NCBI RefSeq assembly: GCF_004121075.1
Contig: NZ_RHLN01000003.1
Coordinates: 62,001-126,000 of the forward strand
DNA from: Lutibacter sp. HS1-25
GTDB taxonomy: Bacteria > Bacteroidota > Bacteroidia > Flavobacteriales > Flavobacteriaceae
DNA: 64,000 nucleotides
Reading direction: 5' to 3'
Shown: positions 1-64,000 of the stretch, one piece after another
Numbering within the stretch: the stretch's first letter is position 1
How the letters are laid out: the number at the start of each line of letters is the position of its first letter
The notes under the pieces: model-generated
What the model saw: the letters and a program-made list of their open reading frames with translations, nothing else
Told to the model about the DNA's origin: nothing
The model's database searches: none
Position numbers and translations under genes: made by a program

Positions 1-882
1 AGAACGATTGTTTGATGGAATATAATTTTCAATGGCAATTTTAATATCATCTGTAGATACATTAAAATAATTACCAATAGCAATAGCTACCGCAATATTG
101 TTATAATTGTATTTGCCAATTAATTGACTGTTGATTGTTGTATTTTTAAATTGGACAACTACAAACGGGTTTGCTTCAATAAAGCTTACAGTATCACTGT
201 TAAATTCAATTGTTTCTATGCCTTTAGATTGTGTAACTTGTTTAACATCATCAGTATTTATAAAGGCTTTTCTATTTGTATTTCGCAAAAAATCATACAA
301 TTCAGATTTTGCTTTTACAACACCTTCAACACTTCCAAAACCTTCTAAATGTGCTTTGCCAAAATTTGTAATATAACCAAAATTTGGTTCTGCTATCTTA
401 CATAAAAACTCAATTTCTTTTAGGTGATTTGCACCCATTTCAACAATGCCAATTTCGGTTTCTGGTGTCATTGAAAGTAAAGTCAAAGGAACTCCAATAT
501 GATTGTTTAAATTACCAACAGTTGCGGTTGTTTTGTATTTTTTAGACAAAACAGCATTAATCAACTCTTTGGTAGTTGTTTTACCATTGCTTCCTGTAAG
601 TGAAATAATAGTTGTGTTTAGTTGTTTTCTGTGATAGTTAGCCAATTCTTGTAATGTACTTAAAACATTTTCAACTAAAATTGTTTTATCGCTGGTTTGA
701 TATGCTTTTTCATCAATTATAGCAAAACTAGCACCTTTACCAATAGCTTCATTGGCAAATTCATTTCCGTTAAAGTTATCGCCTTTTAATGCAAAAAATA
801 AGCTTCCGTGTCTTATTTTACGAGTATCGGTATCAATTAATTTGTGTTCTAAAAAAAGCGTATAAATATTTTCAATATTCAT
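1..882 (-). CDS. murF: UDP-N-acetylmuramoyl-tripeptide--D-alanyl-D-alanine ligase, partial (3' end off window)
   Basis: ATP-dependent Mur ligase that adds D-Ala-D-Ala to the UDP-MurNAc-tripeptide, the last cytoplasmic step of peptidoglycan precursor synthesis. Translating the minus strand from the ATG at 882 gives 294 residues with no stop, running off the left edge. Visible motifs are the N-terminal substrate domain (HGSLFFALKGDNFNGNEFA), the Mur-ligase P-loop LTGSNGKTTTKE near residue 108, the metal/substrate segment GNLNNHIGVPLTLL, and EMGANHLKEIEFL, all typical of MurF rather than MurC/D/E. The C-terminal ligase domain is mostly missing. It lies downstream of gldJ on the same strand, an order found in other flavobacteria, but a strong hairpin sits between them. 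Confidence 0.93.
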   Translation of the reverse strand, partial: MNIENIYTLFLEHKLIDTDTRKIRHGSLFFALKGDNFNGNEFANEAIGKGASFAIIDEKAYQTSDKTILVENVLSTLQELANYHRKQLNTTIISLTGSNGKTTTKELINAVLSKKYKTTATVGNLNNHIGVPLTLLSMTPETEIGIVEMGANHLKEIEFLCKIAEPNFGYITNFGKAHLEGFGSVEGVVKAKSELYDFLRNTNRKAFINTDDVKQVTQSKGIETIEFNSDTVSFIEANPFVVVQFKNTTINSQLIGKYNYNNIAVAIAIGNYFNVSTDDIKIAIENYIPSNNRS

Positions 883-934
883 TTAAATAGGTTTTAAATA
901 ACTGTTTGGAAATTTTTTTTTAACGGTAAATATA

Positions 935-968
935 AAAAAAACCTCACTGAGTTTTTCAGTGAGGTTTT
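935..968 (-). terminator. Rho-independent terminator after gldJ
   Basis: An 11-bp perfect stem (AACCTCACTGA / TCAGTGAGGTT) with a short loop is flanked by A-runs on the left and T-runs on the right, so it can work in either direction. It lies 18 nt past the gldJ stop and is probably the gldJ terminator, separating it from murF. Confidence 0.85.
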
Positions 969-986
969 TGTATATGTTAAATTAGT

Positions 987-2669
987 TTAATATCTAACTT
1001 TTGTCGTTGATGGTTTTCTTCGTTTATAAGTCATAGAACCAACTCTGTCTGTTGCACAACGGAAACCAATGAAGTTAGTCGACATATATTGTGGTAAATA
1101 GCGTCTTTGAGCAGAATCTAACCAGTAAGCTCTATCTTGCCAAGATCCACCTTTATAAACTCTAGTTTCGTCGCTAATTAAAGTGTTTCTAACCTTTTCG
1201 TCATATTGTTGTATTATTAAACCGCTTTCCCCAATTTCACGAGGTTTTACTGGAGAGTTGTACATTCTAGGAGCAGATTCCATTTCATCTTCGTCTTGTT
1301 CATAAGATTTTGTAGATGCTAAATCACCATCTTTTGCGTTAACATTGTATGCTTTTTCGTAATTATTTCGCATATAAGCATCACGTTTGGTGATTGGAAT
1401 ATATTTAATTTCTCCTGGCATATATTTTGGAACCATTTGACCGTTGTCTAAAGTGTCAAATTCAACAGAATTATCATCAATAATAACGACTTTACCTTCA
1501 GCATCTATCATTTTTTTGGTGAATAAATTCCCTCTAAAATAATTAAAATCGTTGGCATCGTTATCTATTATTGGTCTGTAAACATCAGCAACCCACTCAG
1601 CAACGTTACCAGACATGTCATACAATCCAAATGCATTTGGTTCATAAGATTTTACTTGAATTGTAATATCAGCTCCATCATTACTCCAACCTGGTACACC
1701 ACTATAATCACCTTTAGAAAGTTTAAAGTTGGCTAACTGGTCTCCTTGATATTTAGATGCAGCGTTACGTGTATATTTGCTTTTCCAAGCGTATTTTTTA
1801 CGACCTCTAATGTTGTTATATTCTCTGTTTTCAACAATTGCTTTTGCAGCATATTCCCATTCGGCTTCAGTTGGTAATCTAAATTTTAATGCCAATACAC
1901 CATCAGAAACTTTAACTTGTCTTAAATCTCCAGATCTTCCATAATTGTAAATTGTTGAATCACCTTCAAATAACAATTTAGGGTTAGATAAATAAACTTC
2001 TGTATTAAAGTTGTTTTTTCCTTGCACTTTAGTAGAATCCATTCCATAAAGGTCATTTAAAATACCTTTATCCATCAATATTTTTTCGTTTACACGATCA
2101 CTTCTCCATTTGCAATATTGATTTGCTTGTAACCAACTAACACCAACTACAGGATAATTAGCATATGCAGGATGTCTTAAGTAGTTTTCAGTTAATAACT
2201 CATTAAATCCTAAAACATCTCTCCAAACAAGTGTATCTGGTACACTAGATTGGTAAATGGCTTTGTAATTTGGATCATTTGGTGGAAAAACTTTTTCCAT
2301 CCACTCTAAATAAAATAAGTATTCAGAGTTTGTAACCTCGCATTCATCCATATAAAACGAGCGAACCTGTTGTTTTACAGGTGTTGTATTCCAATCAAAC
2401 ATTACATCGTCTTGCACTTCACCCATAGTAAATGAGCCACCTTCAACTAAAACCATTCCTGGAGGTGCAGTTTGCCCTTTGTAATCATCGTTTTCAGAAA
2501 ATCCAGCATTGGCTTTGTCTTTTGAGCTCCATCCTGTTAGTGAATTGGTGTTGCTAGGGTTTCTGTTATGGCAACTAACAAGCGCAATACTAACAAAAAT
2601 TAATAAATGTATTCTAGTCATAGTAAATAAACTGTTCATATTCATTTTTAACTTAATAGGGTTTTCCAT
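987..2669 (-). CDS. gldJ: Gliding motility lipoprotein GldJ (SUMF1/FGE-fold)
   Basis: GldJ is an outer-membrane-associated lipoprotein needed for gliding and for stability of the GldK-type ring components of the type IX secretion machinery. The protein has a signal peptide ending in the lipobox LVSC (Cys about residue 33), then a formylglycine-generating-enzyme-like fold: GMVLVEGGSFTMGE, FYMDECEVTNSEYLFYLEW, PVVGVSWLQANQYCKWRS, FRLPTEAEWEYAAK, AFGLYDMSGNVAEWVADVY and a C-terminal VYKGGSWQDRAYWLD...GFRCA. About 560 residues is usual for GldJ. Downstream in-frame ATGs (2639, 2621) would give a more conventional signal peptide, so the start is uncertain by up to 16 codons. It is divergent from porU, the usual flavobacterial arrangement. 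Confidence 0.95.
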   Translation of the reverse strand: MENPIKLKMNMNSLFTMTRIHLLIFVSIALVSCHNRNPSNTNSLTGWSSKDKANAGFSENDDYKGQTAPPGMVLVEGGSFTMGEVQDDVMFDWNTTPVKQQVRSFYMDECEVTNSEYLFYLEWMEKVFPPNDPNYKAIYQSSVPDTLVWRDVLGFNELLTENYLRHPAYANYPVVGVSWLQANQYCKWRSDRVNEKILMDKGILNDLYGMDSTKVQGKNNFNTEVYLSNPKLLFEGDSTIYNYGRSGDLRQVKVSDGVLALKFRLPTEAEWEYAAKAIVENREYNNIRGRKKYAWKSKYTRNAASKYQGDQLANFKLSKGDYSGVPGWSNDGADITIQVKSYEPNAFGLYDMSGNVAEWVADVYRPIIDNDANDFNYFRGNLFTKKMIDAEGKVVIIDDNSVEFDTLDNGQMVPKYMPGEIKYIPITKRDAYMRNNYEKAYNVNAKDGDLASTKSYEQDEDEMESAPRMYNSPVKPREIGESGLIIQQYDEKVRNTLISDETRVYKGGSWQDRAYWLDSAQRRYLPQYMSTNFIGFRCATDRVGSMTYKRRKPSTTKVRY

Positions 2670-2826
2670 TTTGGCGCAATTTACGTTAAATAAATTTTTC
2701 TACAAGAAATAAATTTAATAAAAATAAATCAGTCATGTTTTGTTTTAACGATTGTATTTCTTCTTTATTATATGTATTGTTGCAATATATAAAAATAACA
2801 TGAATAATTTATCGTTAATTATTTAG

Positions 2827-5800
2827 ATGAAACAATTAAGAAATATAATTATAGTCATATTATTTTTGGTTGGAAATGTAATTTTTGCTCAACAAATAGA
2901 AGTAAAAAGTTTTCGATTAAAATGGAATGAAAGTGCTAATATTGAGGTGTTTAAAAGCTTTAAGGTTAGCACTGTGTTGGTTGAAGGAAATTTTTTAGAC
3001 GTTAATTTAAATCCAGCTTTTTCTGAAATATGGGAGGTAGAATACGGAATGACTCTTCAAAATTTCAACATTAAAAATGTACAATACGAACGTATTACCA
3101 ATGTTTCTCAAAGTATTGTTTCTCCTGTAAAATTAAATACCGAGTTAGAAATTAGCTTCAATATTACTAATGAAAGGGATAAATCTAAAGCTGTTTTAGT
3201 CCTTGTTCCTGTTGTAAAAGACGAAAAAGGTTTAAAAAAAGTAGTATCATTTGATCTTGAATACGAAATTTCTAAAGCTCAAAATAAGCAAACCAAAAAA
3301 GCAGCTGTTAAAAATTCGGTTTTAGCTTCGGGTGATTGGTATAAGTTTAGTATAGATACAACTGGTGTTTTTAAAATAGACAAATCTTTTTTGCAAAGCT
3401 TAGGAATGAATGTAAATGGGATAAACCCAAAAAATATTCAAATTTATGGTAATGGAGGTGCAATGTTACCTTTTAAAAATAGCGAATTTAGACACAACGA
3501 TTTACAGCAAAATGCCATTTTTGTAAGTGGTGAAGATGATGGTAGTTTTGATAATAATGATTATATTTTATTTTATGGTCAAGGTCCTAATAAATGGTTT
3601 AACTCAAATAACACCTTAGATGGGTTAGAGCATCAATACAATATTTTTTCTGATGAGGCTTATTATTTTATTACTGTAGGTACTTCTGAAGGTTTAAGAA
3701 TAGCAAATCAAACTCCAATAACTGAGGATGCTGATTTTCAAGTTTCAAATTTTGATGATTTTACTTTTTTTGAAGTCGATAAAGTAAACCTTTTTGCTGT
3801 TGGTCAGCAGTGGTTTGGAGATAATTATTCTATTCAAAATGAACATTCTTATTCAATACCTTTTAATAATATTGATTCATCTAAAGATTTAACAGTAAGG
3901 GTTCGTAGTGTAGCAGAGTCTTCAATAACAACTCAAATGAATGTTAAGGTAAATAACCAAGATTTGTTTAATTTTAATTTGGGGGCAAGCTTTGGTTTAA
4001 ACCATGCATCAGCTAGTAGAGGTAGTGGAAAATTAACCATGTCTGGAAATTCAGTACCTATTAAAATAACTTACAATAATAATGGAAATCCTTCAGCAAA
4101 TGCTTATTTAGATTATATAGAAGTATTAGGATTGAAGCAGTTAAAATCTTTGGGAAAACAATTTTCATTTAGAAATTTCAACACAAATAAAACCAATGGA
4201 ATATTTGAGTTTGTTATTGAAAACGGTTCGGGTGTTGAAGCGGTTTGGGATGTTACAAACCCTTTAAAACCTATAAATATTGAAAATCAGTCAAGTGCTT
4301 CAACTTTTAATTTTAAAGTAAACGGAGGTGTAAATCACGAATATATTGCATTAAATTCAAGTGATTATTACCTGCCAAAACGATTGAGTGTTTCAAAAGT
4401 TGTAAATCAAAATTTACATAGCTTAAATAATGTAGACTATATTATTGTTACCAAAAAATATTTGATGGATGTTGCTCAAAAATTAGCCGATTATCATGTG
4501 CAAAATTCAAATTTAATTGTCAAGGTAATTTCTTTAGAAGAAATTTACAATGAATTTTCTTCGGGGGCACCAGATCTAACGGCTATTAGAGATTTTGCAA
4601 GAAATTTATATACCAATGCAACTACAAATCAGTTAAAATACATTTGTCTTTTTGGAGATGCATCGTACGATTATAAAGATAGAATTAGCGGTAATAACAA
4701 TGTTGTTCCGGTATTTGAAGCTTATGAAAGTTTTAATTTGGCATCATCGTATGTTACAGATGATTATTATGGAATGATGGATGAAAATGAAGGAGGTTTG
4801 GGGTCATTTGATCGTCAGGATATTGCAACAGGTAGAATTCCAGTAACTGAACCTCTACAGGCTAGTCAGGTTGTAAATAAAATATTGAATTATTACAGTG
4901 CAAATTCTTTTGGGAGTTGGCGCAATCAAATTACATTGGTTGCTGATGATATAGATGCTGAAGGAGAATCTATTATTGAGGTAAGTATGGAAAAATTAGC
5001 AGATACAATTGCTGCCAATAAGCCTGTTTTTAATTTGAAAAAAATATATGCCGATGCTTATGTACAAGTAAGTTCATCGGGAGGAAATAAATATCCAACT
5101 GTAAATGTAGATATTACAAATCAAGTTGAAAAGGGTACTTTGTTAGTTGATTATTTTGGACATGGAGGTGAAGGTGGCTGGGCAGCTGAAGGAATTTTAA
5201 CAGTACCAGAAATTCAGGCCTATAACAATAGTGTTAAAATGCCTTTATTTGTAACTGTAACATGTGAATTTACTAGATTTGATAATCCGTTACGAAAAAC
5301 AGCAGGTGAATATTTAATATGGAATGCCAAAGGCGGTTCTTCATCGTTAATTTCAACAACTCGAGAAATTTATATTAGTGTAGGACAGTCGTTTAACGAG
5401 CGTTTGATAAAACCTTTATTAAATTTCAACAATGAAAACTATACCATTGCAGCATCTTTGTTAAATGTTAAAAATCAGTTTTCAACAAATCAACGGTTTT
5501 TTATTTATTATTTTGGCGATCCAGCAATGCCTCTTAACATACCAAAACCAAATGTGCGTATTACAAAAATGAATGGTGTAGATATCAATCAGTCTTTAGA
5601 TACCATTAAAGCATTGTCTTTTGTTAAATTTGAAGGTGAAGTTACAGATGATTTTGGAACAGTTTTAAATGATTTTAATGGTGAATTTGAAGTAACGGTT
5701 TTTGATAAACCTATTTTAACTAAAACATTGGATAATGACAATCACAATTTTGTAATGTTTTTTGATGTTTTGGAAAGTAAAATATTTACAGGAAGGTCAA

Positions 5801-6630
5801 AAGTTGAAAACGGCCTGTTTGCATTTGAATTTGTTGCGTCAAAAGATATTAAAGTTGCTAACGGAAAAGGAAAATTAAGTTTATACGCAACCAATAAAAG
5901 TATAGATAAGGCAGGTTATAATTTGGATATTGTAGTAGGTGGAATTAATAACGACGCTCCTGAAGATACAACCGGTCCAACCATTCAGTTGTATATGAAT
6001 GACTTAAACTTTGTTGAAGGTGGAAATACCAATGAGTCTCCAAATTTTATAGCTGTTTTAGAAGATGAAAATGGTATAAATACATCTATTACGGCAGTAG
6101 ATCACGATATAATTGCTATTTTAGACGGAGATCAATACAATCCAATAATTTTAAACGATTTTTATGAAACCGATTTAGATACTTATAAAAAGGGAAAGGT
6201 AACCTATCCTTTTAGAAACCTTTCAGTGGGGCCTCATACAATTTCTTTAAAAGTATGGGATACTTACAATAACTTATCAGAATCTACGTTTTCTTTTGTG
6301 GTGGTTGACGATAGTGATTTGGTTTTAACCAATGTGTTAAATTATCCAAACCCATTTAGTACTTATACAGAGTTTTGGTTTGGTCATAATAAACCAAATC
6401 AATTGTTAAATGTACAGGTTCAAATTTTTACTGTTTCGGGTAAATTGGTAAAAACAATCAATGAAGCAGTTCAAACTGAAGGAAATTTATCAAGATCAAT
6501 ATCATGGAATGGTTTGGACGATTTTGGTTCAAAAATAGGAAAAGGAGTTTATGTGTATAAACTAAAAGTTGAAGCAGTAGACTCAAATATAAAAGCAGAA
6601 AAAATAGAAAAATTAGTAATACTTCAATAA
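2827..6630 (+). CDS. porU: Type IX secretion C-terminal signal peptidase PorU
   Basis: PorU is the gingipain-like (C25) cell-surface protease that removes the C-terminal sorting domain of T9SS cargo and helps attach it. This 1267-residue protein has a signal peptide (ends near FAQQ) and a long N-terminal Ig-like region. The caspase-like fold has its probable catalytic His in DYFGHGGEGGWAAEG (about residue 779) and Cys in VTVTCEFTRFD (about 813). A C-terminal FlgD-like beta domain carries NYPNPF and GKGVYVYKLKV. Length and order match flavobacterial PorU. It is followed after 28 nt by porV, its known shuttle partner, so the two are likely cotranscribed. No clear TAnnTTTG box was found upstream; only a weaker TATTGTTG-like element lies about 50 nt before the ATG. 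Confidence 0.95.
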   Translation: MKQLRNIIIVILFLVGNVIFAQQIEVKSFRLKWNESANIEVFKSFKVSTVLVEGNFLDVNLNPAFSEIWEVEYGMTLQNFNIKNVQYERITNVSQSIVSPVKLNTELEISFNITNERDKSKAVLVLVPVVKDEKGLKKVVSFDLEYEISKAQNKQTKKAAVKNSVLASGDWYKFSIDTTGVFKIDKSFLQSLGMNVNGINPKNIQIYGNGGAMLPFKNSEFRHNDLQQNAIFVSGEDDGSFDNNDYILFYGQGPNKWFNSNNTLDGLEHQYNIFSDEAYYFITVGTSEGLRIANQTPITEDADFQVSNFDDFTFFEVDKVNLFAVGQQWFGDNYSIQNEHSYSIPFNNIDSSKDLTVRVRSVAESSITTQMNVKVNNQDLFNFNLGASFGLNHASASRGSGKLTMSGNSVPIKITYNNNGNPSANAYLDYIEVLGLKQLKSLGKQFSFRNFNTNKTNGIFEFVIENGSGVEAVWDVTNPLKPINIENQSSASTFNFKVNGGVNHEYIALNSSDYYLPKRLSVSKVVNQNLHSLNNVDYIIVTKKYLMDVAQKLADYHVQNSNLIVKVISLEEIYNEFSSGAPDLTAIRDFARNLYTNATTNQLKYICLFGDASYDYKDRISGNNNVVPVFEAYESFNLASSYVTDDYYGMMDENEGGLGSFDRQDIATGRIPVTEPLQASQVVNKILNYYSANSFGSWRNQITLVADDIDAEGESIIEVSMEKLADTIAANKPVFNLKKIYADAYVQVSSSGGNKYPTVNVDITNQVEKGTLLVDYFGHGGEGGWAAEGILTVPEIQAYNNSVKMPLFVTVTCEFTRFDNPLRKTAGEYLIWNAKGGSSSLISTTREIYISVGQSFNERLIKPLLNFNNENYTIAASLLNVKNQFSTNQRFFIYYFGDPAMPLNIPKPNVRITKMNGVDINQSLDTIKALSFVKFEGEVTDDFGTVLNDFNGEFEVTVFDKPILTKTLDNDNHNFVMFFDVLESKIFTGRSKVENGLFAFEFVASKDIKVANGKGKLSLYATNKSIDKAGYNLDIVVGGINNDAPEDTTGPTIQLYMNDLNFVEGGNTNESPNFIAVLEDENGINTSITAVDHDIIAILDGDQYNPIILNDFYETDLDTYKKGKVTYPFRNLSVGPHTISLKVWDTYNNLSESTFSFVVVDDSDLVLTNVLNYPNPFSTYTEFWFGHNKPNQLLNVQVQIFTVSGKLVKTINEAVQTEGNLSRSISWNGLDDFGSKIGKGVYVYKLKVEAVDSNIKAEKIEKLVILQ

Positions 6631-6658
6631 AATTTATTGAAAATAATCAAAATAATTA

Positions 6659-7792
6659 ATGAAAAAAATAACCTTTTTAACCTTTATAGCTGTTATAGCT
6701 TTACAAAATTTATACGCTCAAGAACAACCAAATCCAATTCCAACAGCGGCACCATTTTTATTAATTGCACCTGATGCTCGTTCAGGTGGTTTGGGAGATA
6801 TTGGAGCATCAACATCTGCTGATGCATTTTCGCAACATTACAATGCTGCAAAATATGCATTTATGCCAGCTCAATATTCATTAGGTATTTACTATACGCC
6901 TTGGCTTCAAGAACTAACAAACGATGTGTTTTTAGGAGGTGTAAATTTTGCAAACCGAATTAACGAAAGATCTTCATGGTCAGCTAGTTTAAATTATTTT
7001 AATTTAGGTGAAATTGATTTAACAGATTCAGGAGGAGTTCCAACAGGAACAGAAAAATTAAATGAGTTTTCATTAGACGGAGCTTACTCATTAAAATTAA
7101 GTGAAAACTATGGTATGGGTATTACTTTACGCTATGTGCGTTCCGATTTAGGTATTGAATCGGCTAACACAGTAATTACTCCGGTAAATACTTTTACAGT
7201 TGATATTTCTGGTTTTTATCAATCTGATGAAGAAAATTTTGGAGATTTTAATGGTGTTTGGCGAGCAGGTTTTAATATTTCAAACATGGGTCCAAAAGTA
7301 TCTTATTCAACAGATGGACAAGAAAGTTATATGCCTACTAATTTAAGATTGGGTGGTGGTTTTGATTTTATTTTAGACAATTATAATAAAGTAACATTAA
7401 CAACCGAATTTAATAAATTGTTAGTGCCTACGCCAAATGTACCTTTTGGAGATGGTAAATATTTACAACCTGATAAAGGGTTTTTTGAAGGAATGATTGG
7501 TTCTTTTTCTGATGCACCTGGAGGTGGAAAAGAAGAAATGCAAGAAATAACTTGGGCACTTGGTGCAGAATATATGTACAACGATGCATTTTCTTTAAGA
7601 ACAGGTTATTTTCACGAAAGTAAATTCAAAGGTTCTCGTCAATTTATGACTCTTGGTGCTGGTTTTAAGTTTAAAAGTGCTCGTTTAGATCTTTCTTATT
7701 TATTCAATACAGCAGATATTAACAATCCTTTAGAAAATACACTTAGATTTTCATTATCTTTCGACTTCGGAGAATTATATGAAATTTACTAA
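6659..7792 (+). CDS. porV: Type IX secretion outer-membrane shuttle protein PorV (LptO)
   Basis: PorV is a FadL-like outer-membrane beta-barrel that collects cargo from the SprA translocon and delivers it to PorU. The 377-residue protein has a clean signal peptide (ends LYAQ) and the hallmark N-terminal segment FLLIAPDARSGGLGDIGAST, followed by alternating amphipathic strands and a C-terminal aromatic-rich barrel strand (LRFSLSFDFGELYEIY). It directly follows porU and precedes cdd by 11 nt, so the three genes probably share a transcript. Function rests on the family and on the porU/gldJ context. Confidence 0.95.
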   Translation: MKKITFLTFIAVIALQNLYAQEQPNPIPTAAPFLLIAPDARSGGLGDIGASTSADAFSQHYNAAKYAFMPAQYSLGIYYTPWLQELTNDVFLGGVNFANRINERSSWSASLNYFNLGEIDLTDSGGVPTGTEKLNEFSLDGAYSLKLSENYGMGITLRYVRSDLGIESANTVITPVNTFTVDISGFYQSDEENFGDFNGVWRAGFNISNMGPKVSYSTDGQESYMPTNLRLGGGFDFILDNYNKVTLTTEFNKLLVPTPNVPFGDGKYLQPDKGFFEGMIGSFSDAPGGGKEEMQEITWALGAEYMYNDAFSLRTGYFHESKFKGSRQFMTLGAGFKFKSARLDLSYLFNTADINNPLENTLRFSLSFDFGELYEIY

Positions 7793-7803
7793 GCTTTTTT
7801 TTA

Positions 7804-8286
7804 ATGAAACAACTTGAGATAACAACACAAATTACTGTTTTTGAATCTATTGATGAATTGCCCATTGATATAAAATTATTAATGAATAAAGCAATTGAAG
7901 CCAAACAAATGGCATATGCGCCTTATTCAAAATTTAAGGTTGGCGCAGCTTTATTGTTAGAAAACGGTTCAATTATAACGGGCAACAATCAGGAAAACGC
8001 AGCATATCCTTCAGGAATCTGTGCCGAAAGGGTTGCTATTTGGAAAGCTTCATCTGAATTTCCAAACCAAAAAATACTTGCATTGGCTATTTCAGCAAGT
8101 TCAGCAACTTTGGTGGTGAATGAGCCTGTTTCACCTTGTGGGGCTTGCAGGCAAACACTTTCTGAATACGAAATAAATCAAGAAGATAAAATAGCTGTAT
8201 ATTTTATGGGTGAAATTGGAAATGTGATGAAAACCAATTCTGTGTTGGATTTGCTTCCAATGGCATTCGATAAATCGTTGTTGTAA
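7804..8286 (+). CDS. cdd: Cytidine deaminase
   Basis: Zinc-dependent hydrolytic deamination of cytidine and deoxycytidine in pyrimidine salvage. The 160-residue length fits the small homotetrameric class. The zinc/catalytic motif is CAE at residues 73-75 (NAAYPSGICAERVAIW), and the second and third zinc ligands are in PCGACRQ (Cys112, Cys115); YAPYSKFKVGAALL is the substrate-binding segment. It lies 11 nt after porV. Placement beside the T9SS genes is a conserved flavobacterial neighbourhood rather than a functional link that I can demonstrate. Confidence 0.95.
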   Translation: MKQLEITTQITVFESIDELPIDIKLLMNKAIEAKQMAYAPYSKFKVGAALLLENGSIITGNNQENAAYPSGICAERVAIWKASSEFPNQKILALAISASSATLVVNEPVSPCGACRQTLSEYEINQEDKIAVYFMGEIGNVMKTNSVLDLLPMAFDKSLL

Positions 8287-8347
8287 AAGTTAAAAGTAGT
8301 AGACAGAAAAAGTTGTTCTGTTAATTTTATTGTCATTTTAAAGAAAA

Positions 8348-8740
8348 TTGAATTTGGAAAAAAAAGATATCGAATCAAGAGATGATATTTATTTATTGGT
8401 AAAAACGTTTTATGTTAAACTGATGAATGATAAGGTAATGTGTCATTTTTTTGAAGAGTTTAAAAATCCAGTTCACTTAGAAACGCATCTGCAAACCTTG
8501 GTTGATTTTTGGAGTAATATCCTTTTTTACACGGGTGAGTATCGTAAAAATGCAATGCAACCACACCTAGATTTACAGTCTCAAATGCCATTTGAAACGA
8601 TTCATTTTACACATTGGTTATCAAGTTTTAATCAATCTGTAGACGAATTGTTTGATGGAGCAATGGCACATACAGCAAAATCAAGAGCTTTGTCAATAGC
8701 CACCGTAATGAAAATTAAAATTTTGGAGATTAATAAGTAA
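8348..8740 (+). CDS. Group III truncated haemoglobin
   Basis: A 130-residue protein matching the group III truncated haemoglobin family (trHb3): DIYLLVKTFYVKLM, MCHFFEEF, HLETHLQTLVDFWSNILFYTGEYRKNAMQPH and the helix-G segment HFTHWLSSFNQSVDELFDG. Members bind haem and O2/NO; the physiological role is uncertain, with NO or oxidative stress and respiratory roles proposed. The only plausible start covering the A helix is TTG at 8348 (or TTG at 8354); the first ATG would remove about 25 conserved residues. It follows cdd by 61 nt and may be in the same transcript. Confidence 0.88.
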   Translation: MNLEKKDIESRDDIYLLVKTFYVKLMNDKVMCHFFEEFKNPVHLETHLQTLVDFWSNILFYTGEYRKNAMQPHLDLQSQMPFETIHFTHWLSSFNQSVDELFDGAMAHTAKSRALSIATVMKIKILEINK

Positions 8741-8785
8741 TATATTAGTACATTTACAAGATTTTTTTACATACAATTATTTTAA

Positions 8786-9856
8786 ATGAGTACATATTCA
8801 GTTATAACAGGTATAGGAAGCCATATTCCTTCAATAGTTAAAAAAAACGAAGATTTTTTAAATGCTAATTTTTTAAATGATGATGGTACTCCGTTTGCGT
8901 ACGAGAATGACATTGTTATAGATAAGTTTAAATCCATTACAGGTATTGAAGAAAGGCGTTATGCTGAACCTGAATTAAATTCATCAGATTTAGGATTTTT
9001 TGCTGCTCAAAAAGCAATTGAAGATGCTGGAATAGATCAAGAAGAATTAGACTATATTATTGTTGCTCATAATTTTGGAGATGTTAAAAGTGGAACCATT
9101 CAATGTGATGTTTTACCAAGTTTAGCTTCAAGAATAAAATTTAATTTAGGAATTAATAACCCAAATTGTGTTGCCTACGATATTTTATTTGGTTGTCCAG
9201 GTTGGGTGCAAGGTGTAATTCAAGCTGAAGCTTTTATCAAAGCTGGTATCGCAAAAAAATGTTTGGTAATTGGTACTGAAACTCTTTCAAGAGTGGTTGA
9301 TCCTTTTGATAGAGATTCCATGATTTTTGCTGATGGTGCAGGTGCTTGTATTGTTGAAGGTGTTGAAAGTGATGTTCCTTCTGGAATTTTAAGTCACGCC
9401 ACACAAACGCATACTACTGAAGAATGTTATTATTTGTATTTTGGAGAATCATTTAGTAAAACTGAAGATCCAAACGTAAGATACATTAAAATGCTTGGTA
9501 GAAAAATATATGAATACGGACTTAACCACGTGCCTTTAGCTATGAAAGCTGCACTAGATAAAAGTGGTGTTGATATTTCTGAAGTAAAAAAGGTATTTAT
9601 TCATCAGGCTAACGAAAAAATGGATGAAGCTATTTTAAAACGTTTTTACCGTTTATATAAATCTAAAGTTCCAAGTGGTGTTATGCCAATGAGCATTCAT
9701 AAGTTAGGTAACAGTTCTGTTGCAACAGTACCTACTTTGTTTGATTTGGTTAAAAGAGGTCAAATGGAAGATCAAGAACTTAATAAAGGCGATGTAGTAA
9801 TTTTAGCTTCGGTTGGAGCGGGAATGAACATCAACGCTATTGTTTATAGATATTAA
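8786..9856 (+). CDS. 3-oxoacyl-ACP synthase III family protein (FabH-like)
   Basis: Thiolase-fold condensing enzyme of the KAS III type, expected to condense an acyl-CoA or acyl-ACP with malonyl-ACP. The 356-residue protein has the full triad: Cys137 in DILFGCPGW, His273 in FIHQAN and Asn309 in HKLGNSSVAT. It is longer than typical FabH (about 320-330 residues) and has an N-terminal segment SVITGIGSHIPSIVKKNEDF seen in a Bacteroidota subgroup distinct from the housekeeping FabH. It is a single gene, not beside acyl carrier or other fatty-acid genes, and ends in a clear terminator. The substrate is unknown. Confidence 0.88.
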   Translation: MSTYSVITGIGSHIPSIVKKNEDFLNANFLNDDGTPFAYENDIVIDKFKSITGIEERRYAEPELNSSDLGFFAAQKAIEDAGIDQEELDYIIVAHNFGDVKSGTIQCDVLPSLASRIKFNLGINNPNCVAYDILFGCPGWVQGVIQAEAFIKAGIAKKCLVIGTETLSRVVDPFDRDSMIFADGAGACIVEGVESDVPSGILSHATQTHTTEECYYLYFGESFSKTEDPNVRYIKMLGRKIYEYGLNHVPLAMKAALDKSGVDISEVKKVFIHQANEKMDEAILKRFYRLYKSKVPSGVMPMSIHKLGNSSVATVPTLFDLVKRGQMEDQELNKGDVVILASVGAGMNINAIVYRY

Positions 9857-9886
9857 AAAAAAATCCTCGAAAGAGGATTTTTTTTT
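9857..9886 (+). terminator. Rho-independent terminator after the FabH-like gene
   Basis: A perfect 8-bp stem AAATCCTC/GAGGATTT with a GAAA tetraloop is followed by a T-run. It begins immediately at the stop codon of the ketoacyl synthase gene. Confidence 0.9.
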
Positions 9887-9963
9887 GCTAATATTTTAAG
9901 TTTTTGGATGTAATGAAATTTATAAATTCCAAAAGTTTTTTACTATTTTCTCTGCTCTTTTTT

Positions 9964-11649
9964 TTATTTCAAAACTTCAGTAATGGTTTTACCAGTTGTG
10001 CCATTTGGTTGCTCAATTTTTAATAAACTTGAAATAGTAGGAGCAATGTCAACTATTGGATAGTATTCATTTGAAGCTCCCTGTTTGATTCCCTGACCGT
10101 AAAAAATTAACGGCACATGAGTGTCGTAACTATAACCCGATCCATGGGTACTTCCCATATGCGAGTAGGTAATTGTTGTTGGGTTTGGTACGTATAAAAT
10201 ATCTCCAGAAAGTTTTTGATTGTAACCATTTTGTAAAGTTTGTAAAATTCCTGAAGTAAATGATGTTGCCTGAAGCGTATGAGCACTTACAGACTTATAA
10301 ACGTTTTCAAAATTTAAAATTTCATCAACAAATACTTGTTCTACTTCTAAAATATCTAAATCGAGTTCTTTGATTTTGTCTTTATTTAAAAATATTTGAT
10401 AATTAGAAATGTCTTCAATTATTTCTGTTGAATTAAAATGAGTTAGTGAAATGGTGTTTACAAACTCAACGAATTTTTTTGAATCAAAATAACCACCAGG
10501 AATTTTTAAAGTTTGTAAATATGATGGTACTTGAATAGCAGCGTGATCAGCTGTTAAAAACAAGGTGTAATTTCCTTGCCCGACTTCTTTATTTAAAAAC
10601 TGAATTAAATCTTCAATATTTTTGTCTAAACGAATATAAGAGTCTTCAACTTCTTTAGAATCTACTCCAAATCTATGTCCAGCATAATCGGTACTTGAAA
10701 AGCTAATAGCTAAAAAATCTGTAAATTCACCTTTTCCTAAATTTTCGCCTAATATGGTCGCTTTTGCAAAATCTGTTGTAAAATCATTTCCAAAGGCAAC
10801 TGTTTTTAGTAAATCGTAATTGTTGTTGCTTTTTCTTAATTCAGCTAAATTATAAGGAAATGTAGCAGTTTCTTTTCCTTTAAAAGGTTCTTCAAAGTCG
10901 TTTTTATCTGCAATAGATTCAGTGTAAGTATTGATATCGTAATAAGTATCCCAAGTTTTTTCTAAATAACTATTAGCAATTCCTGAGTTGTTAAAATCGT
11001 TTACCCAACTTGGTAATTCATTAATATAGAATGTGCTGGATATAAATTTACCAGTATTTCCACCTTCAAACCAATAAGCGGCATTTGCAGTGTGGCCTGC
11101 AGGTAAAATAGCAGATCTATCTTTAATAGAAATTCCAATTGTTTTTCCGTTCATGTTTTGGGCTAATTTAAGCTGATCTGTAACTGTTGTAGTTAACATT
11201 CTATAGGGTGATTTTTGCCCACCATCTTTAGCGCCTACAGATTGGTATTTGTCATCGTCAACACAATAAATAGATTTTTTTTCAAACTTATCGTACCAAT
11301 TATTACTTATAATGCCATGGTTTGTAGGTGTGGTTCCTGTATAAATAGAAGTGTGACCAACTGCGGTATAAGTTGGTATGTAATTGTAATGAACGTTTTG
11401 TAAGTTATAACCTGTATTCATCAATAATTTAAAGCCATTTTCACCATATTTGTTATAAAATTTAATCAAATAATCGTAGCGCATTTGATCTACAACAATA
11501 CCAACAACCAATTTTGGTCGTTTTATAGTTGATGTAGAAATTGAAGCTGAATTTGTGGATGAATTGTTTGTTTTAGATTTTACACCAGCACATTGTGCAA
11601 GTGCAAAACCAATTATAAATAACAATAATAATTTCTTCATTTGTAACAT
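9964..11649 (-). CDS. pafA: Alkaline phosphatase, PafA type
   Basis: Periplasmic phosphomonoesterase of the alkaline phosphatase superfamily. Motifs match PafA (phosphate-irrepressible phosphatase): VVGIVVDQMRYDYL with a metal-binding Asp, the nucleophile Thr95 in TYTAVGHTSIYTG, Asn116 in HGIISNNWYD, and the monoesterase-type Lys176/Arg178 in SIKDRSA. Their spacing parallels that of the studied Elizabethkingia PafA, with further metal ligands in SSTDYAGHRFG, TADHAA and GSTHGSG. The N-terminus is a signal peptide ending ALAQC/A, either a non-ideal lipobox or an SPI site. ATG 11640 is an alternative start three codons in. It is monocistronic and convergent with the FabH-like gene. Confidence 0.9.
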   Translation of the reverse strand: MLQMKKLLLLFIIGFALAQCAGVKSKTNNSSTNSASISTSTIKRPKLVVGIVVDQMRYDYLIKFYNKYGENGFKLLMNTGYNLQNVHYNYIPTYTAVGHTSIYTGTTPTNHGIISNNWYDKFEKKSIYCVDDDKYQSVGAKDGGQKSPYRMLTTTVTDQLKLAQNMNGKTIGISIKDRSAILPAGHTANAAYWFEGGNTGKFISSTFYINELPSWVNDFNNSGIANSYLEKTWDTYYDINTYTESIADKNDFEEPFKGKETATFPYNLAELRKSNNNYDLLKTVAFGNDFTTDFAKATILGENLGKGEFTDFLAISFSSTDYAGHRFGVDSKEVEDSYIRLDKNIEDLIQFLNKEVGQGNYTLFLTADHAAIQVPSYLQTLKIPGGYFDSKKFVEFVNTISLTHFNSTEIIEDISNYQIFLNKDKIKELDLDILEVEQVFVDEILNFENVYKSVSAHTLQATSFTSGILQTLQNGYNQKLSGDILYVPNPTTITYSHMGSTHGSGYSYDTHVPLIFYGQGIKQGASNEYYPIVDIAPTISSLLKIEQPNGTTGKTITEVLK

Positions 11650-11768
11650 ATTTTTTAATAAAAAACTAAGATTTCAAAATTACGATAATTTTTAAACCTC
11701 AAATATTTTTATGTTACAAAAAGAACAATCATCATATTAATTTAATATTTTAGCCAAAAAGAAATTGA

Positions 11769-12509
11769 ATGAACTACTTTGAACATGTAGGTAAATACTT
11801 TATAATGTTAAAACAAGTCTTTAAAAAGCCACAAAAATGGTCGGTTTTTAAAGAAATGTTATTTAGAGAAATTGAAGATTTAGGTTTAAAATCGCTTGGT
11901 ATAGTAATGTTTATCTCCTTTTTTGTTGGAGGTGTTGTTGCGATACAAACGGCTCTAAGTGTAGACAACCCGTTTATACCCAAATATTTGATAGGTTTTG
12001 CTACAAAAAGATCTGTAATATTAGAATTTGCACCAACATTTATGTCGGTTATTCTTGCCGGAAAAGTGGGGTCTTATATTACATCAAGTATTGGAACAAT
12101 GCGAGTTACAGAGCAAATAGATGCTCTGGAGGTAATGGGTATCAATTCTTTAAATTATTTAGTGTTACCAAAAATTATTGCTGTTTTATTCTTTTATCCA
12201 TTGTTGATTTTATTGGCTATGTTTTTAGGAATTTATGGTGGCTATGTTGCCGGAATAATGACAGATTTGTTTTTTTCTGAAGATTATATATATGGTGTGC
12301 AATTAGACTTTAACCCTTATTTTATAAAATATGCGCTTATAAAAACATTGGTTTTTGCCTTTGCAATAGCTACAATCCCTTCATATCACGGGTATTATGT
12401 TAAAGGGGGTTCTCTAGAAGTTGGTAGGGCAAGTACGCAAGCTGTAGTTTGGACTAGTATTGTAATTATTTTAATGAATTATTTTTTAACCCAAATGCTT
12501 TTAGGATAG
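11769..12509 (+). CDS. MlaE-family lipid ABC transporter permease
   Basis: A 246-residue integral membrane protein of the MlaE/YrbE family, the permease of ABC importers or exporters that move phospholipids between inner and outer membranes. It has an amphipathic N-terminus and about five hydrophobic segments, with family signatures in SFFVGGVVAIQ, ILAGKVGSYITSSIGTMRVTEQIDALEVMGIN and PSYHGYYVKGGSLEVGRASTQAVV. The downstream ATPase starts on the base after its stop codon, so the two are translationally coupled. No MCE-domain (MlaD) gene is adjacent; it must be elsewhere if the complex is complete. Confidence 0.93.
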   Translation: MNYFEHVGKYFIMLKQVFKKPQKWSVFKEMLFREIEDLGLKSLGIVMFISFFVGGVVAIQTALSVDNPFIPKYLIGFATKRSVILEFAPTFMSVILAGKVGSYITSSIGTMRVTEQIDALEVMGINSLNYLVLPKIIAVLFFYPLLILLAMFLGIYGGYVAGIMTDLFFSEDYIYGVQLDFNPYFIKYALIKTLVFAFAIATIPSYHGYYVKGGSLEVGRASTQAVVWTSIVIILMNYFLTQMLLG

Positions 12510-13277
12510 ATGATAGTAGTTGAAAATATATACAAGGAATTTAACGGACAACAGGTTTTAAAAGGTATTTCTACCACTTTTGAAAAAGGTAAGACAAATA
12601 TGATTATTGGTCAAAGTGGTTCTGGAAAAACTGTTTTGCTGAAATGCTTATTAGGCTTACATACGCCTGAGAAAGGTTTTATTTCTTTTGATGGCAGAAA
12701 AAATACAGAATTATCTATTAAAGATCACAGACAATTAAGACAAGAAATTGGGATGGTTTTTCAAGGGGGAGCCTTATATGACTCTTTAACTATTGAAGAA
12801 AATATTATGTTTCCTTTAAAAATGTTTACAGATCAAACTTTTAGAGCAATGCGCGATCGTGTGAATTTTGTTTTAAACCGTGTAAATTTAGAAGGTGTAA
12901 ATAAAAAATTTCCAGCACAATTATCAGGTGGGATGCAAAAAAGGGTTGCCATAGCACGTGCAATTGTAATGAATCCAAAGTATTTATTTTGTGATGAACC
13001 CAACTCAGGTTTAGATCCAAATACGGCTACTGTTATAGATAATTTGATTCAGGAAATTACCAAAGAGTATGATATAATTACAGTTATTAATTCACATGAT
13101 ATGAATTCTGTGATGGAAATTGGAGAAAAAATTATTTTTTTAAAAAACGGTGTTCAAGCTTGGGAAGGATCCAATTCTGAGATTTTTAAAACTGAGAATG
13201 AAGCAATTATAAATTTTGTTTATTCTTCTAATTTATTTAAAAAAGTTAGGGAGGCATATTTAAATGAAAAAAAATAA
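12510..13277 (+). CDS. MlaF-like ABC transporter ATP-binding protein
   Basis: ATPase subunit partnering the permease encoded immediately upstream. It has Walker A GQSGSGKT, Q-loop GMVFQGGALYDSLT, the MlaF-type signature LSGGMQKRVAIARA, Walker B YLFCDEPNSGLDP (Asn-Ser where many importers have Thr-Ser) and H-loop VINSHDMNSVM. The length of 255 residues is normal for MlaF. The ATG abuts the TAG of the permease gene. The gene is followed by a strong tRNA promoter. Confidence 0.94.
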   Translation: MIVVENIYKEFNGQQVLKGISTTFEKGKTNMIIGQSGSGKTVLLKCLLGLHTPEKGFISFDGRKNTELSIKDHRQLRQEIGMVFQGGALYDSLTIEENIMFPLKMFTDQTFRAMRDRVNFVLNRVNLEGVNKKFPAQLSGGMQKRVAIARAIVMNPKYLFCDEPNSGLDPNTATVIDNLIQEITKEYDIITVINSHDMNSVMEIGEKIIFLKNGVQAWEGSNSEIFKTENEAIINFVYSSNLFKKVREAYLNEKK

Positions 13278-13285
13278 CAAAGATA

Positions 13286-13316
13286 TTTGTTTTATTGAAA
13301 AATACCCATATCTTTG
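13286..13316 (+). promoter_or_regulatory. Bacteroidota-type promoter for tRNA-Lys(-Tyr)
   Basis: TTTG (13286-13289), 19 nt, then TATCTTTG (13309-13316): an exact match to the Bacteroidota sigma consensus (TTTG, about 19 nt, TAnnTTTG). The expected start of transcription is a few bases further on, about 15 nt before the tRNA-Lys 5' end. Confidence 0.85.
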
Positions 13317-13338
13317 CAGCCGCTAAAAAGGAAAAAAT

Positions 13339-13411
13339 GACCTGGTAGCTCAGTTGGTAGAGCACCTCCCTTTTAAGGAGGTGGTCCTGGGTTCGAGCCC
13401 CAGCCCGGTCA
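13339..13411 (+). tRNA. tRNA-Lys (anticodon TTT)
   Basis: A 73-nt cloverleaf: acceptor GACCTGG/CCCGGTC with one wobble, D-arm GCTC..GAGC, anticodon stem CCTCC/GGAGG with loop CTTTTAA, T-arm GGTTCGAGCCC, discriminator A. CCA is not encoded. Confidence 0.97.
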
Positions 13412-13412
13412 C

Positions 13413-13445
13413 AAAAAGCTTCTCAATTTAGAGGAGCTTTTTTTT
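13413..13445 (+). terminator. Terminator-like hairpin between tRNA-Lys and tRNA-Tyr
   Basis: A stem AAAAGCTTCTC/GAGGAGCTTTT with a six-base loop, followed by a run of T. It lies only 7 nt before the downstream tRNA-Tyr, for which no separate promoter is visible, so it may be a leaky terminator or processing hairpin. Confidence 0.8.
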
Positions 13446-13452
13446 AAATTTT

Positions 13453-13533
<81 letters not shown>

Positions 13534-13566
13534 CAAGCCTCAAATTAAATTTTGAGGCTTTTTTTT
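13534..13566 (+). terminator. Terminator after tRNA-Tyr
   Basis: A stem AAGCCTCAAA/TTTGAGGCTT with a short AT loop and a following T-run, directly after the tRNA 3' end. Confidence 0.88.
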
Positions 13567-13618
13567 AACCTTGATTTAAAATGTTTAATAAAAAAAATCA
13601 AATGTTAAACAAAATTGA

Positions 13619-13626
13619 TATATTTG
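13619..13626 (+). promoter_or_regulatory. Possible -7 element of the TonB-dependent receptor gene
   Basis: TATATTTG fits the TAnnTTTG box and lies 19 nt before the ATG of the receptor gene. No TTTG -33 box stands at the right distance, so this is a half-match. Confidence 0.4.
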
Positions 13627-13645
13627 CATAAATTTAAATATTAAT

Positions 13646-16057
13646 ATGAAGTTATTTTTAAGTATAAGTCTGTTTTTATTAGTTAGTTTTCAGGTTATAA
13701 TTGCTCAAAATGTAGGGGTTATCAATGGAAAAGTTATAGATGCTCAAACTCGAGAGCCTTTGCCTTTTGTAAATGTATTGGTTTTAGGTACAAATATTGG
13801 CGCTAATACAAACGAATTGGGCGAGTTTACAGTTAAAAATGCGCCTTTAGGTTATTTAAAAATTCAAGCTTCGTTTATTGGTTATGGAACCAAATCTTCT
13901 GATGATTATTTGGTAACAAAAGAAAAAACACCTTATGTTGTAATTGCACTGTCTCAGGAAGGAGAACAATTAAGCGAGGTGGTTATCCAAAGTCAGTTGT
14001 TTAAAAAGTCTTTAGAGAGTCCTGTGTCGTATCAATCTATTGGAATTGCAGAGATAGAAAAAAATCCAGGTGGTGATCGAGATGTTTTAAAAGTAATTCA
14101 ATCGTTTCCTGGTGTTGCTTCAAATCCTGGTTTTAGAAACGATATAATCATTAGAGGTGGTTCGCCTTCAGAAAATAAATTTTATTTAGATGGTGTTGAA
14201 GTGCCTGTAATCAACCATTTTCAAACGCAAGGTTCTACGGGTGGTCCTGTTGGAATTATAAATGCTGATTTAATTAGAAAAGCCGATTTCTATTCAAGTT
14301 CTTTTGCTGCAAACAGAGGAAATGCTTTGAGTTCTATAATTGAGTTTACGCAAAAGGAAGGAAACCCAGATAAATTGAATTTAAGGGCGACTGTTGGAAC
14401 TTCAGACGCTGGTGTTACTATTGATGGCCCAATAGGAAAGAAAACCACTTATATAGCTTCTGCACGTCAATCTTATTTGAGTGGTTTGTTTAAATTATTG
14501 AAATTGCCTTTTTTGCCTACTTACAACGATTTTCAGTTGAATTTAAAGCATCAAATTTCAGATAAAGATGAAATCTCTTTGATTGGTTTGGGAGCAATTG
14601 ATAATTTTAAATTAAATGAAGGTGTAAATGATGGTGTTACTGATGAAGATGTTTTAAAGAAAAACCTTTATATTTTAAATGTTATTCCTACCCAAAATCA
14701 ATGGAATTATACAGCAGGTTTGTCTTACAAGCATTATGGTGAAAAAGCAATGCAGCAAGTTGTAGTAAGTAGAAACGAATGGAACAATGATATTGTTAAA
14801 TACGATGGAAACACTGGTGATTCTGATGATTTGTTGCTTAATTACAATTCAAGAGAAATTGAAAATAAATTGCGTTATGAAAACACTTCAACCTTAAAAA
14901 AGGATTACAAAATAAATTTTGGTACAGGTTTAGAACAGGTTACGTATACCAATTCAACATTTCAAAAACTAGCCAATTCAGGTGGTGTAGAAATTATAGA
15001 TTATGCTTCAAAATTGAATTTGTTTAAATACAGTTTGTTTGGTCAAATTTCTAAAACGTATTTCAACTCAAAATTAAGTGCTTCTTTTGGTGTTAGATTT
15101 GATGGGGTTGATTATGGTTCTAAAATGTCAAATTTATTCAATCAGTTTTCACCTAGGCTTTCGTTGGCTTATGCATTTGATCAAAAATGGGCAGTAAATG
15201 CTTCCGCAGGTATTTACAATCAATTGCCGTCTTATACTGTAATGGGTTACAGAGATGTAGATGGTGTATTGGTTAACAAGCAAAATGGTTTAGATTATAT
15301 CACTGCCAATCATTTGGTTACTGGTTTAGAGTTTAAACCAGATTTGAGTTCAAAAATTACTGTTGAAGGTTTTTATAAAGGGTATAGTAATTATCCGTTC
15401 TCTGTTGAAAATCAAGTGAGTTTAGCAAATTTAGGTGCTGATTTTGGTGTAATAGGAAACGAAGAAGTTACTTCTAGCTCTCAAGGAAGATCATATGGTT
15501 TTGAGGTTTTTCTTCAAAAGAAATCTTACAGCGGTTTGTACGGAATTTTATCTTATACTTTTGTAAAAAGTGAGTTTAAAGATGTGAACAATCAATATGT
15601 ACCTTCTTCTTGGGATAACCGAAATTTATTGACCGCTACTGGTGGAAAAAAATTCAATAAAAACTGGGAGTTGGGTGCTAAATTTAGAATGGTAGGCGGA
15701 AGACCATATACGCCATATGATTATGATGCATCTTCGTTAATTGTAAATTATAATGTAAATAATAGCGGTATTTTAGATTATACTTTATTAAATACAGAAA
15801 GATATGATTTGTATCATCAGTTGGATATTAGATTGGATAAAACCTGGTATTGGAAACATTTTTCGCTGAACTTTTATGTCGATATTCAAAATATATTGGC
15901 AACACAAACAGTTGAGCAGCCATATTTACTGGCACAAACAGATGCAGACGGAAACTATCTTGTTGATCCAGCCGACAATACGCGTTACTTAATGGAAGAA
16001 ATTGCAAATGACTCTGGAAATATATTGCCTAGATTTGGAGTTATAATTGATTTTTAA
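13646..16057 (+). CDS. TonB-dependent receptor with carboxypeptidase-like regulatory domain
   Basis: An 803-residue outer-membrane active transporter. In order: signal peptide (ends IIAQ), a CarboxypepD_reg-like beta-sandwich (INGKVIDAQTREPLPFVNVLVLGT, to about residue 105), a plug domain (NPGGDRDVLKVIQSFPGV, DIIIRGGSPSENKFYLDGVEVP, to about residue 225), then a 22-strand-type barrel ending in a terminal aromatic (RFGVIIDF). No SusD partner follows, so it is not a SusCD-type glycan locus; the substrate (siderophore, peptide, cobalamin or other) cannot be told from sequence. It stands alone downstream of two tRNAs and is convergent with the DUF389 gene with a gap of only six bases. Confidence 0.92.
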   Translation: MKLFLSISLFLLVSFQVIIAQNVGVINGKVIDAQTREPLPFVNVLVLGTNIGANTNELGEFTVKNAPLGYLKIQASFIGYGTKSSDDYLVTKEKTPYVVIALSQEGEQLSEVVIQSQLFKKSLESPVSYQSIGIAEIEKNPGGDRDVLKVIQSFPGVASNPGFRNDIIIRGGSPSENKFYLDGVEVPVINHFQTQGSTGGPVGIINADLIRKADFYSSSFAANRGNALSSIIEFTQKEGNPDKLNLRATVGTSDAGVTIDGPIGKKTTYIASARQSYLSGLFKLLKLPFLPTYNDFQLNLKHQISDKDEISLIGLGAIDNFKLNEGVNDGVTDEDVLKKNLYILNVIPTQNQWNYTAGLSYKHYGEKAMQQVVVSRNEWNNDIVKYDGNTGDSDDLLLNYNSREIENKLRYENTSTLKKDYKINFGTGLEQVTYTNSTFQKLANSGGVEIIDYASKLNLFKYSLFGQISKTYFNSKLSASFGVRFDGVDYGSKMSNLFNQFSPRLSLAYAFDQKWAVNASAGIYNQLPSYTVMGYRDVDGVLVNKQNGLDYITANHLVTGLEFKPDLSSKITVEGFYKGYSNYPFSVENQVSLANLGADFGVIGNEEVTSSSQGRSYGFEVFLQKKSYSGLYGILSYTFVKSEFKDVNNQYVPSSWDNRNLLTATGGKKFNKNWELGAKFRMVGGRPYTPYDYDASSLIVNYNVNNSGILDYTLLNTERYDLYHQLDIRLDKTWYWKHFSLNFYVDIQNILATQTVEQPYLLAQTDADGNYLVDPADNTRYLMEEIANDSGNILPRFGVIIDF

Positions 16058-16063
16058 TTAAAA

Positions 16064-17500
16064 TTAATTTTTAGTTACTTTTAATTTTTTTGTGTTTAAA
16101 CGAATCTTTAACCAATTTTCGAGCTGTTTTTGTTGAAAAACTGTATTTGGAACAGAATCGTACCATTTTGTATTAAAGTTTAAAATAGTATCAGTTGTTT
16201 TAAAATTTGTGGAAATGGTTTTAGCATAGCTTATTTCTGATAATCCATTGTAAATTACCCTTGCTTCATCACTAATTTGTATAAATGGGATTTCTGATTT
16301 TAAATATTTAGAAATCTCATTTTCTAGTAATTTAATTTTTTCTTCTTTTTGTTTGATAGATTCGTCACGAGATGAAATAATTTCTTGGTTTCGAGCATAT
16401 AATTCAGATAGCGATTTTACTTCATGTCTTAAATCAGAATCATCTACACCTTGCTTAATTATTAAGTTGGTTTCTTCTAAACCAAAACTAGGAAGTTTGT
16501 TTTTCCAGTTATTAATATCGTTATTAGATAATTTATTTCCATAAATAAAAATGGTAATTGTTTTGTTTTTATAATCTATGTTTTCATCATTTTCATCAAT
16601 AATACTAATGCCGTGACTTTTTAAATCTTTAATTAATTTGTCTGCAGATTGTTTAAATTGGTTTTGTTTAAATAAATTAAAAAACATATAAATACTACCA
16701 GCAAATACAATTATGGCAATGGTTGATGCAGTTTGAGCGATGCGTTTTCTTTTTACAGAATTTAGGTATTTTACAACGGGAAAATCTAAAAACTTTACAA
16801 TTACAAAAGCTGCCAACGCTATAAAAATAGTGTTGATAGTAAATAAAAACATAGCACCTGCAAAATAGCTTAAATTCATGGTAGCCAATCCATAACCTGC
16901 AGTACATAAAGGTGGCATTAAGGCTGTAGCAATTGCAACACCGGCAATTGTATTTGTTTGTTTACTTCTTCGGCTTATTGCAACAATCAATGCCAAACCA
17001 CCTGCAATTGCAATAAAAACATCTCTAACATCAGGAGCAGTTCTGGCTAAAAGTTCTGGTGTTTCAGCTCTAAATAAAGGAATTAAAAAAAATGAAAATG
17101 AAGTTGCTAAGCTCAACCCAACCATTACGGCAAGATTGATAAGTGAACGTTTTAAGGTGTCAATATCATTAATACCAATAGATAGTCCAATACCTAAAAT
17201 TGGCCCCATTAAAGGCGATATAAGCATCGCTCCAATTACTACTGCAGTTGAACTTACATTTAATCCGATTGATGCAATTAAAATTGAAAAAACCAATACC
17301 CAGGCAGTATGACCTTTCATAGAAATATTGCCCTTTATATCTTCAATAGTCCCTTTTTTATCGGTATCATGTTTGATATTAAGTAATTCGTATAAAAACT
17401 TTTTTATGCTAGACCAAATAGCTTGCAAATCACGACTAGAATCTTCGTTGTTATGGTTGTTAGGATTGTCAATTGGTAAATCTTTATCTATATTATCCAT
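16064..17500 (-). CDS. DUF389 / TIGR00341 family integral membrane protein
   Basis: A membrane protein of unknown function. The family signature region is present: SSTAVVIGAMLISPLMGPILGIGLSIGIND and ISRRSKQTNTIAGVAIATALMPPLCTAGYGLA. There are about six to seven transmembrane segments between residues 70 and 290, then a soluble C-terminal half with a coiled-coil stretch around residues 360-400. ATG 17500 was chosen; a TTG two codons upstream is also in frame. A TAAATTTG box lies 17 nt before the ATG. The 3' end almost touches that of the convergent TonB-receptor gene and I see no GC-containing terminator between them. Confidence 0.85.
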   Translation of the reverse strand: MDNIDKDLPIDNPNNHNNEDSSRDLQAIWSSIKKFLYELLNIKHDTDKKGTIEDIKGNISMKGHTAWVLVFSILIASIGLNVSSTAVVIGAMLISPLMGPILGIGLSIGINDIDTLKRSLINLAVMVGLSLATSFSFFLIPLFRAETPELLARTAPDVRDVFIAIAGGLALIVAISRRSKQTNTIAGVAIATALMPPLCTAGYGLATMNLSYFAGAMFLFTINTIFIALAAFVIVKFLDFPVVKYLNSVKRKRIAQTASTIAIIVFAGSIYMFFNLFKQNQFKQSADKLIKDLKSHGISIIDENDENIDYKNKTITIFIYGNKLSNNDINNWKNKLPSFGLEETNLIIKQGVDDSDLRHEVKSLSELYARNQEIISSRDESIKQKEEKIKLLENEISKYLKSEIPFIQISDEARVIYNGLSEISYAKTISTNFKTTDTILNFNTKWYDSVPNTVFQQKQLENWLKIRLNTKKLKVTKN

Positions 17501-17516
17501 ATTCAAAGTTTTTTAA

Positions 17517-17524
17517 CAAATTTA
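17517..17524 (-). promoter_or_regulatory. Possible -7 element of the DUF389 gene
   Basis: On the minus strand this reads TAAATTTG, a perfect TAnnTTTG, about 17 nt before the ATG. No convincing -33 TTTG was found. Confidence 0.45.
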
Positions 17525-17604
17525 TATTTTACTTTGAAATATAGTGATTTTTTTAATTTATTTTTTATGAATAAAGTGACTTTTAAAAAGTGGGACTTTA
17601 GAAG

Positions 17605-18198
17605 CTATTGATTTATTGGTTTTACTTCGGCATTTTGATTGAATAAGTAAGTGCGTTTACTGCTCATTTCTAAACATTCAATTCGAGTTCGTCTAATTGC
17701 TCCCTTTTTGTAAGTTTTATTGTTGAAGATAAAAAAGCTGCCTTGTTCCAATTCAAAAACAAAATTTTTGTCTAAATCTTCATCGTACTGTTTTAAGGCA
17801 TACGTTAAATTTACATCACTTCCTGTACTTGCTTTTGGGTTTTTTAGGTAGTTTGCTAAATGCGGAAGTAATGCTGTTGGAAAAATAGAAGGTTGTAAAA
17901 ATGGAAGCATTAAATGTTGAAAATTTACTTTCCACTCTAAACCATGTGGTTTTACACTTTTAAATTGTTTATGTGTAGTAAAGTGCGCAATTTCATGAAT
18001 AAGTGTAAGTAAAAATTGATACTGATTTAAACTGTTGTTCATTGTAATCTGAACTTTTCCATCACTCATTTTTCTAAAATCGCCATGTTTTGTTTTTCTA
18101 TCGTTCACAATTTTAATGGCAATAGGGTGTTGTTTCAGAATGTCTAAAACCAAATCAACCGAATTTTCAGGAATATATTTTGATAGCACTTTACTCAT
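17605..18198 (-). CDS. SprT-like zinc metalloprotease-fold protein
   Basis: A 197-residue protein with the SprT/WSS1-like HExxH motif in LIHEIAHFTTHK (His68, Glu69, His72), followed by PHGLEWKVNFQHLM, which resembles the third-ligand helix of SprT-like domains. Bacterial SprT has been loosely called a transcription elongation protein, while the eukaryotic SPRTN relatives cleave DNA-protein crosslinks; the activity of this small form is unproven. The C-terminal part lacks the CxxC zinc ribbon seen in some SprT proteins. It is the third gene of a tight minus-strand unit, starting 3 nt after the SDR gene. Confidence 0.8.
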   Translation of the reverse strand: MSKVLSKYIPENSVDLVLDILKQHPIAIKIVNDRKTKHGDFRKMSDGKVQITMNNSLNQYQFLLTLIHEIAHFTTHKQFKSVKPHGLEWKVNFQHLMLPFLQPSIFPTALLPHLANYLKNPKASTGSDVNLTYALKQYDEDLDKNFVFELEQGSFFIFNNKTYKKGAIRRTRIECLEMSSKRTYLFNQNAEVKPINQ

Positions 18199-18201
18199 TA
18201 A

Positions 18202-18882
18202 TTACGGTGTGGTTGAAGAAACTTGTAATATTTTTCCGTTGTAAAATTTGTTTCCTGTCAATGCAAAATTATAAATATAATTTGCCATTTCTAAAGCGGT
18301 AACAGGAGCTTTGTAGCCAGGAAAGGCTTCATTTAACATTTCGGTTTGTACAGCTCCAAGTGCCAAGGCGTTAAATGCAATTTCTTGTTCTTTGTATTCT
18401 TCAGCAAGCATTTCAGTAAGTGTTAGCAATGCTCCTTTTGAAGAACTATATGCTGCCAAACCTGGAAATTTCATACTGCCTTGTACGCCACCAATACTGC
18501 TAATATTAACAACATGACTTCCTTTTTTTAAAAATGACAATAATTTTTGGGTTAATGTAGCAACTGCAAAAACATTTACTTGATAAACTTCAACAAAATC
18601 GGCAGTAGTTAATTCGTTAAAAGGTTTGCTAATTAATTTTCCAGCATTGTTGATTAAAATATCAACAGATTTCCAATTTTTTGAAACAAATGCAGTTACC
18701 TGATTTAAATCTTCCTCTTTTGAAAGGTCAACAGATAAGGTCGAAATATTTTTGATGTTTAAAGCTTTTAATGTTTCCGAATTTCTTGAAAGCGCTAAAA
18801 CATTGCAACTATTTTTCGCAAATAGTTGCGCCAGTTCAAATCCAATTCCGCGGCTTGTTCCTGTAATAATGATGTTTTTCAT
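18202..18882 (-). CDS. SDR family oxidoreductase
   Basis: A 226-residue short-chain dehydrogenase/reductase. It has the dinucleotide site TGTSRGIGFE, structural motif NNAG, the catalytic Ser in VVNISSIGG and Tyr-x3-Lys in AAYSSSKGALL, with ALGAVQTEML after it. The Arg after the glycine-rich turn suggests NADP(H) preference, which is an inference only. The substrate is unknown. It starts 3 nt past the beta-helix lipoprotein gene and ends 3 nt before the SprT-like gene, so the three are almost certainly cotranscribed. Confidence 0.88.
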   Translation of the reverse strand: MKNIIITGTSRGIGFELAQLFAKNSCNVLALSRNSETLKALNIKNISTLSVDLSKEEDLNQVTAFVSKNWKSVDILINNAGKLISKPFNELTTADFVEVYQVNVFAVATLTQKLLSFLKKGSHVVNISSIGGVQGSMKFPGLAAYSSSKGALLTLTEMLAEEYKEQEIAFNALALGAVQTEMLNEAFPGYKAPVTALEMANYIYNFALTGNKFYNGKILQVSSTTP

Positions 18883-18885
18883 GAT

Positions 18886-20409
18886 TTATTCTTCAAAAAT
18901 AATATGTTGATATGCACCTATGTCTGCTGGTGCAGATCTTAGAGTTCCTAAAATATCGTAAGGTACTTTAATGCTTCCTTGTAGCGCTGATTTTTCTTTA
19001 CCATCCGATTTTTCGCCAATTATCAATTCATTTTCGTAAGGCAATTTAAAATCAGGTTTTCCGTTAAAAATATTGTTTGAATAATGATTGGTATCTTCAA
19101 AATTATATTCGGGAATATTGGTATAAGAATTGCCAAAATCGTTAAATTTTATCAGGTTGTTTTCAAAAAAGTAATTGAAAACCGTTGATTCTTCAGCTTT
19201 ATTTATAATAAGTTCAATACTGTTATTTCCTTCAATAATACAATTGGTGAAATTTGCAGCCAATAAATCACGAGTTTGATCAACTATTTCATTGTCTTGG
19301 ATAAATGAATAATAATTGTTTATCAAAACACTTGGAAACTGACGAATGCCATTATTCCAATAATTTGCAAATGTTGAGTGGGTAAAATTATAAGTACCGC
19401 CAATTGTACAAGCCAAAGATACTTGTCCGCTATTATTAATTACTAAGTTTTCTCCCTTAATATTGGTGTTTCTTCCTAAAATTCCAAAATTAGAGCTGTT
19501 GTATATTTGCGTGTTTTTAATAGTTAAAGTAGGGGTAGAGGTGCTACCTATAGAATCCATAATAATACCCGCAGTTGCATTTTTAATAATGGTGTTATTA
19601 ATGCTATGGTTTTTACTGCCTGATCGCAGCCAAATACTTCCCCATTGACCAGGAATATTACTTAACTCAGGTTCTAATCTGTCACCTTCAATAATTACTT
19701 CGTTATTTAATTCTCCGTTAATAATAAGTGTTGCGTCTTTGTCTACAATTAATCCTGAATTGTTATGAAAATAAATATTTGCACCAGCTTCAATAGTTAA
19801 TTTTTTTGTTGAAGGAACAGCGCAATATCCATAAATTACATATGGTTTTTCATTTGTAAAAGTGGTATTGTCTTCTAAATAAAACCCATTTACGGTAATT
19901 TCCTTACCTTCAGCATCAATTCCAATAGGTATGGTTTCTATAAAGCCGTTTGCATCTTTTGAAGGATATAAAAAATAAGCATCTTTAACCAGTGTAACTA
20001 ATTTGATATCTTGAAAATACCCACCACCAGAAAACTCGATAGAATCAGTATAAATTGGGTTTGGTACTTTGTTAAAATCGATTGTGGTTTCAATAAAAAT
20101 ATAGATGCTGTCTTTTGCTGAAATTTCAACGTTTTCAAAATATTTACCCGAAGCTCCATCAACATTTAAGCGATAAAATGAGTTTTCTCCTCTTCCTAAT
20201 TTAATGGTTGGAATTGAAATATTTTTATTGCCTTTATTGTAAACTTTTAACTGATAAGTACTTGATCCTATATTGGTAAAAACGGTATCTAAATAAACAG
20301 TATCTTTTGAAAACAAAAGTTTCCCCGAACTAAGTTCGGCTGAAAAATCTTCTCTGCATGAAGTTAAAAGCAGTGTTATTGTAATTATAAAAATAGAGCA
20401 AAAGCGCAT
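18886..20409 (-). CDS. Predicted surface lipoprotein with right-handed parallel beta-helix
   Basis: Not matched to a named gene. From ATG 20409 it begins with a signal peptide and lipobox (LLLTSC-REDF); the acidic residues after Cys resemble the lipoprotein surface-export signal described in Bacteroidota. An Ig-like N-terminal domain (SKDTVYLDTVFTNIGSSTYQLKVYNKGN) is followed by repeated beta-helix rungs: LTIEAGANIYFHNNSGLIV, ATLIINGELNNEVIIEGD, NHSINNTIIKNATAGIIMDS and TLTIKNTQIYNSSNFGILGRN. The end (LRSAPADIGAYQH) resembles the DIGAYE tail common in right-handed beta-helix proteins. An upstream in-frame ATG (20469) lies in a large inverted repeat and is unlikely to be used. Role unknown; it leads a three-gene unit. 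Confidence 0.78.
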   Translation of the reverse strand: MRFCSIFIITITLLLTSCREDFSAELSSGKLLFSKDTVYLDTVFTNIGSSTYQLKVYNKGNKNISIPTIKLGRGENSFYRLNVDGASGKYFENVEISAKDSIYIFIETTIDFNKVPNPIYTDSIEFSGGGYFQDIKLVTLVKDAYFLYPSKDANGFIETIPIGIDAEGKEITVNGFYLEDNTTFTNEKPYVIYGYCAVPSTKKLTIEAGANIYFHNNSGLIVDKDATLIINGELNNEVIIEGDRLEPELSNIPGQWGSIWLRSGSKNHSINNTIIKNATAGIIMDSIGSTSTPTLTIKNTQIYNSSNFGILGRNTNIKGENLVINNSGQVSLACTIGGTYNFTHSTFANYWNNGIRQFPSVLINNYYSFIQDNEIVDQTRDLLAANFTNCIIEGNNSIELIINKAEESTVFNYFFENNLIKFNDFGNSYTNIPEYNFEDTNHYSNNIFNGKPDFKLPYENELIIGEKSDGKEKSALQGSIKVPYDILGTLRSAPADIGAYQHIIFEE

Positions 20410-20460
20410 TTGTAAGTTTTTGTAAATATAAAAAATATTAGAGATAAAAATACCAGATAA

Positions 20461-20500
20461 AATGCGCATATAAATTAATTTTAAAATTTATATGCGCATT
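20461..20500 (-). terminator. Large perfect hairpin after the glutamine cyclotransferase gene
   Basis: Two 16-bp arms (AATGCGCATATAAATT and its exact reverse complement) with an 8-nt loop, followed on the minus strand by TTTTAT. It lies 22 nt after the cyclotransferase stop and 52 nt before the lipoprotein ATG. It probably acts as a terminator, but its GC-poor distal stem and short T-tract are unusual. Confidence 0.6.
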
Positions 20501-20521
20501 GGTAAATTTTATTTAAAAGGT

Positions 20522-21559
20522 TTATTGTTTTTTAAATAGCTCAATTTCATACAACTTACCCCAATGTTTACCAGTTACAAATAATCGGTTATTTTCTTTG
20601 TCGTAGGCTATACCATTTAAAACATCGTCGTGTTCTTCTAAATTTTGTTCTTTCAAAATTAAATCTTTTAAACTGTTTAAATTTGCAACTCCTTCAACTT
20701 TTCCATTGGTTGGATTTACAATTAAGATAGAATTTTGTTGCCACACATTGGCATATATCATTCCATTTACATATTCAAGTTCGTTTAAATTTTCAACTTT
20801 TCGTGTATCGGTATAAGCTTCAATATAGCTTTCTTCAACCAAAGTTTCAGGATTTAAAAACCAAATATTTTCAGTACCATCAGTTTTAATAATTTGTTTG
20901 TTGTTATGTGTAAGTCCCCAACCTTCGCGACTTTTGGTATATTTAAATTCTCCTTCTTTTTCAAAAGTGTCTAAATTGTATATAAAGCCAAGGCCACCTT
21001 TCCAGGTTAGTTGGTAAATTTTGTTGTTAAAAATAGTTATGCCTTCTCCAAAATATTTTGCATCTAAATCTTTTTGTTGTAAAACTTTTCCAGTTGTTAA
21101 ATCTACTTTTCTAATAGATGATTCACCATTTCGTCCAGTGCCTTCATATAAAAAACCATTATAATATTCTAAGCCTTGCGTGTAGGCACCTTTGTCGTGT
21201 GGATAGGTATTTACAATTTTGTACGAATAAATAGCTGGAGGCGTATCTGCCATAATATAAATTGGGCTTGTTACTTTTTCAGTTTTATGATCATAAAAAA
21301 CAAGAGCATTAATTGTGTGCTTTCCTAATTTGTAATCTTTAACATTTAAAGTAGCAGTATTGTTTGTGCTTTTTATTTTTGTATTTCCTATTGAAAATTG
21401 AACAGAATCGATTGGTTTATTACCTTTTTCTGAAATTGAAATGGTTAATTCTTGATTAGATTGAATTTTTTTAGGTGCATTTAATATAAATTTGTACTCA
21501 CTTTTACATGAAATTACTGCTAGAAATAGGGTAAAACCTAGAAAATATTTGTGTAACAT
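20522..21559 (-). CDS. Glutaminyl-peptide cyclotransferase (glutamine cyclotransferase family) lipoprotein
   Basis: Plant-type glutaminyl cyclase, a five-bladed beta-propeller that converts N-terminal Gln to pyroglutamate. The 345-residue protein has a lipobox (LAVISC), an Ig-like N-terminal extension (about 25-105), then the propeller with family motifs YTQGLEYYNGFLYEGTG, KYFGEGITIFNNKIYQLTW, REGWGLTHNNKQIIKTDGT, NLNELEYVNGMIYANVW and NGIAYDKENNRLFVTGKHW. In Bacteroidota, exported proteins often begin with Gln after signal peptidase cleavage, so the enzyme probably acts on periplasmic or surface proteins. It is monocistronic and divergent from rpmE2. Confidence 0.9.
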   Translation of the reverse strand: MLHKYFLGFTLFLAVISCKSEYKFILNAPKKIQSNQELTISISEKGNKPIDSVQFSIGNTKIKSTNNTATLNVKDYKLGKHTINALVFYDHKTEKVTSPIYIMADTPPAIYSYKIVNTYPHDKGAYTQGLEYYNGFLYEGTGRNGESSIRKVDLTTGKVLQQKDLDAKYFGEGITIFNNKIYQLTWKGGLGFIYNLDTFEKEGEFKYTKSREGWGLTHNNKQIIKTDGTENIWFLNPETLVEESYIEAYTDTRKVENLNELEYVNGMIYANVWQQNSILIVNPTNGKVEGVANLNSLKDLILKEQNLEEHDDVLNGIAYDKENNRLFVTGKHWGKLYEIELFKKQ

Positions 21560-21606
21560 AACTTAATTAAGTTTTTTTGAAAGATTTATGTAAATAAAAT
21601 AAATTA

Positions 21607-21640
21607 TTTGTTTGAAGTTTCAAAAATATAGTTAAATTTG
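21607..21640 (+). promoter_or_regulatory. Promoter of the L31 gene
   Basis: Overlapping TTTG boxes (21607-21610 and 21611-21614) stand 22 and 18 nt before TAAATTTG (21633-21640). On the opposite strand TATTTTTG (21621-21628) could serve the divergent cyclotransferase gene, so two face-to-face promoters may overlap here. Confidence 0.75.
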
Positions 21641-21679
21641 CAGTCTTAAAAATAAAAACAGCATTAAAACGAGTTTACG

Positions 21680-21931
21680 ATGAGAAAAGGTATACACCCA
21701 GAAAATTATAGAATGGTAGCATTTAAAGATATGTCTAATGAAGATGTGTTTTTAACTCGTTCAACAGTAAATACTAAAGAAACTTTAGAAGTTGACGGTG
21801 TTGAATATCCTTTAGTAAAATTAGAGATTTCAAGAACATCACATCCTTTTTATACAGGTAAATCTAAATTAATTGATACTGCAGGACGTATTGACAAGTT
21901 CAAATCTAAATATGCTAAATTTAAAAAATAA
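21680..21931 (+). CDS. rpmE2: 50S ribosomal protein L31 type B
   Basis: Ribosomal large-subunit protein bL31. The 83-residue sequence starts [20 protein letters not shown] and ends with the conserved [28 protein letters not shown]. It is the zinc-independent type B paralogue: there is no CxxC pair. It has its own promoter and terminator and stands alone between divergent and convergent neighbours. Confidence 0.97.
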
Positions 21932-21950
21932 GCATATTGTTACACTATAT

Positions 21951-21982
21951 AAAAAAGCCTTAACTTTTGTTAAGGCTTTTTT
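21951..21982 (+). terminator. Terminator after rpmE2
   Basis: A stem AAAAGCCTTAAC/GTTAAGGCTTTT with a TTTT loop, flanked by A and T runs, 20 nt past the L31 stop. Confidence 0.92.
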
Positions 21983-22104
21983 ATTGTTTGATATTTTATA
22001 AACTTTTCTACTTTAAAAATTGTAGTATTTTAATGCTTAATGCCAAAAATGCACAAACAATTTACTTAGTAAAGTTGACTTAAGAACTTTTGTGATAAGC
22101 TTTT

Positions 22105-22572
22105 TTAATTTCTTAAAGTCGCAATTAATTTTTTGGGAGTTAAAAGCAATTCAAAAGCATTGTGAATGTTTTTACAAATAATATCTGCATTTATTAAAGT
22201 TGAAGTGCAAATACCTTCGTTTTCTAATATTCCAACGCCTACAATAGCTTCTTTTAGCATTAATTGATCGTTTCTGCCATTTCCAAAGGCAACTGTATTT
22301 AAAGGGTTTAATTCTTTTAAAATGGCCAATTTTTGTTCACTTTGATTTTCACTTGAAATTTTTATAATCTCACAATTTAGGTGTTTTAATTGGTTTTCAA
22401 CAGTATCAAATGTATCGGCAGTAATTACATATATTTTGATGCTTTTTGATAGTTTATTGATAAGCAAATCCATATCATAAATCAATTCACCATTGTTTGC
22501 GATTGTTCCGTTAAAGTCGCAAAGTAAATTTTTGATTTCAATTTTTTTATATCCTGGGATATCTATTGTCAT
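22105..22572 (-). CDS. Small HAD-superfamily protein (soluble P-type ATPase-like)
   Basis: A 155-residue HAD-fold protein: motif I is DFNGT (residues 19-23), motif II lies in VITAD, a motif III Lys may be in EQKLAILKEL, and motif IV is FGNGRNDQLML. This matches the stand-alone group resembling the phosphorylation domain of P-type ATPases (COG4087-like). The usual second Asp of motif I (DxDxT), the general acid of HAD phosphatases, is Asn here, so phosphatase activity is doubtful and the role is unknown. It lies downstream of pdhC but is separated from it by a terminator. Confidence 0.75.
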   Translation of the reverse strand: MTIDIPGYKKIEIKNLLCDFNGTIANNGELIYDMDLLINKLSKSIKIYVITADTFDTVENQLKHLNCEIIKISSENQSEQKLAILKELNPLNTVAFGNGRNDQLMLKEAIVGVGILENEGICTSTLINADIICKNIHNAFELLLTPKKLIATLRN

Positions 22573-22600
22573 ATTTTGTTATTTTAAAACTAGGGTTTAA

Positions 22601-22630
22601 AAAAACCCATTGTGAAAACAATGGGTTTTT
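22601..22630 (-). terminator. Terminator after pdhC
   Basis: A 13-bp perfect stem AAAAACCCATTGT/ACAATGGGTTTTT with a 4-nt loop, 21 nt past the pdhC stop on the minus strand. Confidence 0.92.
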
Positions 22631-22650
22631 AAATATTTTGAAGCTAAATG

Positions 22651-24315
22651 TTAAGCTAACATAGCAACTGGATTCTCAATATACTGTTTTAAGGTATTCA
22701 TAAAAGCAGCACCTACAGCACCATCAATAGTTCTGTGGTCACAAGCTAAAGTTAATGTCATTACATTTCCAACAACAATTTCTCCTTTTTTAACAACAGG
22801 TTTTTGTTTAATTCCACCAACAGATAAAATTGCTGAGTTAGGTTGGTTGATAATAGAAGTAAAATGATCTACACCAAACATACCTAAATTAGAAACTGTA
22901 AAAGTAGAACCCGACATTTCAGCAGGTGTTAATTTTTTGTTTTTAGCTTTGATTGCTAAATCTTTTATTTCAGCACCAATTTGAGTTAAACTCTTAGAAT
23001 CTGTAAAAGGAATTACAGGAACTACCAAGCCATCTTCAATAGCAACAGCTACACCAATAGAGATGTGATTGTTGTAGATAGTTTGTTCGTTTGTCCACTC
23101 AGTATTAATTTGTGGGTGCGATTTTAATGCCATAGCACAAGCTTTTACAACTAAGTCATTAAAAGATATTTTTGTATCTGGTAATGCATTGATTGTTTCT
23201 CTAGATGCAATAGCATTGTCCATGTCAATTTCCATTGTCACAGTAAAGTTTACTGCAGTAGTTTGAGAATTGTCAAGCGCTTTAACAATTGCTTTACGCA
23301 TTTGAGAATTTTTCACTTCAGTTCTACTGATTTCTCCAGCAGGAGCAGCAACAACAGTTGCAGCAGCAACAGCAGTTTCAACAACAGGATTGTAATTTTC
23401 AATATCTGTTTTTACAATTCTACCACCTTCTCCAGTACCAACAACTTTTGCTAAGTTTATTCCTTTTTCTTCAGCTAAAACTCTTGCAAGAGGAGAAGCT
23501 ACAATACGTCCATTTTCAGAATTAATTGCGCTTACTTTTTTAGTAGCTGTTGTATTTGCATTATTTGTGGTTGTTGTAGGATTCTTTTTTTCTACTACAA
23601 ATTCTGTAGGAGCTTGTTCTTTAGGTGCAGCAGCTACAGGAGCAGCAGCAACAGAACCAAATCCAGCTACAACAGCAGTTACATCTGTTCCAGCTTCACC
23701 AATAATGGCTAATAAAGAATCTACAGGAGCATTTTCACCTTCTTGTAAACCAACATATAACAATGTTCCTTCATTAAAAGATTCAAATTCCATTGTGGCT
23801 TTGTCAGTTTCAATTTCAGCAAGGATATCACCTTCAGAAACTTTGTCACCAACTTTTTTCAACCATGAAGCTACAGTACCATCTGTCATAGTATCACTTA
23901 AACGAGGCATTGTAACAACAGTAATATTATCTGGAACTACAAAAGCTTCAGCAGCAGGTGCAGTTTCAGTTTTAGCAGGAGCAGCATCAGTTTTTTCAGC
24001 AGCAACAGGTGCTGGAGTTTCTTCTTTTGCAGTTGTTTTGGTAGCACCTCCGGCTAACAATGCAGAAATATCTTCACCTTGTTCACCTATAATTGCTAAT
24101 AAGCTATCAACAGGAGCTGTTTCCCCTTCTTGCAATCCAATATGTAATAAGTAACCTTCGTTAAAAGATTCAAATTCCATTGTAGCTTTGTCAGTTTCAA
24201 TTTGAGCAAGGATATCTCCTTCTTCAATTTTATCCCCTACTTTTTTTAACCACTGTGCTACAACTCCTTCAGTCATTGTATCACTTAAACGGGGCATTGT
24301 AATAATTTCTGCCAT
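22651..24315 (-). CDS. pdhC: Pyruvate dehydrogenase complex dihydrolipoyl acetyltransferase (E2)
   Basis: Core E2 subunit that moves acetyl groups from lipoyl-lysine to CoA. In order: two lipoyl domains, each with the lipoylated Lys in ETDKATMEFES, joined by Ala/Pro/Thr-rich flexible linkers; a peripheral-subunit-binding domain (VASPLARVLAEEKGINLAKVVGTGEGGRI); and a C-terminal acyltransferase domain with NDLVVKACAMAL, GLVVPVI and catalytic HRTIDGAVGA. The 554 residues with two lipoyl domains are typical of Bacteroidota PDH. Its ATG directly abuts the pdhA stop (TAGATG). E1 beta and E3 are not in this window. Confidence 0.96.
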   Translation of the reverse strand: MAEIITMPRLSDTMTEGVVAQWLKKVGDKIEEGDILAQIETDKATMEFESFNEGYLLHIGLQEGETAPVDSLLAIIGEQGEDISALLAGGATKTTAKEETPAPVAAEKTDAAPAKTETAPAAEAFVVPDNITVVTMPRLSDTMTDGTVASWLKKVGDKVSEGDILAEIETDKATMEFESFNEGTLLYVGLQEGENAPVDSLLAIIGEAGTDVTAVVAGFGSVAAAPVAAAPKEQAPTEFVVEKKNPTTTTNNANTTATKKVSAINSENGRIVASPLARVLAEEKGINLAKVVGTGEGGRIVKTDIENYNPVVETAVAAATVVAAPAGEISRTEVKNSQMRKAIVKALDNSQTTAVNFTVTMEIDMDNAIASRETINALPDTKISFNDLVVKACAMALKSHPQINTEWTNEQTIYNNHISIGVAVAIEDGLVVPVIPFTDSKSLTQIGAEIKDLAIKAKNKKLTPAEMSGSTFTVSNLGMFGVDHFTSIINQPNSAILSVGGIKQKPVVKKGEIVVGNVMTLTLACDHRTIDGAVGAAFMNTLKQYIENPVAMLA

Positions 24316-25308
24316 CTATCTATGTTTTAAAAATGGATAATCTTGTTGATCATACACCATATCGTATAATTGTTGAGCTTCTGGGAATGGAGACTCCTCA
24401 GCGAATTTTTGACATTCATCAACTTTAGCTTTAACTTCTTTGTCCCATTCTTTAACTTCTTTTTCTGTAGCGTATTTTTTCTTATAAATAACATCTAACA
24501 CTTGAGTAATTGGGTCAATTTTACGATATTCATCCACTTCATCTTTTGTTCTGTAGTGTTGAGCGTCACTCATTGAGTGTCCTCTATATCTGTAAGTTTT
24601 AATATCTAATAATGTAGGTCCGTCACCTCTTCTTGCTCTTTCAATAGCTTCTTCCATTGCTTCAGCAACTTTAATAGGATTCATTCCATCAACTGGCCCA
24701 CAAGGCATTTCGTAACCTAAACCAAGTTTCCAAATATCTTCGTGGTTTGCAGTACGACTTACTGAAGTTCCCATTGCGTATCCATTGTTTTCACAAATAA
24801 ACACAACAGGTAATTTCCAGGTAATAGCCATGTTAAAAGTTTCGTGTAAAGAACCTTGACGCGCAGCACCATCACCAAAATAGGTTAATGTTACACCGTC
24901 TCTACCAAAATATTTGTCAGCAAAAGCCAAACCAGCACCTAAAGGTATTTGTCCACCTACAATTCCGTGACCACCATAAAAATTATGTTTAGGAGAGAAA
25001 ATATGCATAGATCCCCCCATACCTTTTGATGTTCCTGTAACCTTACCTAACAGTTCAGCCATAATTCTTTTAGGATCTTCTCCTAATCCAATTGGTTGAA
25101 CGTGATTACGGTATGCTGTAATCATCTTGTCATTTTTACCCATTACGTGTAATGCACCAGCTAGTACTGCTTCCTGACCATTGTACAAATGTAGAAATCC
25201 ACGAACTTTTTGTTGAATATAAAGAGCCGCTAATTTATCTTCGAATTTTCTCCAAAAAAGCATGTCTTTATACCAATTGATATAGGTTTCTTTAGTGATT
25301 TTTTTCAT
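24316..25308 (-). CDS. pdhA: Pyruvate dehydrogenase E1 component, alpha subunit
   Basis: Thiamine-diphosphate-dependent decarboxylase subunit. At 330 residues it matches two-chain PDH E1 alpha: YNGQEAVLAGALHVM, the MGGSMHIF segment, GGQIPLGAGLAFA, the ThDP/Mg motif GDGAARQGSLHETFNMA...ENNGYAMGTS, and the phosphorylation-loop-like YRYRGHSMSDAQHYRTK. It forms an operon with pdhC, which starts at the next base. Its E1 beta partner must be encoded elsewhere, which is common in flavobacteria. A TACTTTTG box lies upstream. Confidence 0.96.
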   Translation of the reverse strand: MKKITKETYINWYKDMLFWRKFEDKLAALYIQQKVRGFLHLYNGQEAVLAGALHVMGKNDKMITAYRNHVQPIGLGEDPKRIMAELLGKVTGTSKGMGGSMHIFSPKHNFYGGHGIVGGQIPLGAGLAFADKYFGRDGVTLTYFGDGAARQGSLHETFNMAITWKLPVVFICENNGYAMGTSVSRTANHEDIWKLGLGYEMPCGPVDGMNPIKVAEAMEEAIERARRGDGPTLLDIKTYRYRGHSMSDAQHYRTKDEVDEYRKIDPITQVLDVIYKKKYATEKEVKEWDKEVKAKVDECQKFAEESPFPEAQQLYDMVYDQQDYPFLKHR

Positions 25309-25342
25309 TATGATTATAGGATATTTGATTTATATCGAAATG

Positions 25343-25350
25343 CAAAAGTA
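25343..25350 (-). promoter_or_regulatory. -7 element of the pdhA-pdhC promoter
   Basis: On the minus strand TACTTTTG matches TAnnTTTG, with TTTT (one mismatch to TTTG) 19 nt upstream. It lies 34 nt before the pdhA ATG. Confidence 0.65.
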
Positions 25351-25512
25351 CTATTTTGAGCGATAGTAAAAAAGGAACTGCTTATATTTTTTATGTTAAT
25401 ATTACTGGTTTACCAATTATTGAAATTTTTCCTATTTTTTTGAATGAATGAAATTTTTAATGCAGTTGAATTAAGAAAACTGTAATTTTTGAAATTTAAT
25501 TTATTTTGAAAT

Positions 25513-25545
25513 TAAAAAGCCCCACGTATTTGTGAGGCTTTTTTA
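25513..25545 (-). terminator. Terminator after gcvP
   Basis: A stem AAAAAGCC(c)CAC / GTG(a)GGCTTTTT with a short loop, T-rich on the minus-strand side. It lies 28 nt past the gcvP stop. The remaining intergenic sequence up to the pdhA promoter is plain AT-rich DNA. Confidence 0.82.
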
Positions 25546-25572
25546 GTGTAATATGCGTTAAAAACGCTTAAA

Positions 25573-28419
25573 TTAATTGATATAATCTTCAATAGGATTG
25601 CAAGAACAAATTAAATTTCGATCTCCATAAGCATCATCAACTCTTCTAACTGATGGCCAAAATTTATTTTCTTTAATATATGGTAAAGGAAAAGCAGCTT
25701 GCTCACGTGTGTATGGGAAATTCCATTCATTAGCAGTTAACATTTCTTGTGTATGCGGTGCATTTTTTAAAGCACTATTTACATCGCCACTTTCCATAGC
25801 ATCAATTTCACCTTTTATGCTTATTAAAGCATCGCAAAAACGATCTAATTCTGCTTTGTTTTCACTTTCTGTAGGTTCAATCATAAGTGTTCCAGCTACT
25901 GGAAAAGAAACTGTTGGCGCGTGGTATCCGTAATCCATCAAACGTTTAGCAACATCTGTAACTTCAATACCCTTTGCTTTAAATTCTCTAAAATCTACAA
26001 TCATTTCATGTGCAGCAAAACCATTTTCTCCAGCATATAAAATTTTGTAATGTTTTTCTAAACGAGCTTTTACATAATTGGCATTTAAAATGGCATAAAT
26101 TGTAGCCTCTTTTAAGCCGTTTGTACCCAACATTTTAATATAGCTATATGAAATTAGCAATACCAATGCCGATCCCCAAGGTGCCGATGAAACAGCTGTA
26201 ATAGGAGTTGCTCCGCCAGTTGGAATGATTGGGTTTGAAGGTAAAAATGGAGCTAAATGTTCTACCACACAAATAGGGCCAACGCCAGGACCGCCACCTC
26301 CGTGAGGTATTGCAAATGTTTTGTGTAAGTTTAAATGACAAACGTCTGCTCCAATAGTTGCAGGATTTGTTAAACCCACCTGCGCATTCATATTGGCGCC
26401 ATCCATATATACTTGTCCGCCACGTTGGTGAATAATTTCAGTAATTTCTTTAATAGTACTTTCAAAAACACCGTGGGTAGATGGATAAGTAACCATTAAA
26501 CAAGCTAAATTATCTTTGTATAATTCGGCTTTTTCACGTAAATCTTCCACGTCAATATTTCCTTTTTCGGTAGATTTTGTTACTACAACTTCCATACCAG
26601 CCATAACTGCTGAAGCTGGGTTGGTACCGTGAGCCGAAGCCGGAATTAAACAAATATTTCTATGGTGATCGCCTTTAGATTCGTGGTAAGCTTTGATAAC
26701 CAACAAACCTGCATACTCGCCTTGCGCACCTGAATTTGGTTGTAAGGAAGTAGCATAAAAACCAGTAATTTCATTTAAAGCAGCTTCCAATCCTTTAAAA
26801 ACTTCTTGATAACCTTGTGCTTGTTCAACAGGTACAAATGGATGCATAACACCCCATTGTGGCCAGCTTAAAGGCAACATTTCAGTCGCTGCATTTAATT
26901 TCATAGTACAAGAACCCAAAGAAATCATTGAGTGGTTTAACGATAAATCTTTTCGTTCTAATTTTTTAATATAACGCATCATTTCAGTTTCTGAATGGTA
27001 GTTTTCAAAAACTTCATTGGTCATAAAAGTAGAGGTGCGTTTTAAATTTTCGGGTAAGTTATTTTCTTTAACTTCATTAAAAGAAATTGTATTTTTTCCT
27101 TCAGCAATGGCTAAAATTTCTAAAATTTCATTTACATCACTTAAAGTTGAAGTCTCGTTGATAGATATACTTACAAGTTTTGTTGATGGGTAATAAAAAT
27201 TAATACCTTTATTTTCTGCGATTTCTTTTACTGTTGAAGTGTTTGAAACTTCAATAGTTAAGGTATCAAAATAAGTACAGTTTAATTGTTTTAAGCCTAA
27301 TTTTAAAATTCCTTCATTTAAAGTAGTTGTTAAATTCTGAATTTTAGTTGCAATGTATTTTAAACCTTTTGGTCCGTGAAAAACACCGTACATACCAGCC
27401 ATAACAGCCAATAAAACTTGAGCGGTACAAATATTTGAAGTTGCTTTTTCACGTTTAATATGTTGTTCTCTGGTTTGTAAAGCCATACGCAAAGCACGGT
27501 TTCCGTCTTTATCTTGGGTTACACCAATAATTCTTCCAGGTAGTGTACGTTTGTAAATTTCTTTTGTAGCAAAATAACCTGCATGTGGACCTCCATATCC
27601 CATAGGAATTCCAAAACGTTGTGTAGTTCCTACAACAACATCGGCTCCCCATTCTCCAGGAGGAACTAAATTTGCCAAACTTAATAAATCGGCTGCAACG
27701 GCAATTTTAGCATCTACACTTTTTGCTTTTTCAACAAAAGCACTGTAATTATGAACCTGACCATTTTTTGATGGATATTGCAAAATTGCGCCATAAACAT
27801 TTTGGTTGAATTCAAATTTTTGGAAATCTCCAATAATCAACTCAATTCCTAAAGGAATGGCTCTGGTTTTTAAAACATCAATGGTTTGTGGTAATACTTC
27901 ATCAGAAACAAAAAACTGAACAGCATTTGCCTTTTTTTGTTCTTTAGTACGGTTGTTTAACAACATAGTCATTGCCTCACCAGCGGCAGTACCTTCGTCT
28001 AATAACGAAGCATTTGCCAACTCCATACCAGTAAGCTCGGTAACCATAGTTTGGTAATTTAACAAAGCCTCTAAACGACCTTGCGCAATTTCAGCTTGGT
28101 AAGGTGTGTAAGCAGTGTACCATCCCGGATTTTCTAAAATATTGCGTTGAATTACACCTGGCACTATGGTTGGATGGTATCCTAAACCGATATAATTTTT
28201 GAATAATTTATTTTTTGCGGCCAATGATTGAATATGACTCATGTATTCATATTCGCTCATAGCGATTGGTAAATTAAGATTGTTTTTTAGTCGAATATCT
28301 GCAGGAATGGTTTGGTCAATTAAAGTTTCTACTGATGAAACTCCAATTGTTTTTATCATTTCTTCAACCCCTTTCTCACGAGGTCCAACGTGTCTTAAAA
28401 CAAAAGAATCTGTTCTCAT
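25573..28419 (-). CDS. gcvP: Glycine dehydrogenase (decarboxylating), glycine cleavage P protein
   Basis: PLP-dependent P protein of the glycine cleavage system, which decarboxylates glycine and passes the aminomethyl group to the H-protein lipoyl arm. At 948 residues it is the fused homodimeric form, with an N-terminal P1-like half (FVLRHVGPREKGVEEM, GLGYHPTIVPGVIQRN) and a C-terminal P2-like half with the PLP-binding Lys (about 700) in HLNLHKTFAIPHGGGGPG. It stands alone: gcvT and gcvH are not adjacent, and I see no glycine-riboswitch-like leader in the short 5' region, only a simple promoter. Confidence 0.97.
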   Translation of the reverse strand: MRTDSFVLRHVGPREKGVEEMIKTIGVSSVETLIDQTIPADIRLKNNLNLPIAMSEYEYMSHIQSLAAKNKLFKNYIGLGYHPTIVPGVIQRNILENPGWYTAYTPYQAEIAQGRLEALLNYQTMVTELTGMELANASLLDEGTAAGEAMTMLLNNRTKEQKKANAVQFFVSDEVLPQTIDVLKTRAIPLGIELIIGDFQKFEFNQNVYGAILQYPSKNGQVHNYSAFVEKAKSVDAKIAVAADLLSLANLVPPGEWGADVVVGTTQRFGIPMGYGGPHAGYFATKEIYKRTLPGRIIGVTQDKDGNRALRMALQTREQHIKREKATSNICTAQVLLAVMAGMYGVFHGPKGLKYIATKIQNLTTTLNEGILKLGLKQLNCTYFDTLTIEVSNTSTVKEIAENKGINFYYPSTKLVSISINETSTLSDVNEILEILAIAEGKNTISFNEVKENNLPENLKRTSTFMTNEVFENYHSETEMMRYIKKLERKDLSLNHSMISLGSCTMKLNAATEMLPLSWPQWGVMHPFVPVEQAQGYQEVFKGLEAALNEITGFYATSLQPNSGAQGEYAGLLVIKAYHESKGDHHRNICLIPASAHGTNPASAVMAGMEVVVTKSTEKGNIDVEDLREKAELYKDNLACLMVTYPSTHGVFESTIKEITEIIHQRGGQVYMDGANMNAQVGLTNPATIGADVCHLNLHKTFAIPHGGGGPGVGPICVVEHLAPFLPSNPIIPTGGATPITAVSSAPWGSALVLLISYSYIKMLGTNGLKEATIYAILNANYVKARLEKHYKILYAGENGFAAHEMIVDFREFKAKGIEVTDVAKRLMDYGYHAPTVSFPVAGTLMIEPTESENKAELDRFCDALISIKGEIDAMESGDVNSALKNAPHTQEMLTANEWNFPYTREQAAFPLPYIKENKFWPSVRRVDDAYGDRNLICSCNPIEDYIN

Positions 28420-28451
28420 TTAGTGTAATTAGTAGGTGAATTTTAGGTTGA

Positions 28452-28480
28452 CAAAAATACGTAAAATACAAGTATTCAAA
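28452..28480 (-). promoter_or_regulatory. Promoter of gcvP
   Basis: Minus strand: TTTG (28480-28477), 17 nt, TATTTTTG (28459-28452), about 33 nt before the gcvP ATG. It is a full two-box match to the Bacteroidota consensus, with spacing at the short end. Confidence 0.65.
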
Positions 28481-28523
28481 TACTATTTTTATTACATATT
28501 GTAATATTTTGTTAACCATTTTA

Positions 28524-28552
28524 TTTGTTCGTTGGTCAATTGGCTACATTTG
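28524..28552 (+). promoter_or_regulatory. Promoter of the UbiA-like gene, implying a leaderless start
   Basis: TTTG (28524-28527), 17 nt, TACATTTG (28545-28552). The first in-frame ATG of the downstream gene is at 28557, only four bases after the box, about where transcription should begin. Confidence 0.6.
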
Positions 28553-28556
28553 CCAA

Positions 28557-29393
28557 ATGCAATTTTTACAAAAAATAAAAGACTTTTATATTTTTAGCAA
28601 TATCCATGTTGCTTTGGCTGGGTTTTGTATGGCTAAAATTTCTTTGTTGAAATTTGAAAACTCATCTTATAAAATGCCTGTTTTTATTGCATTATCAATC
28701 GTTGTTTCTTACAATTTTATTCGGTTTTATGAAATTAAAACAAGTAGGTTAATTTGGTTGAAAACATGGTTTTATGAATTTAAAAAAAGTTTGATTGTTT
28801 TATCGGCTTTTTCAACTCTAGGGATATGGTATATTTTGGGTTTTACCAATTTTAACTTTAATTCGCTTATTATATTGATTCCGTTTGCATTGATAACTTT
28901 TTTTTATGTTGTTCCTGTTTATAAAAATGAGAAAATTGAAGTTTCTTTTAGAAATTTTCCATCCATAAAAATTTTTAGCATTGCAATTTCTTGGGCAGCT
29001 ATTTGTGTATTATTTGCTTTGGATGAAGCGAATATTGCACTAGATAAAAATGTTTGGATTGAATTTGTACAACGTTTTTTTATTTTAATTGCCATTACAC
29101 TTCCTTTTGATATTAGAGATGTAAATTACGATTCTAAAAAACTAAAAACTTTACCGCATGTTTTAGGCGTTAAAACATCAAAACAATTTGGGTTAATTTT
29201 GTTAATAATATTTGTATTGTTAACTTTTTTTAAAGAAAATTATTTAATTTCTGAAGTTTATATAAATATTATTGTTTCAATAATTACAGGTTGTTTTTTA
29301 TGGTTTTCATCTGCTGAAAAATCGAGATATTATACAAGTTTTTGGGTGGAAGCGATTCCTGTTTTTTGGTTGTTTTTAATTGTGTTATTTTAG
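28557..29393 (+). CDS. UbiA-like polytopic membrane protein
   Basis: A 278-residue protein with about eight hydrophobic segments. The segment LPFDIRDVNYDSKKLKTLPHVLGVKTSKQFG resembles the second Asp-rich motif (DxxD...) of UbiA prenyltransferases, including the following TLP.xLG, but the first motif (NDxxDxxxD) is not recognisable near NFIRFYEI. It is probably a divergent UbiA-superfamily member whose catalytic competence is doubtful. The longer reading frame, from TTG 28509, would start inside the promoter, so ATG 28557 is preferred. The methyltransferase ATG lies four bases past its stop, suggesting a two-gene operon; a link to isoprenoid quinone or lipid metabolism is speculative. Confidence 0.68.
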   Translation: MQFLQKIKDFYIFSNIHVALAGFCMAKISLLKFENSSYKMPVFIALSIVVSYNFIRFYEIKTSRLIWLKTWFYEFKKSLIVLSAFSTLGIWYILGFTNFNFNSLIILIPFALITFFYVVPVYKNEKIEVSFRNFPSIKIFSIAISWAAICVLFALDEANIALDKNVWIEFVQRFFILIAITLPFDIRDVNYDSKKLKTLPHVLGVKTSKQFGLILLIIFVLLTFFKENYLISEVYINIIVSIITGCFLWFSSAEKSRYYTSFWVEAIPVFWLFLIVLF

Positions 29394-29397
29394 TGAA

Positions 29398-30204
29398 ATG
29401 GAAAAGTTTAAAAAATATTTTGAAGTAAATAAAGAAACTTGGAATAAAAAAGTGGGTATCCACACCAAATCTGAGTTTTATGATATTGAAGGATTTTTAA
29501 AAGGAAAAACTTCATTAAATGCTTATGAATTAAGTGAAGTAGGTCATGTTGAAGGAAAAAAATTATTGCATTTACAGTGTCATTTTGGACAAGATACTTT
29601 AAGTTGGAGTAGGTTGGGAGCCAAATGTACGGGTATAGATATTTCTAATGAAGGTATTGCAGAGGCTCAAAAATTAAATAAAACTTTGGGATTAGATGCA
29701 ACTTTTATTGAAAGTAATTTATATGAAGTTCCAGAAAAAGTAAAAGGTAAGTTTGATATTGTTTTTACATCGTATGGTGTAATTGGCTGGTTACCCGATT
29801 TAAAAACTTGGGGAGAAATAATTGCCTCAAAATTAAAAAAAGGTGGTGTGTTTTATATGATTGAATTTCATCCAATTGTTTGGATGTTCGATTTTTTACA
29901 AACGCCACCAAAATTAACCTATCCATATTTTAACAAAGAGGTAATTTATGAAGAATATCAAGGGACTTATACAAATAATGATGCTGATATTACAAGTAAA
30001 GAATATGGCTGGAACCATGGTTTGGGTGAAGTTGTTTCGGCTTTAACCAGTGCAGGTTTGCAAATAGAATTTTTAAACGAATTTGAAAAATCGCCATACA
30101 ATAGTTTTCCGGATATGGAAAAAACAAATGATGGCTTGTTTGTTTTAAAAGAAAACCAACGCATGTTTCCTTTGTTGTATTCTATTAGAGCTATTAAAAA
30201 ATAA
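29398..30204 (+). CDS. Class I SAM-dependent methyltransferase
   Basis: A 268-residue Rossmann-fold methyltransferase. SAM-binding motif I is KLLHLQCHFGQDTLSWSRLGAKCTGIDIS, followed by the motif II/post region DIVFTSYGVIGWLPDLKTW and motif III LKKGGVFYMIEFHP. The HLQCHFGQDT form is typical of a group annotated only as class I methyltransferases. The substrate is unknown. ATG 29398 was chosen; the longer frame starts at a TTG inside the upstream gene. It ends 2 nt before a strong bidirectional terminator. Confidence 0.85.
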   Translation: MEKFKKYFEVNKETWNKKVGIHTKSEFYDIEGFLKGKTSLNAYELSEVGHVEGKKLLHLQCHFGQDTLSWSRLGAKCTGIDISNEGIAEAQKLNKTLGLDATFIESNLYEVPEKVKGKFDIVFTSYGVIGWLPDLKTWGEIIASKLKKGGVFYMIEFHPIVWMFDFLQTPPKLTYPYFNKEVIYEEYQGTYTNNDADITSKEYGWNHGLGEVVSALTSAGLQIEFLNEFEKSPYNSFPDMEKTNDGLFVLKENQRMFPLLYSIRAIKK

Positions 30205-30234
30205 AAAAGGCTTCCAAATTTGGAAGCCTTTTTT
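30203..30234. terminator. Bidirectional terminator (perfect palindrome)
   Basis: A 32-bp perfect palindrome centred on AAATTT, with GGCTTCC/GGAAGCC arms and A/T-run flanks. It sits between convergent genes (methyltransferase on plus, DUF164 protein on minus) and should terminate both. Confidence 0.93.
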
Positions 30235-30255
30235 ATATAAATATTTGATAAGCAA

Positions 30256-31032
30256 TTATTTGCTTAACATTCTTTCGATTTTTTCTCTTTCTTCGTCTGC
30301 TAAAGCACCGTCAACTAAAATACGTCCACTATGCTCATCTGTAATAATTTTTTTACGACTCGCAATTTCAACTTGTCTTTGTGGTGGAATCGTAAAGAAT
30401 GAACCTCCTGAAGCACCTCTATCAATTGCAACTACAGCCAAACCATTTTTTACAGTAGATCTAATTCTCTTATAAGCAACTAATAAATGATCATCAATTA
30501 AATCAGCGTATTCTGCAGATTTCTCAAGTAATAAAGCTTCTTCTTTAGCTGTATCACCCATAATATCATTTAATTCTGCAACTTTGTGTTTTAAAGCTTC
30601 TTGTTGAGTAGCAATGTTTGCTTTTGTTGAAGCAATTACTTCATTTTTTTGCTCAATTTTAGCTTTAAATTCTCTAATTCTTTTTTCAGCCAATTCAACT
30701 TCTAATTCTTGGTATTCAGTTTCTTTACTGATTGAATTAAATTCTCTGTTATTGCGAACATTTTTTTGTTGTTCAGCGTATTTTTTAATCAAAGCTTTAG
30801 CGTCTTCAATAACTGCTTTTTTTGCTGTAATTTCACCTTTTAGGCTAACAACATCTTCATCTAAATTGGCAAGTCTTTTATTTAAACCTACTATTTCATC
30901 TTCTAAGTCTTCAATTTCTAAAGGCAATTCACCTCTAACACTTTTAATTTCATCTACTCTTGAATCAATTAATTGTAAATCGTACAATGCTCTTAATTTT
31001 TCTTCAACAGTAACTTCTTTCTTTTTAGACAT
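30256..31032 (-). CDS. DUF164 (zf-RING_7-like) coiled-coil protein without zinc ligands
   Basis: A 258-residue protein: residues about 10-180 form a long charged coiled-coil hairpin, and the C-terminal about 60 residues align with the C4 zinc-ribbon of the DUF164 family (GGSFFTIPPQRQVEIASRKKIITDEHSGRILVD). In family members known to me the two pairs read CGGC and CEYC; here they are SGGS and DEHS, and the whole protein has no cysteine, so zinc cannot be bound in the usual way. The family is proposed to bind nucleic acids; function is unproven. It lies 2 nt after the Nif3-like gene in the same transcript, an association conserved in many bacteria. Confidence 0.85.
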   Translation of the reverse strand: MSKKKEVTVEEKLRALYDLQLIDSRVDEIKSVRGELPLEIEDLEDEIVGLNKRLANLDEDVVSLKGEITAKKAVIEDAKALIKKYAEQQKNVRNNREFNSISKETEYQELEVELAEKRIREFKAKIEQKNEVIASTKANIATQQEALKHKVAELNDIMGDTAKEEALLLEKSAEYADLIDDHLLVAYKRIRSTVKNGLAVVAIDRGASGGSFFTIPPQRQVEIASRKKIITDEHSGRILVDGALADEEREKIERMLSK

Positions 31033-31034
31033 AT

Positions 31035-32132
31035 TTATAAGTAATAAATTGGATTCGTGTTTTTTTGTGATAAAATGATTGCAAAATTAGGAAATTTTTT
31101 TGTAAGAATATCAACTAAAATATTTTTTGTGAATTGTTCACTCTCATAATGACCAATATCTGCAATAATTAATTTGTTTTCGGCCTTGTAAAACTCATGA
31201 TATTTAATATCTGATGTAATATAAATATCGGCTCCTTTTGCAATTGCATTGTTAATGGCAAAACTTCCAGAACCGCCTAAAACAGCTACTTTTTTTATTG
31301 GTTTTCCTAGCAATTGTGAGTGTCTAATGCCTTTTGCGTTCATGGTGTTTTTTACAAAATTAAGAAAGTCAATTTCCTCCATTTCTTTAGTCAATTCGCC
31401 AATCATTCCTAAGCCAATTTCTTGGTGAATATTTTCTAAATTAACAATGTCATAGGCAACTTCTTCATAAGGATGTGACTTAAAAAGCGCAGAAAGTATG
31501 TTTTGTTGCTGGTGTTTTTCAAAAATTACGCTTATAAAAGTTTCATTTTCGGTGTGTAAATTTCCTTTTTCGCCAATTACTGGATTTGAATTTTCATTGC
31601 CTTTGTAAGTACCAAATCCATCGGTATTAAAACTACAACAATCGTAATTTCCAATGTTACCAGCTCCAGCTTCAAACAATGCCAATCGCACAGATTCGGC
31701 ATTTTTTGTAGGCACATAGGTTGTTAATTTTTTGATGGTATTTTTTTGCGGAATCAATATTTTTTTATTTTCCAAGCCCAATATTTCACAAATTTTTGCA
31801 TTTACCCCCACAAAACTATTGTCAAGTGCAGTATGCATAGCATAAATGGCAATGTTATTTTTAATGGCTTTTAAAACCACACGTTCTACATAGTTTTTAC
31901 CATTCAATTTTTTTAAACCCGAAAATATAATAGGATGAAAGCTAACAATTAGGTTACATTTTTTTTCAATAGCCTCATCAACAATGTTTTCTAAAGTGTC
32001 TAACGAAACTAAAACGCCTGTAACTTCAGTTTTAAAATCACCAATTAACAAGCCAACATTGTCAAAATCTTCAGCATAATTTAAAGGTGCAATTTTTTCA
32101 ATGCAATTGGTTATGTCTTTAATTTTTATCAT
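31035..32132 (-). CDS. Nif3-like dinuclear metal centre protein (DUF34)
   Basis: A 365-residue member of the Nif3/YbgI family. Metal-binding segments are visible: VSFHPIIFSGLKKL and AMHTALDN in the N-terminal half, and IADIGHYESEQ in the C-terminal half. Between them is the inserted PII/CutA-like domain (about residues 125-235; TYVPTKNAESVRLALFEAGAGNIGNYDCCSF) found in the long form of the family. The biochemical role is unsettled; GTP cyclohydrolase I type 2 is a common but doubtful annotation. It is cotranscribed with the DUF164 gene and divergent from lpxK. Confidence 0.9.
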   Translation of the reverse strand: MIKIKDITNCIEKIAPLNYAEDFDNVGLLIGDFKTEVTGVLVSLDTLENIVDEAIEKKCNLIVSFHPIIFSGLKKLNGKNYVERVVLKAIKNNIAIYAMHTALDNSFVGVNAKICEILGLENKKILIPQKNTIKKLTTYVPTKNAESVRLALFEAGAGNIGNYDCCSFNTDGFGTYKGNENSNPVIGEKGNLHTENETFISVIFEKHQQQNILSALFKSHPYEEVAYDIVNLENIHQEIGLGMIGELTKEMEEIDFLNFVKNTMNAKGIRHSQLLGKPIKKVAVLGGSGSFAINNAIAKGADIYITSDIKYHEFYKAENKLIIADIGHYESEQFTKNILVDILTKKFPNFAIILSQKNTNPIYYL

Positions 32133-32152
32133 AATAATTCAAATTGTACAAA

Positions 32153-32160
32153 CAAATATA
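32153..32160 (-). promoter_or_regulatory. -7 element of the Nif3-like/DUF164 operon
   Basis: The minus strand reads TATATTTG, a perfect TAnnTTTG, 20 nt before the ATG. No TTTG was found at the -33 position. Confidence 0.5.
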
Positions 32161-32214
32161 ATTTTTACACATGAAAGTTAAACCTTTTAAATAGAAATAT
32201 TCTGATTTGTTTTG

Positions 32215-32222
32215 TAATTTTG
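32215..32222 (+). promoter_or_regulatory. -7 element of lpxK
   Basis: TAATTTTG fits TAnnTTTG and ends six bases before the GTG at 32229, so the mRNA may start at or very near the start codon. The -33 box is weak. Confidence 0.5.
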
Positions 32223-32228
32223 CATTTG

Positions 32229-33266
32229 GTGAATTTTCTAAGAAAAATAGCGTTTCCATTTAGTTTATTGTATGGTTTAATTACTTTTTTGCGTAATTAT
32301 TTGTACAATGTTAACGTATTTAAATCAACCAAATTTAAAACACCAACCATTGTAGTTGGTAATTTAAGTGTTGGTGGTACAGGAAAAACACCTCAAATAG
32401 AATATTTAATTCGTTTGTTGCAAAATAACTATAAAGTTGCTGTTTTAAGCAGAGGATATAAACGAAAAAGTGAAGGATTTGTTTTGGCTGAAACAGGTGT
32501 AAATGCTGAAATTATTGGCGATGAACCTTTTCAGTATTTTCAAAAATTTCCAAATATTATTGTTTGTGTGGATGCAGATAGAACCAACGGCATTCAGCAA
32601 TTGGAAAAAATGCAAAATCCACCCGATGTAATTTTGTTAGACGATGCTTTTCAGCATAGAAAAGTGCAAGGCGGATTTAATATTTTATTAACATCGTACA
32701 ATGATTTGTATGTTGATGATTGTATGTTGCCAACAGGTAATTTGCGCGAAAATAAATGGGGAGCCAAACGTGCACAGACTATTATTGTGACAAAATGCCC
32801 AAACAATCTTTTAGCTGAAGCACAGGAAAAAGTAGTGTCAAAGTTAAATGTAAACCAAAAGCAACCTGTTTTTTTTACGACAATTGCTTATTATGAAACG
32901 TTGAAAGGTATTGATGAAGTTTATTTAGAAAACCTAAATGATACGGAATTGCTTTTAATTACGGGAATTGCAAATCCAGCACCTTTGTTAAATTATTTGA
33001 ATGAAAAACAACTGAAATTTAAACATTTAAAATTCCCAGATCATTACGATTTTAAAGCTGCTGATATCGAAATGATAAAGTTAAATTTTGAAGCATTAAC
33101 TTCTTCAAAAAAAATGATTTTAACAACAGAGAAAGATTATGTTCGTATCTTTGATAAGGTAAAAAACATACATTATATTTCAATAAAAACAACATTTATA
33201 AATCGTGAAAACGATTTTAATAAACTTATAAAAAATTATGTGGAACAAAGTTCAGGAAACCGTTAA
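32229..33266 (+). CDS. lpxK: Tetraacyldisaccharide 4'-kinase
   Basis: Inner-membrane kinase that phosphorylates the 4' position of the tetraacyl-disaccharide to give lipid IVA. The P-loop is GNLSVGGTGKTPQIEYL; other conserved parts are VLSRGYKRKSEGF, GDEPFQYFQKFP, VILLDDAFQHRKV (catalytic Asp and His) and LPTGNLRE. The start chosen is GTG 32229, giving MNFLRKIAFPFSLLYGLI, a membrane-anchoring helix like that of other LpxK proteins; TTG 32220 is in frame but overlaps the promoter box. The 3' end overlaps the next gene by 29 nt. Confidence 0.94.
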   Translation: MNFLRKIAFPFSLLYGLITFLRNYLYNVNVFKSTKFKTPTIVVGNLSVGGTGKTPQIEYLIRLLQNNYKVAVLSRGYKRKSEGFVLAETGVNAEIIGDEPFQYFQKFPNIIVCVDADRTNGIQQLEKMQNPPDVILLDDAFQHRKVQGGFNILLTSYNDLYVDDCMLPTGNLRENKWGAKRAQTIIVTKCPNNLLAEAQEKVVSKLNVNQKQPVFFTTIAYYETLKGIDEVYLENLNDTELLLITGIANPAPLLNYLNEKQLKFKHLKFPDHYDFKAADIEMIKLNFEALTSSKKMILTTEKDYVRIFDKVKNIHYISIKTTFINRENDFNKLIKNYVEQSSGNR

Positions 33267-34047
33267 ATTTCTTCAAGAAAAAGGAATTACAACACCAGAT
33301 TATGGAATTATTTTAGGTACTGGTTTGGGTAATTTGGTTGAAAAAATCTCAATTGAAATTGCTATTTCGTATGCCGATATTCCAAATTTTCCGGTTTCAA
33401 CAGTGCAAGGGCATTCAGGAGAATTGATTTTTGGTACTTTAGGAGGAAAAAAAGTGGTAGCAATGCGTGGTCGTTTTCATTATTATGAAGGTTGGACTAT
33501 GGAGCAAACTGTTTTTCCTGTACGTGTAATGAAATATTTAGGTGTTGAAAAGTTAATTGTTTCAAACGCATCAGGAGGCGTAAATCCAGCTTTTAAAGTG
33601 GGTGATATTATGATTATTACAGATCATATTAATATGATGCCAGCGCATCCTTTACACGGTAAAAATGATGAGCGTTTTGGTCCAAGATTTGTTGATATGC
33701 ACGAAGCTTATTGTAAAAAAATGATTGCTAAAATGGAAATGATTGCTGAAAAATCAAATGTTTCTATTCAGAAAGGAATTTATTTAGCCCTACAAGGTCC
33801 TACTTTTGAAACGCCTGCAGAATATAAAATGGTTAAAATCTTAGGTGCAGATTGTGTAGGAATGTCTACAGTACCTGAAGTAATTGTAGCCAAACATATG
33901 GGAATGACTTGCTTTGGTTTATCCGTAATAACCGATTTAGGTATTGAAGGTATTGTTGAATCTGTATCTCACGAAGAAGTGCAGGAAGTAGCTAAAAAGT
34001 CTGAAAAAGTTTTAGGTGAATTGGTTGAAGCGTTTGTACAACAATAG
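33238..34047 (+). CDS. punA: Purine-nucleoside phosphorylase
   Basis: Trimeric-type PNP (inosine/guanosine-specific family), 269 residues, which splits purine nucleosides with phosphate. Conserved sites: IILGTGLGNL, VQGHSGELIFG, the phosphate/ribose loops RGRFHYYEGW and VSNASGGVNP, the purine pocket region ALQGPTFETPAEYKM with GADCVGMSTVPEV, and SVITDLGIEG. Its start lies inside lpxK (29-nt overlap in another frame), so translation is probably coupled. No terminator hairpin follows; instead there is a short tandem repeat before the convergent gene. Confidence 0.95.
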   Translation: MWNKVQETVKFLQEKGITTPDYGIILGTGLGNLVEKISIEIAISYADIPNFPVSTVQGHSGELIFGTLGGKKVVAMRGRFHYYEGWTMEQTVFPVRVMKYLGVEKLIVSNASGGVNPAFKVGDIMIITDHINMMPAHPLHGKNDERFGPRFVDMHEAYCKKMIAKMEMIAEKSNVSIQKGIYLALQGPTFETPAEYKMVKILGADCVGMSTVPEVIVAKHMGMTCFGLSVITDLGIEGIVESVSHEEVQEVAKKSEKVLGELVEAFVQQ

Positions 34048-34068
34048 TTTTTTAACATAGAAGCGATG

Positions 34069-34126
34069 GTCAAAAGCAAAAGTCAAAAGTCAAAAGTTTA
34101 AAGTCAAAAAGTCAAAAAGTCAAAAG
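34069..34126. repeat. Short tandem repeat of (A)GTCAAAA
   Basis: Six exact GTCAAAA copies (beginning at 34069, 34082, 34089, 34103, 34111 and 34119) plus one degenerate copy (GTTTAAA at 34096) fill the space between the convergent punA and E1 genes. Copy spacing of 7, 8 or 14 nt suggests slippage-driven growth. Confidence 0.85.
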
Positions 34127-34137
34127 CTACAGTTTAT

Positions 34138-36588
34138 TTAATATAGTTTTTTAAATTTTGAAGGATTTACTTCACGCATCATATTGTAGATAGTTTCAAA
34201 AATATCTTCAGCATTTGGTTTTGAAAAATAATCTCCATCTGAACTATAAGCAGGCCTATGTGCTTTAGCTGTTAAAGTAATGGGCTTGCTATCTAAAAAT
34301 TCATAGGCATTTTGTTCTTCTAAAATAGCATTTAACAAATAAGCAGATGCACCTCCAGGAACGTCTTCATCAATAACAATTAATCTATTTGTTTTTTGAA
34401 CACTTTTAACAACATCGTGTTTTATATCAAAAGGCAATAAACTTTGCGCATCAATAATTTCAATATCAATATCAACCTGTAATAAATCATTTACTACATC
34501 TTGCACAATTTTTAGGGTTGAACCATATGAAACTACTGTAATATCTTTACCTTCTCTAATTGTTTCAACAACACCTATTGGCGTTTTAAATTCACCAAAA
34601 TTGTTTGGTAATTTTTCTTTAAGTCGGTAACCATTTAAGTTTTCTATAACCAAAGCGGGTTCGTCGCATTCTAGTAATGTATTATAAAATCCAGCTGCCT
34701 TTGTCATATTTCGAGGCACTAATATGTGAATTCCTCTTAATAAATGAATAATAGCACCCATTGGAGAACCAGAATGCCAAATACCTTCCAATCTATGTCC
34801 TCGAGTTCTAATAATTAAAGGTGCTTTTTGTTTACCTACAGTGCGGTAATGTAAAGAAGCTAAATCGTCGCTCAATATTTGGATAGCATATAGCACATAG
34901 TCTAAATACTGAATTTCGGCAATAGGGCGTAGGCCTCTTAAAGCCATACCTATTCCTTGTCCAATAATAGTCGCTTCACGAATACCTGTATCAGAAACTC
35001 GTAATTTTCCATATTTATCTTGTAGTCCAACCAAACCTTGATTTACATCTCCAATATTTCCAGCATCTTCTCCAAAAATAAAAACATCGTTGTATTTAGA
35101 AAACAGCGTATCAAAATTATCCTTTATAATAATTCGGGCATCAACTAGTTCTGGATTTTTTGGGTAAGTAGGTAAAATTTCTTTTGCATTTTGAATACTT
35201 TTAGAAGATTCGCTATGCAAATGAGAATTGTATTTTGGTGCTTCAGTTTTTATAAAATTAGTAATCCAATTTTGAAGTTGTGTTTTTTCTACAAATTGTT
35301 CATCTCTAACATAAACAATAGATTTTCTTGCTGTAGAAATTAAATCTTTTCTGCAAGGTTCACTTATTGTAGCCAGGTCGTTTTTTAATTTTGACAGAAA
35401 AACTTTGTTGTTACTTTTAGCTGCTAAATTATCAAGAAGCAACATTAACTTCGATTTTTCTTCCTTTATGGGAGTTAAATAAGCACTCCAAGCGTCTCTA
35501 CGAGCTTGACTTACTAGTTTTTTAGCATCCTTTTCAATTTTTATCAATTCTTCTTCAAGTTCAACAAATTTTAAAACATTGCCTGTTTGGTCTATTAATT
35601 CAAACTCAAAAATCCAGTCTCGCATTTTAGAAATACAATCAAATTGTTTTTCCCATATTAAGCGTTCTTTTGATTTGTAGCGTTCGTGTGAACCAGAAGT
35701 TGAATGACCTTGCGGTTGTGTTAAATCTTGTACGTGAATAAGAACAGGTACATGTTCTTCTCGTGCAATTTTAGCAGCTTTGGCATATACGTCCATTAAT
35801 TTGGCATAATCCCAGCCTTTTACAACAAAAATTTCAAAACCTTTATCTTTCTCATCTCTTTGAAATCCTTTAAGAATTTCAGAAATATTTTCTTTTGTTG
35901 TTTGAAATTTAGCAGGAACCGAAATTCCATAATCATCATCCCAAACACTTATTACCATAGGTACTTGTAAAACACCTGCAGCATTTATGGTTTCAAAAAA
36001 CAAACCTTCAGAAGTACTGGCGTTACCAATAGTTCCCCAAGAAATTTCATTTCCGTTGTTTGAAAATTTAGATTTTTCAAGTTCAGAAACTTCTCTAAAA
36101 AGTTTTGAAGCATAAGCAACTCCCAACATACGTGGCATTTGAGCTGCTGTTGGTGAAATATCTCCAGTTGAATTGTATTGTTCGGTTAAATTTTTAAACT
36201 CTCCGTTTTCATCCAAACTATGCGTAATAAAATGACCACCCATTTGTCTACCACCCGACATAGGTTCAGCTTTAATGTCTGGATGCGCATACAAACCTGC
36301 AAAAAACTGTTGTGGAGTTAATTCTCCAATTGCCATCATAAAAGTTTGGTCACGATAATAACCAGATCTAAAATCACCTTTTTTGAACGATTTTGCCATC
36401 GCCAATTGAGGTATTTCTTTGCCATCACCAAAAATTCCAAATTTTGCTTTTCCTGTTAAAACTTCTCGGCGCCCCAACATACTACATTCTCTGCTTATTA
36501 CAGCAATTTTGTAATCGTCTAAAACTTCTTTTTTAAACTGATTAAAAGAGAGTTGTTCTGGTGAAGTAGATGAGGGTTTTACTTGCAT
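34138..36588 (-). CDS. 2-oxoacid (probably branched-chain) dehydrogenase E1, fused alpha and beta
   Basis: An 816-residue ThDP-dependent E1 in which alpha (about 1-400) and beta (about 480-816) are one chain. The alpha half shows MLGRREVLTGKAKFGIFGDGKE, GGRQMGGHF and the ThDP region GTIGNASTSEGLFFETINAAG; the beta half shows FGEDAGNIGDVNQGL, DTGIREATIIGQGIGMALRGLRPIAEIQYLDY and RTRGHRLEGIWHSGSPMG, ending in a C-terminal transketolase domain. Such fusions are usual for branched-chain 2-oxoacid dehydrogenase E1 in Bacteroidota. The canonical GDG of the ThDP motif is GNA here. E2/E3 are elsewhere; substrate assignment is by family only. Confidence 0.85.
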   Translation of the reverse strand: MQVKPSSTSPEQLSFNQFKKEVLDDYKIAVISRECSMLGRREVLTGKAKFGIFGDGKEIPQLAMAKSFKKGDFRSGYYRDQTFMMAIGELTPQQFFAGLYAHPDIKAEPMSGGRQMGGHFITHSLDENGEFKNLTEQYNSTGDISPTAAQMPRMLGVAYASKLFREVSELEKSKFSNNGNEISWGTIGNASTSEGLFFETINAAGVLQVPMVISVWDDDYGISVPAKFQTTKENISEILKGFQRDEKDKGFEIFVVKGWDYAKLMDVYAKAAKIAREEHVPVLIHVQDLTQPQGHSTSGSHERYKSKERLIWEKQFDCISKMRDWIFEFELIDQTGNVLKFVELEEELIKIEKDAKKLVSQARRDAWSAYLTPIKEEKSKLMLLLDNLAAKSNNKVFLSKLKNDLATISEPCRKDLISTARKSIVYVRDEQFVEKTQLQNWITNFIKTEAPKYNSHLHSESSKSIQNAKEILPTYPKNPELVDARIIIKDNFDTLFSKYNDVFIFGEDAGNIGDVNQGLVGLQDKYGKLRVSDTGIREATIIGQGIGMALRGLRPIAEIQYLDYVLYAIQILSDDLASLHYRTVGKQKAPLIIRTRGHRLEGIWHSGSPMGAIIHLLRGIHILVPRNMTKAAGFYNTLLECDEPALVIENLNGYRLKEKLPNNFGEFKTPIGVVETIREGKDITVVSYGSTLKIVQDVVNDLLQVDIDIEIIDAQSLLPFDIKHDVVKSVQKTNRLIVIDEDVPGGASAYLLNAILEEQNAYEFLDSKPITLTAKAHRPAYSSDGDYFSKPNAEDIFETIYNMMREVNPSKFKKLY

Positions 36589-36755
36589 GGTTTTTTAATT
36601 TTTCATTTTTCAGCTGTGCGAAGTTAGTTATTTTTGATGATAATTAAAAATGAACTGGCTGAATTGGGAATTGTTGTGAATAAACAATCAAAACTCGAAA
36701 TTTTATAAATATTATTTAATTGATTGTCAATTGAATATTGCAAAATTTTAAAAAT

Positions 36756-39566
36756 TTAATAAAATCCTCTTCGTAAAAAATTTACGATTCTTTTTGGATT
36801 TAAAACCAATACAAACCTTATTCTAGAGGCGTAATCTGTTTGTGTAATTTCCCAACCTAAATTAGAGTAAACAGGAAAATACACTTCTAATATATCTTGC
36901 ACAAAATTAAGTCTAACACCGTTTTCATAAGCAAAATAGACGTTTTGATTTTTGTTTTTAGCCAAAGCAACATCGTTGTAAATTTCAGCCCAACGCCAAA
37001 CACCAATACTTGTGTTTATTGAAGTTAACCACTGATTTGCGTATTGTACGGGTAAATTAGACTTAAAACCACCTTCAGCAATAATAATTTGCTGACTTAA
37101 AAAACCTGTTGTTGCAGAGCGACCTAAATAATCGTATTGAAATAAATAATCCGTTGGCCTGTCCATAGCAAAACTAAAAAAATCGGTATTCGTGTCGTTT
37201 GTTAAAAAAGCACCTGCAAAAAACCTAAAATCAAATTGTGTGTTGGTGTTTGTTAAAATTCTATAATGTGCATCTAATGATACCTTACTAAATTTATCGG
37301 ACATTTGAAATCCGGTAGACAAACGAATATCATTAATTACATTTGGTTTTGAGAAGCCGTAATTAATACTAAAAACATTGTATTTTAAAGTTTCAGGATC
37401 TTGTGTTTCTGTAGGTGAAGGAGCTTTGTCAACAAAAGTATAACCTGCAGAAATAGCATTGCTACTAATGTCTCTATGGCTTTTTTTTCTAAATTCTAAA
37501 AATGCGAAAGGTGTAAATTTGCTGTAAGGTAAATCTGGAGCATAGTCGTAATGATTACCAGCAACACCTAACACAAATTTATTAACTTGTTTATTTTCAG
37601 GTAAAAACTCGTATTTTAAAGAGTAAGATCCTGAAAATGCGTTACTTTTTGTACTGTATGATGGTGTGACTTTAAAATTAATGCTTTTATTTAAAAAAGT
37701 TTGATTTGAAAAAGCCATTCCAAGTATAATTCCACTGTAATAGTTGTATCCAAAAACAGGAGTGTAAAATAATTGGTTGTAATATGGGTTTTCAATATCT
37801 TTAAAAAATTTTAATTGTAAAGGCCTTGTAAATAAAGTAGGATTTACATTTTTCCAGTTATTTCGCAAGTTGTATTCAGGTAAAAGCGATTGGTAATTTA
37901 AAGATAGCTTGTCAAATCCATCTTTAGGTATGGTAATTTTAGAAATTGAATCTATACCTGTAAGCCATTTTCTGTATTTGATTTCAGAATCTTTAATTCC
38001 AAATAATTCAATAGGAACCGTAAAGTCTCTCATATTTTTTACGGTAACTTCAATAGAGTCGTTTATAACATCAACTTTTTTAATTTTATAATCACTTTTT
38101 TTACTGGTCTCTATATAACCATTTTTAAACCAATCTATATTTTTAGTTGTGCTAATATTGTTAAAAATGGTATTGCTCTCTGTTTTTTTTATGGCATTGT
38201 TTTTAGAGAAATCTACAATTGCATTTTTAATAGTTTCTTCGCCTAAATAATTTTCTAAATATTTTAAGCCAATACCAGCTTTGTATTTATTGGCAATTTT
38301 TTGGTTGAAATTAGACAAGGAATCTGCAGGTGTTGTAAGTGATTGGTCTAAGTTTTTACGAGCAGCAAACTGATGGATAAAATAATATTTATCGTTAAAA
38401 TCTATTTTAGCCAAGTTAAAACTTCTAACACCCCAAATTTTTGAAACATTACCAATGGCTTTCATTTCAGGATAATATTCCTCAATATATTTCATCATTA
38501 AATATGTTTGTAAGCCATCAGCAAGCCAAACATCTTCTCTTTGATTGAACAAAAATTTTGTAGTGATGTATTTTCTTGCCAATACTTTGAACATTTTTAT
38601 ATCCCATTCAAAATTATCACTAAAGGGTGCTAAAAATTCGGGCAATTGATTGAATCCGTAAACTGGATCTTTTTCGTATTCTATTTTGTTAATTAACAAT
38701 TTGTTATGTGGGTATGCACCTAAGTAAGATTCAATAAAATGAAGTTCTCTATTTAATATGGTTGTTTTTACAACTAAATTTAATCTTGCTGAATTTAAGT
38801 TGGTAATAATTGAAACAGGTTTGGAATTGTACTGCGAAAAATCATCATATTGAGAGATACTCAATTCAACATCTAACCGGTTTTTTCCTATTAATTGATA
38901 AGTTTTTTGAAGTGAATTTTTAGTTTCAGAAACAATTAAATCACTGTTTAAAGTATAATCAGCCGGAACATTTACCGAGATGTTATAATCGGTAAAATCC
39001 ATGTATAAATCGTCCAAGTCTAGATTGTTATAAGTATCCCATTTTTTATTGAATATTGCAGGAACTAAATACCAATAGCGCAAGTTGTAAATATTAGAAC
39101 TTACACCGTATCTTGTAAATTTAGAATTGGGGATTTTTACAACATATGTAATTATAATTTTAGCAGAATCGTTGGGTTTTAAGGGCTCTTTTAATAGGAT
39201 GTTTAAAATATCAGGTTGTTGATTTGGAGACTTCCAATCAGCAACTTCATAATCTACAAGAATGGTATTTATGGTTGAATTTCCTCGGTTTTTTGATTTG
39301 GTGAAATGGAAAGATTTCGAGTTTTTTTCAACAAATCTTTGCGCCAATGGCGTTTTTTTATCTTTATACGCATTTGGCCAATTGCTTAAATAAATGTTAT
39401 TTAAAATGCTGTCCGATTTGTTAAAGTAATTAATTTCCTGATAAATATTTAATTCGTGAGTTTCTGTATTTAAGGTAGCATTTATCTTAATGTTGTTATT
39501 TTGACTAAAACTTAAGTTCAAAAAAACAACACCAAAAACAACCATTAAAAGGAGATTCTTATTCAA
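36756..39566 (-). CDS. M1-peptidase-like protein with lost zinc site and C-terminal barrel-like domain
   Basis: A 936-residue exported protein (signal peptide ends LSFSQ). Residues about 20-450 resemble an M1 aminopeptidase: an N-terminal beta domain with paired-acid-type contexts, then the gluzincin helix region. Where M1 enzymes have HExxH...WLxEG, this protein reads ARKYIT...VWLADGLQTY (about residues 330-355), so both His, the catalytic Glu and the Glu ligand are all changed. From about residue 590 on, alternating strands (FKVTPSYSTKSNAFSGSYSLKYEF, VFSINYGFS, DAHYRI) ending RGFY look like an outer-membrane barrel. It is therefore probably a non-catalytic surface or outer-membrane protein. 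It starts 13 nt after the LOG-family gene, likely in an operon with uvrA. Confidence 0.75.
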   Translation of the reverse strand: MNKNLLLMVVFGVVFLNLSFSQNNNIKINATLNTETHELNIYQEINYFNKSDSILNNIYLSNWPNAYKDKKTPLAQRFVEKNSKSFHFTKSKNRGNSTINTILVDYEVADWKSPNQQPDILNILLKEPLKPNDSAKIIITYVVKIPNSKFTRYGVSSNIYNLRYWYLVPAIFNKKWDTYNNLDLDDLYMDFTDYNISVNVPADYTLNSDLIVSETKNSLQKTYQLIGKNRLDVELSISQYDDFSQYNSKPVSIITNLNSARLNLVVKTTILNRELHFIESYLGAYPHNKLLINKIEYEKDPVYGFNQLPEFLAPFSDNFEWDIKMFKVLARKYITTKFLFNQREDVWLADGLQTYLMMKYIEEYYPEMKAIGNVSKIWGVRSFNLAKIDFNDKYYFIHQFAARKNLDQSLTTPADSLSNFNQKIANKYKAGIGLKYLENYLGEETIKNAIVDFSKNNAIKKTESNTIFNNISTTKNIDWFKNGYIETSKKSDYKIKKVDVINDSIEVTVKNMRDFTVPIELFGIKDSEIKYRKWLTGIDSISKITIPKDGFDKLSLNYQSLLPEYNLRNNWKNVNPTLFTRPLQLKFFKDIENPYYNQLFYTPVFGYNYYSGIILGMAFSNQTFLNKSINFKVTPSYSTKSNAFSGSYSLKYEFLPENKQVNKFVLGVAGNHYDYAPDLPYSKFTPFAFLEFRKKSHRDISSNAISAGYTFVDKAPSPTETQDPETLKYNVFSINYGFSKPNVINDIRLSTGFQMSDKFSKVSLDAHYRILTNTNTQFDFRFFAGAFLTNDTNTDFFSFAMDRPTDYLFQYDYLGRSATTGFLSQQIIIAEGGFKSNLPVQYANQWLTSINTSIGVWRWAEIYNDVALAKNKNQNVYFAYENGVRLNFVQDILEVYFPVYSNLGWEITQTDYASRIRFVLVLNPKRIVNFLRRGFY

Positions 39567-39579
39567 AAAAAGTATTTAT

Positions 39580-40290
39580 TTAGAAATTAGGACTTAAACT
39601 GTATTTTTGGTAGAAGGTGTTTATAACTTCTAAAACTTCTTCAGCGGTATCTACAATTGAAATTAAATCTAAATCTGCTGGGCTAATTTTACCTTCTTCA
39701 ACAAGTGTATTTTTAATCCAATCAAACAAACCAGACCAATATTTTTTACCTACCAAAATAATAGGAAATTTTCCAATTTTTTTAGTTTGAATTAGAGTGA
39801 TGGCTTCAAATAATTCGTCTAAAGTTCCAAACCCACCTGGCATTACAACAAAACCTTGTGAGTATTTTACAAACATTACTTTACGAACAAAAAAGTAATC
39901 AAAATCCAAACTTTTATCCGAGTCAATATATGGATTGTCGTGTTGTTCAAAAGGCAATTCAATATTTAAACCAACCGAAATTCCTTTACCACGTGCAGCT
40001 CCTTTGTTTCCTGCTTCCATAATTCCAGGTCCACCACCAGTTACAATTCCGTAACCGTGTTGGGTTAGTTCATAGGCAATGTTTTCAGCTAAAATATATG
40101 AGGCGTCTTCTGGTTTTGTGCGAGCAGAACCAAAAATACTAACACAAGGTCCAATTTTACCTAAGCGTTCAAAGCCTTCAACAAATTCGGCCATAATTTT
40201 AAAAATAGCCCAGGAGTCGTTGGTTTTAATTTCGTTCCAAGTTTTTTGCTTAAATTTTTCTCGTATTTTTCTATCTTCGTTGGGTGTCAT
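39580..40290 (-). CDS. LOG family / TIGR00730 Rossmann-fold protein
   Basis: A 236-residue protein with both family signatures, GGGPGIMEAGNKGA and PGGFGTLDELFE, the nucleotide-binding and catalytic residues of cytokinin riboside 5'-monophosphate phosphoribohydrolase-like (LOG) proteins, formerly called lysine decarboxylases. Many bacterial members hydrolyse AMP or related nucleotides to base and ribose phosphate; the true substrate here is unknown. It follows uvrA by 44 nt and precedes the M1-like gene by 13 nt. The N-terminal extension FKQKTWNEIKTNDSWAIFK is typical of the longer subgroup. Confidence 0.9.
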   Translation of the reverse strand: MTPNEDRKIREKFKQKTWNEIKTNDSWAIFKIMAEFVEGFERLGKIGPCVSIFGSARTKPEDASYILAENIAYELTQHGYGIVTGGGPGIMEAGNKGAARGKGISVGLNIELPFEQHDNPYIDSDKSLDFDYFFVRKVMFVKYSQGFVVMPGGFGTLDELFEAITLIQTKKIGKFPIILVGKKYWSGLFDWIKNTLVEEGKISPADLDLISIVDTAEEVLEVINTFYQKYSLSPNF

Positions 40291-40334
40291 TGTAAATTGT
40301 ATTTTTTTATTTAAAACTAAAAAATAGTTTTTGC

Positions 40335-43160
40335 CTAATGTAATTCTTTTTTTAAGAATTTAGCAGTGTAACTTTCTTTATGTTTACTTACTTCTTCAGG
40401 GGTACCGTAGCAAATTAATTGTCCGCCATTTTTACCACCTTCCATACCAATATCTATTATATAATCTGCCAGTTTTATAACATCCATATTGTGTTCAATA
40501 ACCAATATGGTATTTCCTTTGTTTGTTAGTTTGTTTAGCACTTCCATTAAAACCCTAATATCTTCAAAATGTAGACCAGTTGTGGGCTCGTCTAAAATAT
40601 AAAAAGTATTTCCAGTATCTCTTTTTGAAAGTTCAGAAGCTAATTTTATACGTTGTGCTTCACCTCCTGATAAGGTTGTTGATTGTTGACCTAAAGTAAG
40701 GTAATCCAAGCCAACATCGTGAATTGTTTTTAGTTTTCTGTGAATTTTAGGAATGTTTTCAAAAAAAGTAACAGCTTCCTCAATGGTCATATCTAGTATG
40801 TCGGCAATTGATTTTCCTTTGTATCTAATTTCTAAAGTTTCACGATTAAAACGTTTGCCTTGACAAGTTTCGCACTCAACATGTACATCGGGTAAAAAAT
40901 TCATTTCAATAACCCTAACGCCACCACCCTGACAAGTTTCGCATCTTCCTCCTTTAACATTGAATGAAAAACGACCAGATTTATACCCTCTAATAGCAGC
41001 TTCACTAGTTTTAGCATATAGATTTCTAATTTCGCCAAAAACTCCTGTGTAAGTTGCTGGATTTGAGCGAGGTGTGCGACCAATGGGCGATTGGTCAATA
41101 GCAATAACTTTGTCTATATGTTCTAAACCTTCAATGGTTTTAAAAGGCATTGGTTTTTTTACACCATTGTAAATATGCTGATTTAAAATTGGGTACAATG
41201 TTTCGTTAATTAAAGTAGATTTTCCGCTACCCGAAACACCAGTTACGCAAATTAATTGTCCTAAAGGAAATTCAACCGTTAAATTTTTTAGGTTATTGCC
41301 TGATGCGCCTTTGATAACAATTTTATGTCCGTTTCCTTTTCTTCTTTTTGAAGGAATTGCTATTTTTTGGGTACCGTTTAAATAATCTGCAGTTAAAGTG
41401 TTGTGTTTTTTTAGTTCAGCAAAAGTACCTTCACTTACAATTTCACCACCGTGAATTCCAGCGCCAGGACCAATATCTAAAACAAAATCGGCGTGTTCAA
41501 TCATGTCTTTATCATGTTCAACTACCAAAACAGAATTTCCAATATCTCTAAGATTGATCAATGATTTTATCAACTTTTCATTGTCGCGTTGGTGTAAACC
41601 AATACTAGGTTCGTCTAAAATATACAAGACACCAACAAGTTGAGAGCCAATTTGTGTTGCAAGCCTAATGCGTTGCGCTTCGCCACCTGACAAAGATTTT
41701 GAGCTTCGATCTAAGGCTAAATAATCCAAACCAACATCTAGTAAAAACTGAATGCGCGTTCTAATTTCTTTAATTATTTCTGAAGCAATTTGAAGTTGTT
41801 TGCTAGATAATTTTTCTTCAACAGTTGAAAACCAATTTGCCAATTCTGAAATATCTAAATGCGCTAACTCTGCAATATTTTTTTCGTTTACTTTAAAATA
41901 AAGTGCTTCTTTTTTTAATCGGGCACCATTGCAAGTTTCACATTCAATTTCATCCATAAAATCGTTAGCCCACCGTTTTAATGATGTTGAATCACTTGCA
42001 TTGTATTGATTTTCAATAAATTTAATAATACCTTCAAAATCAATTTCGTAATTGCGGGTAATGCCCATTGTTTTTGATGCAACTTCAAATTTTTCTTTAC
42101 CACCATTCAAAATAACTTCTAATGCTTCCGCAGGAATTTTTGAAATAGGATCGGTTAATTGAAATTTATAACGCTCTGCAATTAATTGTAATTGTTTAAA
42201 TATCCAAGTCGATTTTTGCTCGCCAATAGGCGTAATTCCACCACTTTTTATAGATATTTCTTTATTGGGAATTATTTTGTCAATATTTACTTTGTTGATT
42301 TTTCCCAATCCATTGCAAGTTTCGCAAGCACCTTTTGGTGAGTTAAATGAAAATGAATTTGGTTCGGGATTTGGGTAGGAAATACCTGTTTCTGGACACA
42401 TTAATTCTCGACTAAAATAGCGAGGAATATGTTGATTGTGCTCTAAAACCATCATTACATTTTCGCCCGAATATAAGGCGGTTGTAATGGTTTCTTCCAA
42501 TCTTTTTTCTGAAGATTTATTTACTTCAAGGCGGTCTATTACAATTTCAATATCATGCGTTTTATAACGATCTAAACGCATTCCTTTTTCAATTTCAACA
42601 ATTTCACCATCAACTCTAACTCTAACAAAACCTTGTTTGGCTATTTGTTCAAAAAGTTCGCGATAATGTCCTTTTCTTGATTTTACAACAGGCGCAAGAA
42701 CTACAATTTTTTTAGCTTCAAATTCGCTTAAAATCAATTCTTTAATTTGCTCGTCGCTATTACTTACCATTTTTTTATTGGTGTTATACGAATAAGCATC
42801 TGCAGCACGTGCAAAAAGCAATCGTAAAAAATCGTAAATCTCTGTAATTGTTCCTACAGTTGAACGTGGACTTTTGCTGGTTGTTTTTTGTTCAATAGCA
42901 ATAACGGGAGAAAGTCCATCAATTTTATCAACATCGGGTCTTTCTAAGCCTCCCAAAAACTGACGCGCATAGGCCGAAAAAGTTTCAATATAGCGCCGCT
43001 GTCCTTCAGCATAAATAGTGTCAAATGCCAAAGAAGATTTGCCACTGCCACTTAAGCCAGTGATAACCACTAATTTTTCTCGAGGTATACGAACATCAAT
43101 ATTTTTTAAATTGTGAACGCGTGCGCCAAGTACTTCAATATATTCCTGGTGTTTTGTCAT
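40335..43160 (-). CDS. uvrA: Excinuclease ABC subunit UvrA
   Basis: DNA-damage sensor ATPase of nucleotide excision repair. At 941 residues it is full length, with two ABC modules: Walker A GLSGSGKSSLAFDT with signature LSGGEAQRIRLATQIGSQL, and GVSGSGKSTLINETLYP with LSGGEAQRIKLASELS. Zinc fingers are shown by CPETGISYPNPEPNSFSFN...CETCNGLG and CETCQGGGVRVIE...CETCQGKRF. It leads a probable minus-strand operon with the LOG and M1-like genes. Confidence 0.98.
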   Translation of the reverse strand: MTKHQEYIEVLGARVHNLKNIDVRIPREKLVVITGLSGSGKSSLAFDTIYAEGQRRYIETFSAYARQFLGGLERPDVDKIDGLSPVIAIEQKTTSKSPRSTVGTITEIYDFLRLLFARAADAYSYNTNKKMVSNSDEQIKELILSEFEAKKIVVLAPVVKSRKGHYRELFEQIAKQGFVRVRVDGEIVEIEKGMRLDRYKTHDIEIVIDRLEVNKSSEKRLEETITTALYSGENVMMVLEHNQHIPRYFSRELMCPETGISYPNPEPNSFSFNSPKGACETCNGLGKINKVNIDKIIPNKEISIKSGGITPIGEQKSTWIFKQLQLIAERYKFQLTDPISKIPAEALEVILNGGKEKFEVASKTMGITRNYEIDFEGIIKFIENQYNASDSTSLKRWANDFMDEIECETCNGARLKKEALYFKVNEKNIAELAHLDISELANWFSTVEEKLSSKQLQIASEIIKEIRTRIQFLLDVGLDYLALDRSSKSLSGGEAQRIRLATQIGSQLVGVLYILDEPSIGLHQRDNEKLIKSLINLRDIGNSVLVVEHDKDMIEHADFVLDIGPGAGIHGGEIVSEGTFAELKKHNTLTADYLNGTQKIAIPSKRRKGNGHKIVIKGASGNNLKNLTVEFPLGQLICVTGVSGSGKSTLINETLYPILNQHIYNGVKKPMPFKTIEGLEHIDKVIAIDQSPIGRTPRSNPATYTGVFGEIRNLYAKTSEAAIRGYKSGRFSFNVKGGRCETCQGGGVRVIEMNFLPDVHVECETCQGKRFNRETLEIRYKGKSIADILDMTIEEAVTFFENIPKIHRKLKTIHDVGLDYLTLGQQSTTLSGGEAQRIKLASELSKRDTGNTFYILDEPTTGLHFEDIRVLMEVLNKLTNKGNTILVIEHNMDVIKLADYIIDIGMEGGKNGGQLICYGTPEEVSKHKESYTAKFLKKELH

Positions 43161-43179
43161 GCTGTTTTTTGGAAAGCAG

Positions 43180-43187
43180 CAAAGTTA
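43180..43187 (-). promoter_or_regulatory. -7 element of uvrA
   Basis: The minus strand reads TAACTTTG, a perfect TAnnTTTG, 20 nt before the uvrA ATG; the -33 box is not clear. No LexA-like operator was recognised. Confidence 0.5.
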
Positions 43188-43264
43188 AAAAATTGTGGCT
43201 ATAAATTGAATGTAGCTAATATCTTATTTTGAAAATTAGTATATTGCGTTCAAATTTTTAGCTT

Positions 43265-43492
43265 GTGAAGTGGATTGATTCTTTGCGTCATTTTTTTGAA
43301 AAACACGGATTTGCAGTTTCGTCAAGATTTGCAGATAGATTGGGTATTAGTGTTTCTAATGTGCGAATTTTCTTTATTTATTTATCATTTGTAACTTTAG
43401 GAGTTTCTTTTGGAATTTATTTAACCCTGGCTTTTTTATTGCGATTAAAAGATTTAATTTATACAAAAAGAAGCTCAGTTTTTGACTTATAG
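43265..43492 (+). CDS. PspC-domain small membrane protein
   Basis: A 75-residue protein of the flavobacterial PspC-domain type: an N-terminal FEKHGFAVSSRFADRLGISVSNVRIFFIYLSFVTLG containing the PspC-like helix-turn and one main membrane segment, ending KDLIYTKRSSVFDL. PspC proteins are linked to envelope stress in enterobacteria; the role here is unknown. The start codon is GTG 43265, since no ATG precedes the conserved region. It lies 4 nt before the channel gene and may be cotranscribed with it. Confidence 0.8.
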   Translation: MKWIDSLRHFFEKHGFAVSSRFADRLGISVSNVRIFFIYLSFVTLGVSFGIYLTLAFLLRLKDLIYTKRSSVFDL

Positions 43493-43496
43493 TTTT

Positions 43497-44492
43497 ATGA
43501 TATTCAAATCAAAATTACAAATCTCTATTTTTTTACTACTATCAGTTGTTATTATTGGCGTAACTGGTTATATGGTTATTGCGGGTGATAACTTTGTAGA
43601 CTCGTTGTATATGACCATTATTACAATGTCTACAGTTGGCTTTGGTGAAATTCATAAATTTTCGACAGAAACAAAGCTTTTTACCATATTTTTAATCATA
43701 ATTAGTATTGTAGTTTATGGATATTCAGTTACTGCAATTACCGAGTATTTGGCAAGTAGCAAATTTTTTCAACTTATAAAATATAAAAAAGTGGAACAAG
43801 AAATTGGTAAATTAGTAAATCATACCATTGTGTGTGGTTATGGACGAAATGGAAAACAAGCCGTAAATAAATTACGACAGTTTAATGTGCCTTGTGTGGT
43901 AATTGAAAAAAGAATTAATGAAATAGCTGATTTAGAGCGAGATGGGGTTTTGTATGTTGAAGGTGATGCAACTAATGATGATGATTTGTTAAAATTAGGA
44001 TTGGATAAAGCAAAAAGTTTAATTACGGCTTTGCCATCTGATGCCGATAATTTATTTGTGGTATTGTCTGCTCGTCAGTTCAATAAAAATTTTATTATAA
44101 TAAGCCGTGCTTCTAGTGAATCTTCTTACGGTAAATTAAAAATTGCAGGTGCTACAAATGTAATTATGCCCGATAAATTGGGTGGTGCACATATGGCTTC
44201 TTTGGTTGTAACTCCCGATTTAATTGAATTTATTGATAGACTTTCTATTTCTGGGAATGAAAATGCAAACCTCGAAGAGATATCTGTAAACAGCTTACCT
44301 AAAGAATTTTTATCCAAAACAATATTGGATTTAGATCTAAGAAAAAAAACAGGTTGTACAGCTATTGGCTTTAAAACTTCTACAGGAGAGTATATTATCA
44401 ATCCAGATGCGCACACTAAATTAGAAAAAGATACTTACTTAATTATTTTAGGAAACAGAGAACAAATAGCAAAACTTAGGGAAGTTTTTTAA
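43497..44492 (+). CDS. Potassium channel protein with TrkA-N/TrkA-C (RCK) domains
   Basis: A 331-residue two-transmembrane K+ channel of the MthK/Kch type. There are two hydrophobic helices flanking a pore loop with filter STVGFGE (residues 45-51; Phe in place of the commoner Tyr of TVGYG), then a TrkA-N Rossmann RCK domain (TIVCGYGRNGKQAVNKL, VVIEKRINEI, VEGDATNDDDLLKLGL) and a TrkA-C domain at the end (ISVNSLPKEFLSKTILDLDLRKKTGCTAIGF). It probably mediates K+ flux gated by ligand binding at the RCK ring. ATG 43497 was chosen over an upstream TTG that overlaps pspC. Confidence 0.9.
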   Translation: MIFKSKLQISIFLLLSVVIIGVTGYMVIAGDNFVDSLYMTIITMSTVGFGEIHKFSTETKLFTIFLIIISIVVYGYSVTAITEYLASSKFFQLIKYKKVEQEIGKLVNHTIVCGYGRNGKQAVNKLRQFNVPCVVIEKRINEIADLERDGVLYVEGDATNDDDLLKLGLDKAKSLITALPSDADNLFVVLSARQFNKNFIIISRASSESSYGKLKIAGATNVIMPDKLGGAHMASLVVTPDLIEFIDRLSISGNENANLEEISVNSLPKEFLSKTILDLDLRKKTGCTAIGFKTSTGEYIINPDAHTKLEKDTYLIILGNREQIAKLREVF

Positions 44493-44569
44493 TTTTAAAA
44501 TTGTCTAAAACTTGTAGTAAAATCAATTTTTTGCCATATTGCAGACTTTTTATGAAATTAACCAAAATT

Positions 44570-46174
44570 ATGACTAAAAAATTTATAAGCTTATTGCTTT
44601 TTATAGCCCCATTTATTTCAACTGCGCAAGAAAAAGGTTTAGATGAAAAAATCAATGATTGGTTTGAACCAATAACAGCAAAATGGGAAGGAATTGTTTT
44701 TTGGCTTGTACCAGGTACAGGTGTTCCTTTGGTTGTTTTTTTATTGGTGTTTGGAGCTGTATTTTTTACTTTTTATTTTAAGTTAATCAATATTCGAAGA
44801 TTTGGATTGGCTATAAATGTTGTTAGAGGTAAATATGATGAAGTTGAAGGGCATGGTGCTGAAAAAGCAGAACTAAATATTGTTGATGGTGATATTGTTG
44901 ATACAATACGAGACGAAAGTAAAGAAGGAGAAGTAACGCATTTTCAGGCTTTGGCAACAGCAGTTTCAGGAACTGTTGGTTTGGGAAATATTGCAGGGGT
45001 AGCTTTGGCCATTTCTATTGGTGGACCAGGTGCAACTTTTTGGATGGTAATGGCAGGTTTATTAAGTATGTCTACAAAATTTGTTGAATGTACTTTGGGA
45101 GTAAAATATAGAGATGTTGGTCCAGATGGAACTGTTTATGGAGGTCCAATGTATTACCTTACAAAAGGAATGGCTGAAAGAGGTTACAAGAATTTAGGAA
45201 AAGTACTTGCGGTACTTTTTGCAATATTATGTGTTGGAGCATCATTTGGTGGCGGTAATGCAGTACAGTCAAATCAGGCAGCGGAGCAATTGGCAAGTCT
45301 AATGGGAATGCAAGGTGGTCATTCGGGTACAATAATTGGGGTAGGTATTGCAATAGTTGTGGGGTTTGTAATTATTGGAGGAATCAAAAGAATTGCATCG
45401 GTTACTGAAAAGGTAGTGCCATTTATGGCGGTAATTTATATTTTAGCCTGTTTGGTTGTAATGTTTGCACACGCCAGTTATATAGATGATGCAATCGCAC
45501 TTATATTTAGAGAAGCATTTTCGCCAAGTGCAGGATTGGGAGGCTTTTTTGGTGTTTTAATTACAGGTTTTAGACGTGCAGTGTTTTCAAATGAAGCTGG
45601 TGCAGGTTCTGCTGCAATTGCGCACTCTGCAGTAAAAACAAAATATCCTGCTTCTGAAGGAATTGTTTCTTTGTTAGAACCTTTTATTGATACTGTTGTA
45701 ATTTGTACAATGACAGCCTTGGTAATTATTTTTTATAATAGTGACGGAATGTTTGTTTATGGTGGAGATGGTTCTGGTAACGTTATTATTAATGGTGTTG
45801 CTGTTGGTGGTGTAAATTTAACTTCTATGGCATTTGAAGCAGTAATTCCTTGGTTTCCTTATGTGTTAACATTGGCAGTTGTACTTTTTGCAATTTCAAC
45901 AATGATCTCTTGGTCTTATTACGGATTGCAATCTTGGAAATTTTTATTTGGTAGAAGTAAATTGGCTGATATAACTTATAAATTATTATTTATTGCATTT
46001 ATAATTATTGGTGCTGCAGCTTCTATGAAAGCGGTGTTTGATTTTTCTGATGCTATGATTTTAGCCTTGGTTTTTCCAAATATGATAGGTTTACTGTTCT
46101 TATTTCCTATTGTTAGAAGTGAACTTATCAGATATTTAAAAGCCATAAAAGTTAAATTAACAGTTATTAAATAA
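44570..46174 (+). CDS. Alanine/glycine:cation symporter family protein (AGCS)
   Basis: Sodium- or proton-coupled small neutral amino acid importer, about 534 residues from ATG 44570; ATG 44552 is an alternative. It has an N-terminal signal-like segment (FISLLLFIAPFISTAQ), then about 11 membrane helices with family motifs FQALATAVSGTVGLGNIAGVALAISIGGPGATFWM, TKFVECTLGVKYRD, GGPMYYLTKG, GFRRAVFSNEAGAGSAAIAHSA, and SWSYYGLQSWKFLFG near the end. The amino acid carried cannot be fixed. It lies 77 nt downstream of the channel gene and 7 nt upstream of the helix-hairpin-helix gene. Confidence 0.93.
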   Translation: MTKKFISLLLFIAPFISTAQEKGLDEKINDWFEPITAKWEGIVFWLVPGTGVPLVVFLLVFGAVFFTFYFKLINIRRFGLAINVVRGKYDEVEGHGAEKAELNIVDGDIVDTIRDESKEGEVTHFQALATAVSGTVGLGNIAGVALAISIGGPGATFWMVMAGLLSMSTKFVECTLGVKYRDVGPDGTVYGGPMYYLTKGMAERGYKNLGKVLAVLFAILCVGASFGGGNAVQSNQAAEQLASLMGMQGGHSGTIIGVGIAIVVGFVIIGGIKRIASVTEKVVPFMAVIYILACLVVMFAHASYIDDAIALIFREAFSPSAGLGGFFGVLITGFRRAVFSNEAGAGSAAIAHSAVKTKYPASEGIVSLLEPFIDTVVICTMTALVIIFYNSDGMFVYGGDGSGNVIINGVAVGGVNLTSMAFEAVIPWFPYVLTLAVVLFAISTMISWSYYGLQSWKFLFGRSKLADITYKLLFIAFIIIGAAASMKAVFDFSDAMILALVFPNMIGLLFLFPIVRSELIRYLKAIKVKLTVIK

Positions 46175-46181
46175 CTTTTTT

Positions 46182-47051
46182 ATGAATAGCTTTAAATCCC
46201 ATTTTAGGTATAATAAACGCCAACGAAATGGGATTTTATTTTTATTGATAATTATAATTCTCTTACAATTGGTTTTCTTTTTTGTTGATTTTTCTTCCGA
46301 AGAAAAGAATTCAGCAAATTCGGCCAAATTAATTATTTTTCAACAAGAAATGGATTCGTTACGTTTTGTTGAATTAGAAAATTCAAAACCTAAAATTTAT
46401 CCTTTCAATCCAAATTATATTACAGATTATAAAGGCTATCAATTGGGAATGTCTGTTGAAGAGATTGATAAATTATTGGATTTTAGAAAAAACGGAGCAT
46501 TTATCAATTCAGCAAAACAATTTCAAGAAATTACAGGTGTTAGCGATAGTTTGTTGAATGTGTTAAGCCCCTATTTTAAATTTCCAGATTGGATTGATTC
46601 TTCAAAATCTAATTCAAATGATGGTAATAATACCGTAAAAAAAGCTATGGAAATTCAAGATTTAAACTTGGCAACTGTTGAAGATTTAAAAAAAGTGAAG
46701 GGAATTGGTGAGGTACTTGCAAGTAGAATTGTTAATTATCGTACAAAATTACAAGGATTTTCAATGAATGAGCAATTGTATGAGGTTTGGAATTTAGATG
46801 AAGAAGTTGCAAATGATGTATTGAAATATTTTAGAGTTAAAACACCTCCAACCATTCAAAAAATAAATGTAAATACCGCAACTTTTAAAGAGGTTTTAGC
46901 CATTGTTTATATTGATTATGAGTTAACTAAAAAGATTTTTAATTATAGAGATGAGGTTGCTGAAATACAATCTTTGGAAGAATTAAAAAAAATTGAGGGT
47001 TTTCCTTTGGATAAATTCAACAGAATAGCACTATATTTGCAGGCTAAATAA
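46182..47051 (+). CDS. Membrane-anchored helix-hairpin-helix (ComEA-like) protein
   Basis: A 289-residue protein with one N-terminal membrane segment (residues about 18-36) and three helix-hairpin-helix-like units outside it: KGYQLGMSVEEIDKLLDFRK..., DLNLATVEDLKKVKGIGEVLASRIVNYR, and INVNTATFKEVLAIVYIDYELTKKIFNYR. The middle unit has the classic KGIGEVLA hairpin of ComEA, which binds DNA during uptake; a competence role in flavobacteria is not established. It is in tight series with the symporter (7 nt) and the acyl-CoA dehydrogenase (32 nt). Confidence 0.82.
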   Translation: MNSFKSHFRYNKRQRNGILFLLIIIILLQLVFFFVDFSSEEKNSANSAKLIIFQQEMDSLRFVELENSKPKIYPFNPNYITDYKGYQLGMSVEEIDKLLDFRKNGAFINSAKQFQEITGVSDSLLNVLSPYFKFPDWIDSSKSNSNDGNNTVKKAMEIQDLNLATVEDLKKVKGIGEVLASRIVNYRTKLQGFSMNEQLYEVWNLDEEVANDVLKYFRVKTPPTIQKINVNTATFKEVLAIVYIDYELTKKIFNYRDEVAEIQSLEELKKIEGFPLDKFNRIALYLQAK

Positions 47052-47083
47052 AATTTCAACAAAAAAATAATAGTTTTCCCACT

Positions 47084-48259
47084 ATGAATAGTATGTATTT
47101 TACTGAAGAACACGAGGCATTTAGAAGAAGTTTCCAAGATTTTTTAAAAAAGGAAGTTGTTCCAAATGTTGATAAATGGGAGAAAGATGGTTTTGTAGAT
47201 AAAAACATCTGGAAAAAAATGGGTGAAATGGGCTATTTTGGCCTAAATTATCCTGAAGAATTTGGAGGTATAAATCTTGATCTTTTTTATACGGTGGTTT
47301 TTTTAGAAGAAATGCAAAAAGTAAATTCAGCTGGATTTGCTGCAGCTATTTGGGCGCATACTTATTTAGCAATGACTCACCTAGAAAAAGAGGGAAGTTC
47401 TGCTATAAAAGAAAAATATTTAACAGCAAGTATTCTTGGCGAAAAAGTTGGTTGTTTGTGTATTTCTGAACCATTTGGAGGTTCTGATGTTGCAGGAATG
47501 AGAACTACCGCTGTGAAAAATGGTGATACCTATATATTAAACGGATCAAAAACATTTATTACAAATGGTGTTTATTCAGACTATTTGGTGGTTGCAGCAA
47601 AAACTAATACCGAATTAGGTAATAAAGGAATGAGTATTTTTGTTGTTGATCGTGAAACTTCTGGAATTACAGCAACACATTTAGAAAAATTGGGTTGGAA
47701 AGCCTCTGATACTGCCGAAATTGCTTTTGATAATGTGGTCATTCCTGCTGAAAATTTGTTAGGTGAAGAAGGGAAAGGGTTTCCGTACATTATGCAACAT
47801 TTTGCTTTAGAGCGTGTAATAATGGGTATAAATGCTCATGCAAGTGCTGAATACGCATTAGATTATGCAATTAAATACATGTCTGAAAGAAGTGCATTTG
47901 GGAAAACAATAGATAAATTTCAGGCATTGCGCCATAAAGTTGCCGATTTAGCAAGTGAAATAGAGATGTGTAAAGAGTTTAATTACTCAGTAATCTATAG
48001 GTTAGATAGAGGTCAGTATGTTGTAAAAGAGGCTACCATGTCTAAATTATTGTCTACCAAAATGGCAGATAAAGTAATTTATGAATGTTTGCAATTTCTT
48101 GGCGGTTATGGCTATATGGAAGAATATCCTATGGCAAGAATGTTTAGAGATAGTCGCTTAGGCCCAATTGGAGGTGGAACTTCAGAAATTTTGAGAGAAA
48201 TTATCGCAAAAATTGTTATAGATAAGAAAGAGTATAAGCCAATTGCTAAAATAAAATAA
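47084..48259 (+). CDS. Acyl-CoA dehydrogenase
   Basis: FAD-dependent alpha,beta-dehydrogenation of acyl-CoA. The 391-residue protein has family signatures GCLCISEPFGGSDVAGMRTTA and QFLGGYGYMEEYPMARMFRDSR, with LGPIGGGTSEILREIIAK at the C-terminus. The position of the catalytic Glu is consistent with the medium/long-chain type (the segment LGPIGGGTSEI lacks it, so it may sit elsewhere as in isovaleryl or long-chain types). Chain-length specificity cannot be told. It is the last gene of the 43.3-48.3 kb series and ends before the rpsU promoter. Confidence 0.93.
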   Translation: MNSMYFTEEHEAFRRSFQDFLKKEVVPNVDKWEKDGFVDKNIWKKMGEMGYFGLNYPEEFGGINLDLFYTVVFLEEMQKVNSAGFAAAIWAHTYLAMTHLEKEGSSAIKEKYLTASILGEKVGCLCISEPFGGSDVAGMRTTAVKNGDTYILNGSKTFITNGVYSDYLVVAAKTNTELGNKGMSIFVVDRETSGITATHLEKLGWKASDTAEIAFDNVVIPAENLLGEEGKGFPYIMQHFALERVIMGINAHASAEYALDYAIKYMSERSAFGKTIDKFQALRHKVADLASEIEMCKEFNYSVIYRLDRGQYVVKEATMSKLLSTKMADKVIYECLQFLGGYGYMEEYPMARMFRDSRLGPIGGGTSEILREIIAKIVIDKKEYKPIAKIK

Positions 48260-48269
48260 CATAAATACA

Positions 48270-48299
48270 TTGCTTGTATTTATTTTGTTTGTATCTTTG
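48270..48299 (+). promoter_or_regulatory. Promoter of rpsU
   Basis: TTG (48270-48272), 19 nt, TATCTTTG (48292-48299). The -7 box is identical to that of the tRNA-Lys promoter at 13309. The expected leader before the ATG is about 40 nt. Confidence 0.8.
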
Positions 48300-48328
48300 C
48301 AATCCAAAAAATAAAAGAGAACAATTTG

Positions 48329-48338
48329 AAAGGAGGTG
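48329..48338 (+). promoter_or_regulatory. Perfect Shine-Dalgarno of rpsU
   Basis: AAAGGAGGTG is a ten-base match to the 16S anti-Shine-Dalgarno and ends 7 nt before the rpsU ATG. Other genes in this window have no such site. In Flavobacterium johnsoniae, S21 with S18 and S6 covers the anti-SD, and rpsU keeps a strong SD as an autoregulatory sensor; this site fits that model. Confidence 0.93.
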
Positions 48339-48345
48339 CTAAAAT

Positions 48346-48543
48346 ATGTTAATCATACCAGTTAAAGACGGAGAAAATATTGATAGAGCGTTAAAACGTT
48401 ACAAAAGAAAATTTGATCGTACGAAGACAATGAAAAATTTGCGTAACCGTAAGCAATTCAATAAACCTTCAGTTGAAAACCGCGCACAAATTATAAAAGC
48501 TCGATATGTTCAAAAATTAAGAACAGCAGAAGAGCAAGGTTAA
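48346..48543 (+). CDS. rpsU: 30S ribosomal protein S21
   Basis: Small-subunit platform protein bS21, 65 residues: MLIIPVKDGENIDRALKRYKRKFDRTKTMKNLRNRKQF, with the basic helix typical of the family. In Bacteroidota it occludes the anti-Shine-Dalgarno end of 16S rRNA. It is preceded by its own promoter and a strong SD, and followed by a hairpin that precedes xerC, so it can be expressed separately from the downstream xerC-hpf genes. Confidence 0.97.
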   Translation: MLIIPVKDGENIDRALKRYKRKFDRTKTMKNLRNRKQFNKPSVENRAQIIKARYVQKLRTAEEQG

Positions 48544-48562
48544 TTTTTAGCCAAAACATTTT

Positions 48563-48619
48563 AAACCGTTAGTTAAAACAAATTACAATTTGTATGTTTG
48601 TTTACTAACGGTTTTTTTT
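48563..48619 (+). terminator. Terminator/attenuator between rpsU and xerC
   Basis: Outer arms AAACCGTTAGT and ACTAACGGTTT (11 bp, perfect) enclose a 30-nt loop with a smaller inner stem (ACAAAT/ATTTGT), followed by five T. The T-run ends on the base before the xerC ATG. Probably partial termination that lowers xerC-hpf relative to rpsU. Confidence 0.8.
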
Positions 48620-49507
48620 ATGCCTATAAATGCCTTTATAAATTATATTTCGCTCGAAAAAAAATATTCGTTACATACTGTGACGGCCTATAAAAACGAT
48701 TTGATTTCTTTTCAGGAATTTTGTGTTTCAGAATTTGAAAGTGATGATATTGTAAATGCAAATTATTCTCAAATTAGAAGTTGGATAGTTGTTTTAGTAA
48801 ATTCAGATATTTCAAATCGAAGTATAAACAGAAAAATATCTTCGTTAAAATCGTTCTACAAGTTTCTTCAAAAGACAAAACAATTAGATTTAAACCCACT
48901 AACAAAACATAAAGCTTTAAAAGTGGCAAAAAGAGTTCAGGTTCCTTTTTCTGAAAAAGAGATTGAAAGTGTTTTAAATTTAAATATGGAAAATACTGAT
49001 TTTGAATCTGTAAGAGATAAGTTGATTGTGGAATTGTTATATTCAACAGGTATGCGTAGAAGTGAATTGGTAAATTTAAGATTAAATGATATAGATAGAA
49101 GTAATGGTGTAGTAAAGGTCTTAGGAAAAAGAAATAAAGAGCGCTATATTCCATTGTTAAAATCTGTATTAGACTCATTAGCAATATATCACGAGTTTAG
49201 AGGTGTTATTGAGTCTGATCAATCATATTTATTTGTTACAAAACATGGTAAAAAAATATACGATACACTTGTATATCGTATAATAAATAATTATTTTAGT
49301 ACTGTGTCGTTGAAGGTAAAGAAAAGCCCACATGTAATAAGGCATTCTTTTGCAACACATTTATTAAATGAAGGTGCTGATCTAAACGCTGTAAAAGAAT
49401 TGCTTGGGCATTCTAGTTTGGCGTCAACACAAGTATATACCCATAGTAGTTTGGGTAAGTTAAAGGAAGTGTATAATCTAGCTCACCCAAGGAGCGATAA
49501 AAACTAA
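48620..49507 (+). CDS. xerC: Tyrosine recombinase XerC/XerD family
   Basis: Site-specific recombinase of the Xer type that resolves chromosome dimers at dif. From ATG 48620 it is 295 residues, the usual Xer length (a longer frame from TTG 48590 would begin within the terminator). The N-terminal SAM-like DNA-binding domain (ISLEKKYSLHTVTAYKNDL...RKISSLKSFYKFL) is followed by the catalytic domain with Arg in STGMRRSELVNLRL, Lys in VLGKRNKERYIPL, His-x-x-Arg in PHVIRHSFATHLL, His in LGHSSLASTQ and the nucleophilic Tyr in VYTH. Housekeeping length and context argue against a phage integrase. The C or D assignment is not certain. Confidence 0.88.
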   Translation: MPINAFINYISLEKKYSLHTVTAYKNDLISFQEFCVSEFESDDIVNANYSQIRSWIVVLVNSDISNRSINRKISSLKSFYKFLQKTKQLDLNPLTKHKALKVAKRVQVPFSEKEIESVLNLNMENTDFESVRDKLIVELLYSTGMRRSELVNLRLNDIDRSNGVVKVLGKRNKERYIPLLKSVLDSLAIYHEFRGVIESDQSYLFVTKHGKKIYDTLVYRIINNYFSTVSLKVKKSPHVIRHSFATHLLNEGADLNAVKELLGHSSLASTQVYTHSSLGKLKEVYNLAHPRSDKN

Positions 49508-49513
49508 ATTATT

Positions 49514-49813
49514 ATGAAAGTAAATTTGCAATGTGTAAATTTTAATGTAGACAAGGGGCTTGTTGAGTTTGTTGAAAAGAAATTATCTGCTTTAGATAAG
49601 TATTATGATAAAATTGTAGATGCAGAAGTGTATCTTAAAGTACAGCAAACAAGTGAAAAAGAAAACAAACTTATTGATGTAAAATTAAATGTACCTGGTA
49701 ACGATTTTGTTGTAAAAAAACAATGTAAAACCTTTGAAGAAGGTATTTTGTTGGCTGCAGATTCCTTGAAAAGGCAATTGGCAAAAAAGAAAGAAAAAGT
49801 AAGAGAAAAATAA
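49514..49813 (+). CDS. hpf: Ribosome hibernation-promoting factor, short form (HPF/RaiA)
   Basis: A 99-residue ribosome-associated factor that binds the decoding centre in stationary phase. It has family features in the N-terminal beta strand VNLQCVNFNVDKGLVEFVEKKLSALDKYYDKI, AEVYLKV, and the C-terminal helix ADSLKRQLAKKKEK. It lacks the C-terminal dimerisation domain of long HPF. It is 6 nt downstream of xerC and likely cotranscribed with it and rpsU, an arrangement that groups two ribosome-binding proteins in one locus. Confidence 0.93.
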   Translation: MKVNLQCVNFNVDKGLVEFVEKKLSALDKYYDKIVDAEVYLKVQQTSEKENKLIDVKLNVPGNDFVVKKQCKTFEEGILLAADSLKRQLAKKKEKVREK

Positions 49814-49838
49814 TATTAAAAAAAATAACATAAAAAGT

Positions 49839-49869
49839 TTTGGATTAAAATAAAACTTTAATACATTTG
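49839..49869 (+). promoter_or_regulatory. Promoter of the tRNA cluster-tuf region
   Basis: TTTG (49839-49842), 19 nt, TACATTTG (49862-49869): a perfect two-box Bacteroidota promoter. The first tRNA begins 41 nt later. Confidence 0.85.
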
Positions 49870-49910
49870 CAGTCCGTTAGAAATAGCGGACTTCTTTTAT
49901 GGAGTAAAAT

Positions 49911-49984
49911 GCCGATGTAGCTCAGCTGGCTAGAGCAGCTGATTTGTAATCAGCAGGTCGTGGGTTCGAGTCCCTCTATCGGCT
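49911..49984 (+). tRNA. tRNA-Thr (anticodon TGT)
   Basis: 74 nt: acceptor GCCGATG/TATCGGC, anticodon stem GCTGA/TCAGC with loop TTTGTAA, T-arm GGGTTCGAGTCCC, discriminator T. Confidence 0.97.
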
Positions 49985-50059
49985 CAAAAACAAGAAATTG
50001 TTTTTAAAATGAAAAGAGTAAGTGTTTGTTCATTTGCTTAGATCTTTGAAAATTAAAAT

Positions 50060-50140
<81 letters not shown>

Positions 50141-50194
50141 CGAAAAGGAAGTAATAAGAAATTATTACAACAATGATGATTTGAAAAAATTATT

Positions 50195-50267
50195 GCGAGA
50201 GTAGCTCAGTTGGTAGAGCTTCAGCCTTCCAAGCTGACTGTCGCCGGTTCGAGCCCGGTCTCTCGCT
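50195..50267 (+). tRNA. tRNA-Gly (anticodon TCC)
   Basis: 73 nt: acceptor GCGAGAG/CTCTCGC, anticodon stem TCAGC/GCTGA with loop CTTCCAA, T-arm CGGTTCGAGCCCG, discriminator T. Confidence 0.97.
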
Positions 50268-50278
50268 CTATTTTTTTG

Positions 50279-50350
50279 GCCGGTGTAGCTCAGGGGTAGA
50301 GTGTTTCCTTGGTAAGGAAGAGGTCACGGGTTCAAATCCCGTCATTGGCT
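50279..50350 (+). tRNA. tRNA-Thr (anticodon GGT)
   Basis: 72 nt: acceptor GCCGGTG/CATTGGC with two G-T wobbles, anticodon stem TTTCC/GGAAG (one wobble) with loop TTGGTAA, T-arm GGGTTCAAATCCC, discriminator T. Confidence 0.96.
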
Positions 50351-50406
50351 CAAGTAAAGTATTGAATTTAACACTATATATAACTAAGATTTAAAAATTA
50401 ATAATC

Positions 50407-51594
50407 ATGGCAAAAGCAAATTTTGATCGTTCCAAACCACACCTTAACATAGGTACTATTGGACACGTTGACCACGGTAAAACTACTTTAACTGCTGCTA
50501 TTACTGTAGTATTAGCACAAAAAGGATTTTGTGAAGTAAAAAACTTTGACCAAATCGATAATGCTCCTGAAGAAAAAGAAAGAGGTATTACAATTAACAC
50601 TGCTCACGTAGAATACGCTACAGCTAACCGTCATTACGCTCATGTTGACTGTCCAGGTCACGCGGATTACGTAAAGAACATGGTAACTGGTGCTGCTCAA
50701 ATGGACGGTGCAATTATCGTTGTTGCTGCAACAGATGGTCCTATGCCTCAAACTAGAGAGCATATCTTATTAGGTCGTCAAGTAGGTATTCCAAGATTAG
50801 TTGTATTCATGAATAAAGTGGATATGGTTGATGATGAGGAGTTATTAGAATTGGTAGAGATGGAAATCAGAGATTTATTATCTTTCTACGAATATGATGG
50901 TGATAACACTCCAGTTATTCAAGGTTCTGCTTTGGGTGGTCTTAACAATGAGCCAAAATGGGTTGAAAAGATTATGGAATTAATGGATGCTGTTGATTCT
51001 TGGATCGAGTTACCAAAACGTGACGTTGATAAAGATTTCTTAATGCCAATTGAAGATGTATTCTCAATTACAGGTCGTGGAACTGTTGCTACAGGTCGTA
51101 TCGAAACTGGTGTTGCTAATACAGGTGATGCTGTTGAAATTATCGGTATGGGTGCTGAAAAATTAACTTCTACAATTACTGGAGTTGAAATGTTCCGTAA
51201 AATATTAGATAGAGGTGAAGCTGGAGATAACGTAGGTATCTTATTAAGAGGTATTGCAAAAGAAGATATCCGTAGAGGTATGGTAATTTGTAAACCAAAA
51301 TCAGTAACTCCACACGCTAAATTTAAAGCTGAGGTTTATATCCTTAAAAAAGAAGAAGGTGGTCGTCATACACCATTCCATAACAACTATCGTCCACAGT
51401 TTTACGTACGTACAACTGACGTAACTGGTACTATTATGTTGCCAGAAGGAGTTGAGATGGTTATGCCAGGTGACAACTTAACAATAAATGTTGAATTACA
51501 CCAAAAAATTGCATTAAACGTAGGTTTACGTTTTGCAATCCGTGAAGGTGGTAGAACAGTAGGTGCTGGTCAAGTAACTGAGTTATTAGACTAA
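50407..51594 (+). CDS. tuf: Elongation factor Tu
   Basis: GTPase that delivers aminoacyl-tRNA to the ribosome, 395 residues. G-motifs: [10 protein letters not shown] (G1), GITIN (G2), DCPGHADY (G3) and NKVD (G4); domain [16 protein letters not shown]; domain [16 protein letters not shown] and [10 protein letters not shown]. No SD precedes the ATG; the sequence just before it is AT-only, typical of highly expressed Bacteroidota genes. Arrangement tRNAs-tuf-trnW-secE-nusG is the ancestral bacterial order. Confidence 0.99.
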
Positions 51595-51614
51595 TTACCA
51601 GATTACAATAAATT

Positions 51615-51642
51615 AAGGTGCTTCTTATTAGAGGAGCACCTT
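51615..51642 (+). other. Hairpin between tuf and tRNA-Trp
   Basis: Arms AAGGTGCT/AGCACCTT (8 bp) with a partly self-pairing loop. It is followed by ATATTTA rather than a T-run, so it is more likely an RNA-processing or 3'-protecting hairpin than a full terminator, allowing transcription into trnW-secE-nusG. Confidence 0.65.
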
Positions 51643-51648
51643 ATATTT

Positions 51649-51721
51649 ACGGGCGTAGCTCAGTTGGTAGAGCACTGGTCTCCAAAACCAGGTGTCGGGA
51701 GTTCGAGTCTCTCCGCCCGTG
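51649..51721 (+). tRNA. tRNA-Trp (anticodon CCA)
   Basis: 73 nt: acceptor ACGGGCG/CGCCCGT, anticodon stem CTGGT/ACCAG with loop CTCCAAA, T-arm GAGTTCGAGTCTC, discriminator G as expected for tRNA-Trp. Confidence 0.97.
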
Positions 51722-51800
51722 CAATAAAATAATAAGGAATTGGTAGTTTATTCTAAATGTTATATGCGAATAAATTTATCTCCGTACAAAATTTAAAGAA

Positions 51801-51989
51801 ATGAATTTAGTTCAATATATAAAAGATGCCTTTGATGAGTTGAGACATAAAATGTCTTGGATCTCTTGGGAAGAAGCTCAAAAATCAACTGTAGTTGTTG
51901 CTGTATTTACAGTAATTTTTGCAATTGCGGTATTTGCTGTTGATAAATTATTTCAAACTGGATTAACGGAATATTTTAAATTATTTTAA
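51801..51989 (+). CDS. secE: Preprotein translocase subunit SecE
   Basis: A 62-residue short-form SecE, the clamp subunit of SecYEG: an amphipathic N-terminal helix (YIKDAFDELRHKMSWISWEEAQKST) followed by one transmembrane helix (VVVAVFTVIFAIAVFAVDKLFQ). It lies 79 nt after tRNA-Trp and 7 nt before nusG, the usual order. Confidence 0.96.
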   Translation: MNLVQYIKDAFDELRHKMSWISWEEAQKSTVVVAVFTVIFAIAVFAVDKLFQTGLTEYFKLF

Positions 51990-51996
51990 AAGACTT

Positions 51997-52548
51997 ATGA
52001 CTGATTCTGTAAAAAAATGGTACGTTGTAAGGGCTATTGGTGGGCAAGAAAATAAAGTGAAAACTTATATTGAAAATGAAATTGCTCGTTTAGGCATGTC
52101 TGATTATGTAGATAGAGTATTAGTACCTTCAGAAAAAGTTATTCAAGTACGTAATGGGAAAAAATTAAACAAAGAACGTGTTTACTTTCCTGGTTACGTT
52201 ATGATTGAAGCTAACCTAAGTGGTGAGTTACCTCATATTATCAAATCTATAACTGGTGTAATTGGTTTTTTAGGGGAAGTTAAAGGAGGAGATCCTGTTC
52301 CAATGAGAAAATCTGAAATTAACAGAATGTTAGGTAAGGTTGATGAATTGTCTGTTCAAAATGACAATGTAGCAATTCCTTATGTAGTTGGTGAAACAGT
52401 AAAAGTTATTGATGGACCATTTAATGGTTTTGATGGTACAATTGAAAAAATAAACGAAGAAAAGCGTAAACTTGAAGTTATGGTGAAAATTTTTGGAAGA
52501 AAAACACCATTGGAATTAAGTTATATGCAAGTAGAAAAGATTTCATAA
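51997..52548 (+). CDS. nusG: Transcription termination/antitermination protein NusG
   Basis: A 183-residue NusG: NGN domain (KWYVVRAIGGQENKVKTYIENEI, VYFPGYVMIEANL) and a C-terminal KOW domain (VKVIDGPFNGFDGTIEKINEEKRKLEVMVKIFGRKTPLELS). It links RNA polymerase to Rho or the ribosome. It is followed by a 66-nt gap containing a 12-bp direct repeat before rplK. Confidence 0.97.
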   Translation: MTDSVKKWYVVRAIGGQENKVKTYIENEIARLGMSDYVDRVLVPSEKVIQVRNGKKLNKERVYFPGYVMIEANLSGELPHIIKSITGVIGFLGEVKGGDPVPMRKSEINRMLGKVDELSVQNDNVAIPYVVGETVKVIDGPFNGFDGTIEKINEEKRKLEVMVKIFGRKTPLELSYMQVEKIS

Positions 52549-52558
52549 TTGTTACAAT

Positions 52559-52598
52559 AATGTAATATTGCATTTTGCTTCCATTAAATGTAATATTG
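52559..52598 (+). repeat. 12-bp direct repeat before rplK
   Basis: AATGTAATATTG occurs at 52559-52570 and again at 52587-52598, a 28-bp period, in the short nusG-rplK gap. It could be chance in AT-rich DNA or part of a leader element; no known regulator site is recognised. Confidence 0.6.
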
Positions 52599-52614
52599 AA
52601 TTTAAGATTAAAAG

Positions 52615-53058
52615 ATGGCAAAAGAAATTAGTAAAGTAGTAAAATTACAAGTTAAGGGAGGAGCCGCAAACCCGTCACCACCAGTTGGTCCTGCTTTAGG
52701 TGCTGCCGGAGTTAACATTATGGAGTTCTGTAAGCAATTTAATGCTAGAACTCAAGATAAACAAGGAAAAATATTACCTGTTGCAATTACTGTATACAAG
52801 GATAAATCTTTCGAATTTGTTGTAAAAACTCCACCAGCGGCTGTTCAATTATTAGAAGCAGCTAAACTTAAAAGTGGTTCAGCTGAACCTAATCGTAAAA
52901 AAGTGGCTACAATTACTTGGGATCAAGTGAAAGCGATTGCTGAAGATAAAATGGTAGATTTAAATGCATTTACTATTGAATCTGCAACATTAATGATTGC
53001 TGGTACAGCACGCTCAATGGGAATCAGAGTAAAAGGTGAAGCTCCAATTAAAAAATAA
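52615..53058 (+). CDS. rplK: 50S ribosomal protein L11
   Basis: A 147-residue uL11 of the GTPase-associated centre: [38 protein letters not shown] and the C-terminal RNA-binding domain with GTARSMGI. First of the rplK-rplA-rplJ-rplL series; rplA starts 12 nt after its stop. Confidence 0.98.
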
Positions 53059-53070
53059 ACAGTTATTAAA

Positions 53071-53760
53071 ATGGCAAAATTAACTAAAAAGCAAAAAGAA
53101 GCACAAGCGAAGGTTGATAAAAATCAAGCTTATTCTTTAAAAGACGCTTCTGCTTTAGTAAAAGAAATTACTAGTGTAAATTTTGATGCATCTATCGATT
53201 TAGCTGTTAGATTAGGAGTTGATCCTCGTAAAGCAAATCAAATGGTTAGAGGGGTAGTAACATTACCTCACGGAACTGGTAAAGATGTAAAAGTATTAGC
53301 ATTGGTAACTCCAGATAAAGAAGCAGAAGCTAAAGAAGCAGGTGCTGATTATGTTGGGTTAGATGAATACCTTCAAAAAATTAAAGAAGGTTGGACAGAT
53401 GTAGACGTTATTATTACTATGCCTAGCGTTATGGGTAAATTAGGTCCTTTAGGTCGTATTTTAGGACCAAGAGGTTTAATGCCTAACCCTAAAACTGGTA
53501 CAGTAACTATGGATGTAGCAAAAGCTGTTACAGAGGTAAAAGCTGGTAAAATTGACTTTAAAGTTGATAAAACAGGAATTGTACATGCTGCGATTGGAAA
53601 AGCATCTTTTGATGTAGATAAAATTGTAGATAATGCACATGAACTTATCCAAACTTTGGTTAAATTAAAACCAACAGCTGCAAAAGGAACTTATATTAAA
53701 AGTATCTACATGTCTAGTACTATGAGTCCTGGAGTAGGTATTGATTCTAAAACAGTTTAA
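53071..53760 (+). CDS. rplA: 50S ribosomal protein L1
   Basis: A 229-residue uL1 of the L1 stalk: [45 protein letters not shown] and the terminal [17 protein letters not shown]. In other bacteria L1 represses its own operon by binding its mRNA leader; whether that holds here is not known. It lies 12 nt after rplK and 22 nt before rplJ. Confidence 0.98.
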
Positions 53761-53782
53761 TTAAAGTTAAAACTTATTAATT

Positions 53783-54307
53783 ATGACGAGAGAAGAAAAA
53801 TCACAAGTAATAGAAGATTTAGCTGCTAAGTTAACTGAAGGAAACATTATCTATTTAACAGATATATCAGGATTAAATGCTTTAGATACCTCTAATTTAC
53901 GTAGAGCTTGTTTTAAAGCAAATATAAAACTAGCAGTTGTTAAAAATACCTTGCTTGAAAAAGCAATGGAAAAATCTGATAAAGATTTTGGAAAATTACC
54001 ATCAACTTTAAAAGGAAATACATCTTTAATGTTTTCTGAAGTTGGTAATGCTCCAGCAAAATTAATTCAAGAAATTCAAAAAAAGTCTAAATCTGATAAG
54101 CCTTTATTTAAAGGTGCTTATGTTGAAGAAGCTATTTTTATTGGTGCAGACCAATTAAATACTTTAGTAAATATCAAATCTAAAGAAGAATTACTTGGAG
54201 AAATCATCACAATTTTACAATCACCAGCTAAAAATGTTATTTCAGCATTACAGTCTGGAGGTCAAAAATTGTCTGGTATTTTGAAAACATTATCAGAAAA
54301 AGAATAA
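53783..54307 (+). CDS. rplJ: 50S ribosomal protein L10
   Basis: A 174-residue uL10, the base of the L7/L12 stalk: MTREEKSQVIEDLAAKLTEGNIIYLTDISGL, LRRACFKANIKLAVVKNTLLEKAM, with a C-terminal L12-binding helix (ALQSGGQKLSGILKTLSEKE). It stands between rplA and rplL as usual. Confidence 0.97.
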   Translation: MTREEKSQVIEDLAAKLTEGNIIYLTDISGLNALDTSNLRRACFKANIKLAVVKNTLLEKAMEKSDKDFGKLPSTLKGNTSLMFSEVGNAPAKLIQEIQKKSKSDKPLFKGAYVEEAIFIGADQLNTLVNIKSKEELLGEIITILQSPAKNVISALQSGGQKLSGILKTLSEKE

Positions 54308-54348
54308 GCGCACTAATAAACTAAATAATAAAAATTAAACAAAGAGAA

Positions 54349-54726
54349 ATGGCAGATTTAAAAGATTTCGCAGAACAACTTGTTAACTTAACAGTTAAAG
54401 AAGTAAATGAGTTAGCTAATATTTTAAAAGACGAATATGGTATTGAGCCAGCAGCAGCAGCAGCAGTTGCAGTAGCAGGACCAGCAGCAGGTGGAGAAGC
54501 AGAAGCAGAAGCACAAACTGAATTCGACGTAATTTTAAAAGCAGCAGGTGCTTCTAAATTAGCAGTTGTAAAATTAGTTAAAGAATTAACTGGATTAGGA
54601 TTGAAAGAGTCTAAAGAAATCGTTGATAGTGCTCCAGCACCAATCAAAACAGGTATCTCTAAAGACGAAGCTGAAGGCTTAAAAGCATCATTAGAAGAGG
54701 CAGGAGCTGAGGTTGAGCTTAAGTAA
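54349..54726 (+). CDS. rplL: 50S ribosomal protein L7/L12
   Basis: A 125-residue stalk protein: an N-terminal dimerisation domain ([24 protein letters not shown]), an Ala/Glu-rich hinge (residues about 37-55) and a factor-binding C-terminal domain ([36 protein letters not shown]). It is followed by a terminator-like hairpin before rpoB. Confidence 0.98.
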
Positions 54727-54750
54727 GCTTACAAAACCAAAACAATTTAA

Positions 54751-54789
54751 GGTTTAGGTCTAGGGTTACCCTATGACCTAAACCATTTT
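54751..54789 (+). terminator. Terminator-like attenuator between rplL and rpoB
   Basis: A perfect 10-bp outer stem GGTTTAGGTC/GACCTAAACC and an inner 5-bp stem (TAGGG/CCCTA) with one bulge, followed by ATTTTT. Its place and form parallel the partial terminator between rplL and rpoB in Escherichia coli, which sets polymerase expression below that of ribosomal proteins. Confidence 0.82.
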
Positions 54790-54845
54790 TGCGTATATAT
54801 TCGTTCTTTATATTTAATAGTTTTTTTAACTTAAAGTTTTGTCCA

Positions 54846-57800
54846 TTGGCACTAAAAAATTTCACCGAAAGAATAAACTTTGCCTCAGCTAAATTGGTTA
54901 CTGAATATCCTGATTTTTTAGATATTCAAGTAAAATCTTTTCAAGATTTCTTCCAATTAAAAACCAAAGCTGACGAAAGAAGTACGGAAGGGTTGTATAA
55001 AACCTTCCTAGATAACTTCCCAATTACAGATACTCGTAACCAATTTGTGTTAGAGTTTATAGACTACTTTGTAGACCCTCCAAGATATTCAATTCAAGAA
55101 TGTATTGAAAGAGGTTTAACATATTGTGTTCCTTTAAAAGCACGTTTAAAGTTATATTGTACTGACCCTGAACACGAAGATTTTGAAACTATTGTTCAAG
55201 ATGTATATTTAGGTACAATACCTTATATGACTCATAGTGGTACTTTTGTAATTAATGGGGCTGAAAGAGTTGTAGTTTCTCAATTACACCGTTCACCAGG
55301 CGTATTCTTTGGGCAATCATTCCACGCAAACGGAACAAAATTATATTCTGCGAGAGTAATTCCTTTTAAAGGTTCTTGGATAGAGTTTGCAACTGATATC
55401 AATCAAGTAATGTATGCTTATATTGATAGAAAGAAAAAATTACCTGTAACTACTTTGTTTAGAGCAATTGGTTATGAAAGAGATAAAGATATTTTAGAAA
55501 TTTTTGATCTTGCTGAAGAAATTAAAGTTTCAAAAAGTGGACTTAAAAAATATATTGGTAAAAAATTAGCTGCGCGTGTTTTAAAAACTTGGTTTGAAGA
55601 CTTTGTTGATGAAGATACTGGCGAGGTTGTTTCTATTGAAAGAAATGAAATTGTTTTAGATAGAGACACCATTTTAGAAAAAGAACAAATAGATGAAATT
55701 GTAGATTCTGGTGCAAAAACCATTTTACTTCATAAAGAAGATAATGAAATGGCAGATTATGCAATTATTCATAACACTTTACAAAAAGATCCAACAAACT
55801 CTGAAAAAGAGGCTGTTGAACATATATACAGACAGTTACGTAACGCTGAACCACCAGATTTTGAAACTGCTAAGGGAATTATCGATAAATTATTTTTCTC
55901 TGAGCAACGTTATAATTTAGGTGAAGTTGGTCGTTATAGAATGAATAAAAAGTTAGGCTTAGACACTAGTATAGATGCCAAAGTTTTAACTAAAGAAGAT
56001 ATTATTACTATTATCAAAAACTTGATAAAATTAGTAAATTCTAAAGCTGAAGTTGATGATATTGACCACTTATCTAACCGTCGTGTTAGAACTGTAGGTG
56101 AGCAATTAGCTAGTCAGTTTGGTGTTGGTTTATCTCGTATGGCTCGTACCATTCGTGAGCGTATGAATGTACGTGATAATGAGGTGTTTACACCAATTGA
56201 CTTGATCAATGCTAAAACATTATCATCGGTTATTAACTCATTCTTCGGAACTAACCAATTATCTCAGTTTATGGATCAAACAAATCCATTGGCAGAGATT
56301 ACACATAAACGTAGATTATCAGCATTAGGACCTGGAGGTTTATCTAGAGAAAGAGCTGGTTTTGAGGTGCGAGATGTTCACTATACACACTACGGTCGTT
56401 TATGTCCAATTGAAACTCCTGAGGGACCAAACATTGGTTTGATTTCATCTTTAGCAGTTTTTGCAAAAGTTAATAATTTAGGATTTATTGAAACTCCTTA
56501 TAGAGAAGTTGTTGATGGTAATGTAAATATTACTGATGAACCAAATTATTTAAGTGCTGAAGAAGAAGAAGGAATGAAATTTGCCCAGTCAAATCTTCCT
56601 TTAGATGATGCTGGTAGATTTGTTTCTGAAAAAGTTATTGTGCGTGAGGAAGCCGATTATCCTGTAGTTGATCCAAATCAGGTAAACTTTATGGATGTTG
56701 CTCCAAACCAAATTGCTTCAATTTCTGCATCGCTAATTCCATTTTTGGAGCATGATGATGCAAACCGTGCTTTGATGGGATCTAACATGATGCGTCAGGC
56801 TGTACCATTGTTACAACCTGAATCTCCAATTGTTGGTACCGGATTAGAATTTAGAGTTGCAAAAGATTCTAGAATTTTAATGAATGCTGAAGGTGCTGGT
56901 GTTGTTGAATATGTAGATGCTAATATCATTGAAATAAAATACGACAAGACTGATGAAGAGCGTATGGTTAGTTTTGAAAGTGATACTAAATCATACAACT
57001 TAATTAAATTCAGAAAAACAAACCAAGGAACTTCAATTAACCTAAAACCAATTGTTAAAAAAGGTGATAGAGTAGAAGAAGGTCAGGTACTTTGTGAAGG
57101 GTATGCAACACAACAAGGTGAGTTAGCTTTGGGTAGAAATATGAAAGTAGCCTTTATGCCTTGGAAAGGGTATAACTTTGAGGATGCGATTGTAATTTCT
57201 GAAAAAGTTGTTAAAGAAGATATCTTTACCTCAATTCATATTGATGAGTATTCATTAGAAGTTAGAGATACTAAATTAGGTGCTGAAGAATTAACAAATG
57301 ATATTCCAAATGTCTCTGAAGATGCTACTAAGGATCTGGATGAAAATGGAATGATTCGTATTGGTGCTGAAGTAAAACCTGGTGATATCTTAATTGGTAA
57401 AATTACTCCAAAAGGAGAATCAGACCCTACACCTGAAGAAAAATTATTAAGAGCTATTTTTGGTGATAAAGCTGGTGATGTAAAAGATGCATCTTTAAAA
57501 GCTTCTCCATCATTAAGAGGTGTTGTAATTGATAAAAAATTATTTGAACGTGCGGTTAAAGATAAATCTAAACGCAGTCAAGATAAAGTAAGTATTTCTA
57601 ATTTAGAAAATAAATACGCTGCAAAATTAGAAGAGTTACAAACTGTTTTAATTGATAAATTATTCACCTTAGTAAGTGGTAAAACTTCACAAGGAGTAAT
57701 GAATGATTTAGGTGAAGAAATACTTCAAAAAGGTAAAAAGTTTACATTAAAAATGTTAAACTCTGTTCCAGATTATAGTTATTTAACTAAAGGAACTTGG

Positions 57801-58661
57801 ACTACTGATGAAGATTTAAACGTACTTGTAACAGAATTAATTCATAACTATAAAATTAAAGTAAACGACTTACAAGGTTCTTTACGTCGTGAGAAATTTA
57901 CTGTTTCTGTAGGAGATGAGTTACCAGCAGGTATTTTAAAATTAGCAAAAATTTATATTGCTAAAAAACGTAAATTAAAGGTTGGTGATAAAATGGCTGG
58001 ACGTCACGGTAACAAAGGTATTGTTGCTCGTATTGTTCGTCAAGAAGATATGCCTTTCTTAGAAGATGGAACTCCAGTAGATATTGTATTAAATCCACTT
58101 GGTGTACCTTCTCGTATGAATATTGGTCAAATTTATGAAACTGTTCTAGGATGGGCAGGTCAAAAATTAGGAACTAAATATGCTACACCAATTTTTGACG
58201 GTGCAACAATTGAACAAATCACTGAATTAACAAATAAAGCTGGTGTGCCAGAATTTGGACACACTTATTTATATGACGGTGGTACAGGTCAACGTTTTGA
58301 TCAAAAAGCAACAGTTGGAGTTATTTATATGATCAAATTAGGTCATATGATTGATGATAAAATGCACGCACGTTCTATTGGTCCATACTCATTAATTACG
58401 CAACAACCATTGGGTGGTAAAGCTCAGTTTGGTGGTCAACGTTTTGGAGAGATGGAGGTTTGGGCACTTGAAGCTTATGGAGCATCAAGTATACTTCGTG
58501 AAATCTTAACAGTAAAATCTGATGATGTTTTAGGTAGAGCTAAAACTTATGAGGCTATTGTTAAAGGTGATGCGATGCCAGAACCTGGATTGCCAGAATC
58601 ATTTAACGTATTAATGCACGAGCTTAGAGGGCTTGGTCTAGACGTTAGATTAGAGGAATAA
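54846..58661 (+). CDS. rpoB: DNA-directed RNA polymerase subunit beta
   Basis: Catalytic beta subunit, about 1271 residues from TTG 54846 ([18 protein letters not shown]...), which fits flavobacterial RpoB; a TTG at 54789 lies at the foot of the attenuator hairpin and is unlikely. Family landmarks include [19 protein letters not shown], the rifampicin region [21 protein letters not shown]...RLSALGPGG (wild-type Asp, His and Ser at the three main resistance positions), [11 protein letters not shown] and a C-terminal [17 protein letters not shown]-like segment ([16 protein letters not shown]). rpoC follows after a 77-nt gap with a hairpin. Confidence 0.98.
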
Positions 58662-58668
58662 CAATTAG

Positions 58669-58697
58669 ACAGTTAGGAGGCTTGTCCTTCTAACTGT
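58669..58697 (+). other. Hairpin between rpoB and rpoC
   Basis: A 12-bp stem, ACAGTTAGGAGG paired with CCTTCTAACTGT (one G-T), with a 5-nt loop, 7 nt past the rpoB stop. It is followed by TATATATTTTT. It may be a weak terminator or RNase site; the GGAGG inside it is paired and 60 nt from the rpoC ATG, so it is not a Shine-Dalgarno. Confidence 0.7.
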
Positions 58698-58738
58698 TAT
58701 ATATTTTTACATTTTTAAAATTCGAATCCATCATTATT

Positions 58739-61700
58739 ATGGCAAGAAAAACCGATAAATACACTGTAAAAAAGTTTAATAAAATTTCAATTGGTTTATC
58801 ATCTCCAGAAGCAATTCTTGAAAAATCAAACGGAGAAGTATTAAAACCAGAAACCATTAATTACCGTACGCATAAACCAGAAAGAGATGGTTTATTTTGT
58901 GAGCGTATTTTTGGACCTATCAAAGATTTTGAATGTGCTTGTGGAAAATACAAGAGAATTCGTTATAAAGGAATCGTTTGTGACCGTTGTGGGGTAGAAG
59001 TTACTGAGAAAAAAGTACGTAGAGATAGAGTAGGACACATAAACTTAGTTGTTCCTGTTGCACATATTTGGTATTTTAAATCGTTACCTAACAAAATGGG
59101 ATACCTTTTAGGTTTACCATCTAAAAAGTTAGATATGATTATTTACTACGAACGTTATGTAGTAATACAACCAGCTGGCGCAAAAAATGCTGATGGTGAA
59201 CCATTGCAAAAAATGGATTTCCTTACAGAAGAAGAATATTTAGATATTCTTGAAACTTTCCCTATCGAAAACCAATATTTAGATGACAACGACCCAGATA
59301 AGTTTATAGCTAAAATGGGAGCTGAATGTTTAATTGATTTATTCAATCGTATTGATTTAGACGAATTGTCTTATGAATTACGTCATAAAGCAAATACTGA
59401 AACATCTAAGCAGCGTAAAACAGAAGCGCTTAAAAGATTAAACGTAGTTGAAAACTTTAGAGACGCTAACAAAAATAGAGAAAATCGTCCAGAATGGATG
59501 ATTATGAAAGTGATTCCGGTAACACCACCAGAATTACGTCCATTAGTACCATTAGATGGTGGTAGATTTGCAACTTCAGATTTAAATGATTTATACCGAA
59601 GAGTAATTATTCGTAACAATCGTTTAAAACGTTTGGTTGAAATTAAAGCTCCTGAAGTTATTTTACGTAACGAAAAACGTATGTTACAAGAATCAGTAGA
59701 TTCATTGTTTGACAATACACGTAAATCTTCAGCAGTAAAAACCGAATCTAACCGTCCGTTAAAATCATTATCAGATTCATTAAAAGGTAAACAAGGACGT
59801 TTCCGTCAAAACCTTTTAGGAAAACGTGTTGATTATTCTGCACGTTCTGTAATTGTTGTTGGACCAGAATTAAAATTATCTGAGTGTGGATTGCCAAAAG
59901 ATATGGCAGCTGAATTATACAAACCTTTTGTAATTAGAAAGTTAATTGAAAGAGGTATTGTAAAAACAGTAAAATCTGCAAAGAAAATTATAGATAAAAG
60001 AGAACCAGTAGTATGGGATATTTTAGAGAATGTTTTAAAAGGACATCCTGTATTATTAAACCGTGCTCCTACATTACACCGTTTGGGTATTCAAGCTTTT
60101 CAACCAAAATTAATTGAAGGAAAAGCAATTCAATTACACCCATTGGTATGTACGGCTTTCAACGCCGATTTTGATGGGGATCAAATGGCGGTACATTTAC
60201 CATTAGGACCAGAAGCTATTTTAGAGGCTCAATTGTTGTTATTGGCTTCTCATAATATTTTAAATCCTGCTAACGGTGCGCCTATTACAGTACCATCTCA
60301 GGATATGGTTTTGGGTCTGTACTATATGACCAAAGCAAGAAAATCAACTCCTGAAGTTCCTGTAAAAGGTGAAGGATTGACATTCTATTCTCCTGAAGAA
60401 GTTACAATTGCTTTTAATGAAAAAGCAGTAGACCTAAATGCAATTATTAAAGTTAGAACAAAAGATTTTAATGCAGAAGGTAAGTTAGTAAATCAAATTA
60501 TTGAAACTACCGTTGGTAGAGTTTTATTTAACGAAGTAGTTCCAGAAGCTGCAGGTTATATCAACGAAGTTTTAAATAAAAAATCATTAAGAGATATTAT
60601 TGGTCGTATTTTAAATGTTACTGATGTTCCTACAACTGGGAAATTCTTAGATGATATGAAAGGAATGGGATACTCATTCGCTTTCCAAGGTGGTTTATCA
60701 TTCAGTTTGGGTGATATCATTATTCCGCCAGAAAAACATACAATGATTGCTGAAGCAAATGCTCAAGTTGAAAATATTATGGTTAACTATAATATGGGTA
60801 TGCTTACAAATAAAGAGCGTTACAATCAGGTAATTGACATTTGGGGTTCTACAAACAACCGTTTAACAGAACTTTCTATGAAACGTTTGCGTGAAGATCA
60901 ACAAGGATTCAACTCGGTATTTATGATGCTTGATTCTGGAGCAAGGGGTTCTAAAGAGCAAATTCGTCAGTTAACAGGTATGCGTGGTTTGATGGCAAAG
61001 CCTAAAAAATCTACAGCTAGTGGTGGAGAAATTATTGAAAACCCAATTTTATCTAACTTTAAGGAAGGTTTATCAATTCTTGAATACTTTATCTCAACGC
61101 ACGGTGCTCGTAAAGGTCTTGCCGATACGGCATTAAAAACAGCCGATGCGGGTTATTTAACACGTCGTTTGGTTGATGTTTCTCAAGATGTTATTATCAA
61201 CGAGTTTGATTGTGGTACTTTAAGAGGTTTAAATGTTGAAGCTCTTAAAAAGAACGATGAAATTGTTGAAACTTTAAGTGAAAGAATTGATGGACGTGTA
61301 TCATTACATGATGTTATTGATCCAATTTCTGAAGAAATATATGTGAAATCTGGTGAAGAAATTTCATCTGAAATTGCAAAACGTATTGAAAATTCACCTA
61401 TTGTAAGTGTTGAAGTACGTTCAGCTTTAACTTGTGAATCTAAAAAAGGTATCTGTTCTAAGTGTTATGGACACAGTTTGTCTACACATAAAATGGTTCA
61501 AATTGGTGAAGCAGTTGGAGTTGTAGCAGCACAATCAATTGGAGAGCCTGGTACACAGTTAACACTAAGAACATTCCACGTTGGAGGGGTTGCTGGTAAC
61601 ATTTCAGAAATTAATACGTTAGACACTAAGTTTGCTGGTATCACTTCAATTGAAGATTTACATACTGTTAAAGGAAAAGACAATGAAGGTAATGATGCTG

Positions 61701-63013
61701 ATATTGTAATTTCAAGAACTTCAGAAGTAAAAATTATTGATGAAAAATCAGGATTGACATTAAGTAGTAATAATATTCCTTACGGATCATATATTTATGT
61801 TACTGATGGTCAAAAATTAAATAGAGGTGACGTAATTTGTAAGTGGGATCCATTTAATGGTGTTATTGTTTCTGAATTTGCAGGTACAATACAATTTGAG
61901 GATATTGAGAGAGGTGTTAATTATTTAGTGGAAATTGACGAACAAACAGGTTTCCAAGAAAAAGTAATTATCGAATCTAAAAATAAGAAAACAATTCCAA
62001 CTTTATTATTGAAAGATAAAAAAGGAGAAACAATTAGATCATACAATTTACCAGTAGGTGCTCACTTAATCGTTGAAGATGGAGAGAAAATTGAGTCTGG
62101 TGCAGTTATTGTAAAAATACCACGTAAATCTGGAAGATCTGGGGATATTACTGGAGGTTTACCTCGTGTAACAGAATTATTTGAAGCACGTAATCCTTCT
62201 AATCCAGCAGTTGTTTCTGAAATTGATGGTGTAGTTTCTTTTGGTAAAATTAAAAGAGGTAACCGTGAAATTGTTGTTGAATCTAAATTAGGTGAAGTTA
62301 AGAGATACTTAATCAAATTATCTAATCAAATTTTAGTTCAAGAAAACGATTATATCAAAGCTGGTATGCCACTTTCTGAAGGATCTGTAACACCTGATGA
62401 TATTTTAAATATTGAAGGTCCAGGTAAAGTTCAAGAGTTTTTAGTAAATGAAATTCAAGAGGTATACCGTTTACAAGGGGTGAAAATTAACGATAAACAC
62501 TTTGAGGTAGTTGTACGTCAAATGATGCGTAAAGTTAAAATTATTGACTCTGGAGATACGTTATTCTTAGAAGGACAATTGGTTCATAAAAATGACTTTA
62601 TTGAAGAAAATGATGAAGTTTACGGAATGAAAGTTGTTGAAAACGCTGGTGATTCTTCTAAAATTAAAGTAGGTCAAATTATTACGCCTCGTCAATTAAG
62701 AGATGAAAACTCTGTATTGAGAAGAGAAGATAAAGAATTGGTTGTAGCGCGTGATGCACAACCAGCAACGGCTGAACAAATTTTACAAGGTATTACAAGA
62801 GCATCATTACAAACTAAATCGTTTATTTCTGCTGCATCTTTCCAAGAAACGACTAAAGTGTTAAACGAAGCTGCTGTTAGTGGTAAAGTAGATGATTTAG
62901 AAGGATTGAAAGAAAATGTAATTGTTGGTAAACGTATACCAGCAGGAACTGGAATGAGAATTTACGACAATATTATTGTTGGTTCTCAAGAAGAAATGGA
63001 CGCAAAAATGTAG
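58739..63013 (+). CDS. rpoC: DNA-directed RNA polymerase subunit beta'
   Basis: A 1424-residue beta' subunit. It has an N-terminal zinc finger ([23 protein letters not shown]), [18 protein letters not shown], the active-site [12 protein letters not shown] (Mg-binding Asp triad), trigger-loop and bridge-helix regions ([19 protein letters not shown]), and the second zinc site ([13 protein letters not shown]). Full length and ordered as usual after rpoB; the DUF3467 gene starts 2 nt past its stop. Confidence 0.99.
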
Positions 63014-63015
63014 TT

Positions 63016-63330
63016 ATGAGTGATCAAAAACCTATAAAAGAAGGACAAATAAATATTGAGTTAGATGACAAAACTGCCGAAGGAACTTATTCTAATTTGG
63101 CAATTATCAATCATTCAGTTTCAGAATTTATTGTTGATTTTATCAGTGTAATGCCAGGGCAACCAAAGGCAAAGGTAAAATCTAGAATTATTTTAACACC
63201 TCAGCATGCCAAGCGTTTAGTAAAAGCACTTGCTGAAAATGTGAAAAGGTTTGAGAAAGCTCATGGTGAAATTAAAGATTATGAACAACCTCCAATACCA
63301 ATGAATTTTGGTCCTACTGGAGAAGCATAA
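63016..63330 (+). CDS. DUF3467 domain-containing protein
   Basis: A 104-residue protein of unknown function. Conserved features of the family: YSNLAIINHSVSEFIVDFISVMPGQPKAKVKSRIILTPQHAKRLVKALAENVKRFE. It is acidic at the ends, with no membrane segment. It follows rpoC by 2 nt and precedes the terminator, so it is the last gene of the RNA polymerase operon, a linkage common in Bacteroidota that hints at a role in transcription; this is inference from context only. Confidence 0.88.
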   Translation: MSDQKPIKEGQINIELDDKTAEGTYSNLAIINHSVSEFIVDFISVMPGQPKAKVKSRIILTPQHAKRLVKALAENVKRFEKAHGEIKDYEQPPIPMNFGPTGEA

Positions 63331-63336
63331 ATAATT

Positions 63337-63367
63337 AAAAAACCCGAACATTTGTTCGGGTTTTTTT
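63337..63367 (+). terminator. Terminator of the rpoBC-DUF3467 operon
   Basis: A stem AAAAACCCGAACA/TGTTCGGGTTTTT with a TT/T loop and a following T-run, just after the DUF3467 stop. Confidence 0.93.
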
Positions 63368-63436
63368 GATTTTAGCCTATAAGATTTCCAATAAAATTAA
63401 AACAAAAATTTACAGAAAGAACATGTGTAAATTAAA

Positions 63437-63643
63437 ATGCCTGCTTCAATATCTAATAAATTTAAAATTGGGTATAAATTAGATGTATCAGGTGGTTTTG
63501 ATATATTAACGCTTCAAAATAAATAGTTTATTAATGTGCCTTTTTGGGAAAATAATATATCACCTAAAAAAATAAAAAAGATATTAGTTAACGCATTAGG
63601 TTTTGGAGGTAATGCTGTTAGTTTATTAATTTCATTAGTTTAA
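63437..63643 (+). pseudogene. Remnant of a beta-ketoacyl-ACP synthase (FabF/KAS-like) C-terminus
   Basis: In one reading frame with a single in-frame TAG (63524-63526) the translation is about 68 residues: NKFKIGYKLDVSGGFDILTL, then after the stop FINVPFWENN...ILVNALGFGGNAVSLLISLV. The first part resembles the KAS segment K.xIGHTLGASG with the catalytic His changed to Tyr; the second resembles the KAS end (N.FGFGGxNA). About 30-40 residues that should lie between are missing, and no KAS N-terminus precedes it. It sits between the RNA polymerase operon terminator and bioB, where some relatives may keep an intact gene. Confidence 0.68.
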
Positions 63644-63658
63644 TTAGATAGAATTAAA

Positions 63659-63666
63659 TAATTTTG
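63659..63666 (+). promoter_or_regulatory. Possible -7 element of bioB
   Basis: TAATTTTG matches TAnnTTTG and lies 21 nt before the bioB ATG; no TTTG -33 box is evident. I see no BirA-type operator palindrome here. Confidence 0.45.
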
Positions 63667-63687
63667 AATTTTTAAAATAAAATTGTT

Positions 63688-64000
63688 ATGATTAATTACA
63701 CCAAGGAACAAATATTAGAAATTTACAATAAACCTTTAATGGAGTTGATTTATGAAGCTGCACAAGTACACCGACAGTCTCATGACCCATTAAAAATTCA
63801 GGTTAGTACACTTATTTCAATTAAAACAGGAAGTTGTCCAGAAGATTGTGGTTACTGTCCGCAAGCTGCTCGTTATCAAACTGGAATTGAAAAGAACGAT
63901 TTAATGCCTGTAGAAACTGTTATTGGTTTGGCAAAAAAAGCAAAAGAAAATGGTTCTTCTCGTGTTTGTATGGGAGCTGCCTGGAGAAATGTACAAGAAG
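63688..64000 (+). CDS. bioB: Biotin synthase, partial (3' end off window)
   Basis: Radical-SAM enzyme that inserts sulfur into dethiobiotin. The visible 104 residues contain [14 protein letters not shown], the Fe4S4 motif CPEDCGYC (Cys50, 54 and 57, the CxxxCxxC of radical SAM enzymes), [33 protein letters not shown]. Truncated by the right edge of the window. It is separated from the polymerase operon by a terminator and the ketoacyl-synthase relic. Confidence 0.95.

Follow-up and report, generated by a model that had tools for sequence, protein, structure and literature searches.

The rpsU gene of Lutibacter sp. HS1-25, which encodes ribosomal protein bS21 (S21), is preceded by an extended Shine-Dalgarno (SD) sequence, and we consider it very probable that this gene forms the translational autoregulation unit of the Flavobacteriales, the feedback being carried over from work on Flavobacterium johnsoniae. 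The extended SD, GAAAGGAGGTG, lies at positions 48,328 to 48,338 on the forward strand of the window, by which we mean the whole 64,000-nucleotide stretch of DNA that was analyzed, and the S21 ATG follows at 48,346. An earlier note on this DNA described a ten-base perfect SD at a spacing of 7 nt from the S21 start. Both the decamer (AAAGGAGGTG, 48,329 to 48,338) and the spacing are exact, and the complementarity was slightly understated, as G 48,328 pairs with the C of ...CACCUCCUUUC and lengthens the match by one to 11 contiguous pairs. No 16S rRNA gene was found in the draft of the window's genome. Two of 24 congeners (G011 and G024) contain a full 16S gene, both of which terminate in GGAACACCTCCTTTCT with the canonical CCUCC core, and the 11 pairs form with the 16S tail of these two congeners, ACACCUCCUUUCU. 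The earlier note had made its reading depend on a 16S 3′ end that pairs with the site, and the tails of G011 and G024 do so, a result that applies to congener tails only. The duplex between the rpsU leader and the tail taken from the two congeners has a predicted energy of −19.9 kcal/mol (RNAduplex). This value lies beyond the −13 kcal/mol criterion of PMC9976891, where free_scan was used, so that the thresholds compare only roughly.

These features match the interpretation of McNutt et al. (2023; PMC9976891), and the rpsU site is thus an instance of an already known system, whose regulation would extend to the window's organism. The model that the earlier note had applied to this gene, in which S21, S18, and S6 hide the anti-SD of the 16S rRNA, is published there and was shown in F. 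johnsoniae. Ribosomes of that species lacking S21 favor rpsU; wild-type ribosomes make little protein from an rpsU′-gfp fusion, S21-mutant ribosomes make 3- to 5-fold more, and the exchange of Tyr54 for Ala raised expression of the fusion threefold. According to the same study, rpsU is typically the sole strong-SD gene in Flavobacteriales, and ≈80% of Flavobacteriales satisfy both criteria used there. By analogy with F. johnsoniae, S21, S18, and S6 on complete 30S subunits would form a pocket that holds the 16S 3′ tail, SD pairing would be blocked, and ordinary mRNAs would initiate without an SD. In S21-free subunits, the free tail would form 11 bp with the rpsU leader, which would let S21 synthesis start fast, and the newly made S21 would fill these subunits and close the feedback loop. 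The model behind bS21 autoregulation in F. johnsoniae reportedly goes back to Jha et al. 2021. We infer the pocket, the tail release, and the feedback from the F. johnsoniae publications. The DNA itself shows a complementary site that is conserved and exceptional within the gene set examined, as well as the required proteins and a layout suited to a one-gene transcript. This system is a documented example of specialized bacterial ribosomes, and the window's rpsU is a further, well-supported case of it.

To place the site within its genome, we used 335 other genes from the window and a 400-kb sample (464 kb of the 4.18-Mb genome, covering part of the ribosomal protein genes). The set comprises non-overlapping ATG-started open reading frames of at least 100 codons with the first ATG taken as the start, a rule that misplaces some starts, such as that of rpoB in the window; the S21 gene itself falls below the length limit. 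None of the 335 genes has a site of −10 kcal/mol or stronger, and the rpsU SD is by far the strongest among the genes examined. Strong SD sites are rarer before gene starts than in mock positions of the sample, with sites at −6 kcal/mol or below in five of 335 start regions versus 22 of 335 mock regions (Fisher p = 0.0012). Genome-wide, the pattern GGAGG-N3-10-ATG occurs 324 times, compared with 326 times for the reversed control, and there is therefore no genome-wide SD signal. The earlier note had named many similar SDs elsewhere in the genome as the finding that would speak against it, and neither the 335 genes nor the motif count revealed them. Its statement that tuf, secE, and rpoC have SD-poor leaders holds as well: tuf (−0.5 kcal/mol) and secE (−0.1 kcal/mol) were computed singly, as were rplK (−0.7 kcal/mol) and rplJ (−0.8 kcal/mol), and rpoC belongs to the set of 335. 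The runner-up among the 335 genes, a moderate exception to SD avoidance at −9.4 kcal/mol, precedes a gene that we take to be rplI from its sequence. This gene (L202; minus strand, start 9145 in G000:C14) directly follows rpsF and rpsR, the genes for S6 and S18, which encode proteins that help hide the anti-SD.

In many bacteria initiation is enhanced by a strong SD, and the site could in principle be an ordinary SD that lets normal ribosomes make much S21, without any feedback. We consider this reading improbable, however, as tuf, rplK, and rplJ do without an SD at the energies given above, though high expression is expected of them, and as strong sites are depleted before starts in the sample; the 3- to 5-fold greater yield of rpsU′-gfp product from S21-mutant than from wild-type ribosomes in F. 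johnsoniae (PMC9976891) also argues against it. That the site is a chance purine-rich decamer is scarcely credible. The exact decamer occurs 11 times in the 4.18-Mb genome, close to the 10 occurrences of the reversed control pattern, as chance would predict, but ten of the 11 copies were judged from open frames and starts to have no plausible gene start downstream, and the rpsU copy is the sole exception. The presence of an equivalent site 7 to 10 nt from the start in relatives likewise speaks against chance. Of 60,000 random 17-mers from the sampled genome, a single one reached −17 kcal/mol, the minimum being −17.2 kcal/mol, compared with −19.9 kcal/mol for rpsU.

The comparison of rpsU leaders that the earlier note had proposed shows the SD to be conserved in close relatives. 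We compared 81 leaders, from the window and from the 80 named relatives nearest to it (the 80 best-scoring of 577 matches). When one 16S tail is assumed for all, 80 of the 81 pair at −13 kcal/mol or below; the exception, L102, is at −11.4 kcal/mol. GGAGG stands 9 nt from the start in 66 of the 81 leaders, 7 nt in nine, and 10 nt in six. Across these leaders we counted 41 letter differences within the 11-mer. In 31 of them an A opposite U is replaced by G, which preserves a G·U pair, and in none is an A replaced by C or T. The tally is by sequence rather than by event and is uncorrected for shared descent; it favors preserved pairing. All 15 congener rpsU genes that were read, in a search of 15 of the 24 congeners, are at −19.9 or −20.0 kcal/mol, and a further 30 family genes, chosen non-randomly as the 30 best Pfam scorers, are all at −17.4 kcal/mol or below. 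In seven genomes (G092, G152, G156, G066, G112, G051, and G116), the SD runs into an ATG that lies 8 nt before the rpsU start in a different frame; the G128 leader has the same overlap with one base changed.

The elements around the site form a predicted compact unit on the forward strand. Promoters of Bacteroidetes follow a consensus of TTG or TTTG at −33 and TAnnTTTG at −7. A −7 element that fits this consensus, TATCTTTG, is located at 48,292 to 48,299, and a possible −33 TTG lies 19 nt before it at 48,270 to 48,272. In 80 of the 81 leaders, TAnnTTTG is found at varying distance in the 120 nt that precede rpsU, whereas the stretch from 120 to 240 nt upstream contains it in five of 81; a scan for sigma-70-type promoters was uninformative, with one site versus 2.8 expected. 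The predicted 5′ leader, with a putative transcription start, is short (48,305 to 48,345) and has no stable structure. It is followed by rpsU itself (48,346 to 48,543), which encodes a 65-residue bS21 with Tyr54 present (Pfam PF01165, E = 1.1e-15; best PDB match 7jil_z). Downstream, a likely intrinsic terminator (48,563 to 48,619) combines a long stem-loop at 48,563 to 48,614 with a U run and ends at the start of the next gene; its fold is −21 kcal/mol (z = −4.45), and none of 200 shuffles was as good. A consensus terminator scan, whose loop limit is 3 to 8 nt, found none. The next two genes encode a xerC-like tyrosine recombinase (48,620 to 49,507; PF00589 and PF02899) and a hpf/raiA-like ribosome hibernation factor (49,514 to 49,813; PF02482), and neither has an SD by leader energy (−2.9 and −1.9 kcal/mol, respectively). 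Of 20 genera checked, 19 have genes similar to these two near the SD-bearing rpsU copy, and in the window both follow rpsU. The earlier claim of a compact unit thus agrees with a promoter motif, a short leader, an SD, and a terminator fold that are all predicted from sequence, and the layout looks monocistronic.

Other ribosomal proteins commonly repress their own synthesis, and S21 might accordingly act as a classical autorepressor that binds a structured leader, with the SD likeness secondary. We regard this as very improbable. The RNA fold of 48,305 to 48,375 is no better than shuffles (z = 0.97), and on this basis a folded leader element was rejected; what relatives retain of the leader is the stretch complementary to the 16S tail, and this stretch changes along with the 16S tail in one genome outside the family, G028.

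The proteins that the anti-SD-hiding system needs are those of F. johnsoniae in type. The best PDB matches of S21, S18, and S6 are chains of the F. johnsoniae ribosome structure 7jil (E = 1.3e-22, 2.6e-51, and 3.5e-56, respectively), with S18 aligned over 98 of 98 residues and S6 over 110 of 115, and by whole-chain PDB match the platform-pocket proteins S21 (with Tyr54), S18, and S6 are of the Bacteroidia type. The nearest S21 proteins in named genomes belong to Lutibacter, at 94% identity, and the genomes treated here as members of the same family are called Flavobacteriaceae on the basis of this match. At the level of sequence, the fit to the model that the earlier note had claimed extends to the long SD, SD avoidance in the sample, the congener anti-SD, Tyr54, and the S18/S6 type. 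The window shares with bS21 autoregulation in F. johnsoniae an rpsU that apparently stands alone, a predicted short leader, and predicted pairing beyond −13 kcal/mol (PMC9976891), as well as an otherwise SD-poor genome, an S21 with Tyr54, and S18 and S6 of the same type (PMC9976891). The leader, read here from sequence alone, is predicted at ≈40 nt compared with 25 nt in F. johnsoniae, and 11 pairs compare with up to 13 reported elsewhere (PMC9976891). In Chryseobacterium-type Flavobacteriales, the SD of rpsU covaries with the 16S tail, so that leader and tail of one organism match (PMC9976891, PMC8710568), as the window's leader matches the congener tail. The window's congeners, however, keep the canonical CCUCC core, and the altered-tail case in our data is G028.

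Beyond the family, the extended SD of rpsU is often missing. We searched 15 genomes of other Flavobacteriales, of which 14 had an S21 match and seven of these 14 a known 16S tail. A strong site is present in two of the 14, G030 (−21.4 kcal/mol) and G028 (−14.6 kcal/mol with its own tail), and a moderate one in G033 (−9.9 kcal/mol, start uncertain) and G037 (−8.3 kcal/mol); the site is absent in the other ten (−2.3 kcal/mol or weaker, with tails known for seven of the 14). The 16S tail of G028 reads ACAUCUCAUUUUA, and its rpsU leader carries the matching AAAATGAGATGT, which pairs at only −4.5 kcal/mol with the Lutibacter tail. Three further genomes with altered tails, G026, G035, and G039 (16S loci L128, L127, and L130), have no matching site before rpsU, and compensation between altered tail and leader is therefore seen for one of four altered tails.

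A side result of these searches matters more, in our view, than the confirmed rpsU site. The window's genome has one S21 gene, while seven of 15 congeners searched have two, and of 149 family genomes, drawn almost entirely from different genera, 57 have at least two (the alignment query gives 55). We read the S21 copies in 38 multi-copy genomes, namely the seven congeners (L172 to L178) and 31 of the 57, a non-random choice that left out 26. The 31 comprise 20 genomes with both places shown (L268 to L307, 20 genera), every genome with three matches (five, of which one already belongs to the 20), and a further seven with two matches. The three-match genomes and these seven (L336 to L364) cover 12 genera, one of them in common with the 20. 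Exactly one copy bears an SD in all 38 genomes, at −17.2 to −20.7 kcal/mol, and the remaining 43 copies have none (−5.5 kcal/mol or weaker). In a tree of 78 S21 rows, 27 of the SD-less copies form one clade with branch support of 100/99; this tree rests on 64 columns, resolves little else, has a bootstrap that is not fully settled, and leaves out the 16 SD-less copies read later. All 27 SD-less copies in the tree have Tyr54, as do 13 of the 16 read later.

Several S21 versions per genome are also known from Francisella tularensis, as in the window's relatives (PMC9578407; PMC9976891). The present case differs in that the window's genome has one S21 and that the extra Flavobacteriaceae copies are distinguished by the missing SD. 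Bacteroidota are absent from the lineages that PMC9976891 lists with S21 paralogs; the paralog section of PMC3353972 names no Bacteroidota S21 duplicates, and its supplementary File S3 may hold some. The titles and abstracts searched contained no report of a second S21 in Bacteroidota, which is not proof of its being unpublished.

In eight of the 20 genera (L278, L280, L284, L288, L298, L301, L302, and L306), the SD-less gene lies on the same strand behind a gene for a 287-residue RpoD-like sigma factor, with a gap that measures 28 to 35 nt in seven genera and 211 nt in the eighth. The order is reversed in L305, where the sigma gene is downstream, and no RpoD-like gene adjoins the SD-less S21 in the other 11 of the 20. 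The sigma query scored best against the RpoD and RpoS models, yet under every RpoD cut-off, and we call it RpoD-like only. It is a second copy, as the eight genomes carry another that is 77 to 78% identical to the query; in G083 and G075, where the SD-less S21 has no adjoining sigma gene, a second sigma match appears only at E = 1e-30. In all seven congeners, the SD-less S21 is followed by a GNAT-like gene, for which NCBIfam gave no name above its cut-off and a weak rimI-like score, and in five of them a symporter gene comes next.

What deserves further attention is the set of SD-less S21 copies, some of which lie beside a second sigma gene, and any function for them is a proposal only. With low confidence, we suggest that in much of the Flavobacteriaceae an old SD-less S21 (S21-B) might supply S21 outside the feedback loop. 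S21-B, with Tyr54 kept, no SD, and a position partly behind a second sigma gene, would fill S21-free subunits, the anti-SD would be hidden, and rpsU would be silenced. Cells could then swap ribosome type together with promoter choice, and the window's lineage would have retained only the self-regulated copy. The presence of one SD-bearing S21 in each of the 38 multi-copy genomes offers a natural test of the purpose of the SD and of S21 exchange as a switch.

Some of the later SD-less copies, from three-copy genomes, look more diverged. Copies of a third type, with neither Tyr54 nor an SD, are found at L357, L362 (G048), and L364 (G054). A light look at phages as a source of the extra copies revealed S21 relatives in six phage records, at 61% identity or less over the aligned part.
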